Part shown: piece by piece, positions 1 to 64,000 of the stretch
Layout: each line of letters opens with the position of its first letter
Position numbering within the stretch: the first letter of the stretch is position 1
NCBI GenBank assembly: GCA_030524545.1
Contig: JAUNGM010000001.1
Location: 1 to 64,000 of the forward strand
Origin: Eubacteriales bacterium
GTDB lineage: Bacteria > Bacillota > Clostridia > Lachnospirales > Lachnospiraceae
Direction: 5' to 3'
DNA: 64,000 nt
Notes under the pieces: model-generated
Database searches by the model: none
What the model saw: the letters and a program-made list of their open reading frames with translations, nothing else
What the model was told of the DNA's origin: nothing
Program-made: the position numbers and the translations under genes

Positions 1-189
1 AATGTCCTGCTTCATGACGGCCTGCTCGGCTTTGATATCAGCAATGTCCTGTTTCATGACGGCCTGCTCGGCTTTGATTTCATCTATTGTATGTTCAATC
101 CCGTCTAAACGGGTATTTATCTTTTGTATATCTGTTTTTATTCCAGATACTTCGTGTAAAAGCAAATCCAGTTTCTGATCTGTACTCAT
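1..189 (-). CDS. Coiled-coil protein with 14-residue tandem repeats (C-terminus outside window)
   Basis: The first 63 codons of a gene that runs off the left edge are visible. The start ATG (187-189) is preceded by a clear AGGAGG site. The protein begins MSTDQKLDLLLHEV and has the hydrophobic spacing of a long coiled coil. From about residue 36 it carries a 14-residue unit (DIKAEQAVMKQDIA) encoded by two near-identical 42-bp tandem repeats at 1-42 and 43-84, which differ at only three bases. Fourteen residues are exactly two heptads, so adding or losing units lengthens the coil without breaking frame. I do not recognise a specific family and see no signal peptide or membrane segment in the visible part. 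It could be a phage-like or structural coiled-coil protein. Function unknown. Confidence 0.75.
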   Translation of the reverse strand, partial: MSTDQKLDLLLHEVSGIKTDIQKINTRLDGIEHTIDEIKAEQAVMKQDIADIKAEQAVMKQDI

Positions 190-267
190 TCTGCCTCCTC
201 TCTTTTTATAAATAGATTTTATGGATTCAAGAATATAATAGCACATTATGCTCTAATTGTACATAAA

Positions 268-287
268 CATTCTATCCAAAGAGAATG
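268..287 (-). terminator. Weak hairpin downstream of the VOC gene
   Basis: CATTCT and AGAATG form a 6-bp stem with an 8-nt loop just after the VOC stop codon on the minus strand. It is followed only by a short T-rich stretch. It may be a weak terminator. The rest of 190-307 holds an AT-rich leader for the coiled-coil gene, with a TATTAT-like -10 but no convincing -35. Confidence 0.3.
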
Positions 288-307
288 GCAAAAAAAAGGA
301 CATTTTT

Positions 308-673
308 CTACTTGACAGGAACAATCTCAATCCAATAGCCATCAGGGTCGGCGATGAAATAAATTCCCATAGCAGGATTTTCAAAAACAATACATCCCAT
401 CTCTTCATGGCGTTTATGGAATTCCTCATATTGGTCTGTATTAAAAGCAAGATGGAATTCACATTCTCCCAGGTTATAAGGTTCTGTTCTGTCGCGAAGC
501 CAGGTCAGTTCCAACTGGAAATCTGTTTCTTTATCGCCAAGATAGACAAGCCTAAAGGATCCGTCTCCTGCCTCTTTTTCTCTGACCGGTTCCAGTCCAA
601 GAGCATCCTTATAAAATGTCAGACTTTTTTCCAGATTTAATACATTAAAATTAAAATGTGCAAATTTAATCAT
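308..673 (-). CDS. VOC-fold (glyoxalase/bleomycin-resistance) protein, lactoylglutathione-lyase-like
   Basis: This 121-residue protein spans one complete vicinal-oxygen-chelate domain. It opens with KFAHFNFNVLNLEKSLTFYKDALGL, typical of the GloA first beta-alpha unit, and ends with YFIADPDGYWIEIVPV, the usual last strand carrying a metal-ligand glutamate. Candidate metal ligands are the His near residue 6, Gln/Glu near 53-55, the His in CEFHLAF near 74 and the final Glu near 116. Family members include glyoxalase I, dioxygenases and antibiotic-binding proteins, so the substrate is uncertain, although the pattern is closest to glyoxalase I. The start is set by an AGGAGGGACATC site directly upstream. 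It lies 76 bp downstream of the RNase E/G gene on the same strand and could be co-transcribed with it. Confidence 0.85.
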   Translation of the reverse strand: MIKFAHFNFNVLNLEKSLTFYKDALGLEPVREKEAGDGSFRLVYLGDKETDFQLELTWLRDRTEPYNLGECEFHLAFNTDQYEEFHKRHEEMGCIVFENPAMGIYFIADPDGYWIEIVPVK

Positions 674-694
674 GATGTCCCTCCTATTTTACCA

Positions 695-721
695 CATCCA
701 TCATACTTTAATGATAGGATG
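695..721. other. Intergenic inverted repeat between RNase E/G and VOC genes
   Basis: CATCCATCAT and ATGATAGGATG pair as a 10-bp stem with one bulged A and a 6-nt loop. Neither strand has a T-run after it, so it is more likely an RNA processing or stability element, or an operator, than a terminator. Confidence 0.35.
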
Positions 722-749
722 GCTGTCCCTTCTATATTGCATTATCACT

Positions 750-1955
750 TTATAATTCTTTGATATCCTCGATCACAGGCCGTCTCACCTTTTTTCGTGT
801 CATTTCCAGAATGTTCAGCGGTGTGATATCCACAGCTTTGCCCTTTACGGAATCTTTCCGCAGATATTTCTGGAGTACATGGAAAAGCTCATCCCTGTGA
901 TCCGGGTTCTCCATATTGATAAAATCGACCAAAATAATCCCTGAAAGATTCCGCAGGCGAAGCTGGCGTGCAATCTCCTGGGCGGCTTCCAGATTAATTT
1001 TGCGGTAGGTTTCTTCTGCTTTCTTCTTTCCGGTGAACTTTCCGCTGTTTACATCAATGGAAACAAATGCTTCCGTCTGCTGGATCACCAGAAATCCGCC
1101 GCTGCTCAGCCAGATTTTTTCACGTTGGATTTCTTCCAGAGCCGATTCCAGACTGTGAAGTTTGTAAAGCGGAAGCAGATTATCCTCATACAGAGAAAGC
1201 TGTTCCGTCTGTGAAGGACTAAAATCCTTTAAATAGCCAGAAATCCTGTGATAAACCTCCGGAACATCCGTTACGATTTCCTCAATGTTCCTGCTGTACG
1301 CATCCCGAATCGCATTCAGGTAAAAGGGTTCTGCTTCATATAGAAGGCTGAAGCAGGTTCTGCTGCGTCCGGTCACAGCTGTTTTTTGATAGAGCCGCTG
1401 CAGATAGTCCAGTTCCCGGAGAATTTCTTCCTTTGAAGCTTCCCCTGCATTTGTCCGCACGACAAGCCCATATTCCTTATCCTGCCTGGACGATTCTTCT
1501 TCCAGCCATTTACTGAGCCTGTTCCGTTCCTCACCGGAAAGCTTGGCAGAAAGTCCGAATTTTTTATTCCCGGTCGTCAGGACAAGATATTTTCCTGTAA
1601 AACTCAGATTGGATGTTAATGCGGGAAGCTTTCCCTTCATGGCATCCCGGCTTACCTGTACCAGAATCTCATCCCCTGCACGCAGAGGAGCGTTTCTTTT
1701 TCTGCCGGAGGTATAGATCACCCGTGCAGCTTCCTCAAGCGGGAAATATCCGGTTTCTCCATTGCCAAAACGCACGAAAGCAGCCTTGATATTTTCCGCC
1801 ACTTTTTCTACCTGTCCCACATAAATATTTCCAAGGACAGATTCCTGGCCAACAGGAGCCAGACGAATCTCCATCACCCTTTTCTCTTCCTTCAGGGCAC
1901 ATACAAGACAGGGATGGTCCTTGACTTTCATTGCCGTGATAATGATCTTACTCAA
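750..1955 (-). CDS. rng: Ribonuclease E/G family endoribonuclease (RNase G-like)
   Basis: This 401-residue protein matches the RNase E/G catalytic core. It has an S1 RNA-binding segment (about residues 36-118, starting GNIYVGQVEKV), an RNase H-like section, and a DNase I-like subdomain with the two metal-binding aspartates in FVSIDVNSG (D301) and ILVDFINM (D344). It stops soon after NILEMTRKKVRRP, so the CPxCxG zinc-link and small domain of longer RNase G/E proteins are absent. The best start is a TTG at 1955, preceded by AGGAGAAAAAG and overlapping the upstream stop by 8 bp. The first ATG (1931) lacks a ribosome site. The enzyme cleaves single-stranded RNA in rRNA maturation and mRNA decay. 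The two upstream genes overlap in sequence and form its operon. Confidence 0.93.
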   Translation of the reverse strand: MSKIIITAMKVKDHPCLVCALKEEKRVMEIRLAPVGQESVLGNIYVGQVEKVAENIKAAFVRFGNGETGYFPLEEAARVIYTSGRKRNAPLRAGDEILVQVSRDAMKGKLPALTSNLSFTGKYLVLTTGNKKFGLSAKLSGEERNRLSKWLEEESSRQDKEYGLVVRTNAGEASKEEILRELDYLQRLYQKTAVTGRSRTCFSLLYEAEPFYLNAIRDAYSRNIEEIVTDVPEVYHRISGYLKDFSPSQTEQLSLYEDNLLPLYKLHSLESALEEIQREKIWLSSGGFLVIQQTEAFVSIDVNSGKFTGKKKAEETYRKINLEAAQEIARQLRLRNLSGIILVDFINMENPDHRDELFHVLQKYLRKDSVKGKAVDITPLNILEMTRKKVRRPVIEDIKEL

Positions 1956-2655
1956 CTTTTTCTCCTAATGCCTCCAGCGGTACAAAGATATGCTTTTCTT
2001 CAGACCCTGTATCAGCATAAACTTCCAGCCGCTGAACCTGATAACAGAAAGGCTTCGGTTCACAGCCAAGCCAGTTCTGAAACGTATCCATGACAAGCTC
2101 CGGCTTTGTATAATTGGCGCTTGCAGAAGCCAGCTTCAAAAATACCTTCCCGTCCTGAAGCTCCATTTCATAGATAAATGGACGGATGTCCACTTCTTTT
2201 TCACTGCGTTTTGTCTTCTTGATAACGGAAATGGACGGAAGTCCATAAAATTCGCTGATTTTATCCTTCCACGGGGCCTCCGGCTCTTTACCGTCACGAA
2301 ACTCCACCAGGTAATCGGCAGCGGCAACAAGGGCCATAGCCTTACTTGCTTTGCCGTCTTCCACCGCACAGACACTGACTACGCGAATTCCTTCTGCCAT
2401 AGTACTGTTTAATTGTTCTTCGATTACAGCAGTAGGAACTGTCTCTGTCAGCTCAAGGTCAAAATATTCTCCAAGACTTGTGGTTCCTACACCAAGGGGT
2501 GCAGCAAAAGACATAATCATATGAGGACTGTATCCACCGGAAAAAGCAACCGGAAGCCCTGCACGGCGAAGAGCCTTCTGAAAGTACCGCATCGTATCAA
2601 GATGTCCTACAAACTTTGCCGTACCCTCTTTCGTAAACTTAATTCTTACTTTCAT
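1948..2655 (-). CDS. TIGR03936 family radical-SAM-associated protein (DUF2344)
   Basis: This 235-residue protein starts MKVRIKFTKEGTAKFVGHLD and continues with YFQKALRRAGLPVAFSGGYSPH, the signature of DUF2344/TIGR03936. An ATG 18 bp further upstream is in frame, but the GGAGG site 8 nt before 2655 favours the start given here. The gene overlaps the preceding radical-SAM gene by 17 bp and the following RNase gene by 8 bp, so translation is probably coupled. In many bacteria this domain is fused to the C-terminus of the TIGR03960 radical-SAM protein, which implies that the two subunits act together. The reaction is not known to me. Proximity to RNase E/G and, in other genomes, to ribosomal genes suggests RNA or ribosome modification, which is inference only. 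Confidence 0.9.
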   Translation of the reverse strand: MKVRIKFTKEGTAKFVGHLDTMRYFQKALRRAGLPVAFSGGYSPHMIMSFAAPLGVGTTSLGEYFDLELTETVPTAVIEEQLNSTMAEGIRVVSVCAVEDGKASKAMALVAAADYLVEFRDGKEPEAPWKDKISEFYGLPSISVIKKTKRSEKEVDIRPFIYEMELQDGKVFLKLASASANYTKPELVMDTFQNWLGCEPKPFCYQVQRLEVYADTGSEEKHIFVPLEALGEKVE

Positions 2656-4507
2656 AGCACACACCTCCTCCATACTGCTTTACACCGCAGCCGGAACATC
2701 TCTGGCGGCAGTTTGGTGTAACGTTCTCCGCATGGGCCTGTTTCCATTCCCGAATCAGAAACTCTTTTGTTACACCTGCGTCAATAAAATCCCATGGAAG
2801 AATTTCATCTGTGCTTCTCTCTCTCAGTGTATAGAAATCCAGATCGATTCCCGTCTCCGCAAAAGCCTCTTTCCAGATGCTGTAATGGAAGCTTTCGGAC
2901 CATGCGTCATAGAGGGCTCCCTTTTTATATGCTTTCAGGATGACTTCTGCACAGCGGCGGTCGCCCCTTGCAAGAAATCCCTCAAGAATCGTCACGTCCG
3001 GTTCATGCCAGCTATATTTAATACTTCTCTGGTTAAGCTGTGCACGTATCTCATTCTTTACAATCTTTGCTTTTTCCACAAAATCATTTTCAGAATACAT
3101 ACCTGCCCACTGGAACGGCGTAAACGGCTTCGGCACAAAAAAGGAGGTACTGACATTGATCTGTACCTTACCATTGCGCTGATCCTTGGGAATCTCGTAA
3201 TACTCTTCTGCAATTCGTTCGGCAAGGTGTGCAATCCCCTTCATATCCTCTTCTGTTTCCGTAGGAAGACCCAGCATGAAATACAGTTTCACGCGGTTCC
3301 ATCCGCCGCGGAAGGCTTCCCCCGCTCCCTTTAGGATATCTTCTTCTGTAAGCCCCTTGTTAATGACATCCCGGAGCCGTTGGGAGCCTGCTTCCGGTGC
3401 AAAGGTCAGGCTGCTTTTCTTTACATCCTGAACCTTGCTCATTACATCCAGTGCAAAAGCGTCAATTCGAAGAGAAGGCAGAGATATATTCACTGCCTTG
3501 TCATGAAATTCATCGATCAGGAACGTCACAAGTTCTTTTAACTGCGTATAATCACTGGAGCTTAAGGAACTCAGGGAGATTTCCTCGTGTCCGGTATTTT
3601 GAAGCATCCGTTTGGCAGATGCTTTTAGTGTCTCAACATCACGCTCTCTTGTCGGGCGATAAATCATTCCTGCCTGGCAGAAACGGCACCCACGGATACA
3701 GCCTCTCTGGATTTCCAGAGTAATACGGTCCTGAGTAGCTTTGATAAAAGGAACTACCGGCTTTTCAATAGCACGGTATTCTTTTTCCATATCAATGATC
3801 ACCTGCTTGGAGACTTTTTCCGGAACCCCCTCACGATTTGGTCTGAAAGAAACAATGGTGCCATCTTCTCCATAGGTCACATCATAAAAGGCGGGAACAT
3901 AAATTCCGGGAATCTGAGAAGCCAAAAGAAGAAATTCTTCTCTTGTCCCGCCTGCGGCCTTATTGGATTTATATGCATCGAAAAGGGCATCATAGGAAGT
4001 TTCGCCTTCTCCGATATAAAACATGTCAAAAAAGGATGCCAGCGGCTCCGGATTATATGCACATGCCCCGCCGCCGATCACCAGCGGATCCTCTTCTCCT
4101 CTTTCTGCTGCCAATAATGGAATGCCGCTCAGATCAAGAACCTGAAGGACGTTGGTATAACACATTTCATACCCAAGGGTAATGCCAAGAAAATCAAATT
4201 CCTTCACCGGATCCTGGGATTCCAGTGCAAATAAAGGCACTTTTTTCTCACGCATGATCTGATCCAGATCCGTCCAGGGAGAAAATAGCCGCTCACACCA
4301 TACATCCTCACGTTCATTGAACATGTTATACAGGATCATCATGCCAAGGTTGCTCATACCGATTTCATAGACATCAGGAAAACACATGGCAAAGCGGATA
4401 TCGACACTGTTTTTATCTTTCATTACAGAGTTTACTTCCCCTCCGATATATCGGGCGGCTTTATCAACCTGAAGAAGTATCTCATCATCTAACGCTAGTT
4501 TTCTCAT
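2639..4507 (-). CDS. TIGR03960 family B12-binding-fold radical SAM protein
   Basis: The 622-residue protein has an N-terminal cobalamin-binding-like fold (about residues 35-190, including IGMSNLGMMILYNMF and VIGGGACAYNPEP). A radical-SAM core follows, with the [4Fe-4S] motif GCIRGCRFC (C270, C274, C277) and a later FAPEAGSQRLRDVINKG stretch typical of the family. The C-terminus holds a cysteine cluster (CRQRCSGCG) that may bind a second iron-sulfur cluster or zinc. The family start MRKLALDD and a GAGG site 6 nt upstream support the chosen ATG. It is the first gene of the TIGR03960-TIGR03936-rng operon and probably forms a complex with the TIGR03936 product. The substrate is not established to my knowledge. 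Confidence 0.92.
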   Translation of the reverse strand: MRKLALDDEILLQVDKAARYIGGEVNSVMKDKNSVDIRFAMCFPDVYEIGMSNLGMMILYNMFNEREDVWCERLFSPWTDLDQIMREKKVPLFALESQDPVKEFDFLGITLGYEMCYTNVLQVLDLSGIPLLAAERGEEDPLVIGGGACAYNPEPLASFFDMFYIGEGETSYDALFDAYKSNKAAGGTREEFLLLASQIPGIYVPAFYDVTYGEDGTIVSFRPNREGVPEKVSKQVIIDMEKEYRAIEKPVVPFIKATQDRITLEIQRGCIRGCRFCQAGMIYRPTRERDVETLKASAKRMLQNTGHEEISLSSLSSSDYTQLKELVTFLIDEFHDKAVNISLPSLRIDAFALDVMSKVQDVKKSSLTFAPEAGSQRLRDVINKGLTEEDILKGAGEAFRGGWNRVKLYFMLGLPTETEEDMKGIAHLAERIAEEYYEIPKDQRNGKVQINVSTSFFVPKPFTPFQWAGMYSENDFVEKAKIVKNEIRAQLNQRSIKYSWHEPDVTILEGFLARGDRRCAEVILKAYKKGALYDAWSESFHYSIWKEAFAETGIDLDFYTLRERSTDEILPWDFIDAGVTKEFLIREWKQAHAENVTPNCRQRCSGCGVKQYGGGVCYESKN

Positions 4508-4542
4508 TTTATACCTCGTGTTTGTTATTCATGAACTTTTTT

Positions 4543-4548
4543 ATTATA
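4543..4548 (-). promoter_or_regulatory. Putative -10 element of the TIGR03960-rng operon
   Basis: On the minus strand a perfect TATAAT lies about 36 nt upstream of the TIGR03960 start codon in AT-rich DNA. The -35 region 17 bp further up (TTCCTT) is poor, so this is only a likely sigma-A promoter. Confidence 0.45.
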
Positions 4549-4651
4549 CATGATTTATATAAGAAAAGGAAGTCACATTTTGTGTTTTCGTGTGCAAATA
4601 AGGACTGAATCTGCATTATCATAGAAATTCTGAATACGTTTCCGGGTTGAT

Positions 4652-4692
4652 TGTAAAAGCAAAGGAGCTGCCGCATAATCCGGACAGCTCCC
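4652..4692 (-). terminator. Rho-independent terminator of the glycoside hydrolase operon
   Basis: On the minus strand GGAGCTGTCCG pairs with CGGCAGCTCC around a short loop, followed by TTTGCTTTT. It lies about 100 bp after the GH3 stop codon and closes the hydrolase operon. Confidence 0.75.
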
Positions 4693-4794
4693 TGTTCCAT
4701 AAATAATGTCTGCCACTGGCAGCCATTTTGCATACTGACGCATGCATATATATAAATTCGTAATTTGTTTCCGGAGTCTTTTTACAATCTCCCC

Positions 4795-7107
4795 TTATTT
4801 TCCATGCAGTTTTTTCTTTATTGCATTCATCTGAGCGCACATGCCTTCTGCCATCTCCATAGTCAGGGCCCCGCCGGAAAGGCCTACCAATTTTCTAAGA
4901 GGCATATATTTTGCCATGGAAGCATACATTTGTGCACTGACGGCCTCCTTCTGGCTCTCACTCTGTTCCTGATTCTGGTGCGCTCCCATCGCGCCTCCTG
5001 CACTGGCCATATTTTTCATCATTCCGGCTACGAATTCCGCAAGATCAGGATCTGACATAATGTCGCCCATTGTAGAATCCGGTGTATAAGTGCATGGCAG
5101 CGTCTGTGTGGATTTTACAAAAATACTTTCTCTGCAGGGGATATCCCTGCTGGATTTTCCTGCCAGGATCTCAAATTCTCCGCTTTCCACATGCCAGTCA
5201 TGCAGCTCTGTGTTCCAATAAGCAAATGCCCGTTTTCCCAGCACAAATGTTACCGTCTTTGTCTCGCCCGGTGCCAGCTCTATTTTTTCGAATCCTTTCA
5301 GCTCTTTGCGCGGACGGATCAGCGTACTTTCTTTATCTGCCACATAAAGCTGTACGCACTCTTTTCCTGCAAGCGCTCCTGTATTTGTTACGTCCACAGT
5401 CACAGTTACCGTTTCCGTATCATCCATTTCTTTCCGGTCAACCTGCAGATTCGAATATGCAAAAGTCGTATAGGAAAGCCCGTATCCAAAGGGAAACAGT
5501 ACGTCCATCTCACGATAGTCATAATAGCGGTATCCTACAAAGACCCCTTCCCGGTAAGATACCTTATCCTTTTCTCCCGGGAAATTCAGATAAGACGGAT
5601 TGTCCTGCAGCCTGAGCGGAAAGGATTCTGCAAGCTTTCCGCTTGGATTTACCTTGCCGAAAAGAAGATTTACCTGTGCATTTCCTACGGCCTGACCGCC
5701 AAGATAGCATTCCAGGATTCCCTTCACTTCATCCACCCAGGGCATTTCCACCGGAGCACCATTGTGCAGAAGAACGATGGTATTCGGCTGAACCTTTGCT
5801 ACTTCCCGGATCAGATGATTCTGGTTTTCCGGCATTCTCATATGCACTCTGTCATAGCTTTCTGATTCATAGCTGTCCGGCAGCCCCGCAAAAATAACCG
5901 CCTTATCTGCAGCTTTGGCCGCCCTGACTGCTGCCTCCACCATAGTCTCGTCAATGGCGTCATCCACATCATCAAATCCCTGCTCAAAAACAATGTTGGG
6001 ATATTCGGATGCCGCTTCCAGTGCGGAAATCACGTTCCTGCTGTTCACATGAGAGCTTCCGCCGCCCTGATACCGCGGCTTTTTCGCATACTTTCCGATA
6101 AATGCGACTTTTTCCTGCGCGGAAAGGGGAAGAACGCCTTCGTTTTTCAGAAGCACCATTCCTTCCTCTGCGACTTTTTGAGACATTGCTTCATCTTTCT
6201 CATAGTCAAAAACCGCATTTTCATCCCAGTGTTCCGTAAATCGGAATACAATGCCCAAAATCTCTTCCACACGTTTATCCAGAACTGCCTCATCCAGCTC
6301 CCCATTTCTTACTGCATTTACAATAAAATGATCATTGCTTCCGCCGTCTCCGGGCATTTCCAGATTCATACCGGCTTTCAAAGAAGATACCTTCCTGTCC
6401 ATAGAGCCCCAGTCAGAAACAACATATCCGTCAAATCCCCACTCCTTGCGCAGCACGGTATCCAATAACCACTCATGTGAGGAGGAAAACGTACCATTGA
6501 TAGCATTGTAGGCGCTCATGATTGTCCAGGGTTTGGCTTCCTTTACAACGGTTTCAAAGCCCGACAGATAGATTTCGCGCATGGTCCTCTCATCCGCTTC
6601 CACGGAAACAGACATTCTTCTTGTTTCCTGGTTATTCATGGCAAAATGCTTGGGACTGGTTCCCACATGTTTACTCTGGATTCCCTTTACAAGCGCTGCT
6701 GCCAGTTCCCCTGATACATATGGATCTTCAGACAAATATTCAAAATTCCGACCGCACAGAGGACTGCGTTTGATATTCATTGCAGGCCCCAGCAATACGC
6801 TGACGTTTTCCGCCTGGCATTCCTCTCCGAGACGTGTTCCCTGCTCCTCAAGCAATTCCCGGTTAAAGGTAGAGGCCATGGCACAGCCTGCCGGAAAGCA
6901 GACTGCTTTGATCGCCTCATGGATTCCAAGCTCATCATACTCATCTTCCTGTTTCCGCAGGCCATGAGGGCCATCAGTCAGAAGGGTAACTGGAATTCCC
7001 AGCCTTTCCAGTCCGTTTGCATGCCAGAAATCCTTTCCGGAGCAGAGGCTGGCTTTCTCCGCCAGGGGCATCCGACCGATCAGTTCCTTTATTTTTTCCG
7101 CTGTCAT
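4795..7107 (-). CDS. GH3 beta-glucosidase-like glycoside hydrolase with helical C-terminal tail
   Basis: This 770-residue protein has the full GH3 plan. A (beta/alpha)8 domain carries the nucleophile in YVVSDWG (D232) and the KHFAMNNQET motif near residue 153. A beta-sandwich domain follows (VAFIGKYA to about 510), then a fibronectin-III-like domain starting near YSNLQVDRK. There is no signal peptide, so it acts in the cytoplasm on imported glycosides. GH3 enzymes of this type remove terminal beta-linked glucose or related sugars; the exact sugar cannot be read. Residues about 680-770 form an extra alanine/methionine-rich helical tail that resembles the tail of the GH2 enzyme in the same operon. 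The ATG at 7107 is preferred to an in-frame TTG nine bases upstream. It is the last gene of the operon. Confidence 0.92.
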   Translation of the reverse strand: MTAEKIKELIGRMPLAEKASLCSGKDFWHANGLERLGIPVTLLTDGPHGLRKQEDEYDELGIHEAIKAVCFPAGCAMASTFNRELLEEQGTRLGEECQAENVSVLLGPAMNIKRSPLCGRNFEYLSEDPYVSGELAAALVKGIQSKHVGTSPKHFAMNNQETRRMSVSVEADERTMREIYLSGFETVVKEAKPWTIMSAYNAINGTFSSSHEWLLDTVLRKEWGFDGYVVSDWGSMDRKVSSLKAGMNLEMPGDGGSNDHFIVNAVRNGELDEAVLDKRVEEILGIVFRFTEHWDENAVFDYEKDEAMSQKVAEEGMVLLKNEGVLPLSAQEKVAFIGKYAKKPRYQGGGSSHVNSRNVISALEAASEYPNIVFEQGFDDVDDAIDETMVEAAVRAAKAADKAVIFAGLPDSYESESYDRVHMRMPENQNHLIREVAKVQPNTIVLLHNGAPVEMPWVDEVKGILECYLGGQAVGNAQVNLLFGKVNPSGKLAESFPLRLQDNPSYLNFPGEKDKVSYREGVFVGYRYYDYREMDVLFPFGYGLSYTTFAYSNLQVDRKEMDDTETVTVTVDVTNTGALAGKECVQLYVADKESTLIRPRKELKGFEKIELAPGETKTVTFVLGKRAFAYWNTELHDWHVESGEFEILAGKSSRDIPCRESIFVKSTQTLPCTYTPDSTMGDIMSDPDLAEFVAGMMKNMASAGGAMGAHQNQEQSESQKEAVSAQMYASMAKYMPLRKLVGLSGGALTMEMAEGMCAQMNAIKKKLHGK

Positions 7108-7127
7108 TATGTGCAACCCTTTCCTTT

Positions 7128-8453
7128 CTATCTGTTTGTATAGCTTCCCAATAGCTTAAGGCTTTCCTTCGGATATCTTGTCTGCGTCTTTCTGTCTACG
7201 GCGATCAGCCCGAAGGTCATGGAAAAGCCTTTCTGCCACTCGAAATTATCAAGCAGTGACCAGTACATATAGCCAAGTACCGGAATTCCATCTGCCAGAC
7301 AGCCCACCACCCCTTTCAGCGCTTCCTGAATAAAGGCAGTACGGCGGCTGTCATCACCGGTTCCAACCCCATTTTCCGTAATCATAATAGGCATGTCCAG
7401 TTCTTCATGTACCTTGCGGATGACATGGCCAAGTGCCTGAGGATAATACTCGTAGTCCATCTGTGTCTTCTCCGAATCTTCCGGAACCGGCAGGACTTTA
7501 TCCCGCCCGATCAGGGAGCGTGTATAATTCTGCAATCCGAAAAAGTCATCTTCCCGGATATAGGGAAGATAATGAAGAAACTCATTTTCCCACACCCGTT
7601 TCGCCATCTCCTCACCGCCTTCCACTGCCTGAATGTCATGCAGGGACATGGTGATTCCAATCTTAAGCTCCGGGCGTACCGCTTTCATGGCCTTCCTGGC
7701 TGCCTGATGGGCGCGCATAACCAGGATATCTCCTTCTTTCGTTCTGGCGCTCACAAAGGTCTGAGGCTCTGCAGTTCCGAATATCAGCCTATATTCTTCC
7801 TGCTGTTTCTTCATAGCGTCCCCCATGGACTGCATATTGATTCCCACCTGTACAGAGCTTTCCACAGCCTTTTTCTCTGTATCGGAACCGGCATCCTTCT
7901 GCGTCATCGCTGCCTGCATCTTCTCCATCATCTGGCGTTTGTACCGTTCAGCAATTTCAGCGATCTGAAGTCCCATATTTGCTTCATTGATCGTACTTAC
8001 ATATTGCATCAGATCGCCTAACTGTTCCACTACATATGCACAATAATTTGCAAACGCATCAATAGTTGCCTCATTTTCCCATCCTCCATTGGCAATCAGC
8101 CATTTCGGTGAGGAAAAATGATGCATGGTCACAATCGGTTCAATCCCGTTTTTCCGGCAGCATTCCAGTACCTTACGGTAATGGGCAATCTCACTTTCAT
8201 CATACACGCCCTGCTCCGGCTCGATTCTCGCCCATTCAATAGAAAAGCGATAGGCGTTTAATCCTGCCTCTGCCATAAGCCGGATATCTTCTTCATACCG
8301 GCGATAATGATCCACACACTCCAAGGACGGCTCGTTAAAACTGGTATGCTCCATCTGCTCCATAGCCCAGTAATCGCTGTGGATATTGTTTCCCTCTACC
8401 TGATGGGCCGCCGTCGCTGCCCCGACTAAAAATCCTTTTGGCAATTTACTCAT
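7128..8453 (-). CDS. GH1 family glycoside hydrolase (beta-glucosidase/beta-galactosidase-like)
   Basis: The 441-residue protein starts MSKLPKGFLVGAATAAHQVEG, the classic GH1 opening. It ends with the canonical YWSLLDNFEW near residue 397, and the nucleophile is in MITENG (E360). The acid/base position reads STINEANM (E157), with NEA instead of the usual NEP. It is followed by a roughly 70-residue Lys/Glu/Met-rich, probably helical insertion (about 163-235) before the barrel resumes at FVSARTKEGD. The 8-bp overlap with the GH43 stop and a GGAG upstream fix the start at 8453; longer upstream reading is out of context. No signal peptide is seen, so it is cytoplasmic. It likely cleaves a terminal beta-linked glycoside delivered by the operon's symporter. 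Confidence 0.92.
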   Translation of the reverse strand: MSKLPKGFLVGAATAAHQVEGNNIHSDYWAMEQMEHTSFNEPSLECVDHYRRYEEDIRLMAEAGLNAYRFSIEWARIEPEQGVYDESEIAHYRKVLECCRKNGIEPIVTMHHFSSPKWLIANGGWENEATIDAFANYCAYVVEQLGDLMQYVSTINEANMGLQIAEIAERYKRQMMEKMQAAMTQKDAGSDTEKKAVESSVQVGINMQSMGDAMKKQQEEYRLIFGTAEPQTFVSARTKEGDILVMRAHQAARKAMKAVRPELKIGITMSLHDIQAVEGGEEMAKRVWENEFLHYLPYIREDDFFGLQNYTRSLIGRDKVLPVPEDSEKTQMDYEYYPQALGHVIRKVHEELDMPIMITENGVGTGDDSRRTAFIQEALKGVVGCLADGIPVLGYMYWSLLDNFEWQKGFSMTFGLIAVDRKTQTRYPKESLKLLGSYTNR

Positions 8454-9948
8454 CGTTTTTTCTCCTTTCTGCTTCATCACGCATTCCACCAAGCATGATA
8501 CCGTTTTCATTGATGCCATCCACATAACTGCCAAACGAAAATGACTCAAACTCCATCCTGCCTTCCAATTCAAATCGGATATATAACGCATGTACTCCCG
8601 TCTCTTCCAGCGGCAGAGTCCATTCGCTCCACTCTCCCTTAAGCTCTGCTGTTCTTTCACTTACTGCCGCACCAGCCGGGCTGTCCAGGATTACTTTTAC
8701 GGATACCGCTCCGCTTCCCCTAAGACGCAGCGTCAATGTTTTTGCAGGGGAAAGGTCAAAATATTTATAACCCGCCACAGTTCCATCTGTAATATTGGCA
8801 ATATAGTGCAGGGCATCCGTTTCTTCTGTTCCCACCGGCTCCTCAAAAATATGCGGTTCCTGCTCACGGAGATTTCCCCTTGCAGACAGGCGTCCGTTTT
8901 TCATGGCCGGAGATGTCAGATGGCAGCAATAGCAGGCATTATATCTTCCCTCCGCCGGCAGGGCTCCGTCATTTAAACCACAGCTTGTGATCTCTGCCTG
9001 TCCGAACAATCCGTCCGGACGTATCGGAAGCTTTTCTGCACATCCCTGTCTACTGCTCTCAACGCCATGGGTCTGACGATGATAAAAGATATACCAGTCT
9101 CCGTGAAGCTGTACAAGACCTCCATGTGTATTTCCGTAAGGCATAACCGGACACGGATTTCCATTCAAGCCTATATCTGCATTGGATACCAAAATCCCTT
9201 CATATACAAACCCTTCATCCGGTCTATTGCTCACCGCATAGCAAAGCTCATGACTTTGCTCACTGGAATAGACCAGTACATAACGCCCATTGATCTTCCT
9301 CGGTGAAGATGCTTCATAAAATCCATGGCCCTCAAACGGTGTGCCTTTCGCCTTTTCACTGCCAGGAAGAAGCATTTTGGAACTTCCTTTTATGGTAAGC
9401 ATGTCCGGCTCCAGTTCAAGAACGCTGCTGTACCCTGTCGTCGGTATGGGATAAGGATAATCTGCAGGCGGTACAAACCCAATATACAAAAAGACGCGTC
9501 CATCCTCATCCACCAGCACACCGGGATCAAACATTTTCTCCTGTTCATAAACCTTTCCGTCTGCACATCTTACGCTTCCGTAAAAGGAAAACGGCCCCTG
9601 CGGCCGGTCGCTCACGGCCACACCGCAGGATGCACTGTACTTTGTATTATAATACAGATAATATCTTCCGTCAGTTCCCTGAACTACATCCGGTGCAAAA
9701 AGCCCGTCCTTTTCTCCTTTCATATCCGGAGCGTCTGTGCGCTTATATGCAGCACCGTCACACCGCCAGTCACCAAGGTCATTTAATGGTGCGGACCAGA
9801 CCATATAATCACCGGGACAAAACCCCTGTTCCCCGCCTGAATAATCATGAGAACCATAAACATACAGCCGGTCTCCGAATACGCGGGGCTCTGCATCCGG
9901 AATGTATTCCCACAGGGGAAGGTACGGATTCATCACTACATGATGCAT
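8446..9948 (-). CDS. GH43 family glycoside hydrolase with C-terminal beta-sandwich domain
   Basis: This 500-residue protein starts with NPYLPLWEYIPDAEPRVFGD, the GH43 first blade with the general-base aspartate (D18). FAPDVV near residue 85 holds the second conserved Asp, and GHGFYEASSPRKING the acid glutamate. A five-bladed propeller fills about residues 1-320. The remaining part (about 380-480) resembles a CBM6-like beta-sandwich (YKYFDLSPAKTLTLRLRGSG, then an aromatic-rich end). Family members act mostly as beta-xylosidases or alpha-L-arabinofuranosidases. There is no signal peptide. A strong GGAG site precedes the ATG, the GH2 stop is 10 bp upstream and the GH1 start overlaps its 3' end, so all three are translated together. 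The sugar specificity remains open. Confidence 0.9.
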   Translation of the reverse strand: MHHVVMNPYLPLWEYIPDAEPRVFGDRLYVYGSHDYSGGEQGFCPGDYMVWSAPLNDLGDWRCDGAAYKRTDAPDMKGEKDGLFAPDVVQGTDGRYYLYYNTKYSASCGVAVSDRPQGPFSFYGSVRCADGKVYEQEKMFDPGVLVDEDGRVFLYIGFVPPADYPYPIPTTGYSSVLELEPDMLTIKGSSKMLLPGSEKAKGTPFEGHGFYEASSPRKINGRYVLVYSSEQSHELCYAVSNRPDEGFVYEGILVSNADIGLNGNPCPVMPYGNTHGGLVQLHGDWYIFYHRQTHGVESSRQGCAEKLPIRPDGLFGQAEITSCGLNDGALPAEGRYNACYCCHLTSPAMKNGRLSARGNLREQEPHIFEEPVGTEETDALHYIANITDGTVAGYKYFDLSPAKTLTLRLRGSGAVSVKVILDSPAGAAVSERTAELKGEWSEWTLPLEETGVHALYIRFELEGRMEFESFSFGSYVDGINENGIMLGGMRDEAERRKNDE

Positions 9949-9958
9949 TTTCTTTCTC

Positions 9959-12217
9959 CTATTTTTTAATCCTGTTCAGTTTTTTATTTAACTCTACGAC
10001 CATTTCCGTTGTCACTGCTTTTCCTGCCATCTTCAGCTTTTCCTCCAATGGCATCTGCGCCTGCTTCTTCTTCATTTCCTCCGGCACTGTGGCATTCTTT
10101 GCCACATCCCCGTATGCCTCCACCATTTTTGCATTGATTTCCTCCAAAAGTACTGCAGCCTCCGGATTCGCCTCAATATCGGCAACTTTATCCCGAATGG
10201 AAAAATATCCTGCCGGGGTCTCCATATCCTCTCGGTCGAACCAGTTGACAATTTCTTCCCGCTCCATAATATAATCCGGATTTGGTTCGTCCACCTTGCG
10301 GATATCCATCACATCACTCACCTGGATTCCTTCCACAGGCTCTGCCACAGCTTCGATCCGGTGCTTCCCTGTGATCGGTACCTGGAAACGGAAAATCTTA
10401 TCTCCCTCCTGTGTACCTGCTTCCTTTCCGTCCACCTTCAGAGTAACTTTGCCTAAGTTGGAGTAAACCTTAATCTCTGTAACATCCTCAGAGCGGTCCA
10501 CATAGCGGCGTCCGCACAGATAGACAAACGGCTCTTTGGAAAGATAGGCCTTGTAAATATAGAAGGCATCCTTCTTGATCTTCCTGTCAAAGGTCACCAG
10601 TCCCTTGTGGTTGACTCCCGGCTCTCCGCCATCCTCTCTGCCGTCTGCAGCAAAGTCAAACATATTCCAGACATGCATTGCCCAGATATACGGACGTTTT
10701 TTCCACATTTCCAGCATATGTTCATGATAAACCGCCTGATATTCCTCCGTATAATCTCCCTTTTCCGGTTTCCCGGTCTGATAGCAGATCGTTGCATCCG
10801 CCCCATACTCGGACAGGCCCATGGCAACATCCGGATGCTTTTCATGAAACTCATCAAACCAAAGATCGTTTTCTTCTTTTTCTCCTACATACCATCCATA
10901 GTACAAATTGTAGGACCGGATGTCCGGAAGCTTCACAATCGGGTCTTCTGTACTCAGAATAAATACATTTGCCATTGTCGTAAATCTTGTGGCATCCATC
11001 TTATGACATAGATCATTTAAGATTCTGTGGTTCTCCATCAGATCCTCAGTCACGCCCCCGCTTACGGTGATCTCATTCGACAGTCCCCAGCAGATGATGG
11101 AGGCATGATGATAATTCTGTATTACCAGCTCTTTCATCTGGCTGATGGTGTTTTCCCGTCCGTCCGGCATATGCTGGCTGATATAGGGAATCTCCGCCCA
11201 AACGATCATCCCCGCTTCGTCGCACAGATCATAGAAATACTGGTCATGCTGGTAATGTGCCAGCCGGATGGTATTTGCCCCGATTTCTTTGATCAGTTCC
11301 ATATCCTCTCTGTGCATTTCCGGAGTCAGGGCATTTCCCACACCTTTTCTGTCCTGGTGTCTTGCCACGCCACAGAGCGGATAGCTTTTTCCGTTTAAGA
11401 AAAATCCCTTTTCCGGATCCACGGAGAAGGTCCGGAAGCCTGCCTTTATCTCTGCCGTATCTGCCGGTTTTCCATTACAGATCAGTTCCGCCTTAACCGT
11501 ATAAAGATATGGATCATCAAGGCCGTTCCAAAGATGTACATTTTCAACAGTAAGCTCTGCGTCCAGATAATTGTCCTTCACCTGGGCCTCCGTATCGGCA
11601 ACCACTTTTTTGTCTGCATCCAGAATCGTAAGTACCGCTTTGCTCTCTGAAGAAACATTTTCCGTCCATGCTTCCACTTTTATTTTCCCATCCGGGTTGC
11701 CTAAGGTAACCTGCGGTGTGACTTTTAAGCCATTCCCACCATAGCAGCCCAATGCAAAATGTGCCTTTGACATAGTGATCAGATAAACATCCCTGTAGAT
11801 ACCGCCATAAAATGTAAAGTCTGCTTTCTGCGGATAGACAATGCTGTTCACACTGTTATCAACGGAAACGGCCAGCACATTTTCCTCCTGAAGCTCTTCC
11901 GTAACAGGAACACGGAACGTGGAATAACCGCCCTCATGTCTTGCCAGCTTCTTCCCGTTGACATACACCTCCGCGGTCATTCCCACACCGCGAAATTCCA
12001 GCCATGCTTCCTCATTTTCAAGCAGGTCCGGTTTTGTAAATTTTTTTACATACCAGCAGGTTCCCCGGTAATAATCATTGCCGCCATCCTGCCCATCCAC
12101 GGCATTCCATGTATGGGGCAGTGAAATCTTCTCCCCTTCCGCTGTCACTGCTGCTTCCGGCCCTACATTTTCTTTCAGAAAAATCCAGTTGTCATTTATT
12201 TTTATTTTCTGTCCCAT
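9959..12217 (-). CDS. GH2 family glycoside hydrolase (beta-galactosidase/beta-glucuronidase-like) with helical C-terminal tail
   Basis: The 752-residue enzyme shows the GH2 order. A jelly-roll sugar-binding domain (about 5-150, with LPHTWNAVDG and YYRGTCWY) is followed by an immunoglobulin-like domain and a TIM barrel from about residue 270. The acid/base lies in GLSNEI (E382) and the nucleophile in GLSEYGA (E470). At 752 residues it is much shorter than LacZ and nearer the short GH2 plan. No signal peptide is present. The ATG at 12217 has GGAG nine bases before it; an in-frame TTG 15 bp upstream is less likely. After a further beta-domain, residues about 678-752 form a helical tail similar to that of the GH3 protein encoded in the same operon. 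The substrate is probably a beta-galactoside, glucuronide or related plant glycoside. Confidence 0.92.
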   Translation of the reverse strand: MGQKIKINDNWIFLKENVGPEAAVTAEGEKISLPHTWNAVDGQDGGNDYYRGTCWYVKKFTKPDLLENEEAWLEFRGVGMTAEVYVNGKKLARHEGGYSTFRVPVTEELQEENVLAVSVDNSVNSIVYPQKADFTFYGGIYRDVYLITMSKAHFALGCYGGNGLKVTPQVTLGNPDGKIKVEAWTENVSSESKAVLTILDADKKVVADTEAQVKDNYLDAELTVENVHLWNGLDDPYLYTVKAELICNGKPADTAEIKAGFRTFSVDPEKGFFLNGKSYPLCGVARHQDRKGVGNALTPEMHREDMELIKEIGANTIRLAHYQHDQYFYDLCDEAGMIVWAEIPYISQHMPDGRENTISQMKELVIQNYHHASIICWGLSNEITVSGGVTEDLMENHRILNDLCHKMDATRFTTMANVFILSTEDPIVKLPDIRSYNLYYGWYVGEKEENDLWFDEFHEKHPDVAMGLSEYGADATICYQTGKPEKGDYTEEYQAVYHEHMLEMWKKRPYIWAMHVWNMFDFAADGREDGGEPGVNHKGLVTFDRKIKKDAFYIYKAYLSKEPFVYLCGRRYVDRSEDVTEIKVYSNLGKVTLKVDGKEAGTQEGDKIFRFQVPITGKHRIEAVAEPVEGIQVSDVMDIRKVDEPNPDYIMEREEIVNWFDREDMETPAGYFSIRDKVADIEANPEAAVLLEEINAKMVEAYGDVAKNATVPEEMKKKQAQMPLEEKLKMAGKAVTTEMVVELNKKLNRIKK

Positions 12218-12265
12218 TCGCTCTTTCTCCAATCTTCCAAATTACTTTCTTTTTCAAAAAAATGA

Positions 12266-12309
12266 AAATACTCATTTGTACTTTTTTGCCACAGTACAAA
12301 TGAGTATTT
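12266..12309 (-). promoter_or_regulatory. Perfect 16-bp hairpin between symporter and GH2 genes
   Basis: AAATACTCATTTGTAC and its exact complement are separated by a 12-nt loop. On the minus-strand transcript the stem is followed by TCATTTTTTTG, which resembles an intra-operon attenuator or partial terminator. It lies after the symporter stop and about 50 bp before the GH2 start. It may lower hydrolase expression relative to the transporter, or protect the symporter mRNA 3' end. Confidence 0.7.
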
Positions 12310-12356
12310 CTGTTGCTATGTACCGTATGCCGGTCATATTCAGGAAAAAAACAATC

Positions 12357-13832
12357 TTATTTTGCTGCCGCTTTCTTTTCTGCAATGCTCTTCTGCACTT
12401 CGATCATCTTCTCTCTGCTCAGTGTACAATTCTTCATGCTGAGAAGCGTGCATACCCAGCCAAGGATCGGGAATCCGCAATACAGTACCACCGTCATGAT
12501 TCGTACGCCTGTTGTCAGAGGATCGCCCTGCTGCGGTGCAGTACTTGTATAGCCGATGATACCAATCAGCGCAGTTGCTATGGTTGCACCGAATGCAGAA
12601 ATAAACTTGTCAATAAAGCTGTAGGTTGCAGATACAACAGCCGGCATATACTTTCCTGTACGATGCAGTTCATAGTCGATCACATCCATACGCATGGCAG
12701 TTGTAGCAGTTGAAACAACCATCTTGGTTGCTCTGTCGCCAAACATCAGAAGGAAGAAAATCGCCGACGGTACGATGGCTACTGTAATCTTTGTAGTATC
12801 GGAGAACAGAAGGAAAAGTGCAAAGATTGCATTCACTCCGATACAAACCCATGTCCATGTAACCATTGTTTTTTTGTTTCCATGTTTTCCTGCAAGACGT
12901 GCGCCAATGATCGCAAAGATAATGGAAGGGAGCATGGCAACTGTAGAAATCACTGTGGAGATTGACATATTTCCGATCAGGATTCCGAACAACATCGTTG
13001 TAACAACAGCGGCACCGCCGATCGTCTGTGTCAGCTTGTCCGAGCAGGCAGCGATCATATATCTCTGCAGTTCTTTATTGTCTTTGATCAATGACCACAT
13101 ATCCTGGAAGGAAACCTTTTCCTCCTCACCCTTGCCATTGGAAATTCCTGCAAAATTTTCCGGTTTATCAAATTCTGCCATACCAACACAGGAAAGTACT
13201 TCAAAAACAAAAGCGACTGACACTACCAGAAGATTCAGGGATGACAAAAACGGAATGTCGATCACGTTATCGCATTTCGGCAAAATAACTGTCATGGAAA
13301 CCATGGAAATGACCATTGGTGTCAGATAAGAATAAATGGTTGACCATACGCTTAATGCAGGTCTCTGTTTCGGGTCATTCGTCATTACAGGGCCAACCAT
13401 AGACATTGCAATACCAGCCAGCGTATATCCGACAATGTATACCATGTAACACACAATAAAGAAAACCAGACCTGACACACCGCTTAAATGTCCTGCACCC
13501 CAGTTACACATAGCAGTGGTTGCAAGAGCCATAATGCCCCACCCTATCAGCAGAAAGATACGTATCTTACCGAATCGGGTATTTACCCGTTCAATGATAA
13601 AAGCGCAGACCGGATCTGTAATACCGTCAAAAATACGGGATGCCGTCATGATCACACCAGTCACAGCCACTAAAATGCCATAACCGCTGTTGCCAATATA
13701 GGTGGCATAGCCCATCAAAACATAAAAGCACATAGGTGCAGCAGTACAAAGCTGCGATAATGCGATCTGCCAAAGCTTGGCTCTTCTGTACATCACACCG
13801 TCCTGTTCGGAACTGGAAACTCGTTTACTCAT
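12357..13832 (-). CDS. GPH-family (glycoside-pentoside-hexuronide:cation) sugar symporter, MFS fold
   Basis: This 491-residue membrane protein begins MSKRVSSSEQDG and has about twelve hydrophobic segments. The motifs VTGVIMTASRIFDGITDPVCAFIIERVNTRFGKIR (given here only as the family landmark near residues 75-110) and DYELHRTGKY near 415 are GPH signatures; the first contains the cation-site aspartates. Such carriers import oligosaccharides or glycosides with Na+ or H+. It is the first gene of the hydrolase operon and presumably supplies the intact substrate that the four cytoplasmic hydrolases cut. GGAG nine bases before 13832 sets the start; an in-frame GTG upstream lacks context. A divergent AraC gene with candidate operators lies just upstream. 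Confidence 0.9.
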   Translation of the reverse strand: MSKRVSSSEQDGVMYRRAKLWQIALSQLCTAAPMCFYVLMGYATYIGNSGYGILVAVTGVIMTASRIFDGITDPVCAFIIERVNTRFGKIRIFLLIGWGIMALATTAMCNWGAGHLSGVSGLVFFIVCYMVYIVGYTLAGIAMSMVGPVMTNDPKQRPALSVWSTIYSYLTPMVISMVSMTVILPKCDNVIDIPFLSSLNLLVVSVAFVFEVLSCVGMAEFDKPENFAGISNGKGEEEKVSFQDMWSLIKDNKELQRYMIAACSDKLTQTIGGAAVVTTMLFGILIGNMSISTVISTVAMLPSIIFAIIGARLAGKHGNKKTMVTWTWVCIGVNAIFALFLLFSDTTKITVAIVPSAIFFLLMFGDRATKMVVSTATTAMRMDVIDYELHRTGKYMPAVVSATYSFIDKFISAFGATIATALIGIIGYTSTAPQQGDPLTTGVRIMTVVLYCGFPILGWVCTLLSMKNCTLSREKMIEVQKSIAEKKAAAK

Positions 13833-13881
13833 ATTAATCTCCTCTCTCTTTGTAAAATACACTTGTTTCACGGTTTTGATG

Positions 13882-13887
13882 ATTGTA
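13882..13887 (-). promoter_or_regulatory. Possible -10 of the glycoside hydrolase operon
   Basis: TACAAT on the minus strand lies about 50 nt upstream of the symporter start. No good -35 is seen, which fits a promoter dependent on an activator. The candidate AraC-type half-sites lie just upstream of where the -35 would be. Confidence 0.35.
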
Positions 13888-13911
13888 TTTTACCAAACCA
13901 GGAATATTCGT

Positions 13912-13948
13912 GTTAGAATAAAAATGGCATAAATAGAATAATTCTATT
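13912..13948. promoter_or_regulatory. Candidate AraC-type operator upstream of the hydrolase operon
   Basis: Two TAGAATA half-sites at 13914-13920 and 13934-13940 are direct repeats exactly 20 bp apart, the two-helical-turn spacing usual for AraC-family monomers on DNA. The second site is also part of a perfect inverted repeat AATAGAAT-A-ATTCTATT (13932-13948). It lies in the divergent region between the symporter and the AraC gene. The block GTTAGAATAAAA recurs upstream of the phosphotriesterase-like gene with the same 22-bp offset to a second TAG-AT site. Confidence 0.55.
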
Positions 13949-14004
13949 CTTTTGCAATAAAAAATGCTAATATGTCTAATGTAGAAAAAATTGATAAAAA
14001 AGGC

Positions 14005-14034
14005 TTCACAAAATAATCCTCTCTGTGCTAGAAT
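14005..14034 (+). promoter_or_regulatory. Possible promoter of the AraC regulator
   Basis: TTCACA (14005-14010) and TAGAAT (14029-14034) are 18 bp apart, with a TG two bases before the -10. Two more TAGAA-type sites at 14046 and 14066 lie 20 bp apart between this promoter and the start codon and could allow autoregulation. Confidence 0.4.
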
Positions 14035-14090
14035 CATTTCAAAATTAGAACTTATTTGTTGAATATAGAATTTTTCAAGGAGTTTTTTTT

Positions 14091-15284
14091 ATGGATACCG
14101 CATTATTTTCAATGCTCCTGCGCAACCTTCTTCAGGTCAATGTCCTCTGTACGGAAACGGAAAAACATGCTTTGCGGCTTTTTGAAGAACAATATTGTTT
14201 TCATGAAGAACTGCAGCCTATGTTCACCGCCCAGGCTCTGGCTTATCTGATGGATTCCATGCAGGAAAATATTTATTATGAAATTACGGACACGCTGAAT
14301 GTCTGCCTGCTCTTTTTCCGCTTTCAAGGTCAGACTTTTCTTGCCGGGCCGTATGTGAAAACAGAGTATGAAGAACAAAAAATGCAGGTAGTTCTTGCAG
14401 AAAACAAAATTCCTGCTTCCTATGCGATTTCTTTAAAATTATACTACACTGCTTTTCCTTTATTAAGTATTTACCACATACAAAAAACGATTTCCGCATG
14501 TATCAATGCTTTCAGTGGGGCTCCCGTTGAATTTTCCTATCGGAGACTCCATGGTTTTCACGAAAAGATCAATCCTGCTCCTTTATTTAGGACGGAACCC
14601 ATTGATCACAATGAATTGTACCGCAGATATGATATCGAAAATCATTTCCTGCAAATGATCGAGACCGGAAATGTAGAAGAAGTATTGACCGCCTATGATG
14701 AAATAAGCGCACGGTCATCCTTTGACACCCAGCCTTATCTTGTCAGTGTACAGCAAAATCCTTTTTCCGGTCTTTCCATTGTCCGTGCTCTTGCGCGAAA
14801 GGCAGCGGAAAACAGCGGTTTATCCGTAATCACAATTGATGAGATCACCCAAAAGGCTGTCCAGCTTATGAACTCCTCATCAAGCTATCATGAACAGAAG
14901 AACATCACACGGAATATGCTTGTAGAATTAGCCGAGGCGGTCCGCAGCCATCTGCTGGACAGTGCCGATTTTTCTGCGCCGATCCGGAAAGTAGTGGAAT
15001 ATCTTTCCCTGAATTTCAGCCAGGAAATTTCGCTGTCATATCTGGCAGATATGGTCCACCTGTCTGAATCCCACCTGTCAAAGAGCTTCAAAAAAGAAAC
15101 CGGAAAAACCATCTTCGCTTACATTGCCAGTCTTCGCTGCAGGCATGCGGCAAAGATGCTGAAGGAAACAGAGTTGTCGATTCAGGAAATCAGCAATTAT
15201 GTGGGGTATCCGGATAACAACTACTTTGTCAAGGTATTCAAAAAACAATATGGGGTAACGCCGTCCGTCTTCCGGTCATCCTGA
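14091..15284 (+). CDS. AraC-family transcriptional regulator of the carbohydrate locus
   Basis: This 397-residue protein has a C-terminal AraC/XylS DNA-binding domain (about residues 295-395) with two helix-turn-helix units. The first is around ISLSYLADMVHLSESHLSKSF and the second around SIQEISNYVGYPDNNYFVKVFKK, ending in the usual GVTPSVFR. The N-terminal 280 residues form a large, poorly conserved sensing region with no obvious cupin motif, so the ligand is unknown. CAAGGAG precedes the ATG. It is transcribed away from the symporter-hydrolase operon and is the most likely controller of that operon. A second target may be the convergent phosphotriesterase-like gene, because both upstream regions carry the same spaced half-sites. 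Confidence 0.93.
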   Translation: MDTALFSMLLRNLLQVNVLCTETEKHALRLFEEQYCFHEELQPMFTAQALAYLMDSMQENIYYEITDTLNVCLLFFRFQGQTFLAGPYVKTEYEEQKMQVVLAENKIPASYAISLKLYYTAFPLLSIYHIQKTISACINAFSGAPVEFSYRRLHGFHEKINPAPLFRTEPIDHNELYRRYDIENHFLQMIETGNVEEVLTAYDEISARSSFDTQPYLVSVQQNPFSGLSIVRALARKAAENSGLSVITIDEITQKAVQLMNSSSSYHEQKNITRNMLVELAEAVRSHLLDSADFSAPIRKVVEYLSLNFSQEISLSYLADMVHLSESHLSKSFKKETGKTIFAYIASLRCRHAAKMLKETELSIQEISNYVGYPDNNYFVKVFKKQYGVTPSVFRSS

Positions 15285-15322
15285 TACCGGAAGGCTGCGC
15301 GGAGTAATTTCCTATGAAATAT

Positions 15323-15368
15323 AAAACTCCGTTGGCAGATATCCGTAAGGGTCTGTCAGCGGAGTTTT
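15323..15368. terminator. Bidirectional terminator between AraC and phosphotriesterase-like genes
   Basis: AAAACTCCG and CGGAGTTTT bracket an inner TTGGCAGA/TCTGTCAG stem. Flanking A and T tracts let it work on both strands, as expected between two convergent genes. Confidence 0.8.
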
Positions 15369-15399
15369 CCATGCTGCCGCAGGATCTTTTCTGCGGGAT

Positions 15400-16497
15400 T
15401 CAATATGCAAGAATTCTTGCGGGATTCTCAACGGTCAGCTTTGGTATCGCATCTCCTCTGCCATACTTTTGAAGCATGCTCAATCCGTATTCGATAAATC
15501 TTGTACAGCCATAGCCGCCATAGCTGCGGCTTGCTATTTTGCTGGAAAAGTCATTGCCAAGTGTTATCTGTGATGCATATCCCAGATCAATCAGTGTGAT
15601 CAATGCTTTGACACGATCATAATCTTCTGCCGCAAAGAACTGGAGATTGGTGATGGGCATTCCCCATGTATCCAATCCAATATTCACTCCCAGATCAAGA
15701 AGCGCTTTGTGCATATCAAGATTAATATTTCTTCCTGTCTCCATATTCTGCATGTAGTCATCCACTTTTACACTGCAGGCAAGGCGGCTGTCCATATGAC
15801 AGATCAGAATACGTCCTGCATCTACACCATAGTTCTCTATCACCATTTTGACAACACGGACGATTTCTTCGCCCGGGATCGTGGGATCTGTGTGAATATG
15901 CAGCGACATTCCTGTTTCTGCTGATAATCTTGCACATGCGCGTATACCATCGATTTCCGCTTCATGAATCCCATTGGGGCCATACGTGGCAAGCGCAGCT
16001 TTCAGGATACCGGGCTTAACATCTGTTCCATCAATCCCTTCTTCGATTTCTTTTTTGAAGGTCTGATATAACACTTCCTCATCCTTGCCCAATAATTCTG
16101 CCGGTCTTGAAATTGCTGTGTAGATGCCCGTTGCGCAAATGATATTTAAACCGCTGCGCTTTGAAAATTCTTTCAGTTTATCTCCGTTTCCACGGATGCC
16201 GATCGGGCCGGGATCCACCACGGAGCATCCGCCGGCTGCTTTAAAATAACTATATTCCTTCAGCAGATAATCCATATTATCAATAATCTGCAGCTCTTTA
16301 CTCATAAGATACGTACCGGATTTCAAAAATCCATAGTTCTCCGGTACAAACGCCAGCATTTCGTCCGTTACTCCCGGAAACATATTCTTCATAAACTGGC
16401 CTGCAACACTCAGATCAAGGAACGTATGATCATGCATACTCGTAAGGCCAAGTTCTTCAGGTGCAATATCTCCCAGCACTGTTCTGATTTTTTTCAT
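15400..16497 (-). CDS. Phosphotriesterase-family metal-dependent hydrolase (probable lactonase/esterase)
   Basis: The 365-residue protein has the ligands of a binuclear-metal amidohydrolase of the phosphotriesterase family. These are MHDH near residues 21-24, the bridging-lysine candidate in GILKAALATYG, a His in LHIHTD, a His in ICHMDSR and the final Asp in TLGNDFSS. Family members are mainly lactonases, so hydrolysis of a lactone or ester is more likely than a true organophosphate. There is no signal peptide. It stands alone on the minus strand between convergent AraC and upstream TetR genes. Its upstream region shares the GTTAGAATAAAA block with the hydrolase operon, which suggests that it is induced together with the sugar genes and may open a sugar lactone. 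That link is inference. Confidence 0.88.
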   Translation of the reverse strand: MKKIRTVLGDIAPEELGLTSMHDHTFLDLSVAGQFMKNMFPGVTDEMLAFVPENYGFLKSGTYLMSKELQIIDNMDYLLKEYSYFKAAGGCSVVDPGPIGIRGNGDKLKEFSKRSGLNIICATGIYTAISRPAELLGKDEEVLYQTFKKEIEEGIDGTDVKPGILKAALATYGPNGIHEAEIDGIRACARLSAETGMSLHIHTDPTIPGEEIVRVVKMVIENYGVDAGRILICHMDSRLACSVKVDDYMQNMETGRNINLDMHKALLDLGVNIGLDTWGMPITNLQFFAAEDYDRVKALITLIDLGYASQITLGNDFSSKIASRSYGGYGCTRFIEYGLSMLQKYGRGDAIPKLTVENPARILAY

Positions 16498-16582
16498 GTA
16501 ATCCTCTCTTTCGGAATTCTTTGTAAAATAAAATTGTCTTGTAATGTTTCTACAGAAATCTTATCATAGAAAGAATCAGAGG

Positions 16583-16612
16583 GTTAGAATAAAACCGTTT
16601 CTTATAGTATTA
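16583..16612. promoter_or_regulatory. Candidate AraC-type operator upstream of the phosphotriesterase-like gene
   Basis: GTTAGAATAAAA (16583-16594) is identical to the block at 13912-13923. A second TAGTATT site starts 22 bp after its first base, at the same offset as the second half-site of the hydrolase operon. It lies 86 bp upstream of the start codon, against 80 bp in the other case, and in the same orientation relative to its gene. Confidence 0.5.
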
Positions 16613-16643
16613 TTTTGCTTTGTTCTATGATTATATTGTAATA

Positions 16644-17216
16644 CTATGATTTTCGATACTGCCGTGCATAGGCATCCACAAAAGCACGGCACATGGCATT
16701 GATATCATTCGCTACCTGCTCAGGGGGAGTCCGCATTCCACTATTGATCCAGGCGGAGATCAGATGACCGCTTCCGCCTGCCACAAACAGATAAGCGGCG
16801 TTCTGTTCATCTTCCGTATGTCCGGACAGGCTTTTGGCTATAAGCGGCCGAAACTCCTGATAGAACAGCTCCGAAATGCGGGCGGCAAAACCGGGATCTC
16901 CATTTTGAGAAGTCAGCACTGCAGACGAATTTCCGGTATCCCTGATATTTTTCAGAATCATCAGAAGTATTCCCTGAGAAGTCATTTTTTTACATGCCAG
17001 AATACTTTTCTTCATTCCCTCGATTGCCTCGTCCTCCAGCTTACGCAATAAGTCAAAGGTGTCCTCATAATGTTTATAAAAGGTCGCCCGATTAATCTCC
17101 GCCATATCACAGATTTCTTTTACCGTAATTTTGCTCACCGGTTTTTGAGCGAGACAGGTAAAAAAAGCTTTCTTAATACGCATGGTTGTATAGCGTACAC
17201 GTGCATCCGTTTTCAT
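16644..17216 (-). CDS. TetR/AcrR-family transcriptional regulator
   Basis: The 190-residue protein has a TetR helix-turn-helix at about residues 12-58 (VSKITVKEICDMAEINRATFY, then KHYEDTFDLLRKLE), where the recognition helix sits in the INRATFYKHY segment. An all-helical ligand-binding domain follows, including the FVAGGSGHLISAWINSG stretch of TetR_C_7-like proteins. AGGAGG lies six bases before the ATG. It is divergent from a MATE exporter 158 bp away, the usual arrangement in which TetR represses the pump until an effector binds. A palindrome ACATTT-N5-AAATGT in the shared region is a candidate operator. Confidence 0.92.
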   Translation of the reverse strand: MKTDARVRYTTMRIKKAFFTCLAQKPVSKITVKEICDMAEINRATFYKHYEDTFDLLRKLEDEAIEGMKKSILACKKMTSQGILLMILKNIRDTGNSSAVLTSQNGDPGFAARISELFYQEFRPLIAKSLSGHTEDEQNAAYLFVAGGSGHLISAWINSGMRTPPEQVANDINAMCRAFVDAYARQYRKS

Positions 17217-17246
17217 AGCATCCTCCTTTTTTTATCGATACGCAAC

Positions 17247-17263
17247 ACATTTCGCCAAAATGT
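17247..17263. promoter_or_regulatory. Candidate TetR operator
   Basis: ACATTT-N5-AAATGT is a perfect palindrome with partly symmetrical flanks (AAC and GTT). It lies 31 bp upstream of the TetR start codon and about 33 bp before the -35 of the MATE promoter, in the region shared by both genes. Confidence 0.5.
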
Positions 17264-17295
17264 CGTTTAAATTACGCTTATGAAAAAATTGATGG

Positions 17296-17324
17296 TTGTC
17301 ACAGATTTCTCCCTTCATTATAAT
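17296..17324 (+). promoter_or_regulatory. Sigma-A promoter of the MATE gene
   Basis: TTGTCA (17296-17301) and TATAAT (17319-17324) have a 17-bp spacer. The start codon follows 50 bp downstream. Confidence 0.8.
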
Positions 17325-17374
17325 AAACATCAGAAAGAAAATCAACAGATGATGATTATTTAGGAGGAGCAATT

Positions 17375-18709
17375 ATGCAAAACAGAGCTGTATTTCAGAA
17401 ATCCCCATGGAAAGCAATTTTTTCTTTGAGTATTCCCTCACTCATATCCATTGTGGTAATGATGCTGTATAACATGGCTGATATGTACTTTGTGGGCTGG
17501 CTGGGCGATGTTTCACAGGTCGCCTCTGTCTCACTGGCTATGCCGGTATTCTCTGTTCTGATGGCAATCAGTACAATGATCGGCAATGGTGTCTGCACAA
17601 AGATCGCACAGGCATTGGGTAAAAAAGATTCCGAACAAATCCGAAGCTACACGGCTCTTTGTGTCTGGGCATGCATCCTGATCGGCGCAGTGTTTGCCGT
17701 ACTCTGCGGATTGTTTTGTAACCCGCTGCTGAAATTTTTAGGTGCCAATGATCAGATGTGGGAATATACCAGATCTTACGTTCTTATTCTGGCGTTCGGC
17801 GCACCGATCATCTTACTGAATCATAGTCTTGGCGGAGCTCTCCGCGGTCAGGGAGCGATCAATGCAGGCATGCTTGGCGGAATGCTGTCTACCGTTGCAA
17901 ACATTATCTTAGATCCGATTTTTATTCTTGTTTTGAAGCTTGGCGTCGGCGGTGCTGCAGCGGCGACTGTGCTTGGCAATGCAGTAGCTGTCGTTTACTA
18001 TCTGGTTTACAGATCCATGAGCAGGGAACGCTGCATCATTGAGTTTTGCCCCCGGTATGCCCGCGACCTGAAATCTCTGGGCAGCATTTTAGCATTGGGA
18101 CTGCCCAATGCCATCAGCAGCGTACTCAGCGGATTTGCAGGAACCTTCAGCAACCGCCTTCTTGTGGGCTACGGCACAGGCGCCGTAGCAGCTATGGCTG
18201 CTGCCAGCAAGGCGGTCATGGTCGTTACCATGATCCAGATGGGAATCTGCATGGGTGTCCAGCCTCTGTTCGCCTATTGTTACGGAGGACGGGAGTGGAC
18301 GCGTCTGAAAGAAATCATCCAGAAGGTCTTAATTCTCACTTCCGGACTGGGAATTATCCTGACCATCTCCATTTATTTGGGGCGTGGATGGCTCATCGGA
18401 CTTTTTATTAAGGATGCTGAGGTATGTCAGCTCGGACAGCATCTTGTCACGTATATGATTCTGGCGGGTCCGTTCATCGGTATCTATTATCTCTCTACCA
18501 ACTTTTTACAGGCCGGCGGCAATGCACCGGGAGCATCTCTGGCCTCTGCGCTGCGCCAGGGAATTCTGCTGATTCCGCTTTTGTATCTGCAAAGCAGCCT
18601 GTTTCAGCTTGAAGGCATTGCCATGGCCTACCTTACCGCAGATGGTCTTTCGATCCTGATCACCGGTGCAATGGCAGTGCGATATTACCGTAAGATAAAA
18701 AGAGGCTAG
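17375..18709 (+). CDS. MATE-family multidrug/cation antiporter
   Basis: The 444-residue integral membrane protein has about twelve transmembrane segments in two MatE repeats. The first begins with PWKAIFSLSIPSLISIVVMMLYNMADMYF near residue 10; the second begins near residue 225 with LKSLGSILALGLPNAISSVLSG. Length and layout match the family. MATE proteins export drugs or toxic metabolites in exchange for Na+ or H+. GGAGGAGCAATT precedes the ATG. The divergent TetR gene is the likely regulator. No co-transcribed partner is present, and the next gene has its own promoter. The exported compound cannot be deduced. Confidence 0.94.
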   Translation: MQNRAVFQKSPWKAIFSLSIPSLISIVVMMLYNMADMYFVGWLGDVSQVASVSLAMPVFSVLMAISTMIGNGVCTKIAQALGKKDSEQIRSYTALCVWACILIGAVFAVLCGLFCNPLLKFLGANDQMWEYTRSYVLILAFGAPIILLNHSLGGALRGQGAINAGMLGGMLSTVANIILDPIFILVLKLGVGGAAAATVLGNAVAVVYYLVYRSMSRERCIIEFCPRYARDLKSLGSILALGLPNAISSVLSGFAGTFSNRLLVGYGTGAVAAMAAASKAVMVVTMIQMGICMGVQPLFAYCYGGREWTRLKEIIQKVLILTSGLGIILTISIYLGRGWLIGLFIKDAEVCQLGQHLVTYMILAGPFIGIYYLSTNFLQAGGNAPGASLASALRQGILLIPLLYLQSSLFQLEGIAMAYLTADGLSILITGAMAVRYYRKIKRG

Positions 18710-18762
18710 CATTTTTACAAGCCATTGATATTTTTGGCCCGGAAACTTTCTCACCATTTTGA

Positions 18763-18791
18763 TTGAAATTATGGCAGCTTTCTTGTATAGT
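18763..18791 (+). promoter_or_regulatory. Sigma-A promoter of the DUF1445 gene
   Basis: TTGAAA (18763-18768) and TATAGT (18786-18791) are separated by 17 bp. The start codon follows 34 bp later, with an AAGGAGGAACTATT ribosome site. Confidence 0.7.
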
Positions 18792-18825
18792 AGAAAGAAA
18801 AAACGACTGACAAGGAGGAACTATT

Positions 18826-19644
18826 ATGGCATTTGACATTACCCCATATGTTGATATGAAAGCTTCAGAAGTACGCAGGCTCATACGTAAAGGTGTGATT
18901 GATTTTCCCACTGCCGGCATGTGCCGAGGCTACGCTCAGGCAAATCTTGTGATCCTGCCGCCAGAGTATGCCGCTGACTTTGAGGAATTTGCAAATAAGA
19001 ATCCTTTTCCCTGCCCGATTCTTGAAATCATCAAAGGCACTCCTGAGACGCACGATATGGGAGAAGGAGGAAATATCTGCACTGATATTCCCAAGTATCG
19101 TATTTATGAAAATGGTGTCTTTACCAAAGAAATTACAGACGCTTCCGAATACTGGAAGGAAGGATATGTAGGTTTCCTGATCGGTTGTTCCTTCTCTTTT
19201 GAAGAAGCACTGATGAAAGAGGGTATTGAGATCCGTCATATTGCCCAGGGACGAAATGTGCCTATGTACAAAACAAATATCGAGACGATTCCGGCAGGCC
19301 CATTTCGGGGACCTATGGTTTGCTCTATGCGTCCTATGACGCCCGAAAATGCAAAAAAAGCCTATGACATCACATTCAGAATGCCCAATGTCCATGGAGC
19401 TCCCGTACATATGGGTGATCCAAAGGAAGTAGGTGTAGAGGATATTATGAAACCGGACTACGGTGAAGCTGTGGATATTTATGAAGGTGAGATTCCTGTT
19501 TTTTGGCCATGCGGCGTAACACCGCAGGCCGCTGTGGAGAATGCCAGGCCTCCTATCGTAATCACCCACGCTCCAGGTCATATGTTCATCACAGACATAT
19601 TGAATTCTGAACTGAATGATTACCTGGAAAAGAAAAAAATCTGA
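18826..19644 (+). CDS. DUF1445 putative hydro-lyase (YcsI / D-glutamate cyclase-like)
   Basis: This 272-residue cytoplasmic protein matches DUF1445 over its full length. Motifs include GMCRGYAQANLVILP near residue 31, the central FLIGCSFSFEEAL near 119, FRGPMVCSMRP near 165 and the closing FWPCGVTPQAA and HAPGHMFITD. Family members are named putative hydro-lyases, and the related mammalian enzyme dehydrates D-glutamate to 5-oxo-D-proline; the bacterial substrate is not settled. The gene is single, with its own promoter and a shared terminator. The nearest neighbours (MATE exporter and convergent DUF2284 gene) do not clarify the role. Confidence 0.9.
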   Translation: MAFDITPYVDMKASEVRRLIRKGVIDFPTAGMCRGYAQANLVILPPEYAADFEEFANKNPFPCPILEIIKGTPETHDMGEGGNICTDIPKYRIYENGVFTKEITDASEYWKEGYVGFLIGCSFSFEEALMKEGIEIRHIAQGRNVPMYKTNIETIPAGPFRGPMVCSMRPMTPENAKKAYDITFRMPNVHGAPVHMGDPKEVGVEDIMKPDYGEAVDIYEGEIPVFWPCGVTPQAAVENARPPIVITHAPGHMFITDILNSELNDYLEKKKI

Positions 19645-19664
19645 AATAAATGGTTCATATTTTG

Positions 19665-19697
19665 AAGGATTCTATATTTTTCTGATATAGGATCCTT
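19665..19697. terminator. Bidirectional terminator between DUF1445 and DUF2284 genes
   Basis: AAGGATTCTATAT and ATATAGGATCCTT form a stem with one mismatch, followed on the plus strand by TTTATTTTTT. It almost touches the DUF2284 stop codon and serves both convergent genes. Confidence 0.8.
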
Positions 19698-19698
19698 T

Positions 19699-20250
19699 TT
19701 ATTTTTTCTCAAACACATAAAGGCTGAAGAAAGTTGCCATATTTCCGCCCCACTCCATTTCCATATTGCAGTGCCCGGCCAGTTCCGTCGCATTGATACA
19801 GTATGCGGACAGGCAGGAAAAGCGCATATCTTCATGAGGGCAGGGATTTCCTTCCTGCAAAGCGCATGTGGCACAGAAATTACAGGGACCGCACATGATC
19901 GCAAAACCATCCATCGTCATTCCGGCTTCTTCCATACGTTTCATGGCACGACGGGTTTTTTGAATATGAACCTTTTTAATTGGTTTCGTCAAAGCCGGAT
20001 CCATGATATCCTCCACCGGGGTCCGCGACTGGAAAACCACCGCTCTGCGGTACTTTCTTACTTTGTCCTCCATCTCTTTCGGGGTGCCGCAGTACGGCGG
20101 ACATCCATAATTTTTTCCATAATTTCCGCAGTCATTCTCTTCACAAAGCACGCGGAACTCGGGGACAAACTGTAAATCTTCCGTATCAATGACTGCAGCA
20201 TCTGCAAATCCCTCTTCTGCCGCAATCTCATATATCGTATTTACATCCAT
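19699..20250 (-). CDS. DUF2284 cysteine-rich metal-binding protein
   Basis: This 183-residue protein carries the DUF2284 cysteine pattern. ENDCGNYGKNYGCPPYCGTP near residues 38-56 is followed by the dense cluster GPCNFCATCALQEGNPCPH near 121-139, then RFSCLSAYCINA. At least ten cysteines in these spacings suggest one or two iron-sulfur clusters or zinc sites. No membrane segment or signal peptide is seen, so it is probably a small cytoplasmic redox or metal protein. Similar proteins occur in many anaerobes, but I know of no assigned function. It lies 81 bp downstream of the carboxypeptidase gene on the same strand and could be read from the same transcript. Confidence 0.87.
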   Translation of the reverse strand: MDVNTIYEIAAEEGFADAAVIDTEDLQFVPEFRVLCEENDCGNYGKNYGCPPYCGTPKEMEDKVRKYRRAVVFQSRTPVEDIMDPALTKPIKKVHIQKTRRAMKRMEEAGMTMDGFAIMCGPCNFCATCALQEGNPCPHEDMRFSCLSAYCINATELAGHCNMEMEWGGNMATFFSLYVFEKK

Positions 20251-20331
20251 AATAACTCTCCTTCTGACAGATCTTTTCTGCGGATTTCTTTTCGTCTTTT
20301 TTCCGGAGCAACCTCAGATTCTGCACCGGTA

Positions 20332-21561
20332 TTATTTTGCATACAACTGATACATAGCCACATGATCATAAATACATCGCCAACTGCTGTAGGTATTCAC
20401 TGTTACACAGATATAGGGCTTTCCGCTGGCAGATACTTCATAGCTGGCTGCGCAGTCACCCGACTGAGCCACAAACCCGGTTTTCGCGCAAAGCACCTCT
20501 CCGCCGCAGTCCTTATCCTCAATACGGCGAAGAAACCAGTTGGAAAGGATAATTCCCTCCGGATTCTGCTCCGTCAGCGTGGTAGTATAAACATGGGCGG
20601 ACAATACCTCCCTGCAGAAGTCATTTTCTACGGCAGCTTTTAAGATCATCGCCATATCCAGTGCCGTACAGTAGTGATTCTCATCAAAAAGCCCCACACA
20701 ATTTGTAAAATGGGCCGTATCGGACAGGCCAAGTTCCTCAAGCTTCTGATTCATCAGCTCCACAAATGCCTCCTGGGAACCTGCCACATAAGTGGCCAGG
20801 CCCACCGCAGCCTCTCCGCCGGACGGGAGGATGGTTCCGTAGAATAAGTCCCTCACCGGAATTGTCTCTCCGCCTACAAACCCGGCGGCACTGCACCCGT
20901 TTGTCAGACAGTAGCCGGTGATATCAGAGGTCATAGTAAACGTATCGTCCGGATTGGAAACATGCTCCGCAGCCACCAGAACCGTCAGGATTTTTGTCAT
21001 GGATGCCGGATAGATACGGCTCTCGGCATCCTTGGCGGCAAGGATGGTATCTGTGCTTAAATCTACCAGGACGGAGTTCGTACTAAGAACATCTGTTTCC
21101 GGCGGGATTACGGTATCAGCATTGGCTTCTGCCTGAAAACCGCCGTGAAATATCATATCGCCGGCCATAGCCGTACTGCTCTGGCTGTCCGGTACTTGCT
21201 CCTGCTCCGCTTCAGATGCCGCAGGATCTGCCTGCTCTTCCGCTGAAGTATCCGCAGTCGTATCTGCAGTTTCCGTTCCGCCTGCAGCTGTCCCTTCAGT
21301 ATCCTGCATACTTTCCGAAGCTTCTTCATGCTCCGCTGTCTCCGCACCTTCTACGGAAGGCCCGGATGGCGCATTCGTCTTTTGAACGAGGATTCTGCTC
21401 ATATACACAATCCCGGCCACACATAATGCAGCCACGGCCAGAAGCAGAATACACAGGAACTTATTCAAAATACGTTTCTTTCTTCTCTTTTTGTATCTGT
21501 TGCGTGACCTGTCCTCTAACGATCTTCTGTTTTTTTGATCATTCTCGTTTCTGTTTTTCAT
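20332..21561 (-). CDS. D-alanyl-D-alanine carboxypeptidase (peptidase S11 / PBP5-like)
   Basis: The 409-residue protein has a basic N-terminus, one membrane anchor (about residues 36-57, FLCILLLAVAALCVAGIVYM), a long Ala/Glu/Thr-rich acidic linker (about 65-135) and a C-terminal S11 domain. Active-site motifs are SxxK in YPASMTKIL and KTG in CAKTGFV. The usual SxN motif reads SGG (LPSGGEAA), a substitution worth noting. The enzyme should trim the terminal D-Ala of peptidoglycan pentapeptides outside the membrane. The C-terminal amphipathic anchor of PBP5 is missing, which fits N-terminal anchoring instead. It starts 12 bp after the beta-helix gene stop, so the two form an operon. Confidence 0.9.
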   Translation of the reverse strand: MKNRNENDQKNRRSLEDRSRNRYKKRRKKRILNKFLCILLLAVAALCVAGIVYMSRILVQKTNAPSGPSVEGAETAEHEEASESMQDTEGTAAGGTETADTTADTSAEEQADPAASEAEQEQVPDSQSSTAMAGDMIFHGGFQAEANADTVIPPETDVLSTNSVLVDLSTDTILAAKDAESRIYPASMTKILTVLVAAEHVSNPDDTFTMTSDITGYCLTNGCSAAGFVGGETIPVRDLFYGTILPSGGEAAVGLATYVAGSQEAFVELMNQKLEELGLSDTAHFTNCVGLFDENHYCTALDMAMILKAAVENDFCREVLSAHVYTTTLTEQNPEGIILSNWFLRRIEDKDCGGEVLCAKTGFVAQSGDCAASYEVSASGKPYICVTVNTYSSWRCIYDHVAMYQLYAK

Positions 21562-21573
21562 TTCATGCTCGCC

Positions 21574-23997
21574 TTAAATTTTATTTCCGCTTTTTTTACA
21601 TCCGCTGGAGCCGGATAAAACAATGGCATTCTTTTTGGAACAGCCTTTTATTGTGTTGGATTTTACAGTTGTTTTGTTGGATTTATGAACATAAATTCCC
21701 TTGGGCTTTTTCGTACCGGAATAGAAAATCTGATTGGACGTAATCGTACATCCCTCAGAGCTGCTTGTACAGATTCCACTGTAATTTCCAACGGAAGCAA
21801 ATTTATTCACCGTATTCTTTGTAATAACAGAATCTTTATTGTATTTTACCAGATAGATGCCGTATTTTCCAGCCGCCTGGACGACATTGCTCTTTAACGT
21901 GGACTTATTGCTTTCACTGCAATAAATACCGTTGCCTGATGCCCGCTTGATTGTATTGGAAACAACGGATGCAGTGCTGCTTTTAACCACTCGGATTCCA
22001 TTCGTACCGGAAGTAACAGTGTTAAAAGCTGCTTTTGATTTTCCCCCGGAACATTTTAACAAAATACCATTGTCTTTGGCTGCAATCGTATTTTGATTTA
22101 TATTCACTCCTGATGAATAATAAGTATAAATCCCATATCTTCCAGCATTTTTTATGGTATTGTAAGACACCGAAGCACTATTACATCCCTTGGAAGATCC
22201 ACTTGGAGAAGTCAGACAAACAGCATCTTTACCGGTATTTGTGATATTATTTCCTGTAAAAACACTCTTTCCGACGGTACATTTGGAAGACTGCACACCA
22301 TAAATTCCATGTATCGCAATATCAGATAATTTATTATTGCATACGGAAACACCGTTGGAATAGTAAAAAGCAATTCCGGACTGTCCGGCACGCGAGACAG
22401 TGTTTCCGAGGATTTTGCCGCTGCTGCTGTGCTCAAGTAAAATTCCATGTTTTTTTGACGAAGAGATTCCCTTATTATTGCTGACGGTAATTCCGGGTGC
22501 CCAATCAGCCCAAATACCATACATTCCTGTCGATTTTATCACATTTCCGACTATTTTTACACCTCGGACCGGTCTTTCTTCGGAACCAAGGATTCGTATT
22601 CCATTTCCAAATTCCGGAAGCCCTGACGGAATATTCCGAATCGTATTTCCGCTGATCTCTATATTATAGTTGGAGGGAATGCTGTATTTCTTCCCTTTAT
22701 TAGGAGGGAGATAATTTCCGCACCAAGAATGGAAATCCGTATAAACAAAGATTCCCTCCGGAGCTCTTTCAATAAGATTCTCTTTTACTTTTGTATTTTT
22801 ATAATTGAACAGACGAATGACATTATCGTATATATTATAAAAATGATTTCCCTGAATCACAATATTGTTGTGTTCATGTCCGGCGACAGCCATATGGCTG
22901 CCGATACCCCTGGCAAAATCATGAAATTCACAGCCGCTGATAGTGATACCGTCACAGGCCAGATCATCCCATGTAATCACATCTTTTTGCTGGTTCGGTA
23001 CAAGTGCTGCACTGTGTACAACATCCAGTTGGATTGCCTCTTTCGCATCGCTGTTCAGGTTCTGTCCGTTGCCGTAGCCATAAAATTTACAGTTTTTGAC
23101 AACGCTGTTTTTTACTCCTGCCAAAACCAGTAAATGGCTTTTCCTGGGGACATTACAAAGTGTCAGGTTTTGAATAGTAATATTGGTGCAGTGAATGAAA
23201 CGGAACGATTCCGTTCCTCCAAGCGCACCTAAAAGCGGTGCCGTATCCCATATGCCTCCTTCGATCGTTACATTCCGGCAGCTATTATATCCTCCATCTG
23301 TTCCATTCCTGCTCTTTCGGAGCCGTGATTCTATCATGGCTCCATAGCGAGCCTGTTTGATCAGCCTGGCCTTCTGTGATGCCCGTATGATGGTATTCGA
23401 ATTTACAAAAAGCGGCCGGTTCAGATGATACGTCCCCGCAGGAATTGTAAGAATTAACTGCGATTTTCCATCTTTATTTAAATCCAGAAGTGACTGGAGT
23501 TTAGAAGCACTGCATCCGGCAGGAGCATTTACCTTTTTGGCAGGGAGAGCGGCTTCTGCAGTTAAGAGTTCCTCCAAACTTGATTCTTCAACAAAAATCT
23601 CTTCTTCTCCTGAGCAAAAATCCGGTTCTTCCTCTGTCCCGGAAGTAAACAAAGATGTATTCTCGTCTGTAAACTCTTCTATGCCATCCGAAGATTCCCC
23701 TTCCTCCGAAATCTCCTCCGCATCTTTCCAGACTTCATTTATTTCTCCCTCATCAGCAAATATATCAATATCCGCGTCACCCTCAACGACCGTATTATTT
23801 TCCCGTATACTGCCGTTACCAATGCCCTCGCTGAAATCTGCATCACTGCTCTCTGCGGAATCTTCCGTTGCATCCGTCAGGAAGGAATCTTCTTCGGAGG
23901 AAAAAACCACATCTTCTTCAAATGACGCATACACTGATAGTTCCGCTGATGTCATTAACAGAATCGTACTTATCAGTACTGCCAGAATTCTTTTCAT
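21574..23997 (-). CDS. Secreted right-handed parallel beta-helix repeat protein
   Basis: The 807-residue protein begins with a signal peptide (MKRILAVLISTILLMTSAEL, cut near VYA). A roughly 120-residue Ser/Glu/Asp-rich acidic region follows, and then a long stack of beta-helix rungs from about residue 165 to the end. Typical rungs read NxIxNxxxxGIxxxxSxxxxVxxN and repeat more than twenty times. An opening PAGTYHLNRPLFVNSNT resembles pectate-lyase-like proteins. No LPXTG or S-layer anchor is visible. Such proteins are polysaccharide lyases, glycosidases or adhesins; I see no catalytic signature, so the function is unassigned. The ATG at 23997 is chosen because it directly begins the signal peptide; an ATG 24 bp upstream is possible. 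It forms a two-gene operon with the carboxypeptidase. Confidence 0.85.
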   Translation of the reverse strand: MKRILAVLISTILLMTSAELSVYASFEEDVVFSSEEDSFLTDATEDSAESSDADFSEGIGNGSIRENNTVVEGDADIDIFADEGEINEVWKDAEEISEEGESSDGIEEFTDENTSLFTSGTEEEPDFCSGEEEIFVEESSLEELLTAEAALPAKKVNAPAGCSASKLQSLLDLNKDGKSQLILTIPAGTYHLNRPLFVNSNTIIRASQKARLIKQARYGAMIESRLRKSRNGTDGGYNSCRNVTIEGGIWDTAPLLGALGGTESFRFIHCTNITIQNLTLCNVPRKSHLLVLAGVKNSVVKNCKFYGYGNGQNLNSDAKEAIQLDVVHSAALVPNQQKDVITWDDLACDGITISGCEFHDFARGIGSHMAVAGHEHNNIVIQGNHFYNIYDNVIRLFNYKNTKVKENLIERAPEGIFVYTDFHSWCGNYLPPNKGKKYSIPSNYNIEISGNTIRNIPSGLPEFGNGIRILGSEERPVRGVKIVGNVIKSTGMYGIWADWAPGITVSNNKGISSSKKHGILLEHSSSGKILGNTVSRAGQSGIAFYYSNGVSVCNNKLSDIAIHGIYGVQSSKCTVGKSVFTGNNITNTGKDAVCLTSPSGSSKGCNSASVSYNTIKNAGRYGIYTYYSSGVNINQNTIAAKDNGILLKCSGGKSKAAFNTVTSGTNGIRVVKSSTASVVSNTIKRASGNGIYCSESNKSTLKSNVVQAAGKYGIYLVKYNKDSVITKNTVNKFASVGNYSGICTSSSEGCTITSNQIFYSGTKKPKGIYVHKSNKTTVKSNTIKGCSKKNAIVLSGSSGCKKSGNKI

Positions 23998-24043
23998 AAA
24001 ACCCCCGTCATTTCTCCTCATTAACTGAACTACAATGGAGTCA

Positions 24044-24067
24044 AAAGAGGGGTAGAATCCCCTCTTT
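24044..24067 (-). terminator. Terminator of the histidine operon
   Basis: On the minus strand AAAGAGGGG pairs with CCCCTCTTT around a 6-nt loop, followed by TTGACTCC. It lies 25 bp after the hisIE stop codon. Confidence 0.8.
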
Positions 24068-24092
24068 GATCAAGAAACTTCTATATCTTCTA

Positions 24093-25376
24093 TTATCTTC
24101 TGGCAAGTTCCCGTGTAATATCCTCCCAGGTCACCCCTTTTTCAGCCATGAGAACCATCACATGATAGAGAAAATCTGAGATTTCATATTTGATTTCTTC
24201 CTTATCGGGATTCTTGGCAGCAATGACGATCTCCGTACATTCCTCGCCCACTTTTTTCAGAATCTTATCGATTCCCTTATCAAAAAGATAGTTTGTGTAA
24301 GAGCCTTCCTTTGGATTCTCCTTACGATCCAGGATCACATCAAACACATCCTGGAACACGCGCAGAGGATTGGTATCGTCATACTCCTTTTTCATCAGCG
24401 GCTGGAAAAAGCAGGTTCTGTTTCCGGTATGACAGGCTGCCCCCACCTGAGCCACTTTGGCAAGAATCGTATCATTGTCACAGTCCAGAGTCAGGGATTT
24501 TACATACTGTATATGTCCGGAGGTCAGTCCCTTGGTCCATAATTCCTGACGGCTTCTGCTCCAGTAAGTCATTTTGCCGCTTTTTAAAGTAACATGGAAT
24601 GCTTCTTCATTCATATAGGCGACCATCAGAACCTCGTCTGTTTTATAATCCTGGACAACTACCGGAATCAGTCCGTCACTGTTCAGCTTGAATGCTGACC
24701 AGGGAATCGCACTTTCAAAGGTATTGACAGAAATTCCAATTTCCCTGCATTTCTCTTTAAACGCAAGCAGATCCGTAGAAGCAGCACTCACATAGGAACC
24801 ACTCAAGCCGTTGACCGCCCGGCTTCCAAGAAGTGCAAGAAGGGCAGGTTCCTTGCTTACGTCCGTATGCAGAATGACCGGAACCCGGGAAATTTCCGCA
24901 ATGGCATCCTGTACCGTATCAAGAGCAAGCACTGCTCCTGCGTAAGTCTCAATCAGTTCCTTATGGCCTGTAAATTCTTCAAGAGATGAAATACTTACCA
25001 TCATCTTTTCTTTTCCAAAACGCTTGGAAACCTCTTCCAGAAGTTCCACGTTACCCTGCTTGGAAAAATTCAGGACCGTTTTGGCACAGCCTGCATAGAT
25101 CAGTTTTTTAACGTCCTCCATGCGTTTGATATTTCCGGCACCGATCACAGGTATCTCGGATGCCGCACAGATTTCCTTGATCTTGCCGATGGCTTTTTCA
25201 TGTTCCTGATCCTCTGAGGAAAAGTCGAACACCAGAAGTTCATCCGCACCGTTATCACTGTAGAATTTCGCAAGTGTTTCCACATCTCCGTCACCGAACA
25301 GGTTGCGCTGTCCAAAACCTGTGACTGCTTTGCCGTACTGAAGGTACAGGCAGGGAATCATTAATTTATTTGCCAT
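24093..25376 (-). CDS. hisIE: HisF-like domain fused to bifunctional HisIE (PR-AMP cyclohydrolase / PR-ATP pyrophosphatase)
   Basis: The 427-residue protein has three parts. Residues 1-215 look like a HisF/HisA TIM barrel ([46 protein letters not shown]). Residues about 222-330 are HisI, with [12 protein letters not shown], the metal-site DCDNDT and cysteines in [11 protein letters not shown]. Residues about 335-427 are HisE, with [15 protein letters not shown] and [13 protein letters not shown]. HisIE carries out the second and third steps of histidine synthesis. The barrel appears catalytically dead, because the two HisF aspartates (position 11 and position 130 in the enzyme numbering) are Tyr and Ser here. 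It is therefore probably a structural or regulatory domain. It is the last gene of the his operon. Confidence 0.92.
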
Positions 25377-25470
25377 TTTATTTTCTCCTCATATTGTATT
25401 GCCCTTCTCTTAAAAGCCCGGCGTCATCTCGCTGAAAGGCATAAAAAATGCTTTGCATCTACATTCCCCC

Positions 25471-26061
25471 TCAGGCAAGACTGCCTTTGGTGGAAAGTAC
25501 GTCTTTGATTCTCGGATCATAGGATACGGCTTCGTCAAGAGCCTTGGCAAAGCTCTTGAACATTGCCTCTGCTATGTGATGATTGTTTCCGCCGGAAAGA
25601 ACCTTGATATGGAGGTTCATCCCGCTTGTGTAGGAAACGGCGTAGAAAAATTCCTTCACCATCTCCGTTGACATATCCCCGATCTTTTCACTGGTGAACT
25701 CCGCATCCCAGGCAAAATAAGGCCGTCCGGACAAATCCACGGCACAGAGCACCAGAGACTCATCCATCGGCAGGATGCAGCTTCCAAAACGGCGGATTCC
25801 CTTCTTGTCGCCGACAGCCTCTTTAATCGCTGTTCCCAGGACAATACCCGTGTCTTCAATCGTATGGTGGTCATCTACATTCAGATCTCCATGGACACGC
25901 ACACAGAGATCAAAAAAGCCATGACGCGTAAATCCATCCAGCATGTGGTCAAAAAAGCCTACACCTGTCACAATATCGGAATATCCCTTTCCGTCCAGAT
26001 CCAATTTCAATTTAATTTCTGTTTCTTTCGTATTCCGTTCCACGGATGCTTCTCTTCCCAT
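25471..26061 (-). CDS. hisB: Imidazoleglycerol-phosphate dehydratase
   Basis: This 196-residue enzyme starts MGREASVERNTKETEIKLKL. It has both HisB metal-binding repeats, DDHHTIEDTGI near residue 68 and NNHHIAEAMFKS near 166, plus GFFDHMLDGFTRHG. It dehydrates imidazoleglycerol phosphate to imidazole-acetol phosphate using manganese. It is a stand-alone dehydratase without a fused histidinol-phosphatase domain. AGGTGG lies seven bases before the ATG, which is only 7 bp after the hisD stop; longer upstream reading overlaps hisD and is rejected. Confidence 0.96.
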   Translation of the reverse strand: MGREASVERNTKETEIKLKLDLDGKGYSDIVTGVGFFDHMLDGFTRHGFFDLCVRVHGDLNVDDHHTIEDTGIVLGTAIKEAVGDKKGIRRFGSCILPMDESLVLCAVDLSGRPYFAWDAEFTSEKIGDMSTEMVKEFFYAVSYTSGMNLHIKVLSGGNNHHIAEAMFKSFAKALDEAVSYDPRIKDVLSTKGSLA

Positions 26062-26068
26062 AAGCCAC

Positions 26069-27370
26069 CTACTCTTCCTCGTTTTCAAAACGAACGGCAA
26101 TGGAATTGGCATGAGCCGTAAGCTGCTCGGAAGCTGCAAACTGCTCAATGTCTTTGTGGATGTTCTTCAAGGCCCCTCTGGAATAGTAGATGATACTGGA
26201 TTTTTTCACAAAATCATCTACGGACAGCGGCGAGAAGAATTTGGCAGTTCCGTTTGTTGGAAGAATGTGGTTCGGACCTGCAAAATAATCGCCCAGCGGC
26301 TCGGAACTGTATTCTCCGATAAAGATCGCCCCGGCATTTCTCACTTTCATCATCACTTCAAACGGATTCTTCGTAACAATTTCCATATGCTCGGATGCAA
26401 TGGCGTTGGCAGCATCGATTGCGTCATCCATATTTTCCGCAATCAGGATATAGCCGAAATTATCCAGTGATTTCTGAATGATTTCTCTGCGGGAAAGAAC
26501 CTCCACGAATTCCTTCACCTGCGCATCCACTTTTTCGGCCAGCTCCCGGCTGGTGGTAATGAGGATAGCAGATGCAAGCTCATCATGCTCTGCCTGGGAA
26601 AGAAGATCCGCAGCCACATAACGCGGATTTGCCGTCTCATCAGCCAATACCAGAATCTCACTGGGCCCTGCTATAGAATCAATACTTACATGGCCGTAAA
26701 CTGCCTTCTTCGCAAGTGCCACAAAGATATTGCCCGGGCCAACGATCTTATCTACTTTCGGGATGCTTTCCGTACCGTAGGCAAGCGCAGCGATTGCCTG
26801 GGCACCGCCCGCTTTATAGATGATATCCGCACCGGCCTCTTTCGCAGCGACCAGAGTAGACGGATTGACTTTTCCGTCTTTTCCGGGAGGGGTTGTCATC
26901 ACAATCTGATCTACGCCCGCAACCTTGGCAGGAACCACGTTCATTAATACGGAAGAGGGATATACCGCCTTTCCTCCCGGCACATAGACACCCACTCTCT
27001 CAAGCGGCGTCACTTTCTGTCCGAGCATGGTTCCATTCGCTTCACTGGTAAACCAGCTGTTCTGTTTCTGCTTTTCATGATAGCTGCGGATATTGACTAG
27101 GGCTTTACGGATGACATTGACCAATGTAGGATCTACTGCCTCGTAGGCTTCCTGTATTTCCTCCTCCGTTACCTGTATGTTTTCCGCATGGATTTCTACT
27201 TTGTCAAATTCTCTGGTATAGGCAAACAGCGCGGCATCTCCCTCGCTTTTTACTTTTGCCAGGATTTCTGCAACAGCATCCTCAAATTTGCCGTAATTAT
27301 TGGGACTTCTTTTGAGCAGATCCTCCAGAATCCCTTTGGTTGTCTCTTTTGTAAGCACTACTTTACGCAT
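26069..27370 (-). CDS. hisD: Histidinol dehydrogenase
   Basis: The 433-residue protein matches HisD over its full length. It includes GVYVPGGKAVYPSSVLMNVVP near residue 128, the NAD-site KIVGPGNIFVALAKK near 210, AGPSEILVLAD near 242, LLSQAEHDELASAIL near 265 with the catalytic Glu-His region, and GPNHILPTNGTAKFFSPLSV near 375. It oxidises L-histidinol twice to histidine with zinc and NAD+. It lies 31 bp after hisG and 7 bp before hisB. Confidence 0.97.
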   Translation of the reverse strand: MRKVVLTKETTKGILEDLLKRSPNNYGKFEDAVAEILAKVKSEGDAALFAYTREFDKVEIHAENIQVTEEEIQEAYEAVDPTLVNVIRKALVNIRSYHEKQKQNSWFTSEANGTMLGQKVTPLERVGVYVPGGKAVYPSSVLMNVVPAKVAGVDQIVMTTPPGKDGKVNPSTLVAAKEAGADIIYKAGGAQAIAALAYGTESIPKVDKIVGPGNIFVALAKKAVYGHVSIDSIAGPSEILVLADETANPRYVAADLLSQAEHDELASAILITTSRELAEKVDAQVKEFVEVLSRREIIQKSLDNFGYILIAENMDDAIDAANAIASEHMEIVTKNPFEVMMKVRNAGAIFIGEYSSEPLGDYFAGPNHILPTNGTAKFFSPLSVDDFVKKSSIIYYSRGALKNIHKDIEQFAASEQLTAHANSIAVRFENEEE

Positions 27371-27401
27371 GTTGTCTCAATCCCTTCTGTTTTTACAAAT
27401 A

Positions 27402-28037
27402 TTACACGATTTCACGAAGCCTGGAGATCAGGCCGCGGATTCTTTCATCTTCCATTTTCATACTTATCTGGTTTACCACCATACGGGCAGAAAGAGGGCA
27501 GACCTCTTCCAGAACCTTCAGCCCGTTCTCACGAAGTGTAGACCCTGTTTCTACAATATCCACAATCACCTCTGACAGCCCGACAATGGGTGCAAGCTCA
27601 ATGGAACCGTTCAGCTTGATGATCTCCACAGTCTGGTGCTTCTTGTTATAGAAATAATCCTTGGCAATGTTGGGGTATTTGGTGGCGACGCGGATCAGCT
27701 GATTGTTGTTCAGCACTTCACGGGCGCTTTCCGGTCCGCAGACACACATCCTGCAGGCACCGAATCCAAGATCCATCACTTCGTAAAGCTTCCGCCCCTC
27801 TTCCATAATGGTATCCTTGCCGACAACGCCAATGTCAGCCGCACCGTATTCTACATAAGTAGGCACGTCCGGCCCTTTGGCGAGAAAAAATTTCAGTTTC
27901 AGTTCTTCATTGACGAAGATCAGCTTTCGGGAGTCCTTATCCCGCATTTCCTCACAGGTGATCCCAATCTCTTCCAGAAGATCCAGCGTTTTATTTGCCA
28001 GTCTTCCTTTTGTCAAAGCGAAAGTTAAGTATCTCAT
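27402..28037 (-). CDS. hisG: ATP phosphoribosyltransferase, short form
   Basis: The 211-residue protein is the short HisG type. It starts [25 protein letters not shown], has the substrate-binding [14 protein letters not shown], and ends with the PRPP loop [18 protein letters not shown]. It lacks the C-terminal histidine-binding ACT-like domain of the long form and therefore needs HisZ for activity and feedback control. HisZ is encoded just upstream with a 4-bp ATGA overlap (28034-28037), so translation of the two subunits is coupled. It commits PRPP and ATP to histidine synthesis. Confidence 0.97.
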
Positions 28038-29155
28038 TCTTTGGCCTCCTTCTCGAGACGCAGCGCCACGCTCCGGCCTTCTCTACGCAGCCTCTGAGCA
28101 TCCCGCACAGCTTCCTCACGGTTTTCTTTCCGATACGTAATGACTGTCACAGGTTCTTCTGCCGGCAAGTCGATCTTCTGCCTGGAAAGAGCCAGCAGCA
28201 GGCTGTCTACAACAATTGCGAAGCCGATTGCGGCAGCCGGTTTGCCGAAATGCTGCATCAGGGCGTTGTACCGCCCGCCTTTGATCAATGGTTCCCCTGT
28301 TCCATAGGTATATGCCTGGAAAATGATTCCGGTATAATAACGGTATTTACTTAACATACCGAAATCAAAGCTGATGTATTTTTCATAACCGTAAAGCTTC
28401 AGGATCTCATAGATTTCTTCCAGTCTGGCGACAGCCTTTAAAGCATTTTCATTGGAAGTCAGCTCTCTGGCCTTCTGCAGCACTTCACTGGAGCCGAACA
28501 ACTGGGGAAGCTCCATAAATACTCTGGCAAGCTCAGGTGAAAGCTTCTGCTCCTGCACCAGGTCTTCCACACCAAAATAGTTTTTCTGGGAAATAAGAGA
28601 ACGAAGATGTTCTTCTTCCTGTTCATCCATTCCTGCTTCCTTTAGAAGGGATTTAAAATAATCCACCTGACCGACACTCACCTGAAAATCTTTCAGGCCT
28701 GCTGCCTTCAGGCATTCTACCGTCATAGCCAGAAGCTCCGCATCCGCATCTGCAGATTCATCTCCATAGCGTTCTACGCCCATCTGTGTTGTTTCTTTCA
28801 GTCTGCCGCGGAAACTGGAGTTGTTGATAAATGTATTTCCTGTATAACAAAGGCTTACCACTTCCGTATCCGGCGAAAAATAAGTCGCACACGCCCTGGA
28901 AACCGAAGGCGTAAAATCCGGCCGCAGAACAAGAGTATTTCCCTCTCTGTCAAAAAACTTATAAAGATCCTTGGAAGGAATAGTTCCTACCTCACGGCTG
29001 AATACCTCAAAAAACTCAAATGTAGGCGTTTCTATATTTTCATATCCATAACTGCGGAACACCCTCTGGATCTTCTCCTGAAGGTTCCTCTTCTGACTGC
29101 ATTCTCCATTGTAAATATCCCGTACACCTTCCGGGGTATGAAATATACGCTGCAT
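28034..29155 (-). CDS. hisZ: ATP phosphoribosyltransferase regulatory subunit
   Basis: This 373-residue protein is a histidyl-tRNA-synthetase paralogue. It has class II synthetase-like elements ([15 protein letters not shown] at the start, [14 protein letters not shown], the motif 2-like [15 protein letters not shown] and a [12 protein letters not shown] stretch). The full anticodon-binding domain is absent or only begun at the end. Position directly before short-form hisG identifies it as HisZ rather than HisS. AGGAGG six bases before 29155 sets the start; an upstream in-frame ATG overlaps that site. It is the first gene of the his operon and has its own consensus promoter about 90 bp upstream. 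Confidence 0.95.
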
Positions 29156-29243
29156 GTAAGACCTCCTCATCTCTGCAAAGCTAAAGTATTACCAACGCTT
29201 TAGTATGCTACCATATTATCATAATGACGCAAAACCATATAGA

Positions 29244-29272
29244 ATTATAGTAGATACGATTCTGCTTGTCAA
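29244..29272 (-). promoter_or_regulatory. Consensus sigma-A promoter of the histidine operon
   Basis: On the minus strand TTGACA and TATAAT are both perfect and separated by exactly 17 bp. The TGA stop codon of recU lies inside the -35 hexamer. The predicted leader of about 80 nt contains a CTAAAG/CTTTAG inverted repeat (29180-29201). It is too short for a T-box riboswitch, and I see no run of histidine codons. Confidence 0.9.
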
Positions 29273-29802
29273 TCCCGATTTTCCAGATCTGTCTGTAATC
29301 CTTCCAGATAAGGAATCAAAATACCGCCTTTTCTTTTCAGATAATAAATATCCTCCAGTTCTTCCCTGCGGAAACTCTTCCTGCCGCCATCTTCCATCCG
29401 TTTCCAAAAAAACAGAAGATTCCGCAGCGGAAGATAATAAAACAGATCTTCCATATTATAAAAAATAAGAAAAAATGCAACACCGCCCTGTTCCTCAAAA
29501 GCCTTCATAAACTCCACCTGATGCGGGTGGATGTTACGAAGAGGAAAGGTGTTCGTACTGCATTCCTTGGCATCGAAGCAGACAGGAATTCCCTGCACTG
29601 CTCCGATATAATCCACCGTACTTTGCTGGTCAAAATAGGCCAGAGTGATATGGCGGTTTTCTTTATCCATTCGTACAGGAGTAATCGGAGTCGGGATTTT
29701 TTGGATCAATGCCAGCCCCTTTTCCCTGTACTGTTCATTCGTTTTGTTGACCAGTTCCTCTAATGTGGAACCACGGAGTCCCCGGCTGTTCCAGGTTGCC
29801 AT
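29269..29802 (-). CDS. recU: RecU-type Holliday junction resolvase
   Basis: The 177-residue protein starts MATWNSRGLRGSTLEELVNKTNEQY. It contains the RecU nuclease core, VDYIGAVQGIPVCFDAKECS near residues 63-82, where the Asp and the later Asp-Ala-Lys-Glu set the metal site. HPHQVEFMKAFEEQGGVAFFLI and YYLPLRNLLFFW follow. RecU resolves Holliday junctions and replaces RuvC in Bacillota, consistent with the RuvAB genes at 57452-59147 in this window. It is the last gene of the block that starts at the alarmone synthetase. Its stop codon is embedded in the his promoter. Confidence 0.9.
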   Translation of the reverse strand: MATWNSRGLRGSTLEELVNKTNEQYREKGLALIQKIPTPITPVRMDKENRHITLAYFDQQSTVDYIGAVQGIPVCFDAKECSTNTFPLRNIHPHQVEFMKAFEEQGGVAFFLIFYNMEDLFYYLPLRNLLFFWKRMEDGGRKSFRREELEDIYYLKRKGGILIPYLEGLQTDLENRD

Positions 29803-29870
29803 ACAGCTGCTCCTTTTCTTAATCCTTTTCGTGTCTGTCCGCTATCTTATTATGTGCGGCTCTGCAGGAG

Positions 29871-30434
29871 TTACTTGCCTGTCAATAATTTGATTGACGG
29901 GAAATAGCGGATGATCGCCTTGCCGACAATCTGGTCAAAGGAGACAAAGGTATTTTTCCAGTATCTGGAATCCCGGGAATTCTGCCGGTTATCGCCCAGC
30001 ATAAAATAACTGTCCTCAGGCACTTCATAAGGGCCGAAGTTTCCTATCGGAGTTTCCGGTACAAAGCTGTCATCCAGCGGCGTATCCGAACCGTCTATAT
30101 AGACCTTGCCGTCTTTAATCTCTACCGTCTCTCCCGGAAGGCCGATCAGACGCTTAATAAACAGCTGGCTTTCATCATCCGGGTATTTGAAGATAATAAT
30201 ATCATATCTTTCCGGATCCTTCACTTTTTTCACGATCTTATTGCCAAAGAGATCAAGATTGATTCCGTAAGAAAGGCGAAAGCCGAAAATACGGTCCCCT
30301 GTCATAATGGTTTTCTCCATGGATTCAGAAGGAATCTTGGCGTTGATCAGGATGACATTATTCACAAGTGTTACCACGATCACCACAATGATGATCATCT
30401 TTACATATTCCCACAGTTCTTTCCAAATTTTCAT
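29871..30434 (-). CDS. lepB: Signal peptidase I
   Basis: This 187-residue protein has one N-terminal transmembrane helix (about residues 12-30). The catalytic serine lies in AKIPSESMEKTI (near residue 39) and the lysine in LFIKRLIGLPGE (near 93). LGDNRQNSRDSRYW near 145 is the usual box E. It removes signal peptides from exported proteins at the outer face of the membrane. An AGGAGAGTTATT site precedes the ATG. The first 77 bp overlap the 3' end of the pseudouridine synthase gene in another frame, a long overlap for an operon. RecU follows 68 bp downstream. Confidence 0.95.
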   Translation of the reverse strand: MKIWKELWEYVKMIIIVVIVVTLVNNVILINAKIPSESMEKTIMTGDRIFGFRLSYGINLDLFGNKIVKKVKDPERYDIIIFKYPDDESQLFIKRLIGLPGETVEIKDGKVYIDGSDTPLDDSFVPETPIGNFGPYEVPEDSYFMLGDNRQNSRDSRYWKNTFVSFDQIVGKAIIRYFPSIKLLTGK

Positions 30435-31410
30435 AATAACTCTCCTCTAAATCTTCCTCTTGGATAATGTGAAAAAAGTTTTGCGGCAGTGATGCCGTAA
30501 AGATCCGGCCGGATAAATTTCCCAGTTTTCCCTTCATTTCCGGAAATTCCAGCCTGTATGCATGAAGAAGCTGATGCTTCAGGGAATATTTCTCCCGAAA
30601 ACTTCTGTTAAACGCCTCTCTGCCATATTTCCCATCCCCGGCAAGGGGATGGCCGGTTCCGGCAAGATGGGCACGGATCTGATGAGTCCGGCCGGTAATC
30701 AGCCTGACCCGAAGAAGCGTGACGCTTCCGTTATCTCCCCATGGAGTATAAGATGTTTCTATCGGAAGCGACTCTTCCATCCCGGAATCATATACTACTA
30801 CTTTATTACATTTTGCGTCTTTATGCAAATATCCTTTTATATAATTTTCATTTTTTATCACGCCCTGCACCAGACATAAGTAATCTTTGTGAATGGCGCG
30901 GTCGTGGAAAAGCGCGGAAAGCTCCTGAAGCCCTGCAAGGCTTTTTCCTGCGGCCACGATTCCGCTGGTATTCCGGTCCAGGCGGTTGCATACGGCAGGC
31001 TTGAAGGTTTTGAGTGTCTCCTTCGTAATCTCGCCCTTTTCCAGAAGGTATCCGATCACGTATTCCACCAGAGACGGTTCTCCGCTGTCAGAAGGCTGTG
31101 ACAGCATGCCGGCAGGTTTGTTGACCAGAAGAATATGTTCATCCTCATAGATGATATCTAGGCGGCATACAGCCTTTGCCACTTCCGTATTTCCGGCAAA
31201 CTTCCCGAATGTTTCCTCACTCAGGAACAGCTTCACTTCATCTCCCGGGGCCAGCTTCTCACTTCCTGTGGCTTTTTTGCCATTGAGCGTAATGTTTTTT
31301 TTACGCATCATTTTATAAAAAAAACTTTTGGGCGCTTCTTTTAAGAGCTTGGCAAGATATTTATCAAAACGCTGCCCCGCCTCATTTTCATTGATGATAA
31401 ACTGTTTCAT
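30358..31410 (-). CDS. RluA-family 23S rRNA/tRNA pseudouridine synthase with S4 domain
   Basis: The 350-residue protein has an N-terminal S4-like RNA-binding domain (about residues 10-75) and a PseudoU_synth_2 domain (about 90-310). The catalytic Asp is in PAVCNRLDRNTSG; LITGRTHQIRAHLAGTGHPLAGD is the other hallmark. It isomerises uridines in structured RNA, probably 23S rRNA as RluC or RluD does, but the exact position cannot be read. The last 25-30 residues (EEDLEESYYENLERTVG onward) extend beyond the usual domain end and are encoded in the stretch shared with the signal peptidase start. Confidence 0.93.
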   Translation of the reverse strand: MKQFIINENEAGQRFDKYLAKLLKEAPKSFFYKMMRKKNITLNGKKATGSEKLAPGDEVKLFLSEETFGKFAGNTEVAKAVCRLDIIYEDEHILLVNKPAGMLSQPSDSGEPSLVEYVIGYLLEKGEITKETLKTFKPAVCNRLDRNTSGIVAAGKSLAGLQELSALFHDRAIHKDYLCLVQGVIKNENYIKGYLHKDAKCNKVVVYDSGMEESLPIETSYTPWGDNGSVTLLRVRLITGRTHQIRAHLAGTGHPLAGDGKYGREAFNRSFREKYSLKHQLLHAYRLEFPEMKGKLGNLSGRIFTASLPQNFFHIIQEEDLEESYYENLERTVGICKDDHHCGDRGNTCE

Positions 31411-31419
31411 GCTCCGCTC

Positions 31420-32043
31420 CTATAAACAGATTGCCAGTATCGTATGCTTGATCAGTTCATTTCTGGAAAGATCCGGGTACTTCTCATCCGGCTTGAATTT
31501 GATTCCTTCTTCAAGAGATTCCCGGTGTTCATTCATGGAATCCAGACGTTCCAGATAAGGACGCAGATCTTTCAGGATTTTTACATTGACTTTATATCCG
31601 TTTTTCCGGATGATCTTCTGGGCCTCTGCTGCCATGAATTCCGTATCAATCTTAGGGTCGCTGCTGTAGCCTACCACCTCATTGCCGCAAATGGCAAAGG
31701 CATCAATATAAGCGCTTTTTTCGTAAAAGGTCATGTACATTTCATAGGACATCACAAGATTTCCCGCATGGCTTTGGATCTCACGGTAAAGATTTCCGTC
31801 CATCGGCTTACGCATGAGAATCATGATCAGGTTCACCATAGAACGGCAGCCGGGCAGGCAGCCCACCACACATCCCACCGTCCAGATAGTCATACGGGTC
31901 TTCAGATAAATCCAGGCTGCAAAAAACACACCCAGCGGAATGACAAACAGCAATGCCGTAACAGCGGCACGATGCTTTTTCTCTGATGCAAAATATCCGA
32001 ATTCTCCTTTACGCTTCCTGGTCTTCCCTTTTGGTCTGCTCAT
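31420..32043 (-). CDS. Conserved membrane protein of unknown function
   Basis: This 207-residue protein has a lysine/arginine-rich N-terminus (about residues 1-25), two hydrophobic segments (about 27-46 and 50-78), and a C-terminal cytoplasmic-looking domain. That domain contains SYEMYMTFYEKSAYIDAFAICGNEVVGYSSD and a Glu/Lys-rich second half. I do not recognise a named family. It overlaps the YgiQ stop by 4 bp and is followed 9 bp later by the pseudouridine synthase gene, so it belongs to the same operon. No catalytic motif is apparent. Confidence 0.8.
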   Translation of the reverse strand: MSRPKGKTRKRKGEFGYFASEKKHRAAVTALLFVIPLGVFFAAWIYLKTRMTIWTVGCVVGCLPGCRSMVNLIMILMRKPMDGNLYREIQSHAGNLVMSYEMYMTFYEKSAYIDAFAICGNEVVGYSSDPKIDTEFMAAEAQKIIRKNGYKVNVKILKDLRPYLERLDSMNEHRESLEEGIKFKPDEKYPDLSRNELIKHTILAICL

Positions 32044-33974
32044 TTAACTCTCCTCATTCTTCTTTTGATGCTATTATTTTTTTTCTTCTGATGGATATTA
32101 CGGAGGGCTTTCTTTTTGCCGGACGGTTTTTTTCCTTTTTTCTCCGGGCCCGGCTTTCCGTTTTCCGAACCTGTTTTTCCCTTTTCAGGGCGGATTAGGC
32201 ACTGTTTTCCGTATCCTACAAGATCCATCCTTCCTGCAATCTTCAGTCCCTCCAGCACCAGTTCCCTGCCGGCAGGATTTTTATACTGCATCAGGGCGCG
32301 CTGGATTGCCTTTTCGTGGGGATTTCTCGGTACATATACCTTTTCTCCTGTAAGGGGATGAATCCCTGTATAGTACATGCAGGTGGAAAGAGTGGACGGC
32401 GTCGGATAAAAATCCTGTACCTGTTCCGGCGTAAATCCAAGATCCCGCACATATTCCGCCAGTTTCACTGCCTCTTTCATCGTACATCCCGGATGGGAGG
32501 ACATGAAATAAGGAACTGCATACTGTTGTTTGCCCGTTTTTAAATTGGCTTTGTCATAGGCTTTTAAAAAGCGCTCGTAAACCTCATGGGACGGCTTGCC
32601 CATATATTTCAATACCTGATCGGAAACATGCTCCGGGGCTACCCGAAGCTGCCCGCTCACATGATGTTCCACCAATTCCCTTAAGAATGTCGGGTCAGGA
32701 TCTGCCATTACATAATCAAAACGCACACCGGAACGGATAAAAACTTTTTTTACTTTCGGGATTTCCCGAAGTTTCCGCAGAAGAGCCACATAATCAGAGT
32801 GATCTGCTTTCAGATTCTTGCATGGGGCGGGAAACAGACACTGTCTGTTCTGACAGACACCTTTGGTGAGCTGTTTCTCACAGGATGGCTGGCGAAAATC
32901 CGCCGTAGGTCCTCCAACATCATGGATATATCCCTTAAACTCCGGATCCTCCGTCATTTTCCGTGCTTCCCGAAGGATGGAATCATGGCTCCGTGTCTGA
33001 AGGATTCTTCCCTGATGGAAGGTCAGCGCACAGAAGCTGCAGCCGCCAAAGCATCCCCTGTTGCTGGTGATACTGAACCGGATTTCTTCCAAAGCCGGGA
33101 TCCCCCCTGCCTTTTCATACATCGGATGATATTTCCCTGTGTAGGGAAGGTCGTACACATCATCCATCTCCTGTTGGGTAAGAGGATGGGACGGCGGATT
33201 CTGGATCACATATCCTCTGTTTCCATAGGATTCTGCAAGGGGCTTTGCTGTAAAAGGATCCGTATTTCGGTACTGTATGGCAAAGCTTTCCGCATAGACT
33301 CTTTTTTCACCTGATAATTCCTCATAGGAAGGAAGTACGATCGGATCACAGGCTCTGGAAAGATCCTTGCATTTATAAACAGTTCCCGGAATATATGTCA
33401 GCTCCTGTACAGGAATACCGCTGTTCAGGGAATCTGCAATTTCCACCATAGAATGCTCTCCCATCCCATAGGAAATCAGATCTGCACCGGAATCCATCAG
33501 GACGCTTCTTCGTATTTTGTTCTGCCAATAATCATAATGGGCTAGCCTGCGAAGACTGGCCTCAATACCGCCAAGAATAATAGGCGTATGCTTATATGTC
33601 TGCCTGATCAGGTTGCTGTAGACAATGACCGGCATGTCCGGCCGCAGGCCCATCTGCCCGCCCGGAGAGTAAGAATCCTTCTGCCTGTGCTTCCCGGATA
33701 CGGTATAATGGTTCACCATGGAATCCATATTGCCCGCAGTGACAAGAAAACCCAGGCGAGGTTCCCCAAACACCTGGATGCTTTCTTTGCGGCGCCAGTC
33801 CGGCTGCGGAATCATTCCCACACGGTAGCCGCGGCTCTCTAAAAGGCGGCTGATGATCGCCGCCCCAAAGGACGAATGGTCTACATAGGCGTCCCCTGTC
33901 ACGTAGACAAAGTCCACCTGCTCCCATCCTCTCTCTTCCATTTCCTTTCTTGTTACCGGTAAAAAATCCTGCAT
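32040..33974 (-). CDS. YgiQ family radical SAM protein
   Basis: The 644-residue protein matches YgiQ. An N-terminal domain (FVYVTGDAYVDHSSFGAAIISRLLE at about 22-46, then GFLVTAGNMDSMVNHYT) is followed by a radical-SAM core with the cluster motif SNRGCFGGCSFCALTFHQGR near residue 300. A C-terminal domain contains YPTPSTLSTCMYYTGI. The extreme end is a lysine-rich tail of about 40 residues that may bind nucleic acid. The reaction is unknown to me. The gene abuts the HAD gene upstream with no spacer and overlaps the next gene by ATGA, so all are co-translated. Confidence 0.93.
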   Translation of the reverse strand: MQDFLPVTRKEMEERGWEQVDFVYVTGDAYVDHSSFGAAIISRLLESRGYRVGMIPQPDWRRKESIQVFGEPRLGFLVTAGNMDSMVNHYTVSGKHRQKDSYSPGGQMGLRPDMPVIVYSNLIRQTYKHTPIILGGIEASLRRLAHYDYWQNKIRRSVLMDSGADLISYGMGEHSMVEIADSLNSGIPVQELTYIPGTVYKCKDLSRACDPIVLPSYEELSGEKRVYAESFAIQYRNTDPFTAKPLAESYGNRGYVIQNPPSHPLTQQEMDDVYDLPYTGKYHPMYEKAGGIPALEEIRFSITSNRGCFGGCSFCALTFHQGRILQTRSHDSILREARKMTEDPEFKGYIHDVGGPTADFRQPSCEKQLTKGVCQNRQCLFPAPCKNLKADHSDYVALLRKLREIPKVKKVFIRSGVRFDYVMADPDPTFLRELVEHHVSGQLRVAPEHVSDQVLKYMGKPSHEVYERFLKAYDKANLKTGKQQYAVPYFMSSHPGCTMKEAVKLAEYVRDLGFTPEQVQDFYPTPSTLSTCMYYTGIHPLTGEKVYVPRNPHEKAIQRALMQYKNPAGRELVLEGLKIAGRMDLVGYGKQCLIRPEKGKTGSENGKPGPEKKGKKPSGKKKALRNIHQKKKNNSIKRRMRRVK

Positions 33975-34640
33975 CTACAATTCCTCGTATGTACCTGCCA
34001 TTACCTGTTCATAAGAATGAATATAGTAATCGGCTATTTTTCGCTTTTCCGCTCTCTGCGGGATACTGTAGTTATCCTCAACCGCACAGGCCGTCATTCC
34101 GGCTGCTTTTCCCGCCTGCAGTCCAGGAACGATATCTTCAAATATAAGACAATACTCCGGTTCCACCATAAGCCTTCCGGCTGCTTCCAGATAGACATCC
34201 GGAGCCGGCTTACCTTTGTTGACCTCACATGCAGTTATGATACAGTCAAAATATTCCCGGATACCATGGCTCACCAGCACTGCCTCAATAAGCTTCCTGT
34301 CATTGCTGGAAGCTACTGCCATCCGGATTCCCCGTTCCTTCGCGTAGGGAAGAAATTCACGGACACCTGGTTTCAGGGGAACTTCATTGCAATATTTATC
34401 AATTGCCATCTCCTGCCATGTTTTCTTGATCTTGTCAATCGAATCCGGAATATGAAAGCGCTCCTTAAAATAAACGGCTACTTCCGTAAATCCCATTCCT
34501 TCGATCACACGCTGCATATCTTCCGGTACATCATACCCCAGTTTGCCCAGATAATCAATATCAATCTGGCTCCAGACCCACATAGAATCCGCCAGAGTGC
34601 CGTCCAGGTCAAAAATAATCGCCTTTTTCTCTTTTAACAT
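33975..34640 (-). CDS. HAD-superfamily hydrolase, beta-phosphoglucomutase-like
   Basis: This 221-residue protein has the HAD motifs in order. Motif I is IIFDLDGTLADS with the nucleophile Asp. MAVASSND is the motif II Ser/Thr region. The motif III lysine lies in NKGKPAPDVYLEAA, and motif IV is CLIFEDIVPGLQAG. A helical cap after motif I (about residues 20-85) puts it in subfamily I, like phosphoglycolate phosphatases and beta-phosphoglucomutases. The substrate is probably a small phosphorylated metabolite. GAGGAGATAC before the ATG at 34640 is preferred to an upstream GTG. It lies 51 bp after the alarmone synthetase and directly abuts ygiQ. Confidence 0.92.
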   Translation of the reverse strand: MLKEKKAIIFDLDGTLADSMWVWSQIDIDYLGKLGYDVPEDMQRVIEGMGFTEVAVYFKERFHIPDSIDKIKKTWQEMAIDKYCNEVPLKPGVREFLPYAKERGIRMAVASSNDRKLIEAVLVSHGIREYFDCIITACEVNKGKPAPDVYLEAAGRLMVEPEYCLIFEDIVPGLQAGKAAGMTACAVEDNYSIPQRAEKRKIADYYIHSYEQVMAGTYEEL

Positions 34641-34691
34641 GTATCTCCTCACTGTTCGCCTGAATATAAGCTGCCATATCTGTTCCTGATA

Positions 34692-35504
34692 TCAAATTTC
34701 ATGAGATACCGCCTGCGCCCGGTAGCCTTCTGCAATAATATCAAGCTGCCTGTGAAAGCGTTCCAACTGCTTCAGGTCCTTGGTCTTAAATACCCGCAGG
34801 AATTCATCCTGAATCTTCATGACCTCCCGCTTATTGGAAAGCTTATAAAGGTTCTCGATATTCAGCAAAATATCCCTCACAAGGTTGGACTGCATCTGGG
34901 AAGAATTCTGCGCATCCATAATTTCGTTCCGGACGGAGGCCATTTCCTTATCCAGGGAGATAATGGCGTCTGCTGCCTTACTGAGCCTCTCTGCCACATG
35001 AAGCGGCATATCCCCCTTATATTTGTATTGCAGGGAATGCTCAATCGTTGCCCAGAAATTCATAGCCATGGTACGGATCTGAATCTCCGCCTGCAGTTTC
35101 TTAGGTCCGTTAATCGTATCTACTGTATAATAAATGATCAGATGGTAGCTTCGGTAACCGCTCTGTTTAATATGCTTCAGATAATTCTTTTCGCTCTTGA
35201 TCACCATATCTGTCCGGTTCTGGATAAGGGAAGCCACTGTTTCAATGTCTTCCTCAAACTGGCAGATGATCCTGACTCCGGCAATATCTTCAATCTCTTC
35301 CTCCATCCGATCCATCGGGATATGTTTACGCTGCATTTTCTCCAGGATACTGGAGACGCTTTTTACACGCCCGCTCACCTGCTCGATCGGGGAATACAGA
35401 TCGTTCAGTTTATGCTCCGTAATAATATGTTCAAACTTCACAATCAGTTCTCTGACTGCCAGTTCATAAGGACATAATATGCTTCTCCATAACTGTATTT
35501 CCAT
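34692..35504 (-). CDS. Small alarmone synthetase, RelA/SpoT-domain GTP pyrophosphokinase
   Basis: The 270-residue protein carries a single RelA/SpoT synthetase domain. Landmarks are VSGRVKSVSSILEKMQRK near residues 45-62, DIAGVRIICQFEEDI near 75, SGYRSYHLIIYY near 115 and EIQIRTMAMNFWATIEHSLQYKYKG near 140. A C-terminal helical region probably mediates tetramerisation. It lacks the hydrolase, TGS and ACT domains of full-length Rel, so it should make (p)ppGpp from ATP and GDP or GTP without degrading it, like RelQ/YjbM. The start at 35504 has GGAG nine bases upstream; an upstream ATG coincides with the promoter -10 and is rejected. Confidence 0.93.
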   Translation of the reverse strand: MEIQLWRSILCPYELAVRELIVKFEHIITEHKLNDLYSPIEQVSGRVKSVSSILEKMQRKHIPMDRMEEEIEDIAGVRIICQFEEDIETVASLIQNRTDMVIKSEKNYLKHIKQSGYRSYHLIIYYTVDTINGPKKLQAEIQIRTMAMNFWATIEHSLQYKYKGDMPLHVAERLSKAADAIISLDKEMASVRNEIMDAQNSSQMQSNLVRDILLNIENLYKLSNKREVMKIQDEFLRVFKTKDLKQLERFHRQLDIIAEGYRAQAVSHEI

Positions 35505-35538
35505 TTTAAATCGCTCCTTGCATTTCCATACGTTGAAC

Positions 35539-35547
35539 ATTATAACA
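35539..35547 (-). promoter_or_regulatory. Extended -10 promoter of the alarmone synthetase gene
   Basis: TGTTATAAT on the minus strand is an extended -10. The predicted start point lies about 30 nt before the chosen ATG, which supports that start. The -35 region is weak. Confidence 0.55.
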
Positions 35548-35568
35548 CAAAATTCGGAGAATTTTCTA

Positions 35569-36384
35569 CTAATATGAATAGTTTATGATATTTTTATGAA
35601 TAGCCCTTAAAATCCAGTAAGGGTTTACGCTCATCTCTTCTTTTTCCGGTGTAGAGATATAAATTCCCAGATGCAGATGCACAGGAAACTGTCCCCTGGT
35701 ACCCTCCGGCCCATATCCGGTATTTCCCATATATCCCAGAATGTCCCCCGCAGATACTGTCTCTCCCGTTTTAAAATCCCTTTCATAATCTGACAAATGA
35801 GCATAATAAAAATATCCTCCATGGGCTGCACGGATTCCAATGCGGTATCCGCCTAAAGGAAGCCAGCCAATTTGTTCTACGGTTCCGTCCGTCATGCTTA
35901 CAACAGGATAATAGCCGGATAACTCCGCAGGCCCGAACAAATCCGTACCTTCATGCAGACGTTCCCCTCCGTATGTTCTTGGTGCCAGCCATGAATTTTC
36001 AAAAGTAATCTCTCCGGATGGTATGGGAAAGTACTGAATATCGGCCCATACAGCCTCATAGCAGCTTCTCAGAAGATAAAACTCTTCCTGCTTATATCTC
36101 AGATATGGAGCTTTCTCTGTGAGAACCTCTTCAGGCGCAAAATGTCCGCCCAGCATAGAAATGGTAAGAAGTCCGGAAAAATCTCCGCCATTCGTCTCAA
36201 GGCGCTTTAATTCTTCATAAATCTCCGGCAAAAGCTCCTGCTTCCGAAAATCTTCACTTTCGCAGGTATCCATCTTCAAAATCGATGCACGGCTGCGTTC
36301 CTCAATTACTGCTGTCAAAAATACGGTCAGCATCAGAAGAAACAGCCACACAGAGACTATTCGGTACTTCTTTCCGGATTTCAT
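35569..36384 (-). CDS. M23-family (LytM-like) metallopeptidase, membrane-anchored
   Basis: This 271-residue protein has an N-terminal membrane segment or signal anchor (about residues 9-27) and a C-terminal M23 domain. RLHEGTDLFGP supplies the HxxxD zinc ligands and VHLHLGIY the final HxH. A glycine-rich DILGYMGNTGYGPEGTRG lies between. It should cut peptide cross-links of peptidoglycan outside the membrane, or act as a cell-wall or spore-coat factor. The intervening 100 residues are variable and unassigned. GGGAGG precedes the ATG, and a TATAAT (36407-36412, minus) lies 23 bp upstream. Confidence 0.9.
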   Translation of the reverse strand: MKSGKKYRIVSVWLFLLMLTVFLTAVIEERSRASILKMDTCESEDFRKQELLPEIYEELKRLETNGGDFSGLLTISMLGGHFAPEEVLTEKAPYLRYKQEEFYLLRSCYEAVWADIQYFPIPSGEITFENSWLAPRTYGGERLHEGTDLFGPAELSGYYPVVSMTDGTVEQIGWLPLGGYRIGIRAAHGGYFYYAHLSDYERDFKTGETVSAGDILGYMGNTGYGPEGTRGQFPVHLHLGIYISTPEKEEMSVNPYWILRAIHKNIINYSY

Positions 36385-36465
36385 CCCCCACCTCCCATAC
36401 CTGAAGATTATATGCAGGCAGCGGATGATTTAGAACCAGAAGTTTTCAGTCCGGAAATTTCCCAT

Positions 36466-36492
36466 AAAAATACCCCGACATTCCTGCCGGGG
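36466..36492 (-). terminator. Terminator downstream of pepD
   Basis: On the minus strand CCCCG and CGGGG with inner pairing enclose an 11-nt loop and are followed by TATTTTTAT. It ends the pepD transcript 30 bp after its stop codon. Confidence 0.75.
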
Positions 36493-36521
36493 CATCTTAT
36501 TGTATTCACATTATGGAAAAA

Positions 36522-37973
36522 TCAGTCTTTTAAAGCCTCAAGGGTTTTCACAAGATATTCCCATACACGCTTCGTGGAAGCAATATCCAAAACTTCCTCA
36601 GAAGTATGGATATCCTTCATGTTCGGTCCGAGAGATACACAATCCAGGCCTTCCATCTTTTTATAGAAAAGGCCGCATTCCAGTCCTGCATGGATAGCTA
36701 CCACATTTGGTGCCGTTCCATACATTTCTTTGTATACTTCTACCATTTTGTCACGGAGCGGGGAATCCTTGCGGTATTCCCATGCAGGATAAGCACCCTG
36801 GATTTCATATTCGCCTCCCAGGAATTCCGTAAGATATTCAATTTTATCAGAAACAGCATCCCGTGCAGCTTCTACGGAGCTTCTCACACCGGAGCTTGCC
36901 ATAAGTTCCTCTTCCTCCAGCTTCAAAATACCAAGGTTTGTGGAAGTTTCCACAAGGCCTTCGATCGTACCGCTCATTTTCTGAATACCGAAAGGAACCT
37001 GCATGAGATAGAACAAAACCTTTTCCCGGCTGGTTGGATGAAGGACATTCGCTTTTGTCATTCCTTCTCCCTTAATTTCAATCGTAATCCCTTCGTCACT
37101 TCCGGCATATTCTTCACGAAGCTTTGCCTGACAGAGTTCCGCATATGCTTTCACAGCAGCAACTTCTTCTGATGCTGTAAGAATTCCGGCATTTGCTTCT
37201 CTGGTAATAGCATTATCCTTCTGTCCGCCTTCCAGGGAAAGAATCTCATAGTCTGCATGTTTTTTCAGTTCATATAAAAATCTGCCCATCAGAATATTGG
37301 CACTGGCACGTTTTTTGTCAATCTCAGCACCGGAATGTCCGCCTGCAAGGCCGCAGAACTTAATCGTGAGTTTTTCGCCCTCAGCTTCCACTCTTCTTAC
37401 AGGAATATGGCTGATTCCGGTAAGTCCGCCCGCACAGCTGATCCAAAGGCTTCCTTCCTCTTCGGAATCCAGATTGATGAGTCTCCTTCCTTTCAGCACA
37501 CTGCAGTCAAATCCCACAGCACCGAGAAGTCCGATTTCTTCATCTACAGTGATCAGAAGCTCCAGTGCCGGATGCGCGATCTCATCGCTGTCCAGAAGTG
37601 CAAGTCCGTAAGCGACAGCAATGCCGTCATCACCGCCAAGTGTCGTGCCATTTGCAGAAATATAACCATTTTCCACGGAAAGATTCAGCCCGTCTTTTGT
37701 AAAATCATGCTCTACATCCGGACGTTTTTCACATACCATATCCATATGTCCCTGAAGGATTACGACAGGGGCATTCTCATACCCTGGTGTAGCAGGTTTA
37801 TAAATTACTACGTTATTCATCTCATCCTGCACATATTCAAGGCCGTGCTCTTTGGCAAACGCAACCAGATAATCGCTGATCTCCTTTGTATTTCCGGAAC
37901 CATGCGGAATTTTACAGATTTCTTCAAAATAGTAAAAAACTTTTTTCGGTTCGCAATTTTCTAAAACTCTCAT
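36522..37973 (-). CDS. pepD: Aminoacyl-histidine dipeptidase (PepD, M20C family)
   Basis: The 483-residue enzyme has the M20 metal ligands in VILQGHMDMVCEK near residue 70, LGGDDGIAVAYGLA near 110 and VTVDEEIGLLGAVG near 140. GGHSGAEIDKKRASAN (the lid boundary) and HAGLECGLFYKKM complete the family picture. It is a cytoplasmic dipeptidase of broad specificity that includes Xaa-His dipeptides. AGGAGG lies nine bases before the ATG at 37973, the best of three nearby in-frame ATGs. It is a single-gene unit, divergent from ylbJ. Confidence 0.95.
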   Translation of the reverse strand: MRVLENCEPKKVFYYFEEICKIPHGSGNTKEISDYLVAFAKEHGLEYVQDEMNNVVIYKPATPGYENAPVVILQGHMDMVCEKRPDVEHDFTKDGLNLSVENGYISANGTTLGGDDGIAVAYGLALLDSDEIAHPALELLITVDEEIGLLGAVGFDCSVLKGRRLINLDSEEEGSLWISCAGGLTGISHIPVRRVEAEGEKLTIKFCGLAGGHSGAEIDKKRASANILMGRFLYELKKHADYEILSLEGGQKDNAITREANAGILTASEEVAAVKAYAELCQAKLREEYAGSDEGITIEIKGEGMTKANVLHPTSREKVLFYLMQVPFGIQKMSGTIEGLVETSTNLGILKLEEEELMASSGVRSSVEAARDAVSDKIEYLTEFLGGEYEIQGAYPAWEYRKDSPLRDKMVEVYKEMYGTAPNVVAIHAGLECGLFYKKMEGLDCVSLGPNMKDIHTSEEVLDIASTKRVWEYLVKTLEALKD

Positions 37974-38050
37974 GATCATTTTCCTCCTGATTTTATTCAT
38001 CTATGCAAATAGCTTTCAGCCACGCTATCATATTCCAATCGTCCATTCCA

Positions 38051-38056
38051 TATAAT
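38051..38056 (+). promoter_or_regulatory. Possible -10 of ylbJ
   Basis: A TATAAT lies 23 bp upstream of the ylbJ start. The -35 is poor. A sporulation sigma factor would be expected for this gene, but I do not see a clear match. Confidence 0.3.
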
Positions 38057-38078
38057 AAAGAAAAAAACAGGACAGTCT

Positions 38079-39017
38079 ATGAAACGCAAATTAAGTATCG
38101 CAGGAGTTTTCCTGCTCCTTTTGTTTCTTCTGCGCTATCCCCAGGAAGCGCTCAGTGCCTCCCGGGAGGGTATGAAGCTGTGGCTGAACACCCTGCTTCC
38201 TACGCTTCTTCCTTTTCTTATTTTAACCGGTTTTTTGATACATACGGATGGAATCGAAAAAATTCTGTCACCATTTTCCGTAATGTGGAAGACTGTTCTT
38301 GGCCTGTCTCCTGCAGGGGCTTATGTTTTTCTCCTGGGGATGCTCTGCGGCTATCCCATGGGCGCCAAACTTGCATCCGAACTGTTTGCCTGCCAAAAGA
38401 TTGACCGCAGAGAAGCGGAGTACCTTCTCACTTTCACCAATCAGGCAAGCCCGGCTTTCCTCACCACATATCTGGCACACATCTGCCTTGAACAGAGAAC
38501 CTCCGCAAAAGAAATCCTTATCGTTATTTTTACTGCAAATATCCTTTGCATGATTTTCTTTCGATTTGTGATATTCCGGAACAATACGGCTACGAGAAGT
38601 AATGAGATCATCCCAAAAAAAGAGACATCTACTACCAGCTCACCAGGAAGCATCATAGATGTCTCTATTATGAACGGATTCGAAACCATAACCCGGCTGG
38701 GCGGTTACATTCTCCTTTTTTCCATTATATCGGCATGCATACGTCATTACTGGAAATGGTCGCCTTCCATATGCAGTCTGATAGTCGGAACAATGGAAAT
38801 TACAACCGGTCTTCATCAGATTGCTCTGTCCGGTATTCCCTATGAGATACGCTATCCCATCTCCATGGCCCTGACGGCTTTCGGAGGATTCTGTATTCTC
38901 GCGCAGACACGAAGCGTTACTGATAAACGCCTGTCATTCCTGCCCTACATCAGTGCAAAATGCATGAATGGAGCAGTAACGGCCATACTGTTATTAATTC
39001 TCTCCAAGGTCATCTAA
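38079..39017 (+). CDS. ylbJ: YlbJ-like sporulation integral membrane protein (nucleoside-recognition domain)
   Basis: The 312-residue membrane protein has about eight hydrophobic segments and the Gate/nucleoside-recognition motifs of YlbJ. Examples are LWLNTLLPTLLPFLILTGFL near residue 34, FLLGMLCGYPMGAKL near 85, FTNQASPAFL near 120 and NGFETITRLGGYILLFS near 200. YlbJ homologues are needed for normal endospore formation in Bacillus. It lies next to coaD and rsmD, as in Bacillus (ylbH-I-J), but on the opposite strand. Its last 24 bp overlap the convergent coiled-coil gene. ACAGGACAG precedes the ATG. Confidence 0.9.
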   Translation: MKRKLSIAGVFLLLLFLLRYPQEALSASREGMKLWLNTLLPTLLPFLILTGFLIHTDGIEKILSPFSVMWKTVLGLSPAGAYVFLLGMLCGYPMGAKLASELFACQKIDRREAEYLLTFTNQASPAFLTTYLAHICLEQRTSAKEILIVIFTANILCMIFFRFVIFRNNTATRSNEIIPKKETSTTSSPGSIIDVSIMNGFETITRLGGYILLFSIISACIRHYWKWSPSICSLIVGTMEITTGLHQIALSGIPYEIRYPISMALTAFGGFCILAQTRSVTDKRLSFLPYISAKCMNGAVTAILLLILSKVI

Positions 39018-39620
39018 CATGGTATCGTCTGCTTCTTCCGGCTCCTCATGATAGGAGTTGGACATTGCTGCAGCCTGGGCTGTCTGCGGAGCAAGTTCCT
39101 GACGATTATGATTCACAACCTCCAGACAGGTCTGGAGAGCTTCGATAAATGCTTTATATTTGCCGCCTGCATCATCCAGCGTCTGGCTTAAGATTGCACC
39201 GATATTTGCCATCATATCATCTGTATAAGTAATCGCACTGAGACGAATGCTGTTCGCATCCTGGGTTGCAGAATCCAGGATTTCCTGAGCCTGTTTATTG
39301 GCTGCATTGATCGTCTCATTTGCCTGTGCGTAGGCCTTCTGCATAATTTCATGCTGGGTAACCAGCTCCTGAGCCTTCGCCTGGGCATCTGCGATCAGAT
39401 TGTCTGCCTTTACCTGGGCATCTTCCAGAATGGCATCTTTATTGCTGATGATCTTCTGATAACGCTTAATCTCATCCGGAGTCTTCAGACGAAGTTCACG
39501 GAGAAGTTCTTCGATTTCCTCTTTATTTACGACAATCTTGGTAGTAGATAATGGCTGATATTTACAACTGTCGACATACTCCTCGATTTCCTCAATAATC
39601 TGTTCAATTCTGCTGCTCAT
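38994..39620 (-). CDS. DivIVA/V-ATPase-subunit-like coiled-coil protein
   Basis: This 208-residue, strongly helical protein has a short N-terminal globular region (about residues 1-55) and a long coiled coil (about 60-135, rich in Ala, Gln and Glu: ADNLIADAQAKAQELV, then ANKQAQEILDSATQDAN). A variable acidic tail follows. Similar proteins are often labelled as ATPase or ATP synthase subunits because of the coil, but there is no ATP-binding motif. It fits better as a DivIVA/GpsB-type scaffold, which is inference. It is the last gene of the mgsA-rsmD-coaD operon, 23 bp after coaD, and its 3' end overlaps ylbJ. Confidence 0.8.
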   Translation of the reverse strand: MSSRIEQIIEEIEEYVDSCKYQPLSTTKIVVNKEEIEELLRELRLKTPDEIKRYQKIISNKDAILEDAQVKADNLIADAQAKAQELVTQHEIMQKAYAQANETINAANKQAQEILDSATQDANSIRLSAITYTDDMMANIGAILSQTLDDAGGKYKAFIEALQTCLEVVNHNRQELAPQTAQAAAMSNSYHEEPEEADDTMLDDLGEN

Positions 39621-39643
39621 AGTACACTCTCCTTATATTTTCT

Positions 39644-40126
39644 CTATTTTTCGTACATCTTAAGCATAACTGCTTCGATAATCTCAGGCGGTGCAAATTT
39701 AGATAAATCCCCATTAAATTTCGCAACCTCTTTCATAATTGTGGAGCTTAAATATGCATATTCCAGACTGGTTGTCAGAAATACAGTATCTATATCCGGC
39801 GCCAGCACCCGATTTGTCTGGGCCATCTGCAATTCATATTCAAAGTCCGTAACAGCACGCAGTCCTCTGACAATCACCTTCGCATGATTCTGTCTGGCAA
39901 AATTTACAGAAAGACCATCAAAGGGTTTTACGATGACATTGGGCATGCTTTTTGTCGCCTTTTCTAATATATTAACACGTTCTTCCACAGAAAACAACGG
40001 ACTTTTTGCAGAATTGTGCAAAACACCTACAATTACCTGATCAAAGGAAACACTTGCTCGGCGGATGACATCAAGATGACCATAAGTAGCCGGATCAAAG
40101 CTTCCGGGATAAACAGCTGTTACCAT
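39644..40126 (-). CDS. coaD: Pantetheine-phosphate adenylyltransferase
   Basis: The 160-residue enzyme starts with [21 protein letters not shown], which carries the nucleotidyltransferase TxGH motif. Other landmarks are [23 protein letters not shown] near residue 87 and [22 protein letters not shown] near 117. It adds AMP to 4'-phosphopantetheine, the fourth step of coenzyme A synthesis. It lies 19 bp after rsmD, a pairing conserved in many Bacillota. Confidence 0.97.
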
Positions 40127-40145
40127 TGTACAATCTCTCTTTCTC

Positions 40146-40700
40146 TTACGGTAATTTTTTCAGGAAAACATGTTTATTGGTCTTATACTCTTTGGAACGA
40201 AGCAGACAGTATCCGATAGATTCCACATAAGAAAAATCTGTCTTCAAATCTGCTTCTATTATAATGAGAGTCTCTTCATCAATAATACTGCTGTCCTTCA
40301 GATATTCAAGCACCTGGCGCTCCAATTCCTGATTATATGGCGGATCCATAAATACACAGTCGAAAACGCCTTTCTTTTCCAGCGAACGAAGTGCCTGCAG
40401 AACATCCATGTTCAGAAGTTTACCATTTTCTGCGAGTTTTGTAAATGAAAGATTTTCCCTGATGCAGGCACATGCCCTGGGATTTTTTTCCACAAACACA
40501 GCATATGCGGCACCGCGGCTTAAAGCTTCGATTCCAATGCCGCCGCTGCCGCTGAACAGATCCAGAAACCTGCTGTCCAAAAGTTCCGGCTGCAGAATAT
40601 TAAATAATGTTTCTTTAATTCGGTCTGTAGTCGGCCGGGTATCTGTTCCCGGTACGGTTTTTAACTGAAGCCTTCTGGCCTTCCCTGCTATTACTCTCAT
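40146..40700 (-). CDS. rsmD: 16S rRNA (guanine(966)-N(2))-methyltransferase
   Basis: This 184-residue protein starts [18 protein letters not shown]. It carries [15 protein letters not shown], the SAM-binding [20 protein letters not shown] and the amino-methyltransferase tetrapeptide in [13 protein letters not shown]. It methylates G966 of 16S rRNA. The ATG at 40700 overlaps the mgsA stop by four bases; a TTG 18 bp upstream is less likely. It lies between mgsA and coaD in one operon. Confidence 0.96.
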
Positions 40701-41092
40701 CTCAGATTCAGTCTCCAATCCAGATCTCCGCGGGATAATCCGAGAATCAGCAGCTCTGCCGTAGCAATATTGGTTGCCACAGGAATATTATACTGATCAC
40801 AGCGCTTCACAATTGCCATGATGTCAGGCTCTTTCGGATCAATCATCACAGGATTGTAAAAAAGGATTACCATATCCAGGTTCTGACGTTCCACCATCTC
40901 CATGAATTGTTTATCACCGCCGATACTTCCGGCCAGGAACTTGTGTACATGAAGGCTGGTCGCTTCTTCAATCCTTCTTCCTGTAGTTCCGGTAGCATAA
41001 ACCTCATGCTTCGCAAGAATATTCTTGTAAGCGATGCAGAAGTCTTCAATCAGAACCTTTTTGCTGTTGTGTGCAATGATTCCTAAATTCAT
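40697..41092 (-). CDS. mgsA: Methylglyoxal synthase
   Basis: The 131-residue protein has the MgsA core. IGIIAHNSKK-like opening residues are followed by VYATGTTGRRIEEATSL for phosphate binding, LAGSIGGDKQFMEMV with the catalytic Asp, FYNPVMIDPKEPDIMAIVKRCDQYNIPVATN, and a final TAELLI. It converts dihydroxyacetone phosphate to methylglyoxal, a bypass used under phosphate limitation or sugar excess. It heads the mgsA-rsmD-coaD-coiled-coil operon. The glyoxalase-like VOC gene at 308-673 could deal with its toxic product, but this is only a guess. Confidence 0.95.
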   Translation of the reverse strand: MNLGIIAHNSKKVLIEDFCIAYKNILAKHEVYATGTTGRRIEEATSLHVHKFLAGSIGGDKQFMEMVERQNLDMVILFYNPVMIDPKEPDIMAIVKRCDQYNIPVATNIATAELLILGLSRGDLDWRLNLR

Positions 41093-41147
41093 AGTTCACC
41101 TCTCCATTTTTCCAATACAGTATATTTTAATCCTTTATGTCTTATCC

Positions 41148-41176
41148 ATTATAACAACTTGCCAAAAGAAGTGCAA
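41148..41176 (-). promoter_or_regulatory. Sigma-A promoter of the mgsA operon
   Basis: On the minus strand TTGCAC and TATAAT are 17 bp apart, and the -10 also has TG in the extended position. It lies 56 bp upstream of mgsA and just outside the MITE-like element. Confidence 0.8.
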
Positions 41177-41225
41177 TTAAATCTTACAAAATATACAAAA
41201 TTCATAGTTTGTTAATAATTCAAAC

Positions 41226-41369
41226 GTAACTGTTCAGTACCTTCACAGTTACGAGCCAAAATTCATTAGAGATCACCTTCGGTGAAGGAATTTTGGCTTG
41301 TATGTCTCGGGATTTTCATGAATAAATGCATGAAAACACCTCGCGGGATACTACCTGCTGAATAGTTAC
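41226..41369. mobile_element. MITE-like 144-bp element with 8-bp target-site duplication
   Basis: The element begins GTAACTGTTCAG and ends CTGAATAGTTAC, 12-bp terminal inverted repeats with one mismatch. It is flanked on both sides by the identical octamer ATTCAAAC (41218-41225 and 41370-41377). Inside are further nested hairpins: GTAACTG/CAGTTAC, AGCCAAAATTC/GAATTTTGGCT around a CACC-TTCG-GTGA tetraloop stem, and TTTTCATG/CATGAAAA. There is no coding capacity, so it would have to be moved by a transposase supplied elsewhere. It accounts for the middle of the 400-bp gap between mgsA and the SASP gene. The transcribed form would also be highly structured, so a structured RNA is an alternative reading. 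Confidence 0.7.
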
Positions 41370-41417
41370 ATTCAAACAACATATCAAAAATCTGCCAGTT
41401 CAGGCAGGAACTTCTAG

Positions 41418-41445
41418 TGTATTATTCTGCAAATGTCACATACTA
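41418..41445 (+). promoter_or_regulatory. Putative sigma-G/sigma-F promoter of the SASP gene
   Basis: CATACTA (41439-41445) matches the forespore -10 consensus CATNNTA and lies 47 bp before the start codon. The upstream GTATT is a possible -35, but the 15-bp gap is shorter than usual, so only the -10 is convincing. Confidence 0.5.
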
Positions 41446-41492
41446 GCATTGTAACATCAAAACAACAAAAACAACCAAGGAGGAAATGAATC

Positions 41493-41720
41493 ATGTCAAA
41501 CACAACTTCTTCTAACAGAGCAGTCGTACCGGAGGCAAAAGGTGCATTAGACCGTTTCAAATTCGAGGTAGCAAACGAACTGGGTGTTCCGCTTACAGAC
41601 GGATACAACGGAAACCTGACTTCCAAACAGAACGGAAGCGTAGGCGGCTATATGGTGAAGAAAATGATCGAAGCACAGGAAAGACAGATGTCTACCGGAA
41701 GCCAGAGCGGCCAGTTCTAA
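41493..41720 (+). CDS. Alpha/beta-type small acid-soluble spore protein
   Basis: The 75-residue protein is a complete alpha/beta SASP. The N-terminal variable segment is followed by ALDRFKFEVANELGVPL, which holds the germination-protease cleavage region, and then by the DNA-contact part LTSKQNGSVGGYMVKKMIE. These proteins coat and protect spore DNA in the forespore and are degraded at germination. The strong AAGGAGGAAATGAATC site and the forespore-type -10 fit high late expression. It shows that the organism can form endospores. It is a single gene with its own terminator. Confidence 0.96.
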   Translation: MSNTTSSNRAVVPEAKGALDRFKFEVANELGVPLTDGYNGNLTSKQNGSVGGYMVKKMIEAQERQMSTGSQSGQF

Positions 41721-41796
41721 CAGAACCGAATCCGTATTTCTGATTCAGAAATCACTCTGCATCATATATAACGAAAAATAGATTGCAGACAAAGTG

Positions 41797-41849
41797 AAAC
41801 AGCGTTGCTTTATATCTATTCTCAATAGTTATAAAGTGACGCTGTTTTT
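41797..41849 (+). terminator. Terminator of the SASP gene
   Basis: AAACAGCGT pairs with ACGCTGTTT, extended by an inner CTTTATA/TATAAAG-like stem, and is followed by TTTTACTG. It lies 77 bp after the stop codon and could also slow transcription from the pepP side. Confidence 0.8.
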
Positions 41850-41874
41850 ACTGTCCTGTGTTTTTACATCGGCC

Positions 41875-43674
41875 TTATATTGCTCTTGTGCTCTCCTTTA
41901 ACCATTCCCTTTCATCCGGTTCAAGATAAGGGGAGATTTTTTCGTACACCTCTGTGTGATATGCATTGAGCAGTTCCCGCTCCCGTTGACTCATCTGTTC
42001 CGGCACGACTGCATCCAGATCGAAGGGAACCATGGTCAAATGTTCAAAACACATAAATTGACCAAATGCAGTTTTTTCTGCTTTTTTGCAGACGATCAGG
42101 TTTTCGTGACGGATTCCGTATCCGTCTTCCACATAATATCCCGGCTCATCGGAGGTGATCATACCTTCTTCAAAAACAGCGCTGTCGTTACGCTCCGGCA
42201 CTATTTTCCAACGGAACCCATTCGGGCCTTCATGGACATTCAGATAGTATCCCACTCCATGTCCTGTTCCGTGATTGAAATCCTCTCCCATTTCCCAGAG
42301 CGGTCCTCTTGCCAGATAATCCAGGTTGATGCCCCTGCATCCATAACGGAATTTCGCTGCAGCGAGATTCAGCATACCGCGCAGGACAGCAGTAAAGAAC
42401 TTTTTCTGTTCATCAGTGGTCGGCCCCATGACGATTGTTCTGGTAATATCCGTTGTTCCCTCAAGATACTGTCCTCCTGTGTCTGCCAGAAGCAGTCCTT
42501 TTGCTTCAATGGGTACATCTGTCTCCGGTGTTGCAGAGTAATGATTCATAGCCGCATGCGGACCGTAGGAAATAATCGGATCGAAACTGTTTCCCATAAA
42601 ATGTTCCTGCCCGGCACGCAGACTCTCAAGTTGCTCTGCTGCACTCAGTTCCGTGATCGGGATTTTACCCACATTTTGTTTCAGCCAGAAAATGAATTTT
42701 GTTACTGCAACACCGTCTTTAATATGTGCGATCCGTTCATTTTCCACCTCTGTGGGGTTTTTGATTGCTTTTGGAAGAAATGTCAGGTTTTCTGTATCCA
42801 AAATTTCCACACCGTTCGGAATAGCGCTTACAAGAAGAGAATTTACCTTTGCTTTACATAAAAGAACTTTTGTCGGCGCTTCCAGCCGGGTGACATATTC
42901 ATAAATCTCCGCATAAGGACGCAGCGTCACACCATTGGCTTCCAAAGCCTGCTGTACTTCCTGCGGAAAAGCTTTTTCGCTGGCAAATAAGAAGATTTCC
43001 TTCTCTGTCATGGCCAGATACGACAGTACCACCGGATTGCAGCGTACATCTCCGCCGCGGATGTTCAAAAGCCAGGCAATATCATCCAGGCAGGTAAGGA
43101 GAAATACATCAGCTCCCTTGTCCTTCATGGCCTGGCGGATTTCTCTGCATTTCTCTGTCCTGGATTTTCCACACCAGCAAATGTCCAGTTCCTTAACCGG
43201 TTCACAGGAAAGGGCCGGCCGGTCTTTCCATATCTCTCCGATCAGATCCTCCCCGCAGGAAATCGTAACGCCGTTTTGGGAAAGCTTCGCAGACAGCTCT
43301 TCTGCCTCAGCTGCACCAACCGTTCTGCCGTCAAACCCGAGACACTGTCCCTCTTTCAGATTTTTTTCCAGAAACTCATGGACTGTAGGAACGTCAGGCT
43401 CTCCCATCTTAAAAAGTTCTACGGTGCTTCCCTCAAGCTGCTGAGTTGCCTGAATAAAGTACCGTCCGTCTGTCCAAAGTCCCGCCATGTCCTGCATCAC
43501 AACAGCCGTTCCGGCTGATCCGGTAAATCCTGTGATAAATTTTCTGCATTTAAAATAATCTCCCACATACTCCGAAGCATGAAAATCATCGGTAGGAACC
43601 AGATATGCGTCGATTCCCTTTTCGCGCATCAAGGTCCGCAAAGAAGACAAGCGTTCCTGTATGATATGACTCAT
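41875..43674 (-). CDS. Xaa-Pro aminopeptidase (aminopeptidase P family, M24B)
   Basis: The 599-residue enzyme has two creatinase-like N-terminal domains (about residues 1-320) and a C-terminal pita-bread metallopeptidase domain. Metal ligands are in LLADTGGQYLEGTTDITRT, GTGHGVGYYLNVHEGP, GMITSDEPGYY and IRHENL. At about 600 residues it is the long, eukaryote-like type that is common in gut Clostridia. It removes the N-terminal residue before proline in the cytoplasm. The ATG follows an AGGAGG site 8 nt upstream, and an extended -10 lies 60 bp before it. It is a single-gene unit. Confidence 0.95.
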   Translation of the reverse strand: MSHIIQERLSSLRTLMREKGIDAYLVPTDDFHASEYVGDYFKCRKFITGFTGSAGTAVVMQDMAGLWTDGRYFIQATQQLEGSTVELFKMGEPDVPTVHEFLEKNLKEGQCLGFDGRTVGAAEAEELSAKLSQNGVTISCGEDLIGEIWKDRPALSCEPVKELDICWCGKSRTEKCREIRQAMKDKGADVFLLTCLDDIAWLLNIRGGDVRCNPVVLSYLAMTEKEIFLFASEKAFPQEVQQALEANGVTLRPYAEIYEYVTRLEAPTKVLLCKAKVNSLLVSAIPNGVEILDTENLTFLPKAIKNPTEVENERIAHIKDGVAVTKFIFWLKQNVGKIPITELSAAEQLESLRAGQEHFMGNSFDPIISYGPHAAMNHYSATPETDVPIEAKGLLLADTGGQYLEGTTDITRTIVMGPTTDEQKKFFTAVLRGMLNLAAAKFRYGCRGINLDYLARGPLWEMGEDFNHGTGHGVGYYLNVHEGPNGFRWKIVPERNDSAVFEEGMITSDEPGYYVEDGYGIRHENLIVCKKAEKTAFGQFMCFEHLTMVPFDLDAVVPEQMSQRERELLNAYHTEVYEKISPYLEPDEREWLKESTRAI

Positions 43675-43712
43675 TTTCTTTTTTCCTCCTGTATCACTTC
43701 TTTCCGGCGCAT

Positions 43713-43743
43713 CATCGCCGGGTCATCCTGCACTATTATACCA
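43713..43743 (-). promoter_or_regulatory. Promoter and leader hairpin of the aminopeptidase P gene
   Basis: TGGTATAAT (43735-43743, minus) is an extended -10 element with a poor -35. Just downstream, in the leader, CCGGCG and CGCCGG form a perfect hairpin (43714-43730) that ends about 40 bp before the start codon. Confidence 0.6.
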
Positions 43744-43770
43744 GATATACGCGGAGATTACCATAAAATC

Positions 43771-43802
43771 AAAAAACTCAGCAACCCGAAAAAGTCACTG
43801 AG
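43771..43802 (-). terminator. Terminator of the DUF6465 gene
   Basis: On the minus strand CTCAG and CTGAG enclose a 16-nt loop and are followed by TTTTTTGATTTT. It lies 21 bp after the stop codon. Confidence 0.75.
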
Positions 43803-43822
43803 CTTTTTGCAAAAAATAGTTC

Positions 43823-44242
43823 TTATAATCCGATAAATCCGGTGATGTCATTGTTGATGACATAGTGTGCACCGTTATCTTCCGGTTTGATATATACTTT
43901 TAAGTCTGCAAGATCTTCTTCTTTTTTGCCCATCTCTTCAGTCCAGATCTTCTTAATATTCTCTACAACGTCTTTAGCATATACCTCTTTACCCCAGAAC
44001 TGCACATAAACCTCTGTGTTTACAGCAGCTTTCTTTGCTGTCTTTCTGGCAGCGGGTTTTCTTGTTGTTTTTTTTGCGGCTGGTTTTTCGGCTGTTTCAA
44101 CGGCAGCAGTTGTTGCAGCTTCTGCAGCCTCTGCCTTTACTGCTTTCGCTGTTGTTTTCTTAGCAGGAGCCTCTTTTGCTTTTGTAGTCTTGGCTTCGGA
44201 TGTCTTAGGTTCTGCCTTTTTGGTTGTTGTTTTAGTAGCCAT
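43823..44242 (-). CDS. DUF6465-type protein with histone-like Lys/Ala/Thr-rich tail
   Basis: This 139-residue protein has two halves. Residues 1-72 are almost only Lys, Ala, Thr, Glu and Pro, with KKTTAK- and KPAAKKTT-type repeats like the tail of a bacterial histone H1. Residues 73-139 form a compact domain ([20 protein letters not shown], then [20 protein letters not shown]) of the DUF6465 type. The basic tail suggests binding to DNA, RNA or cell-wall polymers. The domain's function is unknown to me. It is a single gene with its own terminator, and the GGAGG ribosome site precedes the ATG. Low-complexity repeats in the gene could expand or shrink. Confidence 0.85.
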
Positions 44243-44352
44243 AATATAAGCCTCCTTACAAGGTGAAAAATAATTATTACCCCCATAGAATACTACTGTT
44301 TTTTTGTTTTTGCAAGAATTTCTTTCGGAACATCCAGTATTTATGCGGATTT

Positions 44353-44389
44353 CCGGAGATATCGCAGGTAAATGGCAAACAATCTCCGG
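44353..44389 (-). terminator. Hairpin just downstream of recG
   Basis: CCGGAGAT and ATCTCCGG are a perfect 8-bp inverted repeat with a 21-nt loop, directly after the recG stop. No T-run follows on the minus strand, so termination would be weak or the hairpin may only protect the mRNA end. Confidence 0.4.
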
Positions 44390-44392
44390 TAC

Positions 44393-46444
44393 TTACAGTC
44401 CTAAATTTTCCAGGTCATCTTTCATATAGGACATCAGCTTTTCTCTCAAAAGTGTATGCTGGGGAAGGGAAAGATCCGGATCCAGGGCAAGGATTTCTCC
44501 TGCTGCTTCACTGGCAGATTTCAAAATATCCGCATCATTATAAATATCCCCGAGCTTAAATTCCAGCAGGCCGCTTTGCCGGATTCCGAACAGATCCCCT
44601 GGACCTCGAAGCTTCAGATCCTCTCCTGCGATATAGAATCCGTCATTGGACTTGTTTAAGATTTCCAGCCGTTTGGAGGTCTCTTTCACCTCATTTCCCT
44701 GCATAAAAATGCAATAGGACTGGTATTCCCCGCGCCCTACACGGCCGCGGAGCTGATGAAGCTGCGCAAGCCCGAACCGCTCTGCATTTTCTACCATCAT
44801 GACAGTCGCATTTGGAACATTCACGCCCACCTCCACAACGGTAGTAGAAACAAGAATCTGGATTTCCCCTGCTGCAAATGCTTCCATAACCTGATTTTTT
44901 TCTTTCGCTTTCATTTTGCCGTGAAGGTAGGCGATCCGGATATCTTTTGGAAAAATTCCTTTTAGTTTTGCAGTGTAATCCAGGACGTTTTCTGCATCCA
45001 GCCCCTCGCTCTCCTCGACCATAGGACAAATGATATATGCCTGCCTTCCTTCACGAACCTGTTTTTCTATGAAAGTATATGCTTTAGGCCTGTACGACGT
45101 GCCAACCACACAGTTTTTAATAGGGAGGCGTCTGGACGGAAGCTCATCGATCACAGAAATATCCAGATCCCCATATAAAATAATCGCTAAAGTTCTCGGA
45201 ATCGGTGTTGCACTCATAACCAGCACATTCGGCGGATTTCCCATGGTGGTCAGCGCTTCTCTCTGCTTCACCCCAAACCTGTGCTGCTCATCTGTGATTA
45301 CAAGCCCCAGCCGCTGATAGGTAACCTTCTCCTGAATCAGTGCATGGGTTCCAATGATGATATCTGCTTCTCCCGATGCGATCATGGCATACCGCTCCCG
45401 CTTTTCTTTGGCCGTATGGGAACCGGTCAGCAAAATAGCTCTGCAGGCAAGCCCCTGTTCCCTGACAAGTTTCTGGAAAGCCTCAAAATGCTGGCGGGCT
45501 AGAACCTCTGTGGGAACCATCAGTGCAGCCTGGCAGCCATTTTCTGAAGTCATTACCATGGCCAGGAACGCCAGAATGGTCTTTCCGCTTCCGACATCCC
45601 CCTGTACCAGTCTCGACATCAGCGCCTGGCCGGAAAGATCTCTCTCAATTTCATGCCAAGCATTCAGCTGCGCACCTGTGAGCTTATAAGGAAGGTTTTC
45701 GATCATCTGCTCTGTAGTCCAGGTCTGCTTCATGGGAAATGCATTCGGAGCCTCTTCTGTTTTTTCTTTCAAAAGCTGGATAGCCAGGATGAACATCAGA
45801 AACTCGTCAAAAACCAGGCGCCTTCTTGCAGTCAAAAGCTGTTCCCGGTTATCCGGAAAGTGAATCGTCCGTATAGCAAAATTATAATCTGCCAGATGAT
45901 ACTGCTCCCGCAGCTCCTCCGGAAGATATTCCATCTGAAGATTTTCTTCTCTTAAGACCGCTTTGATCAGCTTGACCAATGTTTTATTGGAAAGTCCCGC
46001 GGTCAGACTGTAAATGGGCTGCAGGCTGTGCAAAACTTCCTCGTATGCTGCCGGGGTAAACATCTCCGGATGCTCCATCTGCAGTTTCCCCTGTTTCCGC
46101 ACGATTCTGCCGCGGAAGACAAACACAGCCCCTTTTTTCAATGTGCTTTTCAAATAGGGCATATTAAACCAGGTCAAAGGCAGCCTTCCGCTCGCATCTG
46201 CAGCCGTTACCGTCACAACCTGCAGGTTCCTCACCTGATTCACATAAACCCCTGACACAATCGATACACGCACAGCAGCCAGCGTACCCTCCTCCACTTC
46301 GGAAACTGCCATCGGTTCTTCATAGGTATCATAGGTTCTTGGATAATAGCGAAGCAGATCATCCGTATCCCGGATACCGATTTTCTGAAAAAGCTTTTCT
46401 GTTTTTTCTCCTACGCCTTTTAAATCACGCAGCGGTCTTTTCAT
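44393..46444 (-). CDS. recG: ATP-dependent DNA helicase RecG
   Basis: The 683-residue protein has the RecG wedge/OB domain (about residues 60-165) followed by a superfamily 2 helicase core. Walker A is in LVQGDVGSGKTILAF, the DExH box is ITDEQHRFGVKQREAL, motif III is VMSATPIPRTLA, and the C-terminal motifs are VVEVGVNVPNATVM and QLHQLRGRVGRGEYQS. It remodels stalled replication forks and Holliday junctions. GAGG lies before the ATG. A terminator separates it from fakA upstream, so some read-through or a promoter within 46445-46560 must drive it. Confidence 0.97.
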   Translation of the reverse strand: MKRPLRDLKGVGEKTEKLFQKIGIRDTDDLLRYYPRTYDTYEEPMAVSEVEEGTLAAVRVSIVSGVYVNQVRNLQVVTVTAADASGRLPLTWFNMPYLKSTLKKGAVFVFRGRIVRKQGKLQMEHPEMFTPAAYEEVLHSLQPIYSLTAGLSNKTLVKLIKAVLREENLQMEYLPEELREQYHLADYNFAIRTIHFPDNREQLLTARRRLVFDEFLMFILAIQLLKEKTEEAPNAFPMKQTWTTEQMIENLPYKLTGAQLNAWHEIERDLSGQALMSRLVQGDVGSGKTILAFLAMVMTSENGCQAALMVPTEVLARQHFEAFQKLVREQGLACRAILLTGSHTAKEKRERYAMIASGEADIIIGTHALIQEKVTYQRLGLVITDEQHRFGVKQREALTTMGNPPNVLVMSATPIPRTLAIILYGDLDISVIDELPSRRLPIKNCVVGTSYRPKAYTFIEKQVREGRQAYIICPMVEESEGLDAENVLDYTAKLKGIFPKDIRIAYLHGKMKAKEKNQVMEAFAAGEIQILVSTTVVEVGVNVPNATVMMVENAERFGLAQLHQLRGRVGRGEYQSYCIFMQGNEVKETSKRLEILNKSNDGFYIAGEDLKLRGPGDLFGIRQSGLLEFKLGDIYNDADILKSASEAAGEILALDPDLSLPQHTLLREKLMSYMKDDLENLGL

Positions 46445-46471
46445 TTCTGATCCTCACATTTCTACAATGAA

Positions 46472-46497
46472 AAAGGCGGAAGTTCCCTTCCGTCTTT
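46472..46497 (-). terminator. Terminator downstream of fakA
   Basis: On the minus strand AAAGACGGAAG pairs with CTTCCGCCTTT around a GGAA loop and is followed by TTCATTG. It lies 70 bp after the fakA stop and 28 bp before recG. Confidence 0.8.
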
Positions 46498-46566
46498 TTC
46501 AGACATCCGTAACATACAGCACAGACGTTTTGTTTCCATTTCGTTCTATGCCCGACGGCATTGTTC

Positions 46567-48243
46567 TCATTCTACAGAAATCACATAATAATAAATCGGC
46601 TGTCCGCCAGGATTCAGCTCTACTTCACAATCCGGATATTCTTCTTCCAGAGAAGCTGCAAGCACTTCCGCCTCTTCTTCGGGAATATCTGCACCATAGT
46701 AGATACTGATCACTTCTGCTTCTTCGTTCATCATTGCAGAAACCGTCTCCATGGCAACCTCTGCTCTCTCTTTCCCTACAGCAAGGATTCCATTGTCACC
46801 AATGCCCATGATGTCACCTTCATGGATTTCCTTCTCGTCAATTCTTGTATCGCGGACTGCGTAAGTAATCTGACCGGTCTTCACCTTGGAAACTGCTTCC
46901 ATCATTGCTTCCGCATTCTCCTCGGAGGATTTCTCCGGCACAAAGCTGATCAATGCTGTAATTCCCTGAGGAATGGTCTTCGTAGGAACAACAATGATTT
47001 CTTTATCTTCTGTCAGGTCTCTTGCCTGGTTGGCAGCAAGAACGATGTTCTTATTGTTCGGGAAAATATAAATAGTCTTTGCATTCACCTTTGCAATCGC
47101 ATTAAGCATATCTTCCGTACTCGGGTTCATGGTCTGTCCGCCTTCGATCAGGTAATCTGCACCAAGCTCCTTGAAAATATCCGTCAATCCTTTTCCTACA
47201 GATACGGAAATGAAACCGAAATCCTTCGGAGGCTCTGCCGCTTTCACAGCAGCTTCCTGCTCTGCCTGCTCCTTTGCCAGTTTTTCCGCATCCTTGATCA
47301 GCTTCTCCTGATGCTCTTCTCTCATGTTATCAATCTTCATACGGGAAAGTGCACCGTAAGTCAACGCACGCTCAATCGCCTGACCGGGGTGATTGGTATG
47401 GACATGTACTTTCACGATTTCGTCATCAGCTACAAGAACGATGGAATCACCGATGGAGGTAAGGAATTCTTTAAATGAATGCTCTTCTTCTTCGGGCATC
47501 GGCTGATTCAGCATAATGATAAATTCCGTACAGTAGCCGAATTTGATATCTGCCTCTGCCTGCGGAGAAATCTTTGTCACAGCAGGGCCTGAGCTCTTGC
47601 TGAAATCAGTATAATCAATTTCTTTGCCAAGGAATCCGTCAATTGCGCCTCTTAACACTTCCAGAAGGCCCTGTCCGCCGGAATCCACGACACCAGCCTC
47701 CTTCAAAACAGGAAGCATTTCCGGCGTTTTTGCAAGAGTAGCTTCTGCATGGGCAAAAATTTCATGAAAAAAGGCCTCCAGATCCTCTGCTTCTTCCGCA
47801 ATCTCAGAAGCCTTGGCAGCTGCTTCTTTTGCAACCGTAAGGATGGTACCTTCTTTTGGCTTCATAACGGCCTTATATGCTGTTTCTACACCTTTTTCCA
47901 TAGCAGCGGCAATATTCTCTGCATCCAGTTCCCGGCTCTTACGCACACTTCTTGTAAAACCGCGAAGAAGCTGAGAAAGGATAACGCCGGAGTTTCCTCT
48001 GGCTCCTCGCAGAGAGCCGGAAGAAATGGCCTTTGCCAGTGTCTCCATGTCAGGCTCTGTCAGGGAGCTGACCTCTGAAGCTGCTGACATAATGGTAAGG
48101 GTCATATTGGTTCCGGTGTCTCCATCCGGTACAGGGAAAACATTCAATTCATTGATCCATTCTTTTTTCGCTTCCAGGTTCTTGGCACCTGCCAGAAACA
48201 TTCTGGAAAGTATCTTGGCATCTATGGTCTTCGTATTCACCAC
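46567..48243 (-). CDS. fakA: DAK2-domain protein, FakA-like fatty acid kinase (YloV)
   Basis: The 558-residue protein has an N-terminal DAK2 kinase domain with the Mg-ATP loop NVFPVPDGDTGTNMTLT (near residue 35), RGARGNSGVILSQLLRGF and a VDSGGQGLLEVL motif. A middle region and a C-terminal FakA-type domain containing GDIMGIGDNGILAVG follow. FakA phosphorylates fatty acids presented by a FakB (DegV) partner so that they enter phospholipids. No fakB gene is in this window. The Asp23 gene lies 19 bp upstream, the conserved yloU-yloV pair of Bacillota. Confidence 0.93.
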   Translation of the reverse strand: MVNTKTIDAKILSRMFLAGAKNLEAKKEWINELNVFPVPDGDTGTNMTLTIMSAASEVSSLTEPDMETLAKAISSGSLRGARGNSGVILSQLLRGFTRSVRKSRELDAENIAAAMEKGVETAYKAVMKPKEGTILTVAKEAAAKASEIAEEAEDLEAFFHEIFAHAEATLAKTPEMLPVLKEAGVVDSGGQGLLEVLRGAIDGFLGKEIDYTDFSKSSGPAVTKISPQAEADIKFGYCTEFIIMLNQPMPEEEEHSFKEFLTSIGDSIVLVADDEIVKVHVHTNHPGQAIERALTYGALSRMKIDNMREEHQEKLIKDAEKLAKEQAEQEAAVKAAEPPKDFGFISVSVGKGLTDIFKELGADYLIEGGQTMNPSTEDMLNAIAKVNAKTIYIFPNNKNIVLAANQARDLTEDKEIIVVPTKTIPQGITALISFVPEKSSEENAEAMMEAVSKVKTGQITYAVRDTRIDEKEIHEGDIMGIGDNGILAVGKERAEVAMETVSAMMNEEAEVISIYYGADIPEEEAEVLAASLEEEYPDCEVELNPGGQPIYYYVISVE

Positions 48244-48262
48244 AAGTTCCTCCTCTAATTCA

Positions 48263-48622
48263 CTAATCTATCGCGCGCACGCCTTCCACATAGATATTGA
48301 TTTTCTCAATCTCCAGTCCGGTAAAAGCTTCCACTTTATATTTTACATTGCTGACAAGGTTGTCGGCAATTGCACTGATGTTCACGCCATATGCCACGAT
48401 TACATGGAAATTCAGGCGGATCTTGTTCTCTTCCGTAATCATCACACTGATCCCGTGCTGCAGGCTCTCCCTCCGCAGAAGCTTCACAAGCCCGTCCTTC
48501 ATGCTGACAGCGGCCATTCCGATAATCCCGAAACATTCAACTGCGACACTTCCCGCATAGGTTGTAATGACATCTGTATCAATGACAATCTGTCCCAATC
48601 CGGAATCTATACGTCCATTCAT
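48263..48622 (-). CDS. Asp23/Gls24 family envelope-stress protein (YloU-like)
   Basis: This 119-residue protein is a single Asp23/Gls24 domain. It contains VITTYAGSVAVECFGIIGMAAV near residue 18, then ENKIRLNFHVIVAYGVNISAIADNLVSNVKYKVEAFTGL. Members associate with the membrane or cell envelope and rise under cell-wall stress. It forms an operon with fakA and is divergent from rpmB, the usual arrangement. A TATAAT (minus, about 48657-48662) lies 35 bp upstream of its ATG. Confidence 0.92.
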   Translation of the reverse strand: MNGRIDSGLGQIVIDTDVITTYAGSVAVECFGIIGMAAVSMKDGLVKLLRRESLQHGISVMITEENKIRLNFHVIVAYGVNISAIADNLVSNVKYKVEAFTGLEIEKINIYVEGVRAID

Positions 48623-48715
48623 ATGGTTACCTCCAATTTTCAGTTTAGTATGTATGTATTATAACCTGTTTTACCGGAAAAAGAAATAATATTTTTACAA
48701 TTTTCCTTTTTTTGC

Positions 48716-48744
48716 TTGCAAAAGTCTACACCATCTGTTAAAAT
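48716..48744 (+). promoter_or_regulatory. Sigma-A promoter of rpmB
   Basis: TTGCAA (48716-48721) and TAAAAT (48739-48744) have a 17-bp spacer. The AAGGAGGTGCTATC ribosome site and the start codon follow within 40 bp. Confidence 0.75.
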
Positions 48745-48780
48745 AAAACCTGTTGAAAAAAGCGTCAAGGAGGTGCTATC

Positions 48781-48966
48781 ATGGCTAAATGCGCAATTTG
48801 TGAAAAAGGTGCTCATTTCGGAAACAATGTGAGTCATTCCCATAGAAGATCCAATAAGATGTGGAAATCCAACGTAAAATCCGTTAAAGTTAAAACCGAA
48901 GGCGGAGCAAAGAAGATGTACGTATGTACTTCCTGCTTAAGATCCGGCAAAGTGGAAAGAGCATAA
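48781..48966 (+). CDS. rpmB: 50S ribosomal protein L28
   Basis: The 61-residue protein begins MAKCAICEKGAHFGNNVSHS and continues HRRSNKMWKSNVKSVKVK, the L28 signature. It ends VCTSCLRSGKVERA. Cysteines in CAIC and CTSC make it the zinc-binding (C+) form. It is part of the large ribosomal subunit. It is a single gene with a strong promoter, an AAGGAGG site and a terminator. Confidence 0.98.
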   Translation: MAKCAICEKGAHFGNNVSHSHRRSNKMWKSNVKSVKVKTEGGAKKMYVCTSCLRSGKVERA

Positions 48967-48978
48967 GATTCCATCTCA

Positions 48979-49007
48979 CCCTCGCAGACATGCGGGGGTA
49001 TTTTTTT
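48979..49007 (+). terminator. Terminator of rpmB
   Basis: CCCTCGCA pairs with TGCGGGGG around a 4-nt loop and is followed by TATTTTTTT, 12 bp after the stop codon. Confidence 0.9.
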
Positions 49008-49078
49008 GCTGTCATGCACATAGAGATTTCTTAAATCTATCTCATAGAAAAAGGCATGCAGTTCTACCCGCACACCCT

Positions 49079-49222
49079 TTATCTGCAAAACATATGATAT
49101 CCGCACAGCAGGCAGACTGCCGCTGCAATAATGATTACAACACTGTCTGCAACCATCATTCCAATAATCATACCGATTCCCATACAGAACAGCATCAGAC
49201 CGATCAGTTTTCCCACACACAT
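49079..49222 (-). CDS. 47-residue hydrophobic membrane protein
   Basis: A short open frame from the ATG at 49220-49222 to a TAA at 49079-49081 encodes MCVGKLIGLMLFCMGIGMII followed by GMMVADSVVIIIAAAVCLLC and a short polar end. It has two near-continuous transmembrane stretches with GxxxG-like spacing and several cysteines. The overlapping longer minus-strand frame looks unlike a protein. An AGACAGGG before the start is a weak ribosome site. It sits between L28 and GerW in the same direction as gerW. A small membrane protein of unknown function is the best reading. It occupies most of the 353-bp gap from rpmB to gerW. Confidence 0.6.
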   Translation of the reverse strand: MCVGKLIGLMLFCMGIGMIIGMMVADSVVIIIAAAVCLLCGYHMFCR

Positions 49223-49319
49223 ACAGCCCTGTCTCTTTGGTTTACTATAGTTTATGCAGAAATATGCTGTTCGAATACATCATTCTTTCTTTTTCTCTTT
49301 GAGCGTATTCCAATGTTAC

Positions 49320-49709
49320 TTACTCTGTGGCTCCCAAATCATCTGCCCCGCTCCCGGAAGCTGTCTTTGGTGCAAAGCGATCCACAAAATCCGGTACCAT
49401 ATCCAGCACCTTAGTAAGTCCATCCTGATTCTTAATATTTACAAGCTTTGTACTTCCGTTCTGGATGACAAGAACTGCACACGGGGTCATCTTACCGGTC
49501 ATACCTCCGCCGCCGTTATTCTTCTTATCTGCTGTAAAAGCACCTGCTCCCATTCCAAAGGTCACATCAACCAGAGGAAGGATGATGGTATCGCCTACAT
49601 GAATGGCATCACCTACAACTGTCTTGGCGGAAATAAAAGCATCCATGCCTTTGAATAATGAATTCACAGTATCTTTGAAATTGTTTTCATATTTGTCTTC
49701 GTTTGTCAT
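49320..49709 (-). CDS. gerW: GerW (YtfJ) family sporulation protein
   Basis: The 129-residue protein matches GerW/YtfJ. It has VNSLFKGMDAFISAKTVVGDAIHVGDTIILPLVDVTFG, then a glycine-rich stretch (GAFTADKKNNGGGGMTG) and AVLVIQNGSTKLVNIK. GerW is a forespore-expressed protein required for proper spore germination in Bacillus. Its start overlaps the DUF2953 stop by four bases, and the DUF2953 gene (ytfI-like) directly upstream is the conserved partner. Confidence 0.93.
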   Translation of the reverse strand: MTNEDKYENNFKDTVNSLFKGMDAFISAKTVVGDAIHVGDTIILPLVDVTFGMGAGAFTADKKNNGGGGMTGKMTPCAVLVIQNGSTKLVNIKNQDGLTKVLDMVPDFVDRFAPKTASGSGADDLGATE

Positions 49710-50734
49710 AACGACTCCTCCTTATGCTTCCATCGGTTGATGACATATTTGATGTTTTTATTAAAATAAATCTGCACGGCTGTCTTTACTATGACAATGC
49801 CATAGACTCTGCCTCGCAGTTTTACATCTCCTTTTAACAGATTGTTACCGTCAAACATCGGATTCACTTCTATGCAGTTCTTATGAAACGGGATTGTTAT
49901 TCCAAGAACAGCCAGTATCGTTCCTGTAACAGAAGGGTCTTCGCATCCAAAAGCAACATGCCCTTCTATTCTGGTAGGGAAAATATGCTTAAGCAATTTC
50001 TTAACATTCTGCCACACAAATGCAAATGCTTCCTTTACTCTTGGATGGGACAAAAACTGTTTCCAGTAATTTATTTTATCATAAATTTCACTGATTTTGG
50101 AAATAAAATTCCTGATCGTTTCCGGTATTTTCTTTAGTTTATCCAAAAAAGCTGAAATTTTATTCCTGATCCGTCCAAAAGCACTTTCATGCTTCTTTTT
50201 ATTTTCTTCAAGCGGAATGTCTTCCGACGCTTTTGTATTTATCTTCTCTTCGATGTCTTCTTTTATGTTTTCTTTTATCTCTTCTTCCGGTCTTCCGGCG
50301 GTATCTTCTATCTGTTCTGTATTTTGTTTTACGTCGGAGACTCTTTGCGGGGATTCCGGGTATGCTGAAGCTTGCTCTTTTTCTGCAGAAACAGCCTGCT
50401 GCCCTTGTTTTTTCTTTTCAGAAGAGTTTCTGCTGCCGGAAGAAGCGGATGGTTTCTTCCTATGCAGCAATTTTTCCGGCGAAATGCCGAAAATGCGTAT
50501 GCTGTGGGACAACGATCCTTCCTCCAGCCACATCCTCACCATGATTCCACGAAACAACCAGCTTACAGAAACATCTGCCTGAGCCTTTCTCCACTCTTCC
50601 AAATTACCGGCAGCTTCCGCCTTATACCGTACCGGACAGAACAGAAGCAACAGAAGTGCAAGTACCAGCAACCCCAGGAGGATTCCAATTAAGATCAATA
50701 TAAATTTCAAAATCATCCACAGTATATGTAACAT
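49706..50734 (-). CDS. DUF2953 membrane-anchored protein (YtfI-like)
   Basis: This 342-residue protein has an N-terminal membrane helix (about residues 8-33, very Leu/Ile-rich) and CPVRYKAEAAGNLEEW. A long charged, Lys/Glu/Ser-rich linker (about 95-185) follows. The DUF2953 core lies near the end (YWKQFLSHPRVKEAFAFVWQNVKKLLKHIFP, then GHVAFGCEDPSVTGTILAVLG). In Bacillus the homologue ytfI is next to ytfJ, and both belong to the forespore programme; function is unknown. It lies 4 bp after the 103-aa gene and overlaps gerW. Confidence 0.88.
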   Translation of the reverse strand: MLHILWMILKFILILIGILLGLLVLALLLLLFCPVRYKAEAAGNLEEWRKAQADVSVSWLFRGIMVRMWLEEGSLSHSIRIFGISPEKLLHRKKPSASSGSRNSSEKKKQGQQAVSAEKEQASAYPESPQRVSDVKQNTEQIEDTAGRPEEEIKENIKEDIEEKINTKASEDIPLEENKKKHESAFGRIRNKISAFLDKLKKIPETIRNFISKISEIYDKINYWKQFLSHPRVKEAFAFVWQNVKKLLKHIFPTRIEGHVAFGCEDPSVTGTILAVLGITIPFHKNCIEVNPMFDGNNLLKGDVKLRGRVYGIVIVKTAVQIYFNKNIKYVINRWKHKEESL

Positions 50735-50738
50735 GCAT

Positions 50739-51050
50739 TCACCTGTTTTTCAAATAGTCTTCTATATTAAATGCCCCTGTTGCCTCATACACTTCCTTGA
50801 GAATTCTGCAGGCCAGGTCAATGGCTTCATCCTTGCTGTCAGCCATTCCGAATATCTCCGGGCAGAGTGATCTGGCAGCATTCTGCTTCAGTGAAACAGC
50901 CGGAAGAATCTCCAGAAGATTCCCGGGAGAATTGGAAAGTGTCAGAAGATATACGCCAGGCGTCAGTTTATTCTCATCCAGTCTGGCGCGGATCTTTTCT
51001 GAATCGCGGATTCCTTCTCCAACATAAAAATGTTCGTTCCATTTCAGCAT
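50739..51050 (-). CDS. Conserved hypothetical protein
   Basis: The 103-residue soluble protein reads MLKWNEHFYVGEGIRDSEKI at the start, TPGVYLLTLSNSPGNLLEILPA in the middle and ADSKDEAIDLACRILKEVYEATG near the end. I recognise no family. The beta-strand and helix pattern suggests a small single-domain protein. It is read with DUF2953 and gerW (4-bp gap, then overlap), so a sporulation or envelope role is possible but unproven. Confidence 0.78.
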   Translation of the reverse strand: MLKWNEHFYVGEGIRDSEKIRARLDENKLTPGVYLLTLSNSPGNLLEILPAVSLKQNAARSLCPEIFGMADSKDEAIDLACRILKEVYEATGAFNIEDYLKNR

Positions 51051-51116
51051 TTCTGTACCACCGCCCTTCCTTTGTCACAGAGGCTTCCTCTAAAGGATTC
51101 CCGTTCCTTCAAAATT

Positions 51117-51149
51117 TAAACAGGACTGCGTTAAAAAACACAGCCCGTT
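51117..51149 (-). terminator. Imperfect terminator downstream of the NUDIX gene
   Basis: AAACAGGACTGCGTT and AACACAGCCCGTTT pair with two mismatches and one bulge. On the minus strand the stem is followed by TAAATTTT. Confidence 0.45.
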
Positions 51150-51160
51150 TACCTTTCCAT

Positions 51161-51616
51161 TCAATAATACTTATGCTGTTTTCCCCAGCGCCCCTCGCTG
51201 CGCATCTCAAGATATTCCTGATATGCTTTTTCCACAATCTGTTTCTCATTGGAAAAACGAAGGAGGTGATAAATCTCGTGAAATTTGTAATAGCCGGAAT
51301 CCACGAAAAATTCCTCCCGCTGAGGTTTACTATGATAATTATCAGCAGTCATCAGATACCAATGTACTTCTTTTGTAACCATATCCTCAGGAACTGTAAA
51401 ATTGTATTGGCTCTTGCCTATATACTTTACGATGGAAGCTCTCACATCAGCTTCTTCCCGCACTTCACGCAGGGCAGTCTGCTCATGCGTTTCTCCGGGT
51501 TCCACCGTTCCTTTAGGAAGAACCCAGCCCTCATAGCGGTTCTTGTAAGATTTGTATAGTGCCAGTATCTTTCCCCGATGAATTACCACACCGCCACAGC
51601 TCGTTGCTTCAATCAT
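51161..51616 (-). CDS. NUDIX hydrolase
   Basis: This 151-residue protein contains the full NUDIX box GTVEPGETHEQTALREVREE (residues about 36-55), preceded by SCGGVVIHRGKILALYKS. Such enzymes hydrolyse nucleoside diphosphates linked to another group, such as dinucleoside polyphosphates, oxidised nucleotides or nucleotide sugars. The WVLPKGTVE pattern resembles diadenosine-polyphosphate hydrolases. It has its own promoter, and a perfect palindrome lies in its leader. AGGAGGAATTGCAGT precedes the ATG. Confidence 0.93.
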   Translation of the reverse strand: MIEATSCGGVVIHRGKILALYKSYKNRYEGWVLPKGTVEPGETHEQTALREVREEADVRASIVKYIGKSQYNFTVPEDMVTKEVHWYLMTADNYHSKPQREEFFVDSGYYKFHEIYHLLRFSNEKQIVEKAYQEYLEMRSEGRWGKQHKYY

Positions 51617-51648
51617 ACTGCAATTCCTCCTGTAATGCGTGTGTATTC

Positions 51649-51666
51649 AAAACTGCCGGCAGTTTT
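51649..51666. promoter_or_regulatory. Perfect 18-bp palindrome in the NUDIX leader
   Basis: AAAACTGCCGGCAGTTTT is fully self-complementary and lies between the NUDIX promoter and its start codon. It could bind a dimeric repressor, or fold as a 7-bp hairpin that helps end the pbp transcript. Confidence 0.4.
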
Positions 51667-51701
51667 CTCCCCAACCGTCAGTTCTTGATAAATCTGTATA
51701 C

Positions 51702-51730
51702 AGTATAACTCTTTTTGAAGAGCATGGCAA
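51702..51730 (-). promoter_or_regulatory. Sigma-A promoter of the NUDIX gene
   Basis: On the minus strand TTGCCA and TATACT are separated by 17 bp. It lies just after the pbp stop codon and about 85 bp before the NUDIX start. Confidence 0.65.
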
Positions 51731-51740
51731 TAGAAACTTC

Positions 51741-53219
51741 TCATCCGGAATAATAGGCATCAAAAAGCTGTCCGGCAATCGGAACGGCTGCTTCACTTCC
51801 TGTTCCGCCGTTCTCAACGATGATTGCTACTACCAGATCCGGATTATCTACATTGGAGTATCCGATAAACCAGGAGTGGCTGGAACCATTCTCATCAAAT
51901 TCGGCAGATCCTGTCTTTCCTGCTACTGAATAAGATCGTCCGCTCAAGGCAGAGGCCGTTCCTGCATCCACAACATTCTTCATCAGTTTGCCAAGAAGAT
52001 TGGCCTCATTATCTGTCATCAGCCTTTTGTATTCCACAGCCTGCGTTGTACTGACTGTTTCTCCTGCACTGTTCTGCACCCTGTCGATCAGATATGGCTG
52101 CATCAGGATACCGCCGTTGGCTACTGCACTGGTGATCAATGCCATCTGAAGCGGACTTACAAGTGTATTTCCCTGTCCCATAGCGGTCTGCATGACAAGC
52201 GCTGTAGGCGAGTTCTTATCCAGGGTAAAGCTGCTCCTTCTGGATCCCTTCAGCGGAAGAGATTTATTAAACAGCAGATCTTCACTTGTCTCACGAAGAG
52301 ATTTTCCGCCAAGAGAAGTTCCCATATCCGCAAAAGCACAGTTACAGGAATTTGCAAATGCTGAATAAAAGTCTTCCTGTCCATGGACGCTTCCGTTGTA
52401 ACAGCGGATCGTATGCTCTTCCATAGTAATACTTCCCTGGCAGAGATAACTATATCCCTCTAAACTGCCTTTATTTCGGAAATAATCCAATGCAGTTACA
52501 ACCTTAAAGGTGGATCCCGGCGGATACTGTCCCTGGATAGCGCGATTCAAAAGGCTGCTGTTATTTTCGTCATTCACAAGAGTATCCCAATTCTCGGCAA
52601 TATAATTCGGGTCAAAATCCGGTTTGCTTACCATTGTCAGAATTTTTCCTGTTTTAGGCTCCAACGCAAGAACAGCCCCGCGTCTGTCTCCCAATGCATT
52701 GTATGCCGTTGTCTGCAGTCTGGAATCCAGCGTGGAAACAACCGTATCTCCCATATTCTTCTGCCCGCGGAATTCATTCATCATCTGATCCAGGAAAAAC
52801 TCATGGGAGGTCAGAAGCTGGAAATTAGCTTCTGACTCCAGCCCGCTCTTCCCATTGGAATCATATCCTACCACATGTGCAAAAATATTGTTATAGGGAT
52901 AAATACGCTGTTCGCTTCCATCTTCGCTTACATTCGTCTGTGCCAGCACTTCTCCATCGGAAGAAACAATTTTTCCACGGATAACACGGTCCGAAAAAGT
53001 ATCCTGCCGTGTATTATACGGACTGTTGATAAAAGTCTCGCTCTCGACTACATTGAAATAAATCAGATATCCGATCAGACTTACGAAAATCAGCACAAAG
53101 AATCCGGATACCTGCGTATATTCCCTGTTCCGCGCACGTCTCTTTTTAGTAATTTCCTTCTCTCTGAGCCTGCGCTCTTTCTCTAGCTCTTTTTGTCGCT
53201 TCTTTTCTCCGTTTCTCAA
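51741..53219 (-). CDS. Class B penicillin-binding protein (PbpA/FtsI-like transpeptidase)
   Basis: The 492-residue protein has a highly charged cytoplasmic start, one transmembrane helix (about residues 40-58) and a short dimerisation region. The transpeptidase domain has SxxK in YPPGSTFKVVTAL, SxN in FANSCNCAF and KTG in VAGKTGSAEF. It cross-links peptidoglycan together with a FtsW/RodA/SpoVE polymerase, which is encoded just upstream. No ATG occurs near the N-terminus. The start is taken as the TTG at 53219, inside the ftsW-like gene, with GAGG eight bases upstream, giving a 74-bp overlap. The exact start is uncertain. Confidence 0.92.
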   Translation of the reverse strand: MRNGEKKRQKELEKERRLREKEITKKRRARNREYTQVSGFFVLIFVSLIGYLIYFNVVESETFINSPYNTRQDTFSDRVIRGKIVSSDGEVLAQTNVSEDGSEQRIYPYNNIFAHVVGYDSNGKSGLESEANFQLLTSHEFFLDQMMNEFRGQKNMGDTVVSTLDSRLQTTAYNALGDRRGAVLALEPKTGKILTMVSKPDFDPNYIAENWDTLVNDENNSSLLNRAIQGQYPPGSTFKVVTALDYFRNKGSLEGYSYLCQGSITMEEHTIRCYNGSVHGQEDFYSAFANSCNCAFADMGTSLGGKSLRETSEDLLFNKSLPLKGSRRSSFTLDKNSPTALVMQTAMGQGNTLVSPLQMALITSAVANGGILMQPYLIDRVQNSAGETVSTTQAVEYKRLMTDNEANLLGKLMKNVVDAGTASALSGRSYSVAGKTGSAEFDENGSSHSWFIGYSNVDNPDLVVAIIVENGGTGSEAAVPIAGQLFDAYYSG

Positions 53220-54516
53220 ATTCCTCGTCCTCGTCTTCTCTTAAAATATATAAGCCCTGAATAATTGCAAGCATCAGAATCGTACTCATGACAGAACTTC
53301 CTCCATAGCTCACCAGCGGAAGTGTCACACCGGTCAATGGGATAAATTTAGTCGCACCGCCGATGGTAAGAAACACCTGAAATGCATATTCCGTGCCCAG
53401 ACCAAGGGCAATCAGTTTATAAAACCGGTTCTTGATCTTCAGGGCAATGTTTACGATCATCAGGAAAAAGCTCATGCATACAAGAATCAGGCAGGCAGCA
53501 AAAATTCCTCCCAGTTCCTCGCAGATGGCACTGAAAATAAAGTCATTCTTTACGATCGGAATCACTTCCGGTGACCCCTGACAAAGTCCCATGCCAAACA
53601 AACCGCCTGTTCCAATGGCAAACAGGGACTGAACAATCTGATATCCCTCATTCTGGTATACTGCCATAGGGTCCTTCCATGCACTGACTCTCTCCCGCAC
53701 ATGTCCGAACAGAAAATAGGCGATCACAGAGGCCACAGACCCTCCGGCCAGGCCAATCCCGAGATATGCTTTCTTCTTTGTAGAAACATAGATCATCACC
53801 AGATAAGCCACAAAGAAGATCACTGCACTTCCCAGGTCCCTGGAAAGTACCAGAATTCCCACATGCATCCCGGCAACCACCGTAGCCTTTACCACAGTGA
53901 TAAAACCGGTATCCTTAGACAGCAGCGCCGCCATAAAGAAAACAAAAGTAATCTTGATTGCCTCAGAGGGCTGAATACCCATAAGGGAAAGCTTGGCGCC
54001 TAAACTTGTCTTCCCAAGTACCAGAACCGCTGCCAGCAGGACAACACCGATTCCTGCATAGATCCATGTAAGGTCCTTCAGGAACTTCATTTTCCTTACC
54101 ATGACCGGAATCACCAGTGCCACAGCACTTCCGGCGGCCACGATCATAAGCTGCCTGGTCGCGGAAGCAATATCCAGTCTGCAGAGCATGATGAATCCGA
54201 CACTCAGAAGCATGCACATATTATTCAGCAGCAGCAACGATGCTTTTTTGTAAAAAAACCGGTACAGGATCTGAATGGCTGCAAAATATGCCATCATCTC
54301 CATATAGAACAGAACCACCTCAAACTCAAATGTCTTCAGATAGATGACCAGAAACGCTGTGAAATCCATAAAAAAGATCATCATCAGCTGCTGATGGAGC
54401 AGTTCCTTTTTTTCTTCCTCGCTCTGACGCCGAACCATATAGAAACAATGGAAGGTATAAACGATCATCAGAGTCAGGATAATATACTTGGATAATTCAA
54501 CAATTACATTAATCAT
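53146..54516 (-). CDS. FtsW/RodA/SpoVE family peptidoglycan polymerase
   Basis: The 456-residue membrane protein has about ten to twelve transmembrane helices and the SEDS motifs. LSRDLGSAVIFF carries the key aspartate, IGTGGLFGMGLCQGSPEVIPIVKNDFIFSAICEELGG is the core loop region, and LPLVSYGGSSVMSTI is the last helix. It polymerises lipid II glycan strands and pairs with the class B PBP that follows. Its last 25 residues are charged (EDEDEEFEKRRKEATKR) and are encoded where the PBP gene begins. Division, elongation or sporulation duty cannot be told from sequence alone. It starts 6 bp after the U32 stop. Confidence 0.94.
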   Translation of the reverse strand: MINVIVELSKYIILTLMIVYTFHCFYMVRRQSEEEKKELLHQQLMMIFFMDFTAFLVIYLKTFEFEVVLFYMEMMAYFAAIQILYRFFYKKASLLLLNNMCMLLSVGFIMLCRLDIASATRQLMIVAAGSAVALVIPVMVRKMKFLKDLTWIYAGIGVVLLAAVLVLGKTSLGAKLSLMGIQPSEAIKITFVFFMAALLSKDTGFITVVKATVVAGMHVGILVLSRDLGSAVIFFVAYLVMIYVSTKKKAYLGIGLAGGSVASVIAYFLFGHVRERVSAWKDPMAVYQNEGYQIVQSLFAIGTGGLFGMGLCQGSPEVIPIVKNDFIFSAICEELGGIFAACLILVCMSFFLMIVNIALKIKNRFYKLIALGLGTEYAFQVFLTIGGATKFIPLTGVTLPLVSYGGSSVMSTILMLAIIQGLYILREDEDEEFEKRRKEATKRARERAQAQREGNY

Positions 54517-54522
54517 ATGCCT

Positions 54523-56745
54523 CTATTCGGCTCCTCTTTTAAAATGTCCCTTTGTAAATTCACGTTCGGACGGCTCTCTGCCGTGAAGATAAACGTCCAG
54601 AAATTCTTTCAGGATTTCCGCTGCTTCCCAGGGCTTTTCTATGGTGAATGCCAGTCTTACGGACTGCACGCCAAGAGCAGCGACACGGTCTTTTTCCCTC
54701 AAAAGTCCGAAAGGAATGCTGTTGTAAATCATATTATAACAATATTCCGGATTCCCTGTATTCTTAATTTTCCATGGATAGCAGCAGCAGACAGCCGGAA
54801 AAACTTTGTCATAGCGGTCTTTCAGGAAAACTCTCCCCTCCTGCCCGTCACAGCAGTAAAGATTCTTCTTTACACACTGGCTGGAAATCATCAGTGGAAG
54901 ATATCCGTAAATCAGCATCTCGCTTTCGCAATTCTCCCTGTGCAGAAGTTCCTTCTCATTCAATTCCAAAGGAATGGTATTGCGGGAGATTCCTTCTTTT
55001 CTCCAAAAAGCCGCAGCTTCATCATTCCATGTGTAAAGTGAGGAATCCAGCACGCATTTCTCCGCATAGCCAAGCTCTTTTACCAGGGCATAGGACTCCA
55101 GGTTCCTTACAAGAAAGCCTGCCATGCCGCGTTTCACCCACTCTGCTGCCTTTGCAAAATAGCCCTCCGGTGCAGTTCCCCTTACCATATGGGGAAGTGC
55201 CAGATAAAGCTCAAGCTGCTCTGCCATTCCCTTTTCCATGCATTTTTCCATGGCATCATAAGGCAGGTAGATGCCGCTGATTTCTCTGTTTGCAGAAAGG
55301 ACTTCCGCCTGCTCTATCGTCTCACATGAAACAAAAACCCGCGGACCCGCATGATTCTTTCGGCTGACGGCTGTATTTCCTCTTGTTCCGGAAGATACGC
55401 GAACCGTATCCTGCAGCTTACTTAATTTCCGCTGAGACGGCACGGTCAATGCATTCTCCAGCTGAAGCAGCGCATCTCTGCGTACTTCATTCAGAACCTT
55501 CACAGGAATAAAAATATTCCCATCCATTTGAATTTCCAGATGATTCCATTGAAATTCGGTATTACCCAGCTTTTCCATCTGTTGGCGGATACGTTTCTCC
55601 TCCATAGGCTGATTAAGGGCAGACTGTACTTCCCCGGCGGAAGCAGTCACGCAGATGTCACCGCACTTCACCTCCAGTATAGCAGGACTTCCCGGAAAAA
55701 GAATTAAATTCCCATTAATTTTTTCTTTTCTTTTTATAATTTCCGGAGAAATCTCACCGGTTTTCTTCTCATTGCTGAATGCCATCATGGACGGACCATT
55801 ATGCTGCAGGAAATATCCGCTGCAGGAACCTCCCCTGTTAAAGATTTCCAAAAGAAATTTCCTGTCCTTTTCCTCCACCTGATACCCATCCTGTCCTTTT
55901 TTCAGAAACAGATCCAGATACTTTCGGTATATACCGGTCACACCCGCGGTATAGCGCGGCTGTTTCATTCTTCCTTCAATTTTCAGGGACATCACACCTG
56001 CCTCAAGAATCTCAGGAAGCAGGTCAATGGTACAGATATCCTTCAGACTCAAAGGGCAAAGTTCTCCATTTCCCTGAAATCTTTTTCCATCCTGGCTGGT
56101 ACCATAGGAAAGCCTGCACGGCTGGGCACATCGCCCCCGGTTGCCGCTTCTTCCTCCAAGAAGGCTGCTCATCAGGCATTGCCCGGAATAACTGTAGCAT
56201 AATGCACCATGAATAAATGCCTCGATTTCAATCGGACTGGCTTTATGCATGGCACGAAGCTCTGCAAGGCTCAGTTCCCTGGCCGCTACCACTCTGGAGG
56301 CACCCTGTTCCTCCAGAAATTTCATTCCCATGGGGCCTGTGACTGTCATCTGTGTACTTGCATGGAGATGAAGCCCCGGAAAATTCCGCTTAATAAAACG
56401 GAACACCCCCAGATCCTGCACGATCACTGCATCCAATCCCGCTTCATAATAGGGCGCAAGATAGTCATAAAGCTGTTCTTTTAATTCTCTGTTCTTCAGA
56501 AGTGTATTCACCGTAAGATAAAGCTTTTTTCCGTGGATATGAGCTGTGCGGATAGCCCGGATCAGCTCTTCCTGTCCAAAATTCTGTGCATAGGCCCTTG
56601 CTCCGAAGGATGCGCCTCCCACATAAACGGCATCTGCCCCGGCACCAATAGCCGCCTCAAAACTTTCATAAGAACCTGCAGGTGCCAGAAGTTCAATTTT
56701 TTGATGATTATTCAAAGTTTTCCCCAGCTTTCTGATTTTAAGCAT
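54523..56745 (-). CDS. U32 family peptidase-like protein (RlhA/TrhP type, DUF3656)
   Basis: This 740-residue protein has the U32 barrel start IELLAPAGSYESFEAAIGAGADAVYVGG and the signature AFIHGALCYSYSGQCLMSSLLGGRSGNRGRCAQPCRL, whose cysteines probably bind an iron-sulfur cluster. GVMSLKIEGRMKQPRY follows. A C-terminal DUF3656-like region brings it to the length of the long group. In other bacteria related U32 proteins are needed for hydroxylation of 23S rRNA C2501 (RlhA) or tRNA wobble uridine (TrhP); the long form points to RlhA. Start at the ATG 56745; an in-frame GTG 15 bp upstream is possible. Confidence 0.9.
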   Translation of the reverse strand: MLKIRKLGKTLNNHQKIELLAPAGSYESFEAAIGAGADAVYVGGASFGARAYAQNFGQEELIRAIRTAHIHGKKLYLTVNTLLKNRELKEQLYDYLAPYYEAGLDAVIVQDLGVFRFIKRNFPGLHLHASTQMTVTGPMGMKFLEEQGASRVVAARELSLAELRAMHKASPIEIEAFIHGALCYSYSGQCLMSSLLGGRSGNRGRCAQPCRLSYGTSQDGKRFQGNGELCPLSLKDICTIDLLPEILEAGVMSLKIEGRMKQPRYTAGVTGIYRKYLDLFLKKGQDGYQVEEKDRKFLLEIFNRGGSCSGYFLQHNGPSMMAFSNEKKTGEISPEIIKRKEKINGNLILFPGSPAILEVKCGDICVTASAGEVQSALNQPMEEKRIRQQMEKLGNTEFQWNHLEIQMDGNIFIPVKVLNEVRRDALLQLENALTVPSQRKLSKLQDTVRVSSGTRGNTAVSRKNHAGPRVFVSCETIEQAEVLSANREISGIYLPYDAMEKCMEKGMAEQLELYLALPHMVRGTAPEGYFAKAAEWVKRGMAGFLVRNLESYALVKELGYAEKCVLDSSLYTWNDEAAAFWRKEGISRNTIPLELNEKELLHRENCESEMLIYGYLPLMISSQCVKKNLYCCDGQEGRVFLKDRYDKVFPAVCCCYPWKIKNTGNPEYCYNMIYNSIPFGLLREKDRVAALGVQSVRLAFTIEKPWEAAEILKEFLDVYLHGREPSEREFTKGHFKRGAE

Positions 56746-56829
56746 TTGTTTTATCCGCACGCGGTAATCTAACAGAGTGCGGCAAAAAAATATGCCGATC
56801 TGTACTGATTTTCTGAATTGCCAAGAGTG

Positions 56830-56860
56830 AAAAAAGGAGATTACCGAAGCAATCCCCTTC
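56830..56860 (-). terminator. Terminator downstream of zapA
   Basis: On the minus strand AAGGGGATT and AATCTCCTT pair around an 8-nt loop and are followed by TTTTCACTC. It lies 6 bp after the zapA stop and reduces read-through into the U32 gene. Confidence 0.8.
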
Positions 56861-56866
56861 TCTTTT

Positions 56867-57274
56867 TTACTTTAGTAATTCTTCCAGCTCTTTTTCAAGT
56901 TCGTTGACTTTTCCCTCCAGAAGGCTTCTCTGATCCAGAGCCTCCTTCTCTTTCTTCTGCGCCTCTTCAATCTGCATACGCAGAGAAATCAGCTCATGTT
57001 TCAGCTCGTACATTTCCTGTGCCGTCTGATTCAGATCCTGTTCGTAAATCTCAGCCTGTTTCTTTGCCTTAAAATAGTCATCTGTAATGTTCAGGCTCAA
57101 TAATGTATGTTTTGTCTCCATCGGCTGCCTGGAATATCCCGGCATCCCACTTAATTCCGAAATTTTATTATTCATATAGGATGCCACCTTCTGGAAATAT
57201 TCCTCAGATTCATAGCCTCCCAAAGTAATGATTTTCCCTCCGATCACTACCTGTGCCGTGTTCTTGACTGCCAT
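56867..57274 (-). CDS. zapA: Cell division protein ZapA
   Basis: The 135-residue protein starts MAVKNTAQVVIGGKIITLGGYESEEYFQKVASYMNNKISEL, the ZapA globular domain. A long coiled coil follows (about residues 70-135, rich in Glu and Lys). ZapA bundles FtsZ filaments in the division ring. An AGGAGGCTTTACT site sets the ATG at 57274; a longer upstream reading has no ribosome site. It lies downstream of ruvAB and upstream of the U32 and FtsW-PBP genes, a cell-division neighbourhood. Confidence 0.92.
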   Translation of the reverse strand: MAVKNTAQVVIGGKIITLGGYESEEYFQKVASYMNNKISELSGMPGYSRQPMETKHTLLSLNITDDYFKAKKQAEIYEQDLNQTAQEMYELKHELISLRMQIEEAQKKEKEALDQRSLLEGKVNELEKELEELLK

Positions 57275-57333
57275 AGTAAAGCCTCCTGTATTTTTCTCCA
57301 ATGGTTCTTTTCTTTATCATATAAATGTAGTAT

Positions 57334-57360
57334 GTAATTATTCAGGGCATGAATAGTTAT
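57334..57360. repeat. Short palindrome resembling joined MITE ends
   Basis: GTAATTATTCAG and TGAATAGTTAT form a near-perfect inverted repeat with a 4-nt loop. They resemble the two terminal repeats of the element at 41226-41369 (10 of 12 matches on one side). It lies just downstream of a TATAAT (57370-57375, minus) that may be the zapA -10, so it would be at the 5' end of the zapA mRNA. It may be an internal-deletion remnant or simply a leader hairpin. Confidence 0.35.
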
Positions 57361-57451
57361 CTTCTACTCATTATAATCGAATTCTGTAGAAAAGTATAGG
57401 ATTTTTTTGCGAAATGTCTCCTTTCCCTGTCTTTCGGACACAAAAACTCCT

Positions 57452-58459
57452 TTACTTCCCGTTTTCAGGCATCTCATATCCCAGATGTGCAAAGGCAAGG
57501 GGAGATGCCATTCTGCCTCTGGGTGTCCTGTGAAGAAATCCGTTCTGAAGAAGATAAGGCTCATAAACATCCTCCAGGGTTCCTGCATCCTCACCGATCG
57601 CAGCCGCCAATGTCTCCAGTCCTACGGGGCCTCCTTTAAAATTCGTAATCATAGTCTTCAGTATCCTGCGGTCAACCTTGTCAAGCCCGTATTGATCCAC
57701 TTCCAACAGATCCAGAGCAAAGGAAGCCACCTCAAATGTGATCCTGCCGTCATACTTCACCTGTGCAAAATCCCTGACACGCTTCAAAAGACGATTTGCC
57801 AGACGCGGGGTCCCTCTGGAACGCTTCGCAATTTCCGCAGCACCCTTGGTATCGATCTCTACACCCAGAACCTGTGCGGAACGGATAATGATCGTCTGAA
57901 GCTCCTTCTGGTTATAAAATTCCAGATGATGCATCACGCCAAAACGATCCCGTAATGGAGCTGACAGAAGACCCGCCCTTGTAGTTGCCCCAACCAGTGT
58001 GAACTTCGGCAGATCCAGGCGGATGGATCGTGCAGACGCACCCTTACCGATCATAATATCAATGGCATAATCCTCCATAGCCGGATACAGGACTTCTTCC
58101 ACCTGGCGGTTCAGCCTGTGGATTTCGTCTACAAAGAGAATGTCCCCTTCCTGAAGATTATTCAGGATTGCAGCCATCTCTCCCGGCTTCTCGATTGCAG
58201 GTCCGGAGGTTACTTTCATGTGAACCCCCATTTCATTGGCAATGATTCCGGAAAGCGTGGTCTTTCCAAGCCCCGGAGGTCCGTAAAATAATACATGATC
58301 CAGGGCATCATGACGCTGCTTTGCCGCTTCTATATAAATTTTAAGAGTATTTTTCAGTTTTTCCTGACCAATATATTCTTCCAGAGACTGCGGACGCAGA
58401 TTTCCCTCAAGGGAAAAATCCTCTTCCGTTACGTCTGTCGTAATAATTCTTTTCTCCAT
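57452..58459 (-). CDS. ruvB: Holliday junction branch migration DNA helicase RuvB
   Basis: The 335-residue protein is full-length RuvB. It starts [26 protein letters not shown] and has Walker [11 protein letters not shown], Walker [11 protein letters not shown], sensor [11 protein letters not shown] and [12 protein letters not shown]. The C-terminal winged helix ends [13 protein letters not shown]. It drives branch migration with RuvA, encoded 73 bp upstream. RecU at 29269-29802 would be the resolvase partner. Confidence 0.98.
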
Positions 58460-58532
58460 ATACTACTCCGATAGTTTTTTTCTGGCATTCAATAAATGAA
58501 AAAATATTCTGTTCCACCCAAAGCTTCATGTA

Positions 58533-59147
58533 TCACAAATGCTTCAAAGCGGCCTTCAAAAGCCCTTCCACATCCTCCGGATTTACATCCTCCACCTTTC
58601 TCACGGCACGAAGGGCATCCGTACTGCTGTATCCAAGAGCCACCAAGGCCTCCACAGCTTCCTGACGGCCGTCAAATCCGCTCTCATCAGCGGTTATTCC
58701 GGCAGATTCTTGTTCATGGGCAAGCTTCTGCTCAAAAGCCTCCTCCAGGCTTAATTTATCTTTTAACTCCAAAATCAGCTTCTGGGCTGTCTTACGCCCA
58801 ATGCCCGGTGCTTTGGAAATAGTTTTCACATCATCGGAAAGAACCGCAAAACGCAGCTCATCCGCCGTAATCCCTGACATGACCCCCAATGCTGCTTTCG
58901 GCCCGATTCCATTTACTCCCAGAAGAAGTTTAAACATATTCAGGTCGTCCTTGTTCAGGAACCCGTAAAGCTGCATTACATCTTCTCTCACATGAAAATA
59001 CGTATGTATCTTAATTTCCTGTTTCGCACGGCTTGCCTGTTCAATGGCAGCGCCCGTCATAAAAATTTCATATCCGATGTTCCCCGCTTCCATAATTACG
59101 GAGGTCTCTGTCACATCAGCAACAATACCGCGAATAAACGAAATCAT
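58533..59147 (-). CDS. ruvA: Holliday junction branch migration protein RuvA
   Basis: This 204-residue protein has domain I (MISFIRGIVADVTETSVIMEAGNIGYEIF) and the helix-hairpin-helix domain II (FKLLLGVNGIGPKAALGVMSG and TISKAPGIGRKTAQKLILELKDK). A short acidic linker and domain III (AVEALVALGYSSTDALRAVRKV) follow. It binds four-way junctions and loads RuvB. A TTGCTT-N17-TATGAT promoter lies about 60 bp upstream. Confidence 0.98.
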   Translation of the reverse strand: MISFIRGIVADVTETSVIMEAGNIGYEIFMTGAAIEQASRAKQEIKIHTYFHVREDVMQLYGFLNKDDLNMFKLLLGVNGIGPKAALGVMSGITADELRFAVLSDDVKTISKAPGIGRKTAQKLILELKDKLSLEEAFEQKLAHEQESAGITADESGFDGRQEAVEALVALGYSSTDALRAVRKVEDVNPEDVEGLLKAALKHL

Positions 59148-59203
59148 ACCTCTTCTGCTCCTATCCCTGTATTTCCATTTTTTAATACTTTCAATCTTAC
59201 GAT

Positions 59204-59232
59204 ATCATATCATATTCAAAAGGAAAAAGCAA
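59204..59232 (-). promoter_or_regulatory. Putative promoter of ruvAB
   Basis: On the minus strand TTGCTT and TATGAT are 17 bp apart. The rest of 59233-59350 holds a TTACTGTT/AACAGTAA inverted repeat (about 59274-59304) of unknown role. Confidence 0.55.
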
Positions 59233-59350
59233 ACACCTATTCGATTCTGTCAATGGCAAAAGCAGTTTGCAGTTACTGTTTCTGTCGAAGGCGTGAACAG
59301 TAATGTTTACAATAATATGATTATGGTAGACCAAGTAAAAAATAACGAAA

Positions 59351-59713
59351 TCAAACGACACTGTCTATTCCATCCTGGGATGCGCTGCTTTCTCCAACCG
59401 CCTCAATCACCACTTTATTCGGCAGGCAGATGATCGAGCCGCCGGATGCATCTATGGCCCTCTGTTTCATGCAAAGCTTGTCCGGACAGTTCGCTTCGGT
59501 CATTTTCACTTTTCCATCTTTGATCCGGCAGATATTTGTCTCACCAATTGCAATCTCCTGATCTTCATTCAGGGAATATTCCCCATAAAACACACCATCC
59601 ACGGTGATTCTGATCTTCTGGTTATTTTTTGGAAGAAGGAACAAGGTACACAGCCATACGGCAAAGGCCAAAGCCAGTACTCCCGCAGCCAGGATCAGAT
59701 CTTTTTTTTTCAT
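59351..59713 (-). CDS. NusG domain II-containing exported protein
   Basis: The 120-residue protein has an N-terminal membrane segment (about residues 6-27) and a NusG_II (DUF1312-like) domain. Landmarks are ITVDGVFYGEYSLNEDQEIAIG and NICRIKDGKVKMTEANCPDKLCMKQ, then the ICLPNKVVIEAVG end. The CPDKLC cysteines could bind a metal or form a disulfide outside the cell. Such genes often lie beside Rnf or FMN-transfer genes in anaerobes, as here, and a link to flavin delivery has been suggested. It lies after the rnf terminator with its own GAGGAG site. Confidence 0.85.
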   Translation of the reverse strand: MKKKDLILAAGVLALAFAVWLCTLFLLPKNNQKIRITVDGVFYGEYSLNEDQEIAIGETNICRIKDGKVKMTEANCPDKLCMKQRAIDASGGSIICLPNKVVIEAVGESSASQDGIDSVV

Positions 59714-59736
59714 ATATCCGAATCTCCTCTTGCATT

Positions 59737-59773
59737 TTTAAAAAGTCAGCCGCAGAATTTTCCGCGGCTGACT
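59737..59773 (-). terminator. Terminator of the rnf operon
   Basis: On the minus strand AGTCAGCCGC and GCGGCTGACT form a perfect 10-bp stem with a 10-nt loop and are followed by TTTTTAAAAATG. It separates rnfB from the NusG-II gene. Confidence 0.9.
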
Positions 59774-59902
59774 GTACAATCATTTCACGCTGCTGCAAAC
59801 AGTAACTATTTTACACCAAATCCCTGCATTTGCAAAGGATTATCTTATTTTACAGCAGATTTCCCGTATTTCCGTTTTCTTGCTATTTACAATAAATCAT
59901 TC

Positions 59903-60700
59903 TTATTTGGAAAGGATGATTCCTCTCGGACATGCTTCTTTGCATGCTCCGCAGTTGGTGCATTTCTCATAATCAATATGTGCACAGAAATCTGTTACTT
60001 TGACCGCACCGTTCGGACAGGTCTTCTCACATTTCTTACATCCGATACATCCTACCTCACAGGCGCTTGTCACTGCTTTGCCCTTGGCATGGGAGCTGCA
60101 GCTTACAAATACGTTCTGGTCATAAGGAACCAGTTCGATCAGGTGTTTCGGGCATTTGGCAACACATTTGCCGCAGGCACGGCAGGCTTCCTTGTCTACC
60201 ACAGCAACGCCATTGATGATATGAATGGCATCGAACGGACATGCCTTCACACAGCTTCCGAATCCAAGACATCCGTAATCACATGCCTTTGCACCGCCGC
60301 CCGGAACGAAAGCCAGCATTTCACAGTCCTCCACACCGGTGTAAGTGTAATTGTCTTTTGTCTTTTCACAGGTTCCGGCACATTTCACATAAGCTACCTG
60401 GCGGGCTGTTTCCACAACTTCCTGACCCATGATTCCGGCAATGATCTTACCTACCGGATCACCGCCTACCGGACATCCGTTTACAGGTGCTTCGCCTTTT
60501 GCGATCGCTGCTGCCAGGCCGTCGCAGCCTGCATAGCCGCAGCCGCCGCAATTATTGCCCGGAAGCGCTTCACGTACCGCAACTTCCCTTTCATCCACTT
60601 CTACCGCGAACTTCTTTCCCGCAACACCCAGGAAAATGCCGATAAAGAGGCCAACTGCTGCAACGACGACCGTTGCCATGATAATTGCTCCAATATTCAT
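59903..60700 (-). CDS. rnfB: Rnf complex subunit RnfB
   Basis: The 265-residue protein has an N-terminal membrane anchor (about residues 4-26). A [4Fe-4S] module follows with NNCGGCGYAGCDGLA and NGCPVG, and then several ferredoxin-type CxxCxxCxxxCP motifs (CGKCVAKCPKHLI, CIGCKKCEKTCPNGA, CTNCGACKEACPRGI). RnfB takes electrons from reduced ferredoxin and passes them to the membrane subunits. AGGAGG precedes the ATG. It is the last gene of the operon, 12 bp after rnfA. Confidence 0.97.
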   Translation of the reverse strand: MNIGAIIMATVVVAAVGLFIGIFLGVAGKKFAVEVDEREVAVREALPGNNCGGCGYAGCDGLAAAIAKGEAPVNGCPVGGDPVGKIIAGIMGQEVVETARQVAYVKCAGTCEKTKDNYTYTGVEDCEMLAFVPGGGAKACDYGCLGFGSCVKACPFDAIHIINGVAVVDKEACRACGKCVAKCPKHLIELVPYDQNVFVSCSSHAKGKAVTSACEVGCIGCKKCEKTCPNGAVKVTDFCAHIDYEKCTNCGACKEACPRGIILSK

Positions 60701-60712
60701 ATCTACGCCTCC

Positions 60713-61288
60713 TTAAATCAGTCCAGAGAATCCGAAGAACGCGATTGCCATCAGTCCTGCTGTCAAAAGGACAGTGGGAAATCCCTGAAATGCCTTCGGA
60801 ATATCGTTGTACTCAATTTTCTCACGGATTCCAGCCATCAGGATAATGGAAATGGTAAATCCGACTGCCGTGGCAAATCCGTTGATGGTTCCCTGAAGAA
60901 TGTTGTAATCCTTCTGAACATTGATCAGCGCAACACCAAGAACTGCACAGTTGGTAGTGATCAGCGGCAGATAAACGCCCAGCGCCTGATACAGGGACGG
61001 CATTGCTTTTTTCAGGAACATTTCCACAAACTGAACCAATGCTGCAATGATCAGGATGAATACGATCGTCTGAAGGTATTCCAGATTCGTAGGAATCAGA
61101 ATAAACTTATAGATCACGCTGGTTACAAAAGAAGACAGTGTGATAACGAAAATAACCGCACCGCCCATTCCGGCAGCCGTCTCGATCTTTTTGGATACGC
61201 CCAGGAACGGACACAGGCCGAGGAACTGGCTCAAAACCACGTTATTGACAAGGGCGGAACTAATGAGAATGATCAATAATTCTTTCAT
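60713..61288 (-). CDS. rnfA: Rnf complex subunit RnfA
   Basis: This 191-residue protein has six transmembrane helices and the RnfA motif SALVNNVVLSQFLGLCPFLGVSKKIE near residue 11. The buried half-helix cysteine of this subunit pairs with that of RnfE around an iron-sulfur site. LITTNCAVLGVALINVQKDY is the matching second motif. It forms part of the sodium- or proton-moving membrane core. It lies 6 bp after rnfE. Confidence 0.97.
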   Translation of the reverse strand: MKELLIILISSALVNNVVLSQFLGLCPFLGVSKKIETAAGMGGAVIFVITLSSFVTSVIYKFILIPTNLEYLQTIVFILIIAALVQFVEMFLKKAMPSLYQALGVYLPLITTNCAVLGVALINVQKDYNILQGTINGFATAVGFTISIILMAGIREKIEYNDIPKAFQGFPTVLLTAGLMAIAFFGFSGLI

Positions 61289-61294
61289 ATCTGT

Positions 61295-62008
61295 TTACCC
61301 CCTCTTTCCTTTGCACATGCTGTTGCCGCAGGATGCACATGCACCGCCGCAAGCATCCGGGTTACTCGGATCGATACCTCTCCTGGCTGCGCCAAGCTTG
61401 AATTTGTTCTGAAGTGCAGAGAGGAAGGCCAGTACGAAGAACGCACCCGGAGCCAGAATAAAGATCGTTACAGGTTCATAGCCGATCTTTCCTGCTGCCG
61501 CATCTGCCAGCGGAAGAATCTGCATGCCGAATAACTGTCCGGCGCCGATCAGCTCTCTCACTGCGCCGATACAGGTAATACTTAAGGTAAATCCAAGGCC
61601 CATTCCGATACCGTCAAAGAGAGAAGGAACCGGAGGATTTTTGGAAGCATAGGCCTCTGCACGGCCAAGGATGATACAGTTTACAACGATCAGAGGAATA
61701 TAAATACCAAGGGATGCATACAGGCTCGGGATAAATCCTTCCAGCAGCATCTGTACGATCGTTACAAAGGACGCAACGACTACGATAAAAGCCGGCATAC
61801 GCACGCCGTCCGGGATAAATTTCCGGAGCAGGGAGATCATCAGGTTGGAAGCTGCAAGCACCACCGTGGTGGTAAGGCCCATTCCGATACCATTCGTGGC
61901 GGATGTGGTAACAGCAAGTGTCGGACACATGCCCAGCATCAGCACAAAGGTTGGATTTTCTTTAATAATGCCGTTCATCAAACGTTCAGCAGGTGTATTT
62001 GCTTTCAT
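61295..62008 (-). CDS. rnfE: Rnf complex subunit RnfE with cysteine-rich C-terminal tail
   Basis: The 237-residue protein has the RnfE core of six helices. NPTFVLMLGMCPTLAVTTSATNGIGMGL near residue 17 and YIPLIVVNCIILGRAEAYAS near 115 are the family motifs. It pairs with RnfA in the membrane. After the last helix the protein ends in a short soluble tail, DACGGACASCGNSMCKG, with four cysteines in C-x3-C-x2-C-x4-C spacing. The ATG at 62008 overlaps the rnfG stop by four bases; a longer upstream reading is rejected. Confidence 0.96.
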   Translation of the reverse strand: MKANTPAERLMNGIIKENPTFVLMLGMCPTLAVTTSATNGIGMGLTTTVVLAASNLMISLLRKFIPDGVRMPAFIVVVASFVTIVQMLLEGFIPSLYASLGIYIPLIVVNCIILGRAEAYASKNPPVPSLFDGIGMGLGFTLSITCIGAVRELIGAGQLFGMQILPLADAAAGKIGYEPVTIFILAPGAFFVLAFLSALQNKFKLGAARRGIDPSNPDACGGACASCGNSMCKGKRG

Positions 62009-62625
62009 TTCAGATTCCCTCCTTCCGCGTACTGGAATGCACATAAGCCGGCATTCACGCCGTTCGTCATGGCATTGGTGGTGATGGTCGCACCGCTCAA
62101 TGCATCAATCTGGTTGTCTGCGGTGGCACCGTTTTTGGTGTATTCAAACTTTTCGACATTTTTGTCTTTAAACTGATTCTTAAAATCATCCGTGGTGGCT
62201 TTCATACCAAGTCCCGCTGTCTCACCGATAGTAAGTATGGAAATTCCGTTCAGTGTTCCGTCATCCTTGATACCCATGGCAAACTGGATATCTCCGCCGT
62301 AACCTTCGGAGGTGGTTACGGTAAAGGCATAACCGATCTGGCTGCCGGAGCCATCAAGCGCGGTCATGACTTCATCAATATTCTGGGCACCGTATCCGTT
62401 CTCATCCAGATAAGCTTCCAGGCTCGCAGAACTTTCCTCAGTCAGCTCTACCTGCTCAAAGGAATCGGCATCTGCAAATACAGCTTTATAAGCCTCTTCT
62501 TTTGACTTCTGCTGCTGCTCTGCGATCGGTCCTGCGGTAATATCCTGCACCAGTCCCAGTGCAAGGCCGGAAATCAGAGTGATCAAAGTAATTGCAAGCG
62601 TATCTTTTACGATATTGTTTTTCAT
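62005..62625 (-). CDS. rnfG: Rnf complex subunit RnfG (FMN-binding)
   Basis: This 206-residue protein has one N-terminal membrane helix (about residues 9-28) and an extracytoplasmic FMN-binding domain. The covalent flavin site is the threonine in ALSGATITTNAM near residue 178. ILTIGETAGLGMKAT and FKNQF are the other family motifs. It carries electrons from RnfD toward the outer side of the complex. It overlaps both rnfD and rnfE by 4-bp ATGA junctions. Confidence 0.96.
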   Translation of the reverse strand: MKNNIVKDTLAITLITLISGLALGLVQDITAGPIAEQQQKSKEEAYKAVFADADSFEQVELTEESSASLEAYLDENGYGAQNIDEVMTALDGSGSQIGYAFTVTTSEGYGGDIQFAMGIKDDGTLNGISILTIGETAGLGMKATTDDFKNQFKDKNVEKFEYTKNGATADNQIDALSGATITTNAMTNGVNAGLCAFQYAEGGNLK

Positions 62626-63599
62626 GCCTTTTTCCCTCCTTTTCCAAATGCAGTCGGTCTGGTCAGTCGTTCGATGATCGGTACCAGAAGGTTACAGAAG
62701 ATAATCGCATAGGATACACCCTCTGCGGAACCGCCGAAGAGACGGAAGATCGCGGTGATGATACCCAGGATACAGCCATATACAAGCTGCCCGTTCGGAG
62801 TGATCGGAGTTGTTACATAATCCGTAGCCATAAACCATGCACCAAGCATCAGGCCGCCGCCGAAAAGATGGCTGAAAAGATAATTCACATCAAATCCCAT
62901 ACCGGAAAAGAGCATATAAAGGATGATAAAAACGGCAAAGCTGCCGATGTATGTAAGCGGAACCTTCAGATCAATGACTTTGAAGGCAAGGAGGATCACT
63001 GCACCGATCAGAATCGCGATTGCGGAGGTTTCACCAATAGTACCCTGGATATTTCCAAGGAACAGGTTCTTAACCGGAACAGAACCTTCTGCAAAGCCCT
63101 GCGCCTTTAACGCGGCCAGAGGAGTGGCACCTGTGATCGTATCAACAACACCGCCATAGTTTTCGCCAACGGAGAAATCTGTCATCTTGCCTGCAAAGGA
63201 GATCATCAGGAAACATCTTCCTGCAAGGGCAGGGTTCATAAAGTTCTGGCCGAGGCCGCCGAATAACTGTTTCACAATGATGATGGCAAACGCGCTGCCA
63301 AGAACCGGCATCCACAGCGGAATCTGCGGAGGCATATTCAGTCCCAGAAGAAGTCCTGTGACAACAGCACTATAATCCGTTATGGTATTAGGTTTATGCA
63401 TAAAGTGGTCGTAGAGCCATTCAAAGATCACGCTGGAAGCCACAGAAACGAGGACAACCAAAAGTGCATGAAGGCCGAAATTCCAGATTCCGAACAGCGT
63501 TGTCGGAAGCAGGGCAATTACAACCAGCTGCATGATTCTGCTTGTGGTCATCTTATCCCTGACATGGGGATTGGATGATACATTTAACATTTGTTCCAT
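62622..63599 (-). CDS. rnfD: Rnf complex subunit RnfD (FMN-binding)
   Basis: The 325-residue membrane protein has about nine to ten helices and the covalent-FMN motif DTITGATPLAALK near residue 156. ITDYSAVVTGLLLGLNMPP near 95, FGGLGQNFMNPALAGRCFLM near 132 and ATDYVTTPITPNGQLVYG near 258 are family landmarks. It is related to NqrB and moves ions across the membrane during electron transfer. GGAGGTAGAAAA precedes the ATG. It lies 14 bp after rnfC. Confidence 0.97.
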   Translation of the reverse strand: MEQMLNVSSNPHVRDKMTTSRIMQLVVIALLPTTLFGIWNFGLHALLVVLVSVASSVIFEWLYDHFMHKPNTITDYSAVVTGLLLGLNMPPQIPLWMPVLGSAFAIIIVKQLFGGLGQNFMNPALAGRCFLMISFAGKMTDFSVGENYGGVVDTITGATPLAALKAQGFAEGSVPVKNLFLGNIQGTIGETSAIAILIGAVILLAFKVIDLKVPLTYIGSFAVFIILYMLFSGMGFDVNYLFSHLFGGGLMLGAWFMATDYVTTPITPNGQLVYGCILGIITAIFRLFGGSAEGVSYAIIFCNLLVPIIERLTRPTAFGKGGKKA

Positions 63600-63613
63600 T
63601 TTTCTACCTCCCC

Positions 63614-64000
63614 TTATTTCTTCCTGCGGCTGGCAAGCACCATTTTCCTCATGGACTTGATGCTCTGGGTCAACGGTCTCTTAGCCGGACAGACGTAACT
63701 GCAGCAGCCGCACTCGCAGCATTCCATTCCGTCGAATTTCTGGAACGCTTCCATGTTTCCATGTTCTGCGAAGGTAGCAAGACGTGCAGGAAGTACATGC
63801 CCCGGACATACGCTCACGCATCGTCCGCAGTTAATGCAGGCTGTCTGCTGCGCCTGGGAAACAGGGTCATTTTCCAGGCATAAAAATGCGGATGATGTCT
63901 TTGTACAGGGTACCTGAAGGTCATACATGGCAAATCCCATCATAGGACCGCCGGAGATTACCTTGGCTGCACCGCTCTTTAAGCCTCCTGCTGCTTCAAT
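63614..64000 (-). CDS. rnfC: Rnf complex subunit RnfC (C-terminal part, gene continues beyond the window)
   Basis: The last 128 residues are in the window and the frame stays open to base 64000. The visible part contains AKVISGGPMMGFAMYD, typical of RnfC after its flavin and NAD domain. Two [4Fe-4S] ferredoxin motifs follow: CINCGRCVSVCPGHVLP and CCECGCCSYVCPAKRPL. RnfC is the peripheral subunit that reduces NAD+. It is the first gene of the rnf operon; the promoter lies outside the window. Confidence 0.95.
   Translation of the reverse strand: MEAAGGLKSGAAKVISGGPMMGFAMYDLQVPCTKTSSAFLCLENDPVSQAQQTACINCGRCVSVCPGHVLPARLATFAEHGNMEAFQKFDGMECCECGCCSYVCPAKRPLTQSIKSMRKMVLASRRKK

Follow-up and report, generated by a model that had tools for sequence, protein, structure and literature searches.

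A portable helical mini-domain shared by the tails of unrelated glycoside hydrolases and by other enzymes of Clostridia and some other Bacillota

Two glycoside hydrolases of different families, a GH2 and a GH3 enzyme encoded in one operon of the 64,000-nucleotide stretch of DNA that was analysed here (the window), end in homologous helical tails, and we regard it as nearly certain that a single module is common to both. On balance, we lean towards an explanation in which the two tails represent a single portable mini-domain, roughly 65-90 residues long, that acts in cis. The mini-domain is predicted to consist of five short helices in what appears to be a DUF1858-like arrangement, where helices 2 and 3 are separated by a loop that can take up insertions. 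At either terminus, it has been joined to several unrelated enzymes, mostly of glycoside breakdown, in the Clostridia and some other Bacillota; once fused to an enzyme family, it was mostly inherited along with it.

The GH2 enzyme, P0002 (9959-12217, minus strand; Pfam GH2 domains), was placed in the group of FMN-type beta-glucuronidases. The list of its PDB matches was headed by 7kgz, 6mvg, 8ges, 8get, 6mvh and 6mvf, which we take to be FMN-binding gut beta-glucuronidases, and the alignment with 7kgz (956.6 bits) runs to the end. The protein has the motifs NHKG at residue 536, which fits the N-x-K motif of glucuronidases, as well as SNEIT at 380 and SEYGA at 469, which we take to be the catalytic Glu sites. 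No curated NCBIfam equivalog was attained, the LacZ4 glucuronidase model giving 563.5 bits, which is below its cut-off of 950. Judged by its sequence, the enzyme is a close relative of the FMN-binding beta-glucuronidases and would belong to their class, with FMN binding and glucuronide cleavage predicted. The GH3 enzyme, P0005 (minus strand; Pfam GH3 N, GH3 C and Fn3-like domains), resembles BglB and alpha-arabinopyranosidases; its span of 4795-7107 assumes that the start is the ATG preceded by a plausible ribosome site. Its closest PDB entry was 7ms2, and it also attained no curated NCBIfam equivalog. The model NF041610 matched it with 809 bits, against a cut-off of 1300, over residues 14-722, and thus into the tail. 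An N-terminal MxLEEK helix of the GH3, which is also found in L176 (L numbers denote fetched loci), matched the tail profile weakly and was taken as a chance match.

The operon also encodes a GH43 (8446-9948, minus strand; Pfam GH43), which the module profiles did not match, and a GH1 (P0004; 7128-8453, minus strand; Pfam GH1), for which the module profile gave only 2.4 bits. In the GH1, a Met/Gln-rich stretch of about 80 residues (about residues 163-243, within the region of about 155-243) follows the sequence TINEAN, where GH1 enzymes usually show a TFNEP-like motif. In L121, L123 and L131, the surroundings of the tailed GH2 genes include GH1 genes that are 59-65% identical to that of the window. 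Upstream of the GH2 lies a gene for a GPH-type symporter (12357-13832, minus strand; Pfam MFS_2), which the NCBIfam model TIGR00792 matched with 132 bits, below its cut-off of 231, followed by a divergent gene for an AraC-type regulator (14091-15284, plus strand; Pfam HTH_18) and, past it, a phosphotriesterase-family gene (15400-16497, minus strand; Pfam). Between the symporter and GH2 genes, at 12255-12310, an inverted repeat, ACTCATTTGTAC...GTACAAATGAGT, followed by a T-rich sequence was seen by eye, and it is possibly an attenuator or a terminator. The same genome contains a second, paralogous operon (L123; G000:C41:236000-250948), whose GPH symporter, tailed GH2, GH1 and AraC regulator are 71.5%, 64%, 65% and 61% identical to those of the window, and where a tail-less GH2 adjoins the paralogous genes.

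The tail of the GH3 comprises residues 676-766 of P0005 (4810-5082, minus strand) and that of the GH2 residues 672-752 of P0002 (9962-10204, minus strand). The motifs quoted in the preliminary description were found verbatim in both proteins; the order is MGDIMSDPDLAEF ... MPLRKLVGLSGGALTMEM ... MNAIKKK in the GH3 tail and VADIEANPEAAVL ... MPLEEKLKMAGKAVTTEM ... LNRIKK in the GH2 tail. When the whole GH2 was compared with the whole GH3 using BLASTP, the top match was that of the tails (24% identity over 86 columns, E 2e-4). Among 120 genomes of the same family, relatives at E<=1e-60 were found in 29 for the GH2 and in 60 for the GH3. The GH2 tail alignment had 24 rows, i.e., all of the tail-bearing loci among 30 that were fetched, and the 22 GH3 rows were chosen by eye from 30 loci, with seven loci of a longer variant and one tail-less locus excluded; two of these 22, L049 and L057, fell short of E 0.01 with the later module profiles. 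Comparison of the two alignments using hhalign gave a probability of 97.8% (P 1.2e-12, 80 columns). With the GH3-tail HMM, 18 of the 24 GH2 tails outscored every one of 960 shuffles, and with the GH2-tail HMM, 16 of the 22 GH3 tails outscored all 880. As a control, the tail profiles of the GH2, GH3 and esterase were set against 90-residue segments in 93 comparisons, and the maximum was 2.1%; the segments came from six families, of which four were unrelated and two consisted of GH2 and GH3 regions outside the tail, while three more were skipped for having fewer than five relatives each. The window GH3 tail was matched at 1.3e-25 by a profile that includes it among its own rows. The longer GH3 tail, with a MPFRGIAKMTGG-type second half (L054-L056, L058, L060-L062, L271, L283, L291, L305), reached 94% against the GH3 tail profile and 3% against the GH2 tail profile, and only three of its seven tails scored above the best of 280 shuffles with the GH2-tail HMM. 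A further variant (L273-L275, L277-L280, L289) reached 98% against the longer one and 28% against the GH3 tails.

The predicted structure agrees with this relationship. The AlphaFold2 model of the window GH2 tail (pLDDT 87.3) has five helices, and its best PDB matches were the C-terminal tails of two GH3 beta-glucosidases, BglB (7ms2) and PSTG1 (8j9f, 9lql), which are also homologous in sequence to the window GH3 tail. The claim that two different enzymes carry a homologous helical tail was thus borne out by the profile comparison, the controls and the model. In BglB and PSTG1, the tail was seen only within a GH3, and the 2013 paper on PSTG does not use the term C-terminal in its main text. 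In its predicted fold, the module also appears to resemble the small DUF1858 (PF08984) proteins 2k53 and 2k5e. Membership of DUF1858 by sequence was rejected: nine modules gave no Pfam match to it at E up to 10, hhalign reached 28% at best and otherwise <=13%, and the HCxGCP cysteine motif that is present in nearly all of the DUF1858 sequences examined was absent from the module sequences examined. Within the FMN-type beta-glucuronidases, the module corresponds to the last ~80 residues of their C-terminal domain. In the available portions of PMC8748916 and PMC9377255, this domain is treated for the FMN beta-glucuronidases alone, as an unresolved part, and a kinship with modules of GH3, GH13, GH43, GH78, esterase or SDR proteins is not raised.

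The preliminary description had presented the shared tail as a feature of this locus, and the surveys contradict this. At E<0.01, with profiles that were built partly from the same loci, 24 of the 30 GH2 loci that were fetched and 27 of the 30 GH3 loci have the tail, and the profile search that it had proposed recovered five further enzyme families. At E<=0.1, profile A1 detected the module, of about 70 residues (about 65-90), in 75 of 200 genomes from the same family; for the class, the tallies were 57 of 391 genomes at E<=0.01 (A2) and 103 of 391 at E<=0.05 (A3), and for the phylum 17 of 398 at E<=0.01 (A6). All of these tallies are upper bounds because they include chance matches, and because those of A1, A2 and A3 count many further weak matches, with 20 places opened in one round. 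Nine matches (L176, L178, L179, L180, L181, L187, L238, L362 and L364) were dropped as probably due to chance and are still counted in the A2, A3 and A6 tallies. The hosts given here are those whose matches were opened individually and checked with Pfam. Apart from GH2 and GH3, where the module is C-terminal and occurs twice in the GH3 of L234, it is C-terminal in alpha/beta-hydrolase esterases of the Pfam family BD-FAE (L100, L101, L104, L138, L170) and in GH78 rhamnosidases (L232, L233), N-terminal in GH13 (L172, L228, L274) and GH43 (L120, L237) enzymes, and present in SDR dehydrogenases at both ends (L177) or at the N-terminus (L350/L370). The esterase tail is an addition, since the closest solved esterase, 4q3k (260 residues), was matched by residues 1-239 of the query only. 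Four GH2 relatives stop directly before the tail. Named carriers are Acetivibrio straminisolvens and, more weakly, Lactobacillus colini; a scan of IMG/VR gave no GH2 relatives. In L370, the SDR gene with the N-terminal module (6586-7611) adjoins a weak GH5 match, an AraC regulator and two ABC-transport permeases.

The module also exists as standalone ORFs of 68-75 residues. Seven distinct ones came from one survey, where L223 is a near-duplicate of L222, and one more from another. Of the eight standalone modules of L221, L222, L223, L224, L225, L226, L227 and L351, five, when read from ATG, start with M(D/N)LRN.QIT, and L221 and L225 have neighbouring genes in common (by eye). The seven standalone ORFs that were scanned had no Pfam or NCBIfam match near the cut-off, and the matches of tails and of standalone copies to PHROGs, Pfam and NCBIfam were all weak, with E of 0.029 or higher; the module has no model of its own in the Pfam and NCBIfam libraries scanned. 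One standalone copy had TAL-effector-repeat matches, at E 0.007 or weaker, that start at its residue 34, and these were taken as due to chance.

The comparison of the host groups showed that the esterase tails are homologous to those of the GH2 (98.4%) and the GH3 (96.5%). The standalone profile (eight rows) gave 94 against the GH2, 96 against the GH3 and 95 against the esterase tails, and only 5.9 against the longer GH3 variant. The SDR profile (four rows) gave 95 against each of the GH2, GH3 and esterase tails. The L220 row is present in both the standalone and the SDR set. Based on these profiles, the GH2, GH3, esterase, standalone and SDR modules can be considered one family. The scores of the remaining groups were mixed, and so their copies are likely but less secure members. 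The GH13 profile gave 91% against the GH3, 61% against the GH2, 63% against the standalone and 48% against the esterase modules. The GH43 profile, with two rows only, gave 95% against the GH2, 96% against the standalone, 35% against the GH3 and 15% against the GH13 modules. The GH78 profile, with three rows, gave 95% against the GH2 (71 columns), 92% against the GH3 (only 29 columns) and 28% against the GH13 modules, and its single-protein matches ranged from 1e-11 (L232) down to 0.004 (L233).

The phylogenetic tree of 65 modules, whose few columns leave the deep forks unsure and from which L049, L057 and L059 (three of the 22 GH3 rows) had been left out beforehand, grouped the tails by host. 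The 24 GH2 rows were placed together at 97/91, and so were the 19 GH3 rows at 98/91; an additional GH2 (L186) and an additional GH3 (L234) fell elsewhere. The GH2 and GH3 tails of the window were not paired, and the esterase tails did not form one group, that of L104 being placed with the GH13 at 89/81. An SDR copy was placed with the standalone L227 at 99/74. The standalone copy of L220, whose gene immediately follows that of an SDR, joined the module at the C-terminus of the L177 SDR at 99/86; the L220 pair is a split counterpart of the L177 fusion. As the tails group by host enzyme and not by operon, the sharing must be old. A tail that is private to this operon was rejected by both the genome surveys and the tree, and no sign of a recent exchange inside the operon was seen in the tree, from which the three rows named above are missing.

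With regard to function, the most direct information comes from the FMN-binding beta-glucuronidases. According to the available part of PMC8748916, their C-terminal domain is mobile and unresolved in crystals. In that of PMC9377255, an Rh2 enzyme that ended after residue 644 lost its activity eightfold in the reactivation of mycophenolate, and in models the domain lies outside the active site, where it could serve as a gate. The available parts of PMC10318527 and PMC11071339 make no mention of the tail. Because the module is the last part of the domain to which the activity loss and the gate models refer, an action in cis near the active site is favoured, and we give this placement about even chances. 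Tethered by a linker, the module may pack on its own enzyme or on a neighbouring subunit beside the mouth of the active site, where it may shape the site for bulky aglycones as well as the oligomer. In the operon of the window, it would tune the beta-glucuronidase and the beta-glucosidase or arabinosidase that act on imported glycosides.

A different role, which we consider possible though rather doubtful, is that of a docking domain that acts in trans; it would gather many enzymes of glycoside breakdown on one another or on a shared partner in the cytoplasm, and the standalone proteins of 68-75 residues would be connectors or competitors. The attachment of the module to unrelated enzymes at either end, the double copies in the L234 GH3 and the L177 SDR, the existence of standalone copies and the L220 copy that follows an SDR gene and groups with L177 would all fit this role, as would the GH2 with a C-terminal and the GH43 with an N-terminal copy in L120 and the tailed GH3 and tailed esterase found together in L100 and L138. 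However, two module genes per locus are uncommon. By the cut-off used, a second one was present in 2 of 20 loci in L120-L139, which are of 9.5-20 kb and were chosen around a module gene, and in none of the 37 loci of L240-L319 that have a module gene; beyond these sets, L100, with its GH3 and esterase, L118, L186 and the window itself also have two. Moreover, no glycosidase gene was seen to adjoin the standalone copies (by eye, with Pfam on three L220 neighbours), no conserved partner was found, and the published truncation effect was measured on purified enzyme. It is also conceivable, though unlikely, that glycoside catabolism in Clostridia and their relatives relies on an assembly code in the cytoplasm, made up of these mobile helical mini-domains, in which glycosidases, esterases and sugar-locus dehydrogenases carry a plug at either end and free copies and double-ended enzymes are the connectors; if true, such a code would be a soluble, intracellular counterpart of the cellulosome.

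Slightly less probable still is a passive stabiliser, i.e., a module that takes no part in binding or catalysis and does no more than protect or solubilise the terminus, C or N, at which it sits. Its variable linker and low-complexity loop, the four GH2 relatives that naturally have no tail and the mobility of the domain in the crystals described in the available part of PMC8748916 are compatible with this. On the other hand, the tail is found in most of the fetched loci (24 of 30 GH2 and 27 of 30 GH3), its motif is kept across several enzyme families, and activity was lost when the domain was removed, as reported in the accessible portion of PMC9377255.

The preliminary description had proposed that the tails join the GH2 and GH3 of the operon or dock them on the symporter, and we now judge this improbable. 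The two enzymes do share an operon, most of the GH2 loci counted below have a GPH-like gene, the GH3 P0005 is the best match of the P0002 tail among 22, and GH2/GH3 tail pairs from the same genome score slightly higher than others (11 vs 517 pairs, one-sided p 0.009), although these pairs are not independent and the difference is a weak hint for pairing, too little to carry the claim. The window pair, however, ranked only 11 of 528, the tree showed no grouping by operon, second module genes are as rare as described above, and the GH43 and GH1 of the operon have no module. As for the symporter, a manual count in L120-L139 found a GPH-like gene in 13 of 14 GH2 loci, three of which were assigned to GH2 from the tail alone, but in none of the six GH3 loci; the symporter therefore follows the GH2 and not the tail. 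In the related loci that were fetched, a GPH-like gene accompanied 2 of the 29 tailed GH3 ORFs, compared with 11 of the 56 GH3-like ORFs that lack the full tail. Finally, that the tails are unrelated helices alike through chance or composition is hardly credible, even though their pairwise identity is only 24% and both, judged by eye, have many Met, Ala, Glu and Lys residues, given the profile comparisons and shuffles, the 93 controls and the match of the GH2-tail model to solved GH3 tails.

Mobile helical modules attached to enzymes are an already known kind, and in the open-licence literature searched, which covers few subscription journals, none of the papers listed describes this module as shared. 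A profile of it could let genome annotation mark a module that had no Pfam or NCBIfam model of its own in the scans run; the whole-enzyme model NF041610 extends into the GH3 tail. Several unrelated enzymes are now available in which one common function can be tested, and the crystal coordinates of the GH3 enzymes supply both a fold template and a clean deletion boundary for the beta-glucuronidase tail. The drug-relevant and so far unexplained C-terminal domain of the gut beta-glucuronidases becomes a member of a wider family of modules that has coordinates in GH3 crystals.
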